35,205 bases of DNA from Flavobacteriales bacterium (GTDB lineage Bacteria > Bacteroidota > Bacteroidia > Flavobacteriales_D > Cryomorphaceae), in assembly GCA_020200995.1 (NCBI GenBank), contig JAIVHQ010000206.1, forward strand, positions 1-35,205. Direction: 5' to 3'. Shown here piece after piece: positions 1-35,205 of this stretch. Under the pieces are notes generated by a model. That model did not search any database. It was not told the DNA's origin and worked only from the letters and a program-made list of their open reading frames with translations. Each line of letters begins with the position of its first letter. Within the stretch, counting starts at the first letter, position 1. The position numbers and the translations under genes were made by a program.

Positions 1-265
1 TATAAACCGGATTTCAGAGTAATAGCATCTCGATACACCTTCGCTTCGCTGCGGCACTCGATGTGACGGTTATTTTTATTAACGTATAATTTGTTCTAAG
101 GAACCCGTCAGTTCGAGTGCTGCACATTTTCGCGCTGTATTTGAAGAACGATTTATAAACCGGATTTCAGAGTAATAGCATCTCGATACACCGCTCCTGC
201 GTCACGGCACTCGATGTGACGGTTATTTTTATCCATGGATAATTCGATCTAAGGATCTCATCAGG
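1..265. repeat. Two direct copies of a dispersed-type intergenic repeat (period 153 bp), each with a variable 13-nt core; the first copy starts at the window edge
   Basis: tataaaccggatttcagagtaatagcatctcgatacacc at 1-39 is repeated exactly at 154-192; ggcactcgatgtgacggttatttttat is shared at 53-79 and 206-232; the intervening 13 nt differ (ttcgcttcgctgc vs gctcctgcgtcac); weaker similarity continues to about 112/265. Confidence 0.85.
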
Positions 266-307
266 AAGCATCTCCACGTCAAAACAGGTCTGAAAGAATG
301 CCATAAT

Positions 308-1765
308 TCAATATTTCCCATACGCAGACACAAGCCACCGCTCCACGGCGATCCGCACATCCACGGAGCTCCCGGCGTAATTATTTGCCGAAAAGGCAAA
401 CCCCAGCTCCCTTCCGGAAAAGGCATTGAAGGTGCCGGCATAGGCTTTTACCCTATCCATCGACCCGCTTTTTGCGCGCATATTGCCATCGAGGTTGGTG
501 TTTTTGGCGAAATATTTCACGGTTCCCTCCTTTCCAGCCAGGGGCATGGCCTTGAGCAGGTGGGTGCGCAATTCATCGCGCTGCGAGGCCCTCACCAGGA
601 TTTGTGTCACCATCTTTGAAGAAACGGCATTGAACCGCGAGAGTCCGCTGCCGTCGTAGGCAAAGAAAGGTTTGTCGAGGCCTGTGAAACGCGAATAGTA
701 GGCGGTGAGGGCGGCTATTCCGCCTTCGAGAGTCGGATCGCCGCTGCGCACCCCGAGCTGAAAGAGAAGGCATTCGGCAAAGAGGTTATCGCTCTCGACA
801 AGCATGTGCCTCACAAGGTCAGTGAGGGGCGGCGAGCGGTACTCTGAGATGCGCTTGAGGGTGGCCGGCTCGGGCATGGTCACCGACTCGGCGCGGTAGC
901 CGCCCGCCACGAAGATGCCGAGTGACTTGATGCGCTCGTGGAGGTGATAGGCCGCAAAGAGTGGCGGGTCAGGCAGGCTTCCCTTTACGGAAAAAGAAGA
1001 CCGGCCCAAAGGCAGGGTGCCGCGTACCTTTCGCTCGTTGCTGCCCGGAGCGCCGAAGATGTAGGCCAAATCGGTCTGCACAGTGCTGCTGTAGACCTCG
1101 CTGCTGAGTGTGAGGCGGGGCACTTCGGGCGCGACGCCGTTCATTTGGGCCGGGCGCCCGGGCTCGGCGGGGGTGCTGAAGTCGATGAAGTAGGTATTGT
1201 CGTGAATGTTGAGCCCCGATACGGCCGCGCCGTAATAATTGGCCATATCTTCCCAAATGCGGGTGCGCGGGATTCCGTCGCCGCGAAAATGGGCCGAATT
1301 GGCCACCACCACTCCCGTGATGGAATCGATGCCGAGGGCTTTAATCTCTGCCGCCCATGCTGTGATCAAAGCATCGAAACCGGGCTCAAAATGGCGAGAC
1401 CCAAGGGAGGGATCACCACCGCCCGCCAGGTAGATATCTCCGTAAAGAATGCGTCCGTCTATGCGGCCTCGATAGGCGAGCGTGGTACGAAAGCGAAAGT
1501 CGGAGCCGAGTTCATCAAGGGCCGCCGCAGCGGTAATGATTTTCCAAACAGAAGCGGGGCAGAGTTTCTCATCGGGCCTGAACGACTCGAGCACTTCACC
1601 CGTGGCCAAATCGACGAGGGTGGCAGTTACAGCTGCTCCGCGCATCGCATTTCCCGAAAAGAAATGATCGATATCGCGCTGTGCCGCTGCCGGGTTCACA
1701 AAACCCTGCGCACCCAAAAGACTGATGCACAGAATCGCAACACTTAAAGAGGGTTTCATTCTCAT
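308..1765 (-). CDS. dacB: D-alanyl-D-alanine carboxypeptidase/endopeptidase (PBP4, DacB family)
   Basis: 485 aa with signal peptide; active-site motifs PASVWK (SxxK), VESDN (SxN) and AKSG (KSG). Confidence 0.9.
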   Translation of the reverse strand: MRMKPSLSVAILCISLLGAQGFVNPAAAQRDIDHFFSGNAMRGAAVTATLVDLATGEVLESFRPDEKLCPASVWKIITAAAALDELGSDFRFRTTLAYRGRIDGRILYGDIYLAGGGDPSLGSRHFEPGFDALITAWAAEIKALGIDSITGVVVANSAHFRGDGIPRTRIWEDMANYYGAAVSGLNIHDNTYFIDFSTPAEPGRPAQMNGVAPEVPRLTLSSEVYSSTVQTDLAYIFGAPGSNERKVRGTLPLGRSSFSVKGSLPDPPLFAAYHLHERIKSLGIFVAGGYRAESVTMPEPATLKRISEYRSPPLTDLVRHMLVESDNLFAECLLFQLGVRSGDPTLEGGIAALTAYYSRFTGLDKPFFAYDGSGLSRFNAVSSKMVTQILVRASQRDELRTHLLKAMPLAGKEGTVKYFAKNTNLDGNMRAKSGSMDRVKAYAGTFNAFSGRELGFAFSANNYAGSSVDVRIAVERWLVSAYGKY

Positions 1766-1825
1766 AATACGCTTGCATAGATAATGTAAATATGCGGCCT
1801 TTGGTATAAATTAGGCCCGATTAAC

Positions 1826-3511
1826 GTGTGCGGAATCGCCGGAATATGGACCCGAAAGGGAATTGAAAACAGCCACCTCGAAGCCTTGGATGCTTCATCG
1901 GGGTGCATCGCCCGGCGCGGGCCCGACGCCGAGGGAGTCAAAACCTATACCAAAGCGGCCTTCGCGCACAGGCGCCTCTCCATCATCGACACCTCGGCCC
2001 GGGCCAATCAGCCCATGACCGACCCATCAGGCCGCTACTGCTTAGTATTCAACGGGGAAATCTACAACCACAAGGCCCTCGGCGCCGATTTGAGCGTTCG
2101 CTACGGGATTGAGTTTACCACATCGAGCGACACGGAAGTACTGCTCCACGGGCTCATTCACGAGGGCACCGACTTCCTGCCCAAACTGAACGGATTCTTT
2201 GCCTTCGCGCTGTATGATTCGGAGCGGCATCACCTGACTTGTGCGCGCGACCGTTACGGGATCAAACCGTTTTTCTACACGGCCGGTGACGATGCCTTTG
2301 CATTCGGGAGCTCGCTGACTTCGGTTCACGCTTTTTGCCGAAAGGCCGAAATAGACCACGACGCACTCGCCACCTACCTGCAGCTGAGCTACATTCCCGA
2401 CCCGGCTACCATCCTGAAAGGGGTGAAAGTGATCACACTTCTGGCCCGGAGGGAGGACAGCGAGATCCCGGCCTTTTCGATCGGCTTTCCCGACAATCCG
2501 TACTTCGACGAAAGCGCGAATGCCCGAGCGGCTGCGCGCCACATCGGTGTGCGACACGAAGTATTTGAGGTGCGGGAAAAAGACATCGAGGGGGAGCTCC
2601 GGCAAATTTTAGATGCCATCGACGAGCCCTTTGCCGACTCCTCGGCGGTGTTGGTCAACATCCTGTCGCAGCGCACGCGAAAAGAGGTAAAAGTAGCCCT
2701 GAGCGGCGACGGGGCCGACGAGCTACTGGGCGGGTACAACAAGCACCGCGCCCTGCTGAGGTCGCTGGAAAAGGGAGCCGTGAACCGCACACTGCGCACC
2801 TCGGCGCCGGTGCTGGGGCTGCTGCCCGCCTCGCGGAGCCACGCGGTGTTTGACCGATTGCGCAAAATAAAGCGCTACAGCCGCGGCCTTAAGCTCGACT
2901 TTGCCGATCGATACATCGAATGGGCCTCGTTTACACGTCGAAAAGACGCGCAATCACTTCTGCTTCGACCTTTCCCAACGGGGCTGCATCCCGATGCGGA
3001 GGGAAAATTTACCGGACTCGACCCGAGCGATTTCAACTCCGTACTGCGTACCGACATCGGGCTTGTGCTCGCCAATGACATGCTCTGCAAAGTAGACACC
3101 ATGAGTATGCACCGCGCCCTCGAGGTGCGCGTGCCCTTTCTGGACCACCGCGTCGTGGATTTCGTGCTTTCCCTCCCCGCTTCCGAAAAAATAGACAGCG
3201 TCGGTGGCAAAAAATTGCTGCGTAAAGCCTTCAAAGAAGATTTCCCCCCCGGATTTTTCGACCGGGGAAAGCGCGGTTTTGAAGCCCCGCTGCGGCACTG
3301 GATGTGCACGGTACTGAAGCCCGAACTCGACCGTCTGCTGGCGGAAGAATTTCTTGAGGCACAGGGAATTTTCAACATTACCAACATCCTTAAATTGCGC
3401 CGAAAGGCGGTGAGCAAAAATCCCGGCGACAGCCCTCACACCCTTTGGGCCGTCTTTGTTTTTCAGCATTGGTGGGAGCGCATTGCAGCGGGAAAAGTCT
3501 TGGTGAAATAA
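1826..3511 (+). CDS. asnB: Asparagine synthase (glutamine-hydrolysing) family protein lacking the PP-loop segment; probably non-functional as a synthetase or an assembly-affected gene
   Basis: Starts (GTG) MCGIAGIW with the N-terminal Cys nucleophile; RRGPDAEG, NGEIYNH and VALSGDGADELLGGYNKH present; SGGxDSS absent between LKGVKVI and LLARREDSEIPAFSIGF. Confidence 0.85.
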   Translation: MCGIAGIWTRKGIENSHLEALDASSGCIARRGPDAEGVKTYTKAAFAHRRLSIIDTSARANQPMTDPSGRYCLVFNGEIYNHKALGADLSVRYGIEFTTSSDTEVLLHGLIHEGTDFLPKLNGFFAFALYDSERHHLTCARDRYGIKPFFYTAGDDAFAFGSSLTSVHAFCRKAEIDHDALATYLQLSYIPDPATILKGVKVITLLARREDSEIPAFSIGFPDNPYFDESANARAAARHIGVRHEVFEVREKDIEGELRQILDAIDEPFADSSAVLVNILSQRTRKEVKVALSGDGADELLGGYNKHRALLRSLEKGAVNRTLRTSAPVLGLLPASRSHAVFDRLRKIKRYSRGLKLDFADRYIEWASFTRRKDAQSLLLRPFPTGLHPDAEGKFTGLDPSDFNSVLRTDIGLVLANDMLCKVDTMSMHRALEVRVPFLDHRVVDFVLSLPASEKIDSVGGKKLLRKAFKEDFPPGFFDRGKRGFEAPLRHWMCTVLKPELDRLLAEEFLEAQGIFNITNILKLRRKAVSKNPGDSPHTLWAVFVFQHWWERIAAGKVLVK

Positions 3512-3513
3512 AT

Positions 3514-3521
3514 TACCTTCG
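3514..3521 (+). promoter_or_regulatory. Possible Bacteroidetes -7 element (TACCTTCG) for the GT1 gene
   Basis: TAnnTTyG-like octamer 7 nt before ATG 3529; no clear -33 partner. Confidence 0.35.
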
Positions 3522-3528
3522 CAGCCCC

Positions 3529-4707
3529 ATGCCGCGCATACTCCGCATCATTAACCGCTTCAACCTGGGTGGGCCCACTTACAATGCGGCCTACCTGACC
3601 AAATATGTCAAAAACGGCTATGACACCATGCTGGTAGGCGGCATGAAGGACAAGAGTGAAGACAGCTCACAGTTTATAGTAGAAAACCTCGGTCTCACCC
3701 CCGAAGTCATATCCGAAATGCGGCGTGAAATCAACCCTTTTCACGATTACGCGGCATACAAAAGGTTGAAGAAAATCATCGCCGATTACAAACCGGATAT
3801 CGTGCATACCCACGCCTCGAAACCCGGTGCACTGGGCAGGTGGGCCGCCCACCAAATGAAAGTTCCCGTGATCGTGCACACCTTTCACGGCCATGTGTTT
3901 CATTCGTATTTCAATCCGGCAGTTACGGGTTTTTACAAAGGGCTGGAGCGAAAACTCGCCTCAGTGAGCACCCGCATCGTGGCCATCAGCGAGAGGCAAA
4001 AGGAAGAGCTCTCGACGGAGCACGGAATATGCCCTCCCGAAAAAATTGAAGTGATTCCGCTTGGCTTTGATCTCCAAAGATTTCAAGACGGGATTGACGA
4101 AAAACGCCATGTATTTCGGACAGAGTTTAAGCTCGGACCCGACGATGTAGCCGTCGCGATCATCGGACGCCTGGTGCCAATAAAAAACCACCACATGTTC
4201 TTGAATGTATTGAAGCGCGTGATGCCCCAAGTGCGCTACCGCACCAAGGCATTCATTATAGGCGATGGTGAAGTGCGCAGTGAACTGGAAAATTATTGCG
4301 ACGAGATTGGTCTCAGTTACAGCAGCGATTCGGAGGATGACGTGGACGTATATTTCACCTCTTGGGTGAAAAAAGTGGATTTTGTAAATGCCGGGGCCGA
4401 CATAATCGCGCTTACTTCCAAAAACGAAGGCACCCCGGTGAGCCTCATCGAGGCCCAGGCGGCAAACCGTGCCGTGGTATCAACCCGAGTGGGCGGAATC
4501 GAGGATGTGGTAATCCCTGGAAAAACCGCATTGCTGAGCGAGCCTGACGACGAAGATAAATTTGCTGCCAATTTGCTTACCCTGATTAACGACAAGGAAA
4601 TGCGCGATAGATTCGGAGCGGCCGGATGGTCATTTGTGAAGGAAAAATTTCACTTTGACCGTTTGGTGCGCGATATCACCTCGATGTACGACCGTCTATT
4701 GGCATAA
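3529..4707 (+). CDS. Glycosyltransferase family 4 / GT1-like (GT-B fold)
   Basis: ORF 3445-4707, likely real start ATG 3529 (MPRILRIINRFNLGGPTYNA); GRLVPIKNH and SKNEGTPVSLIEAQAANRAVVSTRVGGIEDVV motifs. Confidence 0.88.
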   Translation: MPRILRIINRFNLGGPTYNAAYLTKYVKNGYDTMLVGGMKDKSEDSSQFIVENLGLTPEVISEMRREINPFHDYAAYKRLKKIIADYKPDIVHTHASKPGALGRWAAHQMKVPVIVHTFHGHVFHSYFNPAVTGFYKGLERKLASVSTRIVAISERQKEELSTEHGICPPEKIEVIPLGFDLQRFQDGIDEKRHVFRTEFKLGPDDVAVAIIGRLVPIKNHHMFLNVLKRVMPQVRYRTKAFIIGDGEVRSELENYCDEIGLSYSSDSEDDVDVYFTSWVKKVDFVNAGADIIALTSKNEGTPVSLIEAQAANRAVVSTRVGGIEDVVIPGKTALLSEPDDEDKFAANLLTLINDKEMRDRFGAAGWSFVKEKFHFDRLVRDITSMYDRLLA

Positions 4708-4713
4708 TTTTAA

Positions 4714-4721
4714 TACTTTCG
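4714..4721 (+). promoter_or_regulatory. Possible Bacteroidetes -7 element (TACTTTCG) for the polysaccharide export gene
   Basis: Octamer 16 nt before ATG 4738. Confidence 0.3.
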
Positions 4722-4737
4722 GTGCTTGAATCCGTCG

Positions 4738-5571
4738 ATGAACCCCGCATTTATGAGGCACTTTCTGTTTTGGCTCGTTGTTTCCTTTTTTCTGGGGAGC
4801 TGTACCGTCAATAAAGACTTACTTTTCAAAACTCCGGTGGGATACGAGTATGCCCGGCAGCCCGATTCTCTGGGGCCATCGGCAAGGCTATCGCCGAATA
4901 ATTTTATCACGATGAACTTCTTCACCGGCAATGGCTACATGTTGGTGGAAATGGGTATTGGCGGAGGATCGATGCTCGGCGGGCCGAGTCAGGGCGGACA
5001 GCAACAGATGATGATGATGCGGGGCGGAGGCATGCAATACCTGATCGACCGCGACGGGACCGCCAAAATGCCGGTGTTGGGTCGGGTAAAACTGGAGGGG
5101 CTCAGCATTCGTGAGGCGGAGTTGTATTTGGAAAGCCTCTACTCCCAATATTACAACGAGCCATACATCATGCTCAATGTTCAAAACAACAGGGCCATTG
5201 TATCACCGGGTGCGGGAGGTACAGCACAAGTGATTCCGCTGATGAATAACAATACCACGCTGATGGAAGCACTCGCCATGGCCGGAGGCATCAACGACCG
5301 GGGTGTGGCTTCTAAAATTAAGCTGATCCGCCAAAATGAAGAAACCAAAGAGCGTGAAATCTTTCTCATTGACCTCTCAACCGTTGATGGCTTGAATCAG
5401 GCCGACCTGATCATTCAACCCAATGACATCATTTATGTCGAACCGCTGCCACTGCTCGCAAGGGAATTTATCCAGGAGATTTCTCCTGTGATTACGCTGG
5501 TTACCACTTCTGTTTCGCTGATCACCACGACAATACTCATCTTGCAACTTTTCGAGGGGGAGGGGAACTGA
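4738..5571 (+). CDS. Polysaccharide export outer-membrane lipoprotein (Wza/BexD-like, SLBB)
   Basis: Lipobox-like FLGSC, poly_export-type YLIDRDGTAKMPVLGRVKLEGLSIREAE, SLBB-like NNNTTLMEALAMAGGI, C-terminal hydrophobic segment; adjacent to a Wzc-like gene. Confidence 0.88.
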   Translation: MNPAFMRHFLFWLVVSFFLGSCTVNKDLLFKTPVGYEYARQPDSLGPSARLSPNNFITMNFFTGNGYMLVEMGIGGGSMLGGPSQGGQQQMMMMRGGGMQYLIDRDGTAKMPVLGRVKLEGLSIREAELYLESLYSQYYNEPYIMLNVQNNRAIVSPGAGGTAQVIPLMNNNTTLMEALAMAGGINDRGVASKIKLIRQNEETKEREIFLIDLSTVDGLNQADLIIQPNDIIYVEPLPLLAREFIQEISPVITLVTTSVSLITTTILILQLFEGEGN

Positions 5572-5572
5572 A

Positions 5573-8026
5573 ATGTACAACGAAGACATTTCGAACGTCA
5601 ACAGCAACTTCGAGAGCTACAAGGAGCGCCTCACAAACTTCAGCAACGAGTTTGAGCCGGGTCTGTTTTTGTACATCCTACGCAAGAACATTATCCTGAT
5701 CATTTCGATTGTGGCCCTGGCTCTGATAGGGTCATACATCTATTTGAGGTACACAAGCCCCACTTTCGAAGCCAAAACAATCATACAGCTCGGCAGCAGC
5801 GACCAGGCAAAGCGCATACTGAATGTCAACCAGTTTTCGGACGATAACAGCCTGCTGAAGGAGATCGAGCTGATGAAATCCAAGCTATTAATAACCCGGG
5901 TTGTAAACCAGCTGCCCCTTCAAATTTCTTACTTCGAAAAAGGTGAGTTTCTCACCGATCAAAAATACCCGCGTTCGTCCTTCATGATCGAAATTGAATC
6001 GATACAGGACTCATCCATTTTGGATGCACCTATAGATGTTCGCTTTTCCGACGACAAGTCGTACAACCTTGAGCTCTACGGCAGAAAATTGAACGAGAAT
6101 GCTGCCATTGGTGAATCTGTTACTAACGAATACTTCACGCACAAGCTTATGGTGGTGGATGCCCAGCACTATCAACGTGTAAGTCAGGGTGAAGTGACGT
6201 TTTACTTCAGAATAAACAAACCATCGACACTGGCCAACCAATTCAGCAGGCAGCTCGACATCAAAATCCTCAACAACACGGCCAAAACGATCGAGATCAG
6301 CATGCGCGATAAAAATGCCGGGATCGCGCGCGATTTTGTCACCACCCATGCCGAAGAATACATCAAATTTGACCTGGAAAATCGGGAGCAAAGTGCCACG
6401 AACATTCTTCGATTCATTGATAATCAACTCGACACCGTGTATCAAAACTTGCGCGACTCGGAGCTTCAGCTCAATGTATACAAGCAGGAGAATAAAATAT
6501 CAAATCTCGATAATCTGTCAGGATCTTACTTTCAGGTGTTTAGAGAATTTGAAGAAGAACTACTTAAACTGGACCTGGAAGAGACCATGCTGGATCAGGT
6601 GCTTCTGACCATTGAAGAGGGAGGAAGCGAAATAGATGTCTACCAACTCATTCCGCTTCTCTCGGGAACCTCTTATGAAAATTCGGTGGCAATGATGCTG
6701 GAAAAGCTGAGAAGCCTGCTCACGATGCGTGAGGAGATCCAGTTTGACATGAAGGAAACCAGTAAGAAGTTTGAAAAAATAAATACCAGCATTGCTATTC
6801 AGCAGCGGCTGATCGTAGAAAGTGTTCAATCTTCGAGGGGGAAAATCAGGTCGCGAAAGGAAAACATCCGTTCGAAAATGAACGAATACGAGAGCGGCTT
6901 CAGCGAGCTCCCCGATAAAGAATTAGAGTTTGCCCGACTTCGCAGGCTTTTCGAAATCAACGAAAAGTACTATACGATGCTGTTGGAAAAGAAAACGCAA
7001 TACCGCATTTCGCAGGCGGGATTCGTAACGGAAAACAGGATTCTGGAACGACTCATCAGCTCGGGCAGCCCCATTTCGCCCAAAAAAGGATTGATCACAG
7101 GGGGCTCGCTGGCCGTGGCATTGCTCCTGGGGCTGGGCATTGTCGTCGTGAAGTATGTGTTGCACAATAAGATTACCTCCATCAAAGAAATCGTGAAGAT
7201 GAGCAATGCCACGATGACAGTCCTCGGCATGGTTCCTAAATACAAGAAAGACATTCCCACATCCCAGCTTTTGATCGATAAAAGTCCGAAAAGCATGATT
7301 TCGGAATCGTTCAGAAGTTTGCGTACCAACCTTCAGTTTCTCACCGATGGTTCGGAGAGCAAAAAAGCCAAGATGATTGCCATTACCTCCACCACCTCTG
7401 GTGAGGGAAAAACCTTTGTGGCCATCAACCTTGCAGGCATCATTGCCTATTCAGGTCAACGCGTTATCGTTCTGGACCTCGACATGCGAAAACCCAAAAT
7501 CCACCTCGGATTTGATGTGGACAACGACCAAGGGATGAGCACGATACTCATTGGTAAATCGACCCTGGAAGAAAGCATTGTAAACAGTAAGGTTGACAAC
7601 CTCGACTTCATCACAGCGGGTCCCATACCACCGAATCCTGCAGAATTGGTGATGAGCAAACGCATGCAGGAAGTGCTAAAGATCCTGAAGACACAATATG
7701 ATGTCATCATCATTGACAACCCGCCGGTGGGCATGGTGACCGATGGAATCCCCATGATTAAGCAGGCCGACAGCCCGATTTACATATTCAGGGCCGACAT
7801 GTCAAACAAGCAGTGTATTCACATGGTAGATAGGCTCATCAATGAAAACAGCCTGACCAAGCTCTCTGTGGTGTTGAATTGTGTGGATGTGGACCGGAAC
7901 AAATATGGCAACAACTACGGCTACGGTTATGGCTACGGATATGGCTACGGCTACGGTCACGGCTACTACGACGACGATAAACACAAAAGCCCGAAAGGGT
8001 TTTTCGAACGCCTTTTCGGTAGCTGA
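5573..8026 (+). CDS. Wzc-like polysaccharide co-polymerase / bacterial tyrosine kinase
   Basis: Two TM segments, long coiled periplasmic region, Walker A SGEGKT, Walker A' VIVLDLDMRKPK, Walker B VIIIDNPP, Tyr-rich C-terminal tail. Confidence 0.92.
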   Translation: MYNEDISNVNSNFESYKERLTNFSNEFEPGLFLYILRKNIILIISIVALALIGSYIYLRYTSPTFEAKTIIQLGSSDQAKRILNVNQFSDDNSLLKEIELMKSKLLITRVVNQLPLQISYFEKGEFLTDQKYPRSSFMIEIESIQDSSILDAPIDVRFSDDKSYNLELYGRKLNENAAIGESVTNEYFTHKLMVVDAQHYQRVSQGEVTFYFRINKPSTLANQFSRQLDIKILNNTAKTIEISMRDKNAGIARDFVTTHAEEYIKFDLENREQSATNILRFIDNQLDTVYQNLRDSELQLNVYKQENKISNLDNLSGSYFQVFREFEEELLKLDLEETMLDQVLLTIEEGGSEIDVYQLIPLLSGTSYENSVAMMLEKLRSLLTMREEIQFDMKETSKKFEKINTSIAIQQRLIVESVQSSRGKIRSRKENIRSKMNEYESGFSELPDKELEFARLRRLFEINEKYYTMLLEKKTQYRISQAGFVTENRILERLISSGSPISPKKGLITGGSLAVALLLGLGIVVVKYVLHNKITSIKEIVKMSNATMTVLGMVPKYKKDIPTSQLLIDKSPKSMISESFRSLRTNLQFLTDGSESKKAKMIAITSTTSGEGKTFVAINLAGIIAYSGQRVIVLDLDMRKPKIHLGFDVDNDQGMSTILIGKSTLEESIVNSKVDNLDFITAGPIPPNPAELVMSKRMQEVLKILKTQYDVIIIDNPPVGMVTDGIPMIKQADSPIYIFRADMSNKQCIHMVDRLINENSLTKLSVVLNCVDVDRNKYGNNYGYGYGYGYGYGYGHGYYDDDKHKSPKGFFERLFGS
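7915..7969 (+). repeat. In-gene Tyr-Gly dipeptide repeat (YG)7-HG-YY
   Basis: tac/tat-ggN codons repeated seven times with synonymous variation. Confidence 0.9.
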
Positions 8027-8574
8027 TGAAAATAACTCCCCTCGACATACCGGCCGTATTGCTCATCGAACCACGTGTGTTCGAAGACGGGCGCGGCTAT
8101 TTTTTCGAAAGCTTCAATCGGTCTGCTTTTCAGTCAGCTACGGGCAACATGCTCGACTTTGTTCAGGACAACGAATCTCTTTCGAAAAAAGGTGTGTTGC
8201 GCGGACTTCACCTTCAGCGCCCTCCCCATGAGCAGGGCAAGCTTGTGAGGGTGGTCTCGGGTTCCGTTTTCGACGTGGCCGTTGATCTGCGCAAGTCATC
8301 ACCCCATTACGGGAAGTGGTGTGGTGCCACCCTCAGCGCAACCAATAAAAAACAGCTCTTCATACCCCCCGGCTTTGCCCACGGATTTGCCGTGCTCGAA
8401 AACGACACGGTTTTCTCGTATAAATGCACCGGATATTACAACCAAGATAGTGAAGTATGCCTCGCGTGGAATGATCCTGATATCGGCATTGATTGGCCGC
8501 TGAAAAACCCGGTCGTTTCCGAAAAAGACAGCCTGCATGCCGGGGCATTTGCTACATTTAAATCTCCCTTTTGA
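8026..8574 (+). CDS. rfbC: dTDP-4-dehydrorhamnose 3,5-epimerase
   Basis: 182 aa; VLRGLHLQRPPHEQGKLVRVVSGSVFDVAVDLRKSSPHYGKW and FIPPGFAHGFAVL motifs; start overlaps the wzc-like stop (TGATG). Confidence 0.93.
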   Translation: MKITPLDIPAVLLIEPRVFEDGRGYFFESFNRSAFQSATGNMLDFVQDNESLSKKGVLRGLHLQRPPHEQGKLVRVVSGSVFDVAVDLRKSSPHYGKWCGATLSATNKKQLFIPPGFAHGFAVLENDTVFSYKCTGYYNQDSEVCLAWNDPDIGIDWPLKNPVVSEKDSLHAGAFATFKSPF

Positions 8575-8580
8575 CACACC

Positions 8581-9350
8581 ATGACGGAAGAAGTATCACT
8601 CATCGTTTTTTTCGTTTTCTTTTTCTTTACGGTCTCGGCCTTTTCGCTACTTATCAACAGCATACTGCTTCGATTCGTAAAAACCCTGGGGACAAAAAAC
8701 CAACCCGGAGCGACAGTTCGCTGGAGTACCCAAACCAAACCCGCAATCGGCGGGCTGTCGCTGTTCATCATATTCTTTATCAGCTTCAGCATGTATTCCA
8801 TCGCTTTTGATGCGCGCGATGTTTTTGAAAGCCGACAAATCATCGGACTGCTGGCCGCGGGAACCATCGGGTTTTTGATCGGCCTCACCGATGACGCCTA
8901 CAATACCAAACCTATACTACCGGTAGTCAGTTTTTGGGGGTTGTGCTCGGCTACGTCGGGGTGCACTATTGCTGGAATGTGGACAGCACCGTAGACGGTG
9001 GGGGCAGTTTTCTGGGTATTGCGGCATTGATCGCCGTTTTTTTGATGCCACTGGCCGACACCACCGTTGTCACTGTTAATCGGTTGCGCCGCGGTCAGTC
9101 GCCCTTCGTGGGTGGAAGAGACCACACCACCCACCACATGTTTTATTTTGGACTCTCGGACGGACAGGTGGCAATGATTTATTGCATCGCATCCCTTCTG
9201 GCAGTGCTGGGCTACTTCATTCTCATTACCTTTGTATCGTCTGCCAATTATTTGGTCATCGGTTTATACATTGCGGTTTTTCTCGCGGTGTTGGCTTTCT
9301 TTTTTATCCTCACGGAAAAAAACCAAAAGCGTCGCGGATACGTTAACTGA
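8581..9350 (+). pseudogene. WecA/MraY-type undecaprenyl-phosphate glycosyl-1-phosphate transferase, internally deleted and frameshifted
   Basis: Frame 1 (8581-8994) encodes N-terminal TMs through GLTDDAYNTKPIL; the adjacent frame (ORF from 8934) encodes TGSQFLGVVLGYVGVHYCWN...LADTTVVTVNRLRRGQSPFVGGRDHTTHH; the middle containing the expected NxxDxxDG motif is absent. Confidence 0.85.
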
Positions 9351-9387
9351 AATGTGCATTTAAGCACGCCCCAATTTAGCTCAAAAC

Positions 9388-10407
9388 ATGCCTACATCCC
9401 CCCTGCCTTATAAAAAAATGTTTTTTTCGCTCCTCACCATTTGCGTCCTGGCACTTGGCTGGACCGCAATCTCAGCTTCAGGCGAGAGAACGACTGACGA
9501 GAAGGCCGTGGAAGAAAGCTACCGCCGGTATTTCAACAACAACTACAAGATTTTTTCGCTCGTACTTCCCGACCAATTGGAATTTGCAGGAGAGGACGTA
9601 CCGCTCTCCCAAATGGATATCAAGGAGCGCCTGGACCGCGAGCTTTTGGTGAATACTTACTGGCAGTCACAAACGCTTATTTTCCACAAGAAAGCGAACC
9701 GCTGGTTTCCCGTGATCGAGCCCATCCTCGCCGAGGAAGGCGTTCCCGACGACTTTAAATACCTCGCCCTGATCGAGAGCGGCCTCAGCAATGTGGTCTC
9801 TCCTGCAGGGGCTACGGGGTACTGGCAAATCAGGAAAGAAACCGCCCGGGAGTTGGGGCTGGAAGTCAACAATGAAGTAGACGAGCGCTACCACGTGGAA
9901 AAATCGACCCACGCAGCCTGCAGCTACCTGAAAAAGGCCCATGCCCGCTTCGGTAACTGGACCATGGCCGCTGCCTCTTACAATCTCGGCATGCACGGAC
10001 TGTCGAAGCAGGTGGATCGACAGCAGGTGGATGATTATTACGATTTGCTCCTTGTTGAAGAGACTTCGCGCTACCTCTTCCGCATCCTCGCCGCCAAAGA
10101 GATTATCTCAAAGCCCTCGCAATACGGGTTTCATTTCAGACCTAACGACCTGTATCCACCTTACAATGTCACCGAAACCCTGATTGAAGGTGCTGTGGAC
10201 AATTTTGCCGATTTTGCCATTGAGCGTGGAATGAACTACAAAGTTCTAAAAACGTTGAACCCGTGGCTCCGCGATAGCTTTCTGACCAATCCTTACAAAA
10301 AAGCCTACCTCATCAAGCTCCCCGCCGACTCGGCCTTCGGCACCCGCGCTTTTGCGGAAGCGGGCGAGGACATCCCCGATTCTACCGTCACCCCTATACT
10401 GCATTGA
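9388..10407 (+). CDS. Lytic transglycosylase (SLT domain, MltD-like)
   Basis: [22 protein letters not shown] and [18 protein letters not shown] motifs. Confidence 0.88.
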
Positions 10408-13250
10408 CAACCTCCGAAATCACACCCATCCAAGCGGAACTCGAAGCAGTTGAAGTACTCGGAGCCAGGGTACACAACCTGAAAAACATCGATGTCACCA
10501 TTCCGCGCAACCAGCTGGTGGTAATTACCGGCCTAAGCGGAAGTGGGAAATCATCACTCGCTTTTGACACCATCTACGCCGAAGGTCAGCGCCGGTATAT
10601 CGAGACCTTCTCATCCTATGCGCGGCAGTTCATGGGAAGCATGGAAAGGCCCGATGTAGACAAAATTTCCGGCCTAAGTCCGGTGATCAGCATCGAGCAA
10701 AAAACCATCAGCAAAAGTCCGCGTTCCACCGTGGGGACCATCACGGAGATTTACGACTTTCTGCGGCTGCTCTACGCCCGCACCGCCGACGCCTACAGCT
10801 ACGAAACAGGCGAAAAAATGGTGAGCTACAGCGAAGATCAGGTTGTTTCGCTCATTGAAGAAAAACTCGAAGGAAAGAAAATTTCGATCCTCGCTCCGTT
10901 GGTGCGCGGACGCAAAGGTCACTACCGCGAACTCTTTGTCACCATCGCCAAGCAAGGCTACCTGCGTGTGCGGGTGGACGGAGAAATACGCGACATTACC
11001 CCCGATCTGAAACTCGATCGGTACAAACTTCACGACATTGAAGTGGTCATAGACCGCCTCGAGGTGCGCAAAGACGACCGCGAAAGGCTTACGTCGAGCG
11101 TGGCCACAGCGATGGAGACAGGCAGCGGCGCTATGATGACAGTAGATTTTGAAACGGACCACGTGCGCCACTACAGCCGCGACCTCATGTGCCCCACCAC
11201 GGGCATTTCTTACCCCCAACCCGAGCCCAACCTGTTCTCCTTCAATTCTCCCTACGGAGTGTGCAACAGGTGCAACGGAATAGGGACTGTGACTGAAGTG
11301 AGTGCGGATAAAATTATTCCCGACCGTTCAAAAAGCATCAAGCGCGGCGGCCTCGAACCTTTGGGCAGCTATAAAAACAACTGGATCTTCAACCAGATCG
11401 ATGCCCTCCTCGGAAAATACGGGCACACCCTGAACACCAAGATTGCCGACCTTGAAGAAGATGTGCTGAACAAGATTCTCTACGGCACCGACGAAGCCCT
11501 GAAAGTTTCAGGACAGCACTCGGGTACATCCTACAGTGTGCAGTACGAAGGCATCATCAACTTCATTACCCGACAGGCCGAAGGCAGCAAATCAAAACCG
11601 CTGGAACGCTGGGCCAAGGGATTTATGAACCGCGTAGTTTGCCCGAAATGCAACGGGAGCCGACTGCGCAAAGAGGCCCTTCACTTCAGGCTGGACGATC
11701 GCTCGATCAGCGAGGTGAATGCAATGGACGTGATTGCCTTCAACGAATGGATCGGCGAGCTGGAAGCAAAACTGACCAAAAGGCAGCGGCGCATCGCGCA
11801 CGATATTCTGAAAGAAATCACGAGTCGGGCGGCATTTTTAAAAAATGTAGGGCTTGACTACCTCACACTAGACCGAAGCGCCAAAACGCTTTCGGGCGGG
11901 GAAGCCCAAAGAATACGACTGGCCACCCAAATCGGATCGCAGCTCACGGGGGTGCTATACATCCTCGACGAGCCCAGCATCGGATTGCACCAGCGCGATA
12001 ACAGGAAGCTCATCGACTCGCTTAAGAACCTGCGCGACCTCGGAAACTCGGTGATCGTCGTGGAGCACGACAAAGACATGATCATCGCTGCCGACCACGT
12101 GATCGACATCGGACCGCTGGCCGGCGAGCACGGAGGACGCATAGTAGGCCAAGGCACTGTAGACGATTTGCGAAAATCGGGCACCCTCACAGCCGACTAC
12201 CTCGACGGTAAAAAAGCCATCAAAATACCCGAAAAGCGGCGAAAAGGAAATGGCAAAAAAGTAAAACTCCACAAAGCTTCAGGCAACAACCTGAAGTCAA
12301 TTTCAGTCGAGTTTCCACTGGGCAAATTTATTTGTGTGACCGGCGTTTCGGGCAGTGGAAAGTCGACCCTGGTAAACCACACCCTCTACCCCATCCTAAA
12401 CAACCATGCCTTTAAGGGCGGAGTAATGAAGGCCCTCGAATACGAAAAAGTAACCGGACTCGAACACATCGACAAAGTGGTGGACATCGATCAGTCGCCC
12501 ATCGGGAGAACGCCACGGAGCAATCCCGCCACATACACAGGCGTATTTACAGAAATCAGAAATCTTTACGCCAACCTGCCCGAAGCAAAAATACGTGGCT
12601 ACAAGGCCGGGCGTTTTAGCTTCAATACTGTGGGAGGACGCTGCGAAACCTGCAAGGGTGCAGGCGTACGAACGATTGAAATGAACTTTCTGCCCGACGT
12701 GTACGTAGGCTGTGAGACCTGCCTCGGCAAAAGATACAACCGCGAAACCCTCGAAGTCAGGTTCAAAGGAAAATCAATCAGTGACGTCCTCGACATGACC
12801 ATTGAAGATGCTCACGTATTCTTTTCGGATCAGCCGAAAATCGCGAGAAAAATCTCAACACTCAACGAGGTCGGATTGGGTTACCTCACACTCGGTCAGC
12901 AGTCCACAACCCTTTCGGGTGGAGAGGCACAGCGCATCAAGCTCGCGTCGGAACTGTCGAAACGCGACACGGGTAGTACCTTCTACATCCTCGACGAGCC
13001 TACCACAGGACTTCATTTTGAAGACATCAGGTTGCTGCTCGATGTGCTGAACAAGCTCGCAGACAGCGGTAACACTGTGCTCGTGGTAGAGCACAATATG
13101 GATGTGATCAAGGTAGCGGATCACATTATCGATATTGGTCCCGAAGGCGGGGCCGCCGGAGGAAAAATTACAGCCACAGGCACTCCTGAACAAATTATTA
13201 AGAAGAAAGGCGGATATACCGCCAGCTATCTCAAAGACGAACTCGCATGA
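10404..13250 (+). CDS. uvrA: Excinuclease ABC subunit A
   Basis: 948 aa; two ABC ATPase modules ([18 protein letters not shown]), two LSGGEAQRI signatures, CxxC zinc motifs; TTG start overlapping the preceding stop (TTGA). Confidence 0.97.
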
Positions 13251-13960
13251 ATCTAAAAGACGAAAAACGCATTAAACGCGCATTCAAGCCGCGCAATTGG
13301 AACGAAACAAAAACCAACGACAGCTGGGCCATTTTCAAAATCATGTCCGAATTTGTGGAAGGGTTTGAGAAAATGTCGCGAATTAAGCCGTGTGTTTCAA
13401 TCTTCGGGTCAGCACGTTTTAGCGATGATGACCCCTCTTACACAATTGCAGAGGAAATAGCCTTCAGGCTGAGCGAAAGCGGATACGGCGTGATCACGGG
13501 TGGTGGCCCGGGCATAATGGAAGCGGGCAACAAGGGGGCCAAACGCGGCGGAGGTGTGAGCGTAGGTCTCAACATTGAGCTGCCGTTTGAGCAATCCGGA
13601 AATGCCTACATAGACGGCGATAAAATGATCAACTTCGATTACTTTTTCGTGCGAAAAGTAATGTTTGTGAAATACTCGCAGGGGTTTATCGTAATGCCCG
13701 GGGGCTTCGGCACCCTGGATGAGCTCTTCGAGGCCATGACTTTGATTCAAACGGGCAAAATCGGTCGCTTTCCGATCATACTCTACGGCAAAGACTATTG
13801 GGGCGGACTTCTCGATTGGGTAAAAAAGACCTTGCGAGACAATTACAAAACGATAAGCCCTGAAGACTTGGAACTTTTCAGACTGGTGGACAGTCCCGAA
13901 GAAGCAGTAGAGCACATCGACAGATTCTACGGAAAGTACATGCTCAAACCCAATTTCTAA
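13247..13960 (+). CDS. LOG-family protein (TIGR00730-type Rossmann fold, putative nucleotide phosphoribohydrolase)
   Basis: GGGPGIMEAGNKGA and MPGGFGTLDELFEAMT motifs; ATGA overlap with uvrA. Confidence 0.9.
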   Translation: MNLKDEKRIKRAFKPRNWNETKTNDSWAIFKIMSEFVEGFEKMSRIKPCVSIFGSARFSDDDPSYTIAEEIAFRLSESGYGVITGGGPGIMEAGNKGAKRGGGVSVGLNIELPFEQSGNAYIDGDKMINFDYFFVRKVMFVKYSQGFIVMPGGFGTLDELFEAMTLIQTGKIGRFPIILYGKDYWGGLLDWVKKTLRDNYKTISPEDLELFRLVDSPEEAVEHIDRFYGKYMLKPNF

Positions 13961-14071
13961 GGGGCGTAAGGGGGTTAGGAAGAGCACACCCCGAACCTTG
14001 CCAAGTCGTTTGTACACATCTGCCTGTTCGCAAAATGGGTGATTGGCGCCCTCAACGGCCTGACTTATGAA

Positions 14072-14079
14072 TAGTTTTG
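14072..14079 (+). promoter_or_regulatory. Possible Bacteroidetes -7 element (TAGTTTTG)
   Basis: Exact TAnnTTTG match 33 nt upstream of ATG 14113; no well-spaced -33 found. Confidence 0.4.
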
Positions 14080-14112
14080 CTTACTACCGTAAAGTCAAAA
14101 CCATTCTCAGGC

Positions 14113-15594
14113 ATGATGAAACCGCTTCTTATTTCCGTCCAAATTTTAGGTTTTTTCCTGCTGATGCTTTCGCAAAAGCAAGACATTAAAGTAACCCACG
14201 ATGCCCCTGCCGTGATGAAACCGGGAGAAGAAGCGTTGGTAAATATCACTTTGGACAAGTCGGATGTAATGGGCTTTGCCAAGTTTCAAATCACGCTTGA
14301 TGAAGGATTGACGGCTGAATTGGTGGACGGCGGTGGAGCTTCCTTTACCTTCAATAATCAGGTGGGCAAATTCATCTGGATGGCACTACCTGAAGGTCGT
14401 AAAATCACCATGAAGGTTAGGATAAAAGCAAGTGCCGACGCCTTGGGTAACCTGGAAATCAGTCAGCGATTTTCCTACATCTACAATAATGAACGGAAGA
14501 ATTTTGATGCAGAACCTCACACAATTGCGGTAGGAGAACAGGCTGATCTTAATGCCCTGCGCGTAAAAGAGTCGATGGCTAAAAAATCAGACAACAGCCA
14601 AGCAAACCTTCAAACAGAGCGCACCATCATTGCAGCCGGCGTGAACCAATGGCGTGTCGAAATTCACGTCGACAAACAAGACCTGAGTGGATTTGCGAAG
14701 ATCGAAGAAAACATACCTAACGGCTACACAGTCATCGACCTGAAATCGAGCGGTGCGATTTTCAATATTGACGACAACGAAGTAAAGTACATCTGGTATG
14801 ACTTTCCCGAATCAGACCGGGTAACGGTGAGCTATAAAATGCTCCCTGTGATAGCCATGGAGGCTCAAAAGCCTCAAATCAAGGGAACCTTCAGTTTTTT
14901 GCGCGACGAAGAAACCATTGTTGTGCCCATAGAAGAGGGAGATGGAATCCGGAAGGACGAAATCGCAGCTGAAGTCGCCGAAACAGCACCTGAAACTCCA
15001 ACACCTGATCAGGACACGGCAGACTCAGACAAAGCCGAGACCGGTGATGAGGTGGCTGAAGCGATCACAGAACCCAAGCCTGAATCCGTACCCAAGCCTG
15101 CACCCTCACCCGAGCCTGCACCCGCACCCGAGCCTGAATCCAAGCCTGAACCTGCCGCTGAAACTGCAGAAGCGACGACACCTGCACCAAAAGCAGAAAA
15201 GCAAGAACCAAAGGCTCAACCTCGTCCTGAGCCAAAGGATGGATCCACAGCAACCGCTAAGGCATTTACCGACGGCAACATTGTAGATGTCCCGATGCCC
15301 GAAACAGGGATTTTCTACCGCGTTCAGATCGCGGCGGGAAAAAACAACCTGAGCAAGGCAGTTTTTGAGAAGTTGTACAAATTCGAAGAGGGTTTTCACT
15401 TGGAGCCGGGAGGCACCTGGATCAAGTACACCACGGGATTCCATCAAATTTACAAATCGGCACGCAACGACCGCGAGCGCATCACTGCGAAGTACGATAA
15501 ATTTCAAGGCCCCTTTGTAGCTGCTTACAACAATGGTGAGCGCATCACAGTGCAGGAAGCGCTCATGGTCACAAAGCAAAAGTGGGTACCCTGA
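14113..15594 (+). CDS. Putative envelope protein with duplicated N-terminal domain, Pro/Glu/Ala-rich linker and C-terminal SPOR-like module
   Basis: ORF 14077-15594, likely real start 14113; internal repeat GFAKFQITLDEGL...FNNQVGKFIWMALPEGRKITMKVRI vs GFAKIEENIPNGY...FNIDDNEVKYIWYDFPESDRVTVSYKM; C-terminal FYRVQIAAGKNNLSK...GPFVAAYNNGERITVQEAL. Confidence 0.75.
   Translation: MMKPLLISVQILGFFLLMLSQKQDIKVTHDAPAVMKPGEEALVNITLDKSDVMGFAKFQITLDEGLTAELVDGGGASFTFNNQVGKFIWMALPEGRKITMKVRIKASADALGNLEISQRFSYIYNNERKNFDAEPHTIAVGEQADLNALRVKESMAKKSDNSQANLQTERTIIAAGVNQWRVEIHVDKQDLSGFAKIEENIPNGYTVIDLKSSGAIFNIDDNEVKYIWYDFPESDRVTVSYKMLPVIAMEAQKPQIKGTFSFLRDEETIVVPIEEGDGIRKDEIAAEVAETAPETPTPDQDTADSDKAETGDEVAEAITEPKPESVPKPAPSPEPAPAPEPESKPEPAAETAEATTPAPKAEKQEPKAQPRPEPKDGSTATAKAFTDGNIVDVPMPETGIFYRVQIAAGKNNLSKAVFEKLYKFEEGFHLEPGGTWIKYTTGFHQIYKSARNDRERITAKYDKFQGPFVAAYNNGERITVQEALMVTKQKWVP
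15074..15163 (+). repeat. Imperfect PKPE/PEPA-encoding linker repeat
   Basis: Encodes PKPESVPKPAPSPEPAPAPEPESKPEPAAE. Confidence 0.8.
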
Positions 15595-15677
15595 TTCCAT
15601 TTTGAAAATAGCGGGTTACAAACGGAACCTAAGGGGAGGAAATACAGTATATAGTGCTGTAATCAAGCTTCCCCCTT

Positions 15678-17732
15678 ATGGTCACAAAATACTATTTCTT
15701 CACTTGCATTGCCGCTGCAGCGCTTATTTCATTGCCGCTAACTACTCAAGCGCAGCGCGTAATTTCAGAGCCTGTGGAAAATGAAGGCGTGCTCTTCAGA
15801 CCCAAAATTAACATCGGAACAGGTGTAATGACCTACATGGGAGACGTTGGTAACCTGAATGGCGTGAGCCGAAGGACCCACCTCAACTGGGGACAGACAG
15901 TGATGCTCCGCAACCCGATAAATGATGCCTTCGAGCTGAATGTTTTCGCGCTGTTTGGCAATATCACCGCCGAAGAACGCCTGCGAAACGACCACTACAA
16001 TTTCCGCACTTCTGTGAGAATGGGTGGATTGTCCGTTTCCTATAATTTCAGCCACATACTGCCCGAAGAGCGTATGATAACACCATTCGTATCGGCGGGA
16101 ATCACAACTTTTGAATTCAATCCCAAAGGCGATCGGCAGGACGCATTCGGGCGTACTTACCACCACTGGGGCGACGGTCGGGTAATGAGCTTACCCGAAA
16201 CACATGCCAATGCAGGGAATGCCATTCCTCTGTCTCAAAACAGGGATTACGAAACTGACCTCAGGTCAACAGAAAACAGCACTGCTCCCTACTCATTGCG
16301 GGGCGTTTCGATTCCCGTAAGTGCCGGTGTGGACCTCGAATTGAGCAGCAAATTCTCATTGCGGCTATCGGCCGAGTACCACTTTACCAATACTGATTAC
16401 CTCGACGGGATTGCCTACAACCCTGCTACAACAAAAGGGCTGAACCAAAATGACCGTTTTCTGTACAGCGCCGCCGGCCTCACATACAACCTCCACCACA
16501 CCAAAAATCCAAATGCAAGCCTGTTTGGCAACAGTCCCTTTGCCCTCCCCTCGCTCGACAACGACGAAGATGGTGACGGTGTGGCTGATATTTATGACTT
16601 CTGCCCGTCAACTCCCGAAGGAGTGCAGGTGGACGTAAATGGCTGCCCCCTTGACAGCGATAGCGACGGCGTACCCGACTATCTGGATCAGGAACCCAAT
16701 ACGGGAAATGGCATGCCCGTGAACAGCGAAGGAATCGCCCTTACGGACGAAGACATTGATCACATGTACAAGGTGTACATGGGTGAAGTGTATGCACAAA
16801 ACTACCTGAAAAGCTCGACTTCCACCGCCGATGTAGAACGTGCAAAACGGGGAAGCCTCCAAAAGGGGTATACCCTTACGGTGAATAGCACTGAAAATCT
16901 ATCCTCTTCTGATCTTTCAAGGATTCTTTCAATACCGAATATGAAATCACGAGAGAATAACGGACAGATGAAATACTACCTGGGCGAATTTGAAAGTACA
17001 TCAGAGCTCGCACAGGCCTCACTGGATTTGGAGAGTGCAGAGTTGGACTACAGCGTATTCTTCCGCAATGGCGATAAAAATTTCGAACTGGACAAGTCTT
17101 TTGTAAAAGAGAGCGCACTCTACGAAGCGTTCGATGAACTACACCTCAGTGATAAAGTTACTTTCCGCGTTCAGATCGGTGCATTCAGCAAAAACGTATC
17201 CCGAAGCTTGTTCAAGGACATTCCAAATTTACTTGTCGTGCCTGGTGACGATGGGTTGACACGATTCGTATCCGGAAGTTTCACAAATATCAGGGACGCT
17301 GCCAAGCACCGGGTGAACCTCCTACTCAAAGGATATGAGGGCGCGTTTGTAACCGCTTATAAAAAGGGTAAGCGCATCACGCTCCAGGAAGCAGGTGCCA
17401 CAGTCACCACATCGGACAGCAATCAGACACGAGACGAGGGCTCCGAACAAATTAACAAGAAATTTGTGAGCTATGCCATACAGCTCGGCACCTTTAAAGG
17501 CAGGATCCCTGCAGAAACACTAAGTCTGTACATGGGCCTCGGCAACGTTAGACCCATCAGAAGCGATGACGGAACCACCCGATACCTCCACGGCACCTAT
17601 AAGTCAATGAAAGAGGTTCAAGCCGCCGTGAAGGAACTCAATAATAAAGGATTATCTGATGCATTTGCAGTGGGCGAATTCAATGGTAAAATTATCTCTG
17701 CAAACGAAGCACAGGAAATCAGAGGCGAATAG
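15678..17732 (+). CDS. Putative outer-membrane beta-barrel protein with TSP3-like Ca-binding repeats and C-terminal SPOR-like modules
   Basis: Signal peptide; barrel-like N-terminus (KINIGTGVMTYMGDVG...); DNDEDGDGVADIYDFCPSTPEGVQVDVNGCPLDSDSDGVPDYLDQEP; VTFRVQIGAFSKNVSR...FVTAYKKGKRITLQEA and VSYAIQLGTFKGRIPAETL...TRYLHGTYKSMKEVQAAV. Confidence 0.78.
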   Translation: MVTKYYFFTCIAAAALISLPLTTQAQRVISEPVENEGVLFRPKINIGTGVMTYMGDVGNLNGVSRRTHLNWGQTVMLRNPINDAFELNVFALFGNITAEERLRNDHYNFRTSVRMGGLSVSYNFSHILPEERMITPFVSAGITTFEFNPKGDRQDAFGRTYHHWGDGRVMSLPETHANAGNAIPLSQNRDYETDLRSTENSTAPYSLRGVSIPVSAGVDLELSSKFSLRLSAEYHFTNTDYLDGIAYNPATTKGLNQNDRFLYSAAGLTYNLHHTKNPNASLFGNSPFALPSLDNDEDGDGVADIYDFCPSTPEGVQVDVNGCPLDSDSDGVPDYLDQEPNTGNGMPVNSEGIALTDEDIDHMYKVYMGEVYAQNYLKSSTSTADVERAKRGSLQKGYTLTVNSTENLSSSDLSRILSIPNMKSRENNGQMKYYLGEFESTSELAQASLDLESAELDYSVFFRNGDKNFELDKSFVKESALYEAFDELHLSDKVTFRVQIGAFSKNVSRSLFKDIPNLLVVPGDDGLTRFVSGSFTNIRDAAKHRVNLLLKGYEGAFVTAYKKGKRITLQEAGATVTTSDSNQTRDEGSEQINKKFVSYAIQLGTFKGRIPAETLSLYMGLGNVRPIRSDDGTTRYLHGTYKSMKEVQAAVKELNNKGLSDAFAVGEFNGKIISANEAQEIRGE

Positions 17733-19776
17733 CGCCTACCTCGGCAGTAGTTTGGAAGGGAATTCCCGCTTCGCGAAGCCGGGCTGATAAATAATCTCTG
17801 CGATAAGAAGGCACCGCCCCGTCTATGACGATGGCGGTGCCTTCATCTATCCGAATATTCCAATCTCCTGTCTCTGACCACTTGCCGCGTAGAAGGATGA
17901 AGTTTGGAGCCTTCGCAGCAGCTGTTCGCAGCTCTTCCATGCTTTCCACAGCAACCACCGAAACAGCGGGTGATTCAATGCTCGTCCAGTTTTCATAAAC
18001 ATCCTTGTTTCGAATGCCTTTCGCTGCGAGAATTCCACCAAGGGCAAAATCGACCGAACGGCTCGCTGTTCCTGCCGAATCAGGTGAATACAGGTGGGCA
18101 GTACTGCCTCGAAATACACCCACCACCGAGGTCTTTTCCACATGGAAACAATAAACCTCAGTCGCAATACAGGATTTAATTTTTCTGAATCCAAATTGAA
18201 AAAAGAACAGCAAAGTGGCTGCCTGGGCAAAACGCAAGCGCCCCCTGCGCGGATCTCTTAATGCCAGTGCAACAGCGATCGCCAGGAGGTACAGTGTCGC
18301 CGTTTCGCCTGCCGACAAATAAAGGCCTTCAGATACGGGATGCGGCAGCTTTGCGAAAAGCAGTACGCCCTCATTCAGCCCCCGGGCCACCCATTCGGTG
18401 GATAAGAACAGAACATCTGACAGATAAGGCACCCATGAGAGCATGATGCAAATGAGGCCTGCGTACAACAGTATGGTGGCGAGCGGTATTACAAGCAGAT
18501 TGGAAAAGAGGAAATAATTAGGAAACTGATGAAAAAAATGAACCGTGACAGGAAATGTGGCAAGTTGTGCGGAGAATGACACAACGGTAAGAGACCAAAC
18601 CTTATCTAAAAACCATGTAGGCGCTACCCAAAGCGAATAGATCACAGGGTGCAACATCACGATGCCCGTGACCGCCAGGTATGATAGTAAAAACCCAACA
18701 GAACCGATTAAAAACGGATTTGCAAGCAGCAATAAAAAAGCACTAACTCCTAGCATATTGTACACATTTCCCAAACGACCGAACTCACGACCTGCCGCGA
18801 TAAATGAGAACATGGTGGCTGCCCGCAGTACCGACGGAGAAAATCCCGCTATGCCCGCGTAAAGCCAAAGAATAACGAGGCAAAAGATCAGGCGAAACCA
18901 CCTCCCCCCCTCTCCGCGAAAAACCCTGCCGATCAGAAAAGCTGCGAAAAAATAGATGATTCCTACGTGCAGGCCGCTCACGGCGAGGATATGAATGGTT
19001 CCGGCATCTGTGAAGGCCTTGCGGATTTCGTCATCCACCATATCGCGCTTGCCCAGGACGAGGGCAGCTATGACCCCAAGTTCCGCCGGCGATGTGTCAC
19101 GCTCTTCAAAAAGTGCAATGGCGCTTCTGCGGTACGTTTGAAAAAAGGACCCGACAGAGAAGGAATGGTGCTCAGGTCGGTTAAAACCCACCTCATCTCT
19201 CAGGTATACAGTGGCGGTAAAACCTTGGAAAATGAGGTACTTTCCATAATCAAATTGGTATGGATTCAATGCCCTGCGGTGGGGCTCGGGTACTTTTTTA
19301 AAAATTACCCTGTCGCCGGGAAGCAATGTGTCTGCGCGCAAATCGGAATGCGCATATGCTAAAATCTTTGTGTCGAGGGCACGGGTTTGGCCTATGCTAT
19401 CGACAACGGCAATCAACTCCAGCTCGAGCGCTGTGGTATTGGACTTCTCAGCGGGAAAGCTGAGCACCTTGCCTTCAAAGAGCACGCCTGATGTGTCAAT
19501 CGCATTATGGTATTGTCGTGCATCAAGCCTGTAACCCGACCATGCCGTACCTGCGACAAAAAAGGCTACCACTGACAACCATCCAAAGAAATGGTTCTTG
19601 CGGTAGGTGATCCAGGTGGTATTCAAGCTTGCCAGCAGCATAGCTGCAAATCCTGAAATGCCAAGCAAAACCACGCAGATGAATAGCGAAGGTTGTAATA
19701 CGAAACCAAGAGCATTGCCCGCCGCGAAGGGAATTGCAATTCTCAGGAAAGGCGCTTTATGAAAAAAATTCTTCAT
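17719..19776 (-). CDS. ComEC/Rec2-family DNA-uptake channel protein
   Basis: Competence-domain motif HILAVSGLHVGII, GFSPSVLRAATMF, multiple TMs; convergent 14-nt overlap with the preceding gene. Confidence 0.88.
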   Translation of the reverse strand: MKNFFHKAPFLRIAIPFAAGNALGFVLQPSLFICVVLLGISGFAAMLLASLNTTWITYRKNHFFGWLSVVAFFVAGTAWSGYRLDARQYHNAIDTSGVLFEGKVLSFPAEKSNTTALELELIAVVDSIGQTRALDTKILAYAHSDLRADTLLPGDRVIFKKVPEPHRRALNPYQFDYGKYLIFQGFTATVYLRDEVGFNRPEHHSFSVGSFFQTYRRSAIALFEERDTSPAELGVIAALVLGKRDMVDDEIRKAFTDAGTIHILAVSGLHVGIIYFFAAFLIGRVFRGEGGRWFRLIFCLVILWLYAGIAGFSPSVLRAATMFSFIAAGREFGRLGNVYNMLGVSAFLLLLANPFLIGSVGFLLSYLAVTGIVMLHPVIYSLWVAPTWFLDKVWSLTVVSFSAQLATFPVTVHFFHQFPNYFLFSNLLVIPLATILLYAGLICIMLSWVPYLSDVLFLSTEWVARGLNEGVLLFAKLPHPVSEGLYLSAGETATLYLLAIAVALALRDPRRGRLRFAQAATLLFFFQFGFRKIKSCIATEVYCFHVEKTSVVGVFRGSTAHLYSPDSAGTASRSVDFALGGILAAKGIRNKDVYENWTSIESPAVSVVAVESMEELRTAAAKAPNFILLRGKWSETGDWNIRIDEGTAIVIDGAVPSYRRDYLSARLREAGIPFQTTAEVGAIRL

Positions 19777-19836
19777 CAGGGCACTGAATTACAGCACCCT
19801 GAATATAGACATTAATCTGAATTCGATAAAATAAGT

Positions 19837-21510
19837 TTAGAGCACCACCTTTCGTGTAACAGCTTCTGTACCATCAAACGCTTTGAGCAGGTAGATACCC
19901 TTAGGCAACGAACCGGTTCGCCAGCGCACGTCGCCGTAACCATAGATCGTTTCCTGTCGCGTTTGAATCAGCTTGCCGCTGAGGTCGTAGAGTTCTAAAA
20001 TTACGGGGGTATTTCTCTCGTTGGTAATGTGCAATTGTACATTATCACCGGACCCGTCGTTTCCTGAAAGGGTCATATCGAAAACCACACTCTCTTCCGG
20101 CAGGTTAAGTCCATTGCCGGGTACCTGGTCGATATCGGTGTCAAAAACGGGTCTACCAGCGGTGGATGCACCAATGGTAATGTTGCAGGTCACGGAATAG
20201 TCGCCAAGCAGGCCTCCCTGAGCAGCGCGTACATCCACATCGTAGCTGTCGCCGATGATGAGGTCAGGCAACCAATCTAAGCGGAGAAACCTACTCCCGT
20301 CAGAACGGGTGTAAAAAATAGCAGGCTGTGATTGAGAGGTGTTGGTGAATCGCCAGGTGTAAGCCTCGGCGGTGCAGACTTCGTTGGCCTGGACAAAAGA
20401 GTTGAAAATGTACGTTTGACCACAGGGATAAATGTCCTGACGGAGGCCTGTATTGGGAACAAAATTGTTCATGGTGATAAAACGCTGTGTCCCTGCGGGG
20501 CTCTCTTCGCCACCGACAGTTGCGTAAGCTCCTACAATGTAAACCTGCCCGAGATTTAGGCCGGGTACTTTTTGCAAACGCAGGAGACGGCTGTTGTTAT
20601 CGCCGAAGACTTCTGTGGTCACCGATAAGTCATTGAAGGTCCAGCGGTACTGGGTGGCTCCGCCGACCGCATCAGCACCGACCACATCACAGAAATTAAA
20701 ATTCCCGTTGGCGAATTGAGTTTGGAGTTGGGTAGTAAGCACATTGGCCTGGAGGCCGATGCTGCAAGTCGGACCCCAATCACCAACAGAATTACCTTCG
20801 GCAACGCGCAACCTGATACGCACATCGTACGACCGTCCGTACTGAATTGGAGAAAGCCACAGCAACCTGTAGTTGGGGTTTGTTCCATTGGGCGAAGCAA
20901 CGGTGTAAGTATTGAAGGGTTCTTCGAGTTCGGTAAATTCCCAGTCGTAACCTGTAACAGTTAACGAGCTTGGAGGCGGGCCAAGTGCGCGAATAATACT
21001 GTTGGTGGTATAGGTGAACTGATCGCAATCCTGCGGGCGCAATTCGACCTGCGGGATGTGGCCTACAATCACATTAAAAAAAGTTGAGGTCGGCTCTGCA
21101 GATCCCGCGTGGTAAACCCGTGCATAGTAAGTCTCACCAACAGTCAGGTCGGTCGCTTGCGAGGCCTCATTTCCACCGGGCCCGGAGGCGTTTCGGCAGT
21201 CTAAAAGCACACCTCCGCAGGCATCGTAAACCTCAAGTACAGGATCAAAATCTCCCTGGCCAACGGCGCGAATAAATGAAGTCTCACCTGCAGCAACAAA
21301 GCTGTACCAAACATCCGGATTCTCGCCGGGTCCTGCACATTGTGCAACTCCGGACCATGTAGCTCCTTCAATGGAGCCACTTTGGATGCCATTTGAAATA
21401 ACAGTGACAGAAGTCAGCGGGATTGCTGTGCCACAATCATTGGCAGCTGATCGATCAGCGCCAAAAAGCATCGTAATGGTTAAAAATAGAAACGTGTAAA
21501 ATGTTTTCAT
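19837..21510 (-). CDS. Secreted protein with repeated domains and a type A T9SS C-terminal sorting domain
   Basis: ORF to 21567, likely start 21510 (MKTFYTFLFLTITMLFG); C-terminal LELYDLSGKLIQTRQE...LPKGIYLLKAFDGTEAVTRKVVL. Confidence 0.85.
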   Translation of the reverse strand: MKTFYTFLFLTITMLFGADRSAANDCGTAIPLTSVTVISNGIQSGSIEGATWSGVAQCAGPGENPDVWYSFVAAGETSFIRAVGQGDFDPVLEVYDACGGVLLDCRNASGPGGNEASQATDLTVGETYYARVYHAGSAEPTSTFFNVIVGHIPQVELRPQDCDQFTYTTNSIIRALGPPPSSLTVTGYDWEFTELEEPFNTYTVASPNGTNPNYRLLWLSPIQYGRSYDVRIRLRVAEGNSVGDWGPTCSIGLQANVLTTQLQTQFANGNFNFCDVVGADAVGGATQYRWTFNDLSVTTEVFGDNNSRLLRLQKVPGLNLGQVYIVGAYATVGGEESPAGTQRFITMNNFVPNTGLRQDIYPCGQTYIFNSFVQANEVCTAEAYTWRFTNTSQSQPAIFYTRSDGSRFLRLDWLPDLIIGDSYDVDVRAAQGGLLGDYSVTCNITIGASTAGRPVFDTDIDQVPGNGLNLPEESVVFDMTLSGNDGSGDNVQLHITNERNTPVILELYDLSGKLIQTRQETIYGYGDVRWRTGSLPKGIYLLKAFDGTEAVTRKVVL

Positions 21511-21540
21511 CGGCTTTATGGTTGAAGTGTACCTATTATA

Positions 21541-21548
21541 CGAAGGTA
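21541..21548 (-). promoter_or_regulatory. Possible -7 element (TACCTTCG) for the T9SS cargo gene
   Basis: cgaaggta on + strand, about 30 nt upstream of the start at 21510. Confidence 0.35.
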
Positions 21549-21616
21549 AGAAGATTACCGATTGCATACCAGACAGTTTTTTTCAATTCCCCGATATTTA
21601 TCAACGGTGTTTTTCA

Positions 21617-21650
21617 CAAAAAAAAAGCAAGGCTAGAACCTTGCTTTTTA
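21617..21650 (-). terminator. Rho-independent terminator of gapA
   Basis: Minus strand: AGCAAGG-ttctag-CCTTGCT hairpin followed by a T-run. Confidence 0.85.
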
Positions 21651-21683
21651 AAAACTTATGATTTTAAAGGGCGGCGATCTTAA

Positions 21684-22673
21684 TTAAGCCACCATAGCCA
21701 CGAGTTGGGCAGTTCGGGCGGCGTAGCCATATTCATTGTCATACCACGACACCACCTTCACGAGGTTTCCGTTTACCGAAGTGATATTTGCATCGAAGAT
21801 GCTGCTGTAGGTGCTTCCTATTACATCAGCCGATACAATCATATCTTCCGTGTATTCCAACACCCCTTTGAGGTTGGTATCGGCAGCTTTTTTCATCGCT
21901 GCGTTGATCTCTTTAACTGTAGTTTCTTTTTTGAGAATCACAACCAGGTCGGTCATTGATCCGGTTATTGTCGGAACGCGCGTAGCGTTGCCGTCGAGTT
22001 TGCCGTCGAGCTGAGGCAGCACAAGGCCTACAGCTTTTGCTGCTCCCGTAGTGGTGGGAATGATAGAAAACGCACCAGCCCTGGCCCTTCTCAAGTCGCG
22101 GTGGGGTGCATCCTGAATGCGCTGGTCAGCTGTGTAGGCGTGTATGGTGTTGATAAATCCCCTATCAATGCCGAACTCTTTGTCCAGCACCATTGCCACA
22201 GGCGCGAGGCAGTTGGTGGTGCAACTCGCGTTGGAAATGATGGTGTGTTCGTCAGTAAGCTCATGGTCGTTTACACCAATTACTACCGTTTTAACGTCGC
22301 CCTTCGCGGGGGCCGAAATCACCACTTTTCGCGCTCCTGCGGATATGTGTTTGCCCGCACCGTCAGAATCGGTAAAAATACCGGTGCACTCTGCTACAAC
22401 ATCAACGCCGAGCTTGCTCCAGGGGAGGTTGGATGGGTCGCGCTCTGCGAAAAGAGCGTATGACTTTCCATTTACAACGAGTTTATCTTTTCCTTCGAAA
22501 GAAACTTCGCCGTCAAATCTTCCCTGACTCGAATCGTATTTAAATAGGTGGGCCAGTGTTTTGGCATCTGTGAGGTCGTTTATGGCAACCACTTCTACGT
22601 CTGGATTGTGGAGTAGATTTCTGAATGTCAATCGGCCTATACGACCGAATCCGTTAATTGCAATTTTTTTCAT
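21684..22673 (-). CDS. gapA: Glyceraldehyde-3-phosphate dehydrogenase, type I
   Basis: [31 protein letters not shown] motifs. Confidence 0.97.
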
Positions 22674-22706
22674 TTTGTTTTGGTTTTACTAAGTGTCAAT
22701 AATACA

Positions 22707-22714
22707 CAAAGATA
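22707..22714 (-). promoter_or_regulatory. Bacteroidetes -7 element (TATCTTTG) upstream of gapA
   Basis: Exact TAnnTTTG match on minus strand, 33 nt upstream of the gapA start. Confidence 0.55.
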
Positions 22715-22793
22715 GTGAATTTTTCAGTTTTTTGGTGCCGGCTATTGCCAGGGGCTCCCCAAAATTAACAATCCTTGAGAGCACCCGGCTAAT

Positions 22794-23753
22794 TTACACT
22801 TTCAAAAGCGAATCGATGAGGTTGTCAATGGTCACCCCTTCGGCTTCAGCCTGGTAGTTTCGAACAATTCGGTGGCGCAGAATGGGTTTGGCCACGGCTT
22901 GCACATCCTCAATGTCGGGTGAAAACTTTCCGCGCAGTGCGGCATGGCATTTGGCACCCACGATCAGGTATTGCGATGCCCTCGGCCCCGCTCCCCAACT
23001 TATGTACTTTTGGGTTTCGGGACCAGCCCCTGCAGCTCCCGGGCGAGAGCGACCGGCAACTTTTACGGCGTATTCCACCACATTGTCTGCTACGGGAATT
23101 TTGCGGATCAGGTCCTGATAGGCCAATATCTCTTCTGAGGAAATTATTTTTTGCACAGAACTCTCCACTCCGGAAGTGGTGGCCTTCACCACATCTACTT
23201 CTTCTGCGAAAGAGGGGTAATCCACCCAAATATTGAACATAAAACGGTCGAGCTGTGCTTCGGGGAGTGGATAGGTACCTTCCTGCTCGATGGGGTTTTG
23301 GGTAGCGAGCACAAAAAAGGGCTCGGGCAGTTTAAACGTCTGACCCGCCGTGGTCACCGACTTCTCTTGCATGGCTTCGAGCAGGGCCGCTTGTGTCTTG
23401 GGCGGGGTTCTGTTGATCTCATCGGCCAAAACCACGTTTGCGAAAAGTGGTCCCTTTACGAACTTGAATTGGCGGTTTTCACCCAGCACTTCCGAACCAA
23501 TGATATCGGAAGGCATAAGGTCAGGCGTAAACTGTACCCGATTAAAACTCAAGCCCAAGGTTTGAGCAATGGTGTTGACCAACAAAGTCTTGGCGAGGCC
23601 GGGAACTCCCACCAGGAGGCAGTGTCCGCGACTGAATATGGATATAAGCAGCTCTTCCACCACATCATCCTGTCCGATTATCACTTTTGAGATTTCTTTG
23701 CGCAGGGCCTCGTATTTGGCTCTCACGTCCTTCAGCGCTTCTACTTCATTCAT
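22794..23753 (-). CDS. MoxR-family AAA+ ATPase
   Basis: ORF to 23828, likely start 23753 (MNEVEALKDV); GVPGLAKT, ADEINRTPPKTQAALLEAMQE, ATQNPIEQEGTYPLPEAQLDRFM. Confidence 0.93.
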   Translation of the reverse strand: MNEVEALKDVRAKYEALRKEISKVIIGQDDVVEELLISIFSRGHCLLVGVPGLAKTLLVNTIAQTLGLSFNRVQFTPDLMPSDIIGSEVLGENRQFKFVKGPLFANVVLADEINRTPPKTQAALLEAMQEKSVTTAGQTFKLPEPFFVLATQNPIEQEGTYPLPEAQLDRFMFNIWVDYPSFAEEVDVVKATTSGVESSVQKIISSEEILAYQDLIRKIPVADNVVEYAVKVAGRSRPGAAGAGPETQKYISWGAGPRASQYLIVGAKCHAALRGKFSPDIEDVQAVAKPILRHRIVRNYQAEAEGVTIDNLIDSLLKV

Positions 23754-23764
23754 TTCTTTCTGAT

Positions 23765-25138
23765 TCAATTTGGTTCGGTTGCCCTTGTAATATTTGATTT
23801 TTTCACCCAGGGATAGCCAAAATCGCAATCGTGGTAGGCCTCATTGAGCTTGATAAACGTTTCTTCGATCCGACGTCTCATCCAGGAATCCATAGTCTCA
23901 GCGCGTATCTTTTCTGATGCCATGTTCTGAAGAATTTGATAATCGTCTGTGAGGTTGGCGCGGTGAGGCTCTGTTCTGTTGACGAGCTTTACGATGCGGT
24001 AGCCTTTTTCGCGGTTGCGATTTTCGAAATACACAGGCCTTGAAATCTCATCGTGCTCCAGTGTATCGATGGTGAGAAAGAGGTTTGGATCCAGTTCATC
24101 CATCTCGAAAATTGTACTACCCGAGGCTTCATTTACCATGGCGCCATTCTGATTCTTCGACCGCTCATCGTCTGAAAATCTCGATGCTGCAAGGGCAAAA
24201 GACACGGAGTCGCGCAGTACGAGGGTGCGGACAGAATCAAGGTCAGCACGTGCGGTGGTAAGACCTTCAGAGCTCACTTTTGGGATGAGCAGCAAATGGT
24301 TTGCATTGTAGAGCTCCCCCCTTCGCTCGACCATGTGCATGATGTGCCAGCCATAATCTGTCTTGAATGGAGCCGATACTTCACCCTCTTTTAGTCCAAA
24401 AGCAACAGCATCAAACTCGGGCACCCAAGTGCCGCGTGGCTTCAAACCCAGTGACCCACCGCGAGAGGCAGAACCGGGATCCTGACTGTAGAGTGCTGCA
24501 AGCGTCTCAAATTCATCCTGCCCTGTTTCAACCGACTCCTTAAAGCCCCTCAGCCTGTTGCGAATCTTCTCCACCTCCTCTATGGATGCTTCCGGAAATT
24601 TGGCGATCATGGCCATCTCTACCGAGGCGTTGATGAAGGGAAGGCTGTCTTTGGGAATGGCATTAAAAAATTCCTGCACATCAGATGGAGTCACGTTCAG
24701 ATCAGAACTCACCTCCTGCTCCATGCGCTGCACAAGAAGCTGATCCTGCAAAGCTTCAAAAAATTCTTCGCGGATTTCCGAAATAGACTTGCCGTAGTAA
24801 TCTTCAAGCGCCTCCACCGAGCCGATCTGCTTTACAAAGACATCGAGCCGCTTATTGAGCTCCGAATTTACCATGTCCTCGCTTACTTCCACAGAGTCGA
24901 CTTTGGCCTGGTTGAGCAATATTTTTTCAAAAAGCACTTCTTCAAGTACCATACAGTCGCTCACTTCTCCTTTATATCCTTGCGCCTTGATCTGGTTCTT
25001 TTGCAACTGAATATCACTCCACAATACAATTTCACTGCCCACTACGGCCACAATTTCATCGACCATTTTGGGCTGGGCTCCCGCCTGAGCGGTGGCTGTA
25101 AGGGCGGCTACCAACAGAAGGAATATTGACTTTTTCAC
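23765..25138 (-). CDS. SurA-like peptidylprolyl isomerase / outer-membrane chaperone
   Basis: Signal peptide; MVDEIVAVVGSEIVLWSDI N-terminal SurA motif; parvulin-like YSQDPGSASRGGSLGLKPRG...GWHIMHMVERRG. Confidence 0.88.
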   Translation of the reverse strand: MKKSIFLLLVAALTATAQAGAQPKMVDEIVAVVGSEIVLWSDIQLQKNQIKAQGYKGEVSDCMVLEEVLFEKILLNQAKVDSVEVSEDMVNSELNKRLDVFVKQIGSVEALEDYYGKSISEIREEFFEALQDQLLVQRMEQEVSSDLNVTPSDVQEFFNAIPKDSLPFINASVEMAMIAKFPEASIEEVEKIRNRLRGFKESVETGQDEFETLAALYSQDPGSASRGGSLGLKPRGTWVPEFDAVAFGLKEGEVSAPFKTDYGWHIMHMVERRGELYNANHLLLIPKVSSEGLTTARADLDSVRTLVLRDSVSFALAASRFSDDERSKNQNGAMVNEASGSTIFEMDELDPNLFLTIDTLEHDEISRPVYFENRNREKGYRIVKLVNRTEPHRANLTDDYQILQNMASEKIRAETMDSWMRRRIEETFIKLNEAYHDCDFGYPWVKKSNITRATEPN

Positions 25139-26010
25139 GGTGTGTGTATTTTGATGTTGCCTTCGGCTATGCCTTGGGATACAATTTCTTCTCGCAGCTT
25201 TCCGATCAATTCGGCTTTGCGGCGGTTGAGCATAAGATCGCGTATGCGCCGACGCTCGAGAGATAAGGGTGAGGGATCACCTTTTCTTCTAAAATCTTCG
25301 ACGTAGAGAAAGTAACGAAACCCGTCTCTGTCAAATTTGTGAAAATTCTTCTGCTCGAGAAAATTTTCCAGATCTTTTGCAGGCACTGGCACCTCTTTTA
25401 ACAAATCTTCCGGAAAAAGCCACAGGTCCGAATTGAAGAAAAAGTTTTCGGCGTATTTGCGGCTGTATTCGTAAAGCTCGTCGTTGTCATTTTCGTCCTT
25501 GCTCAGGAGCCACTGCTCCACTTGCTTTTGTCGCGGGGCATCTTCAGCTATCTTCACAAATTTCACCTTCACAATGTAGCGTTTAAGCTTGAAGTTTTCG
25601 GCGTTTGCTTCATGATATCGGGCAATTTCATCTTCGGTGATCACCGTATCCATTTTCTGACTTACCAGGGCTCGCTCGTAGGCGTAAATTAATAAACTCT
25701 TGCGGTAATCCCTGAGCTGTTGCTCTACGTCTTTTTGTGACTCTGTGAGGTTGTTCTCTGCTGTTTTCAGCATAGCGACATCCCGTATCCACGCTGCCAC
25801 AATACTCGCCGCCAAACGAGCCGAATCTTCCTGATCATAGGTCTCCGGCATTTTTGAAACGAGGGCACTGCGTGTCAGTTTCTCTTCGTACACTTCTGCC
25901 ACTACCTCCTCGTCATCATCATCTCCGATTGAACAGCCCGTGCAAATTGAGACCACGCCCGAGAGCAGCAACCCACAATACAACACAGACGAATAAGCTC
26001 GGCCTTTCAA
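25135..26010 (-). CDS. Putative SurA N-domain-like lipoprotein without a recognisable parvulin domain
   Basis: 291 aa, N-terminal hydrophobic segment with Cys residues; 4-nt overlap with the surA-like gene; sits between two PPIase genes. Confidence 0.65.
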   Translation of the reverse strand: MKGRAYSSVLYCGLLLSGVVSICTGCSIGDDDDEEVVAEVYEEKLTRSALVSKMPETYDQEDSARLAASIVAAWIRDVAMLKTAENNLTESQKDVEQQLRDYRKSLLIYAYERALVSQKMDTVITEDEIARYHEANAENFKLKRYIVKVKFVKIAEDAPRQKQVEQWLLSKDENDNDELYEYSRKYAENFFFNSDLWLFPEDLLKEVPVPAKDLENFLEQKNFHKFDRDGFRYFLYVEDFRRKGDPSPLSLERRRIRDLMLNRRKAELIGKLREEIVSQGIAEGNIKIHTP

Positions 26011-26024
26011 TTCATTCGAAGTTT

Positions 26025-27995
26025 TTACTTGATGCCATAAAGCACCGCTCTGTCTACCTCCACCTCGTGCTCAGAGCGCAGTTTTTCAACCCATTTGTTT
26101 TCGAGGTAGGTTTGATAGGCAGCTGTGATCAGGCCGCGGGCCTCGTCAAATGCCTTTGGTCGTGGTTCCTGAATTTCCTTGATGTGAATCACCATCATTT
26201 GCCCTTCGCTCTCAAGGGGGCCGTGGTGGCCCACCTCCCAATCTGCCAACTGCAAGGCCGCAGAGGCCTCACGCTCTTTCAGTCCGCTTTCCACCCTGAC
26301 CTTCAGTGCGCTTGACTCATTGAGTGCATCGCGAATCTCGTCCTGGTTCTTGCCTTTCTTCAGCATATTGAGCACTTTATCTGCAGCGGCTTTATCCTCG
26401 ACGGTGTATATATCAAAGGCAGCCCTTTCATCCCACATAAACTCTTCTTTATTCTCAGCATAAAAATCCGCCAAACCAGCACTGTCAGACACCGCGCGCG
26501 ACCACACCTTCTCGTCGGTGAGATCGAACAACAAAATACCGTCGCGGTATTCGCTGAGCAAGGCTTTAAACTCGGGGTGCTTCTCTTCCAGTCGGGAGTT
26601 TTCGTAAGCCATTACGGATTTGCTCACGAAGTTGGCATAATTCTCATCCACAAGTTTGTTGATATTGGTCGGTTTGCGCCCGGGACGCATCGACTCCTTC
26701 AGGTATTTCGCAAAGTCACCTTGGGTGTACTTGCGGCCATCGAGGGTGAAGATGACTTTTGAAGAAGACGCAAGCTTGGAGGGGGGAGTCCACCTTCCGG
26801 AAAAATAAGAAGTGTCGATGTCCTTGTAAAAAGGCTTGAGACGCTTCGTTTTTTCTTTGAAGTTATACTCCTTCTTACGCTTTGCGATAAAGATGTTTTT
26901 TGGAATGTCGGAACGGTTGTCGCGACCGATGCGGCTGCGAAGTTCCTTTTCCATCTCTTCGTAAGATTTGAGCGGAATTTTTTCGATTAGTTTCACAATG
27001 TGAAAACCGTAAGGTGAGGTGAACGGCTTTGTGTAATCACCGGGGTTCTCAAGCGCAAATGCAGCTTCTTCAAATTCGCCCACCATTTTTCCTGTTCCGA
27101 ACTCAGGCAGCTCGCCACCGCGTGCTGCCGAACTTCTATCGTCCGAAAACTTGCGCGCCAACCCGGCAAAATCCTCACCTGCTTCAAGGCGTTCGTAGAC
27201 CTCTTCAATGCGTTTTTGATTGTTGGCCATCACCTCATCCGGATCTCCCGATTCGGTCCGCACCATGATGTGGGCCACCCTGATTTGTCCGCGGGCTTTG
27301 CGCTTGTCAGCAGTTTTGACAATGTGGTAACCGAAGCGTGTGCGCACAGGGCCGCCTATTTCGCCAACAGGGGTATCATACACCAGGCTTTCAAAAGGAT
27401 ACACCATTTGAAGCGATGTGAAGTAACCCAAATCACCACTGTTGCTTGAAGCACTGGGGTCTTCAGAATAGGTTTTTGCAAAGTCACCGAACTTTTCGGG
27501 CTTTTTCATGACCTTCTCCTTTACATCCATGACCTTCTTGTATGCTGCCAGGGTATCGGCAGGAGAAGGGTCGGCGGGAAGTTTGATCAAAATATGAGAT
27601 GCCCTGATTTCAGTACTCAACCTATTGTAAGCTTCACGCACGAGCGAGTCTGAAATGGCTTTATCGACCAGGTATGGCGCTGCGAGCTGCTCTCTGTAGC
27701 CCGCCAGTTCCTTTGTAAATTGAGATGCGGTATCCCGACCCATGGCCTCGGCTTCCATCACCTTGAGCTTAAAGTTGATGAACAACTCTATATATTCATC
27801 GAGATCGGCTTTGGTAATCGCACTATCGCGGTTGTTCTTTTTGTAGATGGTCTCAAATTCGAGTTGCGTGACAGCCTTGTCGTCTATGCGCAGCAGCACG
27901 GGATTGTCGGAAGTTTGAGCAGCAACAGCCAAAACTGCGGTTGAGAAGAGAATGCAAAGCACATTTTTCATAATGTAAGATATCCGGGTTGTCAA
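26025..27995 (-). CDS. PpiC-type peptidylprolyl isomerase with two parvulin domains
   Basis: Two repeats: RASHILIKLP...YSEDPSASSNSGDLGYF...FGYHIVK and RVAHIMVR...FSDDRSSAARGGELPEFG...YGFHIVKLIEK; start possibly 27971. Confidence 0.9.
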   Translation of the reverse strand: MTTRISYIMKNVLCILFSTAVLAVAAQTSDNPVLLRIDDKAVTQLEFETIYKKNNRDSAITKADLDEYIELFINFKLKVMEAEAMGRDTASQFTKELAGYREQLAAPYLVDKAISDSLVREAYNRLSTEIRASHILIKLPADPSPADTLAAYKKVMDVKEKVMKKPEKFGDFAKTYSEDPSASSNSGDLGYFTSLQMVYPFESLVYDTPVGEIGGPVRTRFGYHIVKTADKRKARGQIRVAHIMVRTESGDPDEVMANNQKRIEEVYERLEAGEDFAGLARKFSDDRSSAARGGELPEFGTGKMVGEFEEAAFALENPGDYTKPFTSPYGFHIVKLIEKIPLKSYEEMEKELRSRIGRDNRSDIPKNIFIAKRKKEYNFKEKTKRLKPFYKDIDTSYFSGRWTPPSKLASSSKVIFTLDGRKYTQGDFAKYLKESMRPGRKPTNINKLVDENYANFVSKSVMAYENSRLEEKHPEFKALLSEYRDGILLFDLTDEKVWSRAVSDSAGLADFYAENKEEFMWDERAAFDIYTVEDKAAADKVLNMLKKGKNQDEIRDALNESSALKVRVESGLKEREASAALQLADWEVGHHGPLESEGQMMVIHIKEIQEPRPKAFDEARGLITAAYQTYLENKWVEKLRSEHEVEVDRAVLYGIK

Positions 27996-28006
27996 TTGAA
28001 AAAATT

Positions 28007-29479
28007 CTATCGGAGGCTGTAGTTGGGCGCCTCGCGCGTAATGGTAACGTCGTGGGGATGGCTTTCGCGTATGCCGGCATTGGTTATGCGCACAAAATGA
28101 GCTTTGGCCAGGGCCGAAACATCAGCAGCTCCGCAATAACCCATACCGGCGCGCAGCCCACCTATGATTTGATACATCACCTCAGCGAGTGTGCCTTTGT
28201 AAGGTACCCTGCCGGAAATGCCTTCCGGCACCAACTTCAGCATGTCGTCTTGCTCACTTTGAAAATAGCGGTCGCTCGAACCCTTCTGCATGGCCTCTAT
28301 AGAGCCCATTCCGCGGTACGACTTAAATTTTCTTCCTTCGTAAATGATGGTTTCTCCCGGCGATTCGTCGACTCCGGCAAACATCGAGCCCAGCATGACT
28401 GAGCCCGCTCCGGCCGCCAGGGCTTTTACCACATCGCCGGTGTAGCGAATACCGCCATCAGCGATCACGGGGATGTCTGAACCTTCCAGCGCTGCAGCCA
28501 CATCCAGAATGGCCGAAAGTTGAGGGACCCCCACACCTGCCACAATCCGCGTGGTGCAGATGGATCCCGGGCCGATGCCCACTTTAACCGCGTCGGCGCC
28601 TGCGTCTGCCAGGTATCGCGCACCTTCAGCCGTGGCAACATTTCCGACCACCACATCTATTTCGGGAAAATTTCGCTTAACCTCTTTGAGTATTTCCACC
28701 ACACCTCGGGTATGGCCGTGGGCCGTGTCAATTACGATGGCGTCGGTACCTGCCTTCACTAGTGCCCCGGCTCGCTCAAGGGCATCCTTGGTTACGCCGA
28801 GCGCAGCTGCCACGCGCAATCGGCCCATGGCGTCCTTACAGCTGTTGGGGTGCTTTCGCACTTTGATGATGTCGCGGTAAGTGATCAGGCCAATGAGCTT
28901 ACCCGCCTTATCAATCACGGGAAGTTTTTCTATTTTGTATTCCTGAAGGATGGTTTCGGCCTGCGAAAGTGTGGTCCCCGCCTCGGCAGTGACCAGGTTC
29001 TCTGTGGTCATCACTTCGCTTACAGGCTTTACCATGTCTTTTTCAAAACGCAGGTCCCTGTTGGTGACAATTCCCACCAACACGCGGTTCGCATCGATGA
29101 CGGGAATTCCGCCAATGCTGTGCTCTGCCATGATTTGCAGGGCATCACCCACCTTGGCGGACTCATTAAGCGTGATCGGATCCTGAATCATTCCGCTTTC
29201 CGAGCGCTTCACTTTGCGCACCTCTTTGGCTTGCGCAGAAATGCTCATGTTTTTGTGAATTACGCCTATTCCTCCCTGCTGCGCGATGGCTATAGCGAGG
29301 TTGGCATTGGTCACGGTGTCCATTGCCGCCGATACAATAGGCGTGTTCAATGTGACATTTCTCGAAAACCTGGAGCGGATATCCACCGCATTGGGCAGCA
29401 CTTCGGAGTACGCCGGGACGAGTAAAACGTCATCGTATGTAAGGCCTTCTCCGAGTATTTTTGTTGAACTTATCGACAT
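28007..29479 (-). CDS. guaB: Inosine-5'-monophosphate dehydrogenase
   Basis: 490 aa; CBS pair, [20 protein letters not shown] active-site loop, [16 protein letters not shown]. Confidence 0.97.
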
Positions 29480-29514
29480 GGGGACTTTGATTGATATGGA
29501 TCAATAAATTCGGG

Positions 29515-29522
29515 CAAAAGTA
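29515..29522 (-). promoter_or_regulatory. Possible -7 element (TACTTTTG) for guaB
   Basis: Exact TAnnTTTG match on minus strand 35 nt upstream of the start. Confidence 0.4.
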
Positions 29523-29596
29523 ATGAATATTTGTGGCCTGTGCATGATGATAATATCAGGCACCTTTAATAAGCAAATCGTTTGGATTCCAATAAA

Positions 29597-31672
29597 TCAT
29601 TTTTTGAGCACATAGACCACATCCTGTTCGATAAATGGCTTTCCGCTGCCGTCGCTGTAGGAAATAATGTACCTGTACATATCCGAGCGCACCACATTGC
29701 CCTTATAGGTGCCGTCCCATCCTTCCTGGACATTATCTGATTCGAAAATTCGCTCCCCCCACTTGTTGTAGACCTCCATTCGGAATGTATCGAAGTCAAT
29801 AAAGGCAGCCACGGGCTTAAACACCTGATTATCTGGTTGACCGTTGATCACCATGCCCGATGGAATCCACATCACAGGCGGCTGGGTAGCACACCTTATC
29901 ACAGTCTCGGAAGTCGAGACAACTCCGTAATTGTTGGCCGCCTCTTCGGCAATTATTTTATAGCAAAACTCGCCTTCCTCAAACTGAAATTCCTCGACAT
30001 CATCAGTATACACAAGGGTTTCACCATCAACTTCCGCATAATCTTCAAAAGCTCCTTCGGGCCCGACTTTGCGTTGGATTCGATAGCGTGCCACTCCGTT
30101 TTCCCATTCCTGATATGGAGTCCATGTGAGAAAATTGGCGAATTCGCGGGTCTCTGCAATGGCCGTCATGGTCATATTGCGGCCTGTATTTGATTCCCCG
30201 ATTTCCACCCCGCAACCGTCGAAGGCTTTCCACTTATAGCGGTAAGCTAAATTTCTGGTATCCAAATCCCCATCGACGTATATTATTTTTTCTTCAGCGG
30301 TTTGATCGAAGGTGCCGATCTTCACGAACCCTCCCGTCTGCCTGGCGCGAAACAATTCGTACCGCATCCCTTCGGCAGCGGGATCCTGCAGCAGCGCCAC
30401 CTCCACTGTATTGTTGTCCAAAACAGTGACGTAACTGTTGTATAAAAATCCTGCAACCACAGGATAGTCGGTGATCACACAAGCCTGATTGGAAGTGGAA
30501 TTCCGCTGAGATCCCGCTGAAACGGCTTCCACGAAAAAGCAATATTCCCTGTTGGGCTCCACCTCGGCGAGGTAGAAAGTCTCCTCTCCGCTCAGTACTT
30601 CGATCAAAACAGGTGCTCCGCCATCTATTCCGGCCTTTACCTGATACGCTTCCACTCCTTCGGCCCAGCCTTCATACTCAGTCCAGGACACCATGGCATC
30701 GGTGCCACATTCCGAGTATTCTGCTTCCGCAAACATGGTGGTCGCGGTGCCTGCGAAAGAAGCGTCGTTTCCGCAAAGGTCAAAAGCAATCACCGCCAGC
30801 GTCTTCTCACCGTTTTCGCCGGCCCCCGGGTACACGAATTCAGTCGGCTCGCCTTCCTGTACCACTCCCACATTGAGAAATTGCTGGTTCAGAAGGTCAA
30901 TGTCCTGGATGCGGTACAAATTCAGGTCGGGAGCATCCACCGGGTCCCAGTACACAATGATATCGCCGGTCAGGGGGTCCACTTCGGCAGTTTCAATCAA
31001 CGGCTGCGGCGGCGGAATGATATCCAAAAACTCATCGACGACCCGCTGCGATTGCGTTACACAATCGGCAGAGACAAATTCGACATAATACGTCGCAAGG
31101 GTATCATCACAGATTCCGAAGAGGGTGTCGTTAAATGAAGTGACATTCCCTGGAAGAGTCGCACGCACCTCGAGTGGGGTCTCGGGGATTCCGCGGACAA
31201 CCTCAAAGTTGCCCGCGGGCATGGGGTCGAAAGGCAGTGTCCAGTTCAGATCTGCCACAGACTGGTTGAGCACATTCAAAGACAGGACTATATTGGCGAT
31301 AATTACCGTGTTTTCCGAAGGGGCACCGTTGAGTACCGAACGGATGTAGTACCGGTTCACCTGAAGCGGATCTATTCCGGCGTCGGTAAACGCTGTATTG
31401 CCGGGCGGCCCCTGCACATTGATCGAGACAAATCCGCCTCCGTCGTCCTTGAAAATCTCATAGGTGAGATCGGGGTCTGCAGCAGCGGGGGCATTCCAGG
31501 TGAGGGTAAACTCGTTGTCGTCATTCATGCTTCCGCAAAAATCGAGGGGAACCGGGACTTGAGCGCGCACGAAAAGGGCTGCAAGAACAGCCATTACCGT
31601 CATTGCACCCCGCGCGAAATTCAACGAGCGTCTAAATCCTCTTCTCATCAACTCTATTGTTGTAAAACGCAA
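29597..31672 (-). CDS. Gliding-motility-associated (type B T9SS CTD) secreted protein with FN3-like repeats
   Basis: C-terminal DTFRMEVYNKWGERIFESDNVQEGWDGTYKGNVVRSDMYRYIISY; repeated FN3-like segments. Confidence 0.85.
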   Translation of the reverse strand: MRFTTIELMRRGFRRSLNFARGAMTVMAVLAALFVRAQVPVPLDFCGSMNDDNEFTLTWNAPAAADPDLTYEIFKDDGGGFVSINVQGPPGNTAFTDAGIDPLQVNRYYIRSVLNGAPSENTVIIANIVLSLNVLNQSVADLNWTLPFDPMPAGNFEVVRGIPETPLEVRATLPGNVTSFNDTLFGICDDTLATYYVEFVSADCVTQSQRVVDEFLDIIPPPQPLIETAEVDPLTGDIIVYWDPVDAPDLNLYRIQDIDLLNQQFLNVGVVQEGEPTEFVYPGAGENGEKTLAVIAFDLCGNDASFAGTATTMFAEAEYSECGTDAMVSWTEYEGWAEGVEAYQVKAGIDGGAPVLIEVLSGEETFYLAEVEPNREYCFFVEAVSAGSQRNSTSNQACVITDYPVVAGFLYNSYVTVLDNNTVEVALLQDPAAEGMRYELFRARQTGGFVKIGTFDQTAEEKIIYVDGDLDTRNLAYRYKWKAFDGCGVEIGESNTGRNMTMTAIAETREFANFLTWTPYQEWENGVARYRIQRKVGPEGAFEDYAEVDGETLVYTDDVEEFQFEEGEFCYKIIAEEAANNYGVVSTSETVIRCATQPPVMWIPSGMVINGQPDNQVFKPVAAFIDFDTFRMEVYNKWGERIFESDNVQEGWDGTYKGNVVRSDMYRYIISYSDGSGKPFIEQDVVYVLKK

Positions 31673-31771
31673 ACCTCTTCATCTTATTCTTTGACGCCGG
31701 CTGCACTCAAACGTTGCGCAGTCGGTAAAGGTTAATTTTTACACCCCCATCGGGCTGCCGGTCGCTTTTGG

Positions 31772-31779
31772 CAAAGGTA
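31772..31779 (-). promoter_or_regulatory. Possible -7 element (TACCTTTG) for the type B T9SS cargo gene
   Basis: Exact TAnnTTTG match about 100 nt upstream of the start at 31672. Confidence 0.35.
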
Positions 31780-31880
31780 AGAAGCCTTTGTCCGGGAGGA
31801 TTGGATTTCAGAATCAAATGCACGGATTTAAAGAAGTTTGACAATTTTAACAACATAGATTAGCGAGACGGCCCCTGTTT

Positions 31881-32822
31881 CTATGCCAATGGCCGCATGC
31901 GCAGCCGGGCTTCTTCATATTCGGCGAGCAACCGATCTACAATTGTGGCAACGGGAACCACATCGCCAATCAACCCTGCCACCTGACCTATTTCGAGCTC
32001 ACCTTCGTTGAGGTCACCCTCAAACATGCCCTTCTTTGCGCGGCCCTTGCCGAGCAAGGAGCGCAATTCTTCGGCAGTTGCACCACGGCCGTAGGCAGCC
32101 CGCACCGATTCGTAAAAGCCGTTTTTGAGCAAACGCACGGGCGTCACCTCCTTCAGGGTAAGCAAAGTATCACCCTCGCCGGCAGATGCCACTGCCGATT
32201 TAAAATTCAGGTGCGCCGAACTTTCTGTCGAAGCCACGAACCGCGATCCGATCTGCACACCGTCGGCACCGAGGGCGATGGCTGCGAGCATGGCACCACC
32301 TGTCGCTATCCCGCCCGCAGCTGCAAGCGGCAAATCCACTGCCGCCCGCACTTGTGGCACCAGGCACATGGTGGTGGTCTCCTCACGGCCATTGTGGCCG
32401 CCTGCCTCAAAACCCTCGCAAATGATGCCATCCACACCGGCCGCAGCTGCCTTTTCGGCAAATTTGGCACTGCTCACCACATGGAGCACCGTGATGCCGG
32501 CGTCTTTTAGCCGGGCTGTGTGGGTGCGCGGATTTCCCGCCGAGGTGATCACCACAGGCACCTTGCCCAAAATTATTTCATCAATCTGCCGCTCGATGTC
32601 CGGGTACAAAAGCGGTACGTTGACCCCGAATGGCAGGTCGGTCGCCTCCTTGCACTTTGCAATGTGCTGCCTGAGCACCTCGGGATACATGCTTCCCGAC
32701 CCGATCACCCCGAGAATACCCGCATTCGACGATGCCGACGCCAACTCCCATCCGCTGCACCACACCATGCCCGCCTGTATTACGGGGTACTTGATATTGA
32801 GAAGGTCGGTCAGTGAGTTCAA
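31881..32822 (-). CDS. Nitronate monooxygenase / FabK-like flavoprotein
   Basis: IKYPVIQAGM, GIICEGFEAGGHNG, AAGGIATGGAMLAAIALGADGVQIGSRF motifs. Confidence 0.9.
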   Translation of the reverse strand: MNSLTDLLNIKYPVIQAGMVWCSGWELASASSNAGILGVIGSGSMYPEVLRQHIAKCKEATDLPFGVNVPLLYPDIERQIDEIILGKVPVVITSAGNPRTHTARLKDAGITVLHVVSSAKFAEKAAAAGVDGIICEGFEAGGHNGREETTTMCLVPQVRAAVDLPLAAAGGIATGGAMLAAIALGADGVQIGSRFVASTESSAHLNFKSAVASAGEGDTLLTLKEVTPVRLLKNGFYESVRAAYGRGATAEELRSLLGKGRAKKGMFEGDLNEGELEIGQVAGLIGDVVPVATIVDRLLAEYEEARLRMRPLA

Positions 32823-32918
32823 TGGAGTAACTTTTTAGTGGCCGTGAAGTAAGTAAACCGACGCGGAACAGACAAATAAACCATGTTCCATAAAAAGTTT
32901 GAATTCTCGTTATCTTTC

Positions 32919-32926
32919 TATCTTTG
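32919..32926 (+). promoter_or_regulatory. Bacteroidetes promoter (TTTG-N17-TATCTTTG) for the DUF6089-like gene
   Basis: TTTG at 32898-32901 and TATCTTTG at 32919-32926. Confidence 0.6.
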
Positions 32927-32940
32927 CCTTTATGCTCAGA

Positions 32941-33888
32941 ATGATTTTCTGCTTAACAGCGGTCGTTTTATTTTCTGTCACCGAGATGTCGGGCCAGTAC
33001 CAGTGGGACTTCGGGGTTGCCGCGGGAGCTTCCAATTACCTGGGCGAAATTGGTGGCTTAGAGGATACACGGCGCGATTTCGTGTACGACATGAAGCTCA
33101 ACCGCACGCAATATGTGATCGGAGCTTTCGCGCGGTACAAGATGAGCCCGCAATTGGCAGCCAACTTCGGAATCAACTACGGCCGCATCCGCGCCAACGA
33201 CAACAATTCGCTCAATCCCGCGCGGGTAGCCAGAAACCTGAGCTTCAGAAACGACATCTTGGAATTCAGCCTTCGCGGCGAGTTCACCCTCTTTTACGAC
33301 AACGACGCCGGAGGTCGCGGATTTTACAATCCTGATTTTCGGGTTTACGGATTTCTCGGTGCAGCCATATTTCACCACAGCCCCAAGGCCCGGTACTACG
33401 GAGAGCTCGAAGAGTTTAACGATGAAATGTTCGAACTGCGCGATCTTCAGACCGAAGGAGTGGAATACGGCAATTGGGAATTTGCCGTCCCCGCAGGGAT
33501 CGGACTCTATTTCACATTCAATAAAGTACACCGCATCGGATGGGAACTCGGCTATCGCTTCACTTTCACCGACTACCTCGATGATGCAAGCACACAGTAC
33601 ATTGCTCATCCCCAAGGAACGGTGGCGCACGGAATGGCAGACCGCACCACTCCCGAAGCGCTGCAGCGCGCCCGGGAACTCGCCCTCTCACAAGGGGTAG
33701 ACGTTCCGAACCGCGGAAGCTTCGAGCCCGGCGAAAAACGAGGCGACCCGACCAACAACGACGGGTACCTCTTTACCCAATTCACATACAGCTACGTGCT
33801 GGTTGGAAAAAGCAATTTCGCGAGGCGAAAATACAGCTACCTCAAAGGGAAAAAGCGAAAGCGACGCAAGACCAGGGCGAAGTTTTAA
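32941..33888 (+). CDS. DUF6089-like outer-membrane beta-barrel protein
   Basis: ORF 32899-33888, likely start 32941 (MIFCLTAVVLFSVTEMSGQ) or 32932; WDFGVAAGASNYLGEIGG barrel start, RKYSYLKGKKRKRRK C-terminus. Confidence 0.75.
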   Translation: MIFCLTAVVLFSVTEMSGQYQWDFGVAAGASNYLGEIGGLEDTRRDFVYDMKLNRTQYVIGAFARYKMSPQLAANFGINYGRIRANDNNSLNPARVARNLSFRNDILEFSLRGEFTLFYDNDAGGRGFYNPDFRVYGFLGAAIFHHSPKARYYGELEEFNDEMFELRDLQTEGVEYGNWEFAVPAGIGLYFTFNKVHRIGWELGYRFTFTDYLDDASTQYIAHPQGTVAHGMADRTTPEALQRARELALSQGVDVPNRGSFEPGEKRGDPTNNDGYLFTQFTYSYVLVGKSNFARRKYSYLKGKKRKRRKTRAKF

Positions 33889-34637
33889 CTCCTGAAAAAC
33901 TGTCCAATCTTTCTCAAAGGCTTAAGCACAAAAGTACCCGGACGGGGCTTGAGTCCGTTGATCAGCCACGCAGCCCTGTCTTCGCGGTTTGACTTTAGCC
34001 GGTTTTTGAGAGATACATTGCTCTGCCCCCCCGTTTTCATCTTTACAATCACCCTGTTCAGATACACTGCCTCGAGCCTGTGCTTGTACAGCATGCGCAG
34101 CATGAGCTCATAATCAGCGCTGGTGCGCAGGTCGGTGTTGAAATTTCCATAGGCCTCATAGGCCTCCCTTTTCAGGAAAAAAGCGGGGTGCGGAGGCATC
34201 CACCCCGCGCGAAATGCACTGCGCTTGTACGGCCCCGAAACCCAGCGGCGCACCACCTTATCGGGGTTGTTGCGGTCTACATAGTCGAGGTCGGCGTAGC
34301 AGGCAGCTGCGGTGGTTGAGGCCTGCAGCGTGCGCACCACATCAGATACAGCACTGCCGTCAGCGTAGGCGTCGTCGCTGTTGAGGATGCCGATCAAATC
34401 GCCCGTGCAAAGGGCCAGGCCCTTGTTCATGGCATCGTAAATGCCGTTGTCGGGTTCTGAAACAATTTTTTCAATGCCGGCTTCGTATTTCCGGGCGATG
34501 TCGAGGGTGGCATCGGTCGAGCCACCGTCGATGAGGATGTGCTCGATGTCGGGATAATCCTGCGCGGCCAGCGACTTCAGGGTGTCTTCGATGGTCTCTT
34601 CGGCATTGTACGCCACCGTGATGATGCTGACTTTCAT
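33885..34637 (-). CDS. Glycosyltransferase family 2
   Basis: MKVSIITVAYNAEETIEDTLKSLAAQDYPDIEHILIDGGSTDAT...SEPDNGIYDAMNKGL. Confidence 0.93.
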   Translation of the reverse strand: MKVSIITVAYNAEETIEDTLKSLAAQDYPDIEHILIDGGSTDATLDIARKYEAGIEKIVSEPDNGIYDAMNKGLALCTGDLIGILNSDDAYADGSAVSDVVRTLQASTTAAACYADLDYVDRNNPDKVVRRWVSGPYKRSAFRAGWMPPHPAFFLKREAYEAYGNFNTDLRTSADYELMLRMLYKHRLEAVYLNRVIVKMKTGGQSNVSLKNRLKSNREDRAAWLINGLKPRPGTFVLKPLRKIGQFFRS

Positions 34638-35182
34638 GTGATGTCGCGGGTTTTGACTTTCTCAGCCGGGTGGCCGCGGTATATGCCATAGGCTTCCGCC
34701 CTTCCGGAAAAAACAGATCCCGCCGTAACCACGGCGTGGCTTTCGCAAACGGCGCCCGGCAAGACCAGGGCGCGAGCGCCGATCCACACCCCGTTTTCCA
34801 ACGTGATGGGTGCAGCGGTGAGGTCAAAAGTGGTTCGCCTGTAATCGTGGTTACCCGTGAGGAGCATGGCCTCCTGCGATATGCACACGTGGCTGCCGAT
34901 GGTAACCTGCGCCAGGTTGTCGATCCACGCACCCTCGCCGATCCACACGTGGTCGCCGATTTCTAAAAACCAGGGGTACTTGATGCGCACCGAGGGCTTG
35001 ATGACGAGCCCCTTTCCCACCCGCGCTCCAAAGAGGCGGAGGATGCCAGCCTTGATCGAAGAGAAAGGAAAAAGATAAGATTGAAAAAACACCCAACTGA
35101 AGAAGTACCACAGCGCGCGCCTCGCCAACGATCCCGGGCGGTAATCGTCGTTTCGAAAAGAAGAAAGATCCACGTGCTTCAT
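34634..35182 (-). CDS. WcaF-like hexapeptide-repeat acetyltransferase
   Basis: Left-handed beta-helix repeats (VWIGEGAWIDNLAQVTIGSHVCISQEAMLLTGNHDY); ATGA overlap with GT2. Confidence 0.88.
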   Translation of the reverse strand: MKHVDLSSFRNDDYRPGSLARRALWYFFSWVFFQSYLFPFSSIKAGILRLFGARVGKGLVIKPSVRIKYPWFLEIGDHVWIGEGAWIDNLAQVTIGSHVCISQEAMLLTGNHDYRRTTFDLTAAPITLENGVWIGARALVLPGAVCESHAVVTAGSVFSGRAEAYGIYRGHPAEKVKTRDIT

Positions 35183-35205
35183 GCGAAATAGGCTTTGTAC
35201 CCCGC

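Follow-up and report, generated by a model that had tools for sequence, protein, structure and literature searches.

An internal gap in a WecA-like transferase gene of a draft Flavobacteriales genome is very probably an assembly artefact

Within the 35,205-nucleotide stretch of DNA analysed here (the window; contig JAIVHQ010000206.1 of assembly GCA_020200995.1, forward strand), the two ends of one WecA-like gene can be read in different frames at positions 8581–9350. Has the organism lost the catalytic middle of this transferase, or is the middle lacking from the sequence record alone? An initial annotation had described a WecA-like gene of about 256 remaining codons where roughly 370 are expected, with its catalytic middle missing and a frameshift at a junction near 8913–8919, and had held that, if the deletion is real, initiation of a lipid-linked glycan is lost or supplied elsewhere. 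A literature search returned no direct statement about this genome, and a paper on a soda-lake MAG set had no direct bearing on the question.

Results

The frame that runs from 8581 passes through GLTDDAYNTKPIL up to about 8919, and TGSQFLGVVLGYVGVHYCWN carries on in another frame to a stop at 9350, giving a span of 770 bp or about 256 codons. In blastn against the closest relative, G001 (L004/C105), the high-scoring segments stop at 8912 and resume at 8918, an interval over which the subject advances by 324 bases, and DNA alignment gives a net loss of 319 bp. Since 319 is not a multiple of three, the frame shifts at the junction. The same block is seen to be absent from the window gene in a MAFFT alignment with G002, G003, G004 and G005. 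The record contains no N at the junction and flags no gap there.

The window fragments align to both ends of the G001 orthologue, a member of the WecA/MraY-type family (PF00953, Glycos_transf_4; nearest NCBIfam model TIGR02380). The window copy differs from that family in its frameshift and in the motifs that it lacks. Among the Asp-rich cytoplasmic motifs, DDAYNT is kept, whereas NMLDNMDG, with the segment containing NSINMLDNMDG, and the Asp of MGDTGSQFLG, with FFNWHPSSMYMGD that carries this Asp before TGSQFLG, are gone at 8913–8918. Neither fragment reached PF00953 at E ≤ 0.001 in a profile search, and a PF00953 search of the organism's own genome gave matches only on contigs C17 and C366, the window not being among them. 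A query with the full G001 protein retrieved nothing from the assembly but the parts on either side of the gap and some distant paralogues; the missing segment occurs nowhere else in it, which excludes its having been moved to another contig. As a feature of the record the gap is genuine, and it goes far beyond what chance would give.

Table 1. Positions and properties of the genes and dropout junctions in the window and on two other contigs of the same assembly
Feature	Position	Strand	Details
asnB-like glutamine-hydrolysing amidotransferase/synthetase, 561 aa, in-frame 204-bp dropout	window 1826..3511	+	TIGR01536 matched in two pieces
asnB dropout junction	window 2421..2430	+	tblastn segments abut at 2428|2429, 68 G001 residues skipped
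Wzz/GNVR/BY-kinase-like polysaccharide co-polymerase, intact	window 5573..8026	+	PF02706, PF13807, PF13614
RmlC-type dTDP-4-dehydrorhamnose 3,5-epimerase, intact	window 8026..8574	+	PF00908, E 4.7e-71
WecA-like (PF00953-type) polyprenyl-phosphate sugar-1-phosphate transferase, N-terminal part, to GLTDDAYNTKP	window 8581..8919	+	90%/77%/67% protein identity to intact orthologues in G001/G002/G003
Sharp wecA junction with frame shift, 319 bp missing relative to G001	window 8913..8918	+	blastn HSPs and MAFFT alignment
C-terminal part of the wecA-like gene, other frame, TGSQFLG... to stop	window 8919..9350	+	76% identity to G001 protein residues 229–371
thyA dropout	C13 (L049) ~2117		147 bp, in frame; catalytic PPCH segment lost
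atpG dropout	C12 (L048) ~4102		357 bp, in frame; 119 residues lost
atpF dropout	C12 (L048) ~7210		116 bp; start and membrane segment lost

Comparison with sister genomes, a check suggested in the initial annotation, showed the wecA frame to be uninterrupted in all same-family relatives searched (362–391 codons); G001 and G002 belong to the same genus as the organism and G003 to the same family. The intact G001 orthologue (372 codons) matches PF00953 over residues 98–244 (97 bits) and aligns with TIGR02380 (ECA_wecA) over residues 29–363, below the cut-off of that model. The regions flanking wecA are collinear in G001, G002 and G003, in agreement with orthology and a shared local gene order. 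The initial annotation was therefore right in its description of the gene: its identity, from the similarity to the three intact orthologues (Table 1), the loss of both catalytic motifs within the 319-bp gap, the shift of frame, the place of the break, and the remaining length, which falls short of every relative's frame.

The window holds a further gene of this kind. The asnB-like gene, which encodes an asparagine-synthase-like amidotransferase and lies about 6.5 kb from wecA, is broken but would pass a gene caller as whole, as its loss is in frame; like wecA, it is without the part needed to work. The corresponding frames in relatives measure 620–673 aa (620–626 in most) vs. 561 in the window. 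The loss falls between GVK and VITLLAR, and the lost segment encodes the SGGxDS ATP loop in 5/5 relatives examined (SGGLDSS loop). Elsewhere in the window, a place near 3490 is about 108 bp shorter than in G001, which could be natural, and the stretch 31,570–31,906, around the intergenic 31672–31881, falls about 250 bp short of its G001 counterpart, either naturally or through another dropout.

The genome that contains the window (G000) is a draft in 436 contigs with 81% completeness, and these contigs include N runs of 4, 7, 70, 139 and 208 bases. Our sample comprised the window contig, 22 other contigs of G000 (one of them, C3, all N) and the matching stretches of G001 and G002. In G000 it covered about 270 kb, within which roughly 120 kb of coding sequence was comparable with G001. 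Searches by tblastn with G001 open reading frames as queries (39,503 aligned aa) revealed 7 sharp deletions of 64–615 bp and 0 insertions in G000. These correspond to six distinct places, the 64-bp case on C21 being an opposite-strand frame over the locus of the 85-bp deletion. One of the six may be natural: the C13 deletion of about 76–85 bp, which is located in a diverged stretch. Between G001 and G002 there were 0 deletions and 0 insertions in both directions (33,929 and 35,505 aa). At equal rates, the finding of all seven deletions in G000 has P of about 8e-4, a rough value given the double count.

DNA-level chaining added three further dropout places, in thyA, atpG and atpF (Table 1), and a histidine kinase is also among the affected genes of the assembly. 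For thyA and atpG, the orthologues at the corresponding places in G001 are intact; no second copy of either was found in the assembly, although this draft is incomplete and one could lie outside it. The missing thyA segment occurs nowhere else in the assembly. The same defect is thus shared by unrelated and by essential single-copy genes of G000 and is absent from its relatives.

No dropout junction shares more than about 3 nt, and no copies of the junction flanks were found elsewhere in the fetched contigs, which together argue against repeat recombination and against collapse at shared k-mers; repeat-mediated and slipped-strand deletion are excluded on the same grounds. The G+C content of the missing segments (46–57%) is like that of their flanks, giving no support to extreme base composition as the cause. 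The N runs of 4–208 bases that remain show that the assembly was not stripped of every N.

A direct trace of misjoining was found on C12 (L048), not at the wecA junction itself. A 134-bp block at 9824–9957, a 99% copy of 10395–10528, sits between a four-N run (9958–9961) and the 615-bp dropout within one gene. A piece of this gene has been placed on the wrong side of the gap, so the pipeline did make wrong joins at gaps.

Two repeat-like features were observed on the sampled contigs. A MITE-like element of about 270–340 bp with inverted ends AACCTGAGTTCGATT...AATCGAACTCAGGTT occurs on C21 (L056) at 7650–7985 and 12525–12800, the two copies being oppositely oriented and separated by about 5 kb; 127 bp of it recur at several sites in G001 and G002 (79–89% identity), and it has no match in Rfam. 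Compared with G001, C12 (L048) carries about 215 bp of inserted sequence at about 14680–14905. This insertion is strongly foldable and is a dispersed repeat, parts of which recur at numerous sites in G001 and G002 (80–91%).

A search for a second intact initiator, likewise suggested in the initial annotation, was successful. C17 encodes an intact 373-aa WecA-like protein (PF00953, 133.6 bits; TIGR02380, 146.8 bits, below cut-off), C366 encodes an MraY that scores above the cut-off of TIGR00445, and the assembly contains four matches to the initiator family PF02397. By mraY on C366 (L020; minus strand, reverse-strand coordinates 2332–3377), between murD and an FtsW-like gene, lie two short tandem proteins of about 175 aa. 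Their resemblance to Mur ligases is confined to the C-terminal ligase domain (PF02875), for which one scores just above the cut-off and the other below it.

Discussion

We conclude with high confidence that the gap in wecA arose in the draft assembly and does not reflect a loss in the organism. Clean-cut gaps recur in other genes, including single-copy essential ones, and this makes an assembly error in wecA almost certain; an organism in which thymidylate synthase (thyA), the ATP synthase gamma and b subunits, asparagine synthetase (asnB) and WecA are all cleanly cut is not plausible. The dropouts are like local draft-assembly errors (collapsed or abutted gaps) in extending over unrelated genes, in the presence of N gaps and in the misplaced duplicate beside one gap, and no feature was found that differs from such errors. 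About 319 bp of wecA would have been left unassembled and its two flanking pieces abutted without Ns. As the simplest account, we infer that contig pieces beside uncovered stretches were ordered by read pairs and then abutted across the coverage gap with a wrong gap estimate; paired short reads can span sizes of about 85–615 bp.

The failing step may also have been an earlier one, if library preparation or whole-genome amplification produced chimeric molecules that linked distant points of the genome and that the assembler took up where coverage was low. Numerous sharp deletions, each a few hundred bp long and with no long repeats, would then be expected, and the 134-bp misplaced duplicate would fit too, but nothing in the data marks the sample as amplified, and scaffolding is indicated, at least in part, by the N gaps. 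Among the artefactual origins we rate this one as rather unlikely, and it would leave the gap an artefact, only the failing step being different. A true deletion that inactivated wecA in the lineage, for example by selection for surface-polysaccharide loss, with initiation by the C17 WecA-like protein or the PF02397 initiators, would agree with the gap in the record, with the other intact initiators in the genome and with the loss-of-function mutations that surface-polysaccharide loci suffer in nature. It is nevertheless very improbable in view of the like lesions in unrelated, essential single-copy genes of this assembly and their absence from relatives, the junctions, which have no repeats and no more than about 3 nt of microhomology, and the otherwise intact and well-conserved neighbours at the locus. 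We give equally little credence to a mixed case, in which a real and recent deletion of wecA (perhaps also of asnB), buffered by the C17 paralogue and the PF02397 initiators, lies atop an error-prone assembly. Draft assemblies of mixed populations can switch between strains, and the deleted version might then be a real minority variant merged with the majority population; this is extremely improbable, as it needs many independent variants, with thyA, atpG and atpF lost, in one population.

An assembly error in wecA carries a warning for the use of this genome, namely that catalytic-core deletions in this draft are most likely assembly-made. The wecA case is easy to spot by its frame shift; the in-frame cases (asnB, thyA and atpG) slip past gene callers. 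Claims of pseudogenes or gene loss from this draft need reads first. The suggestion that glycan initiation is lost or supplied elsewhere is unsupported, given the similar dropouts in thyA, atpG, atpF and asnB. In the organism, we infer, the gene most probably encodes an intact WecA-like transferase of an exopolysaccharide/O-antigen locus, and with the C17 WecA-like protein, MraY and four PF02397 matches in the assembly, even a true loss of wecA would probably be buffered.
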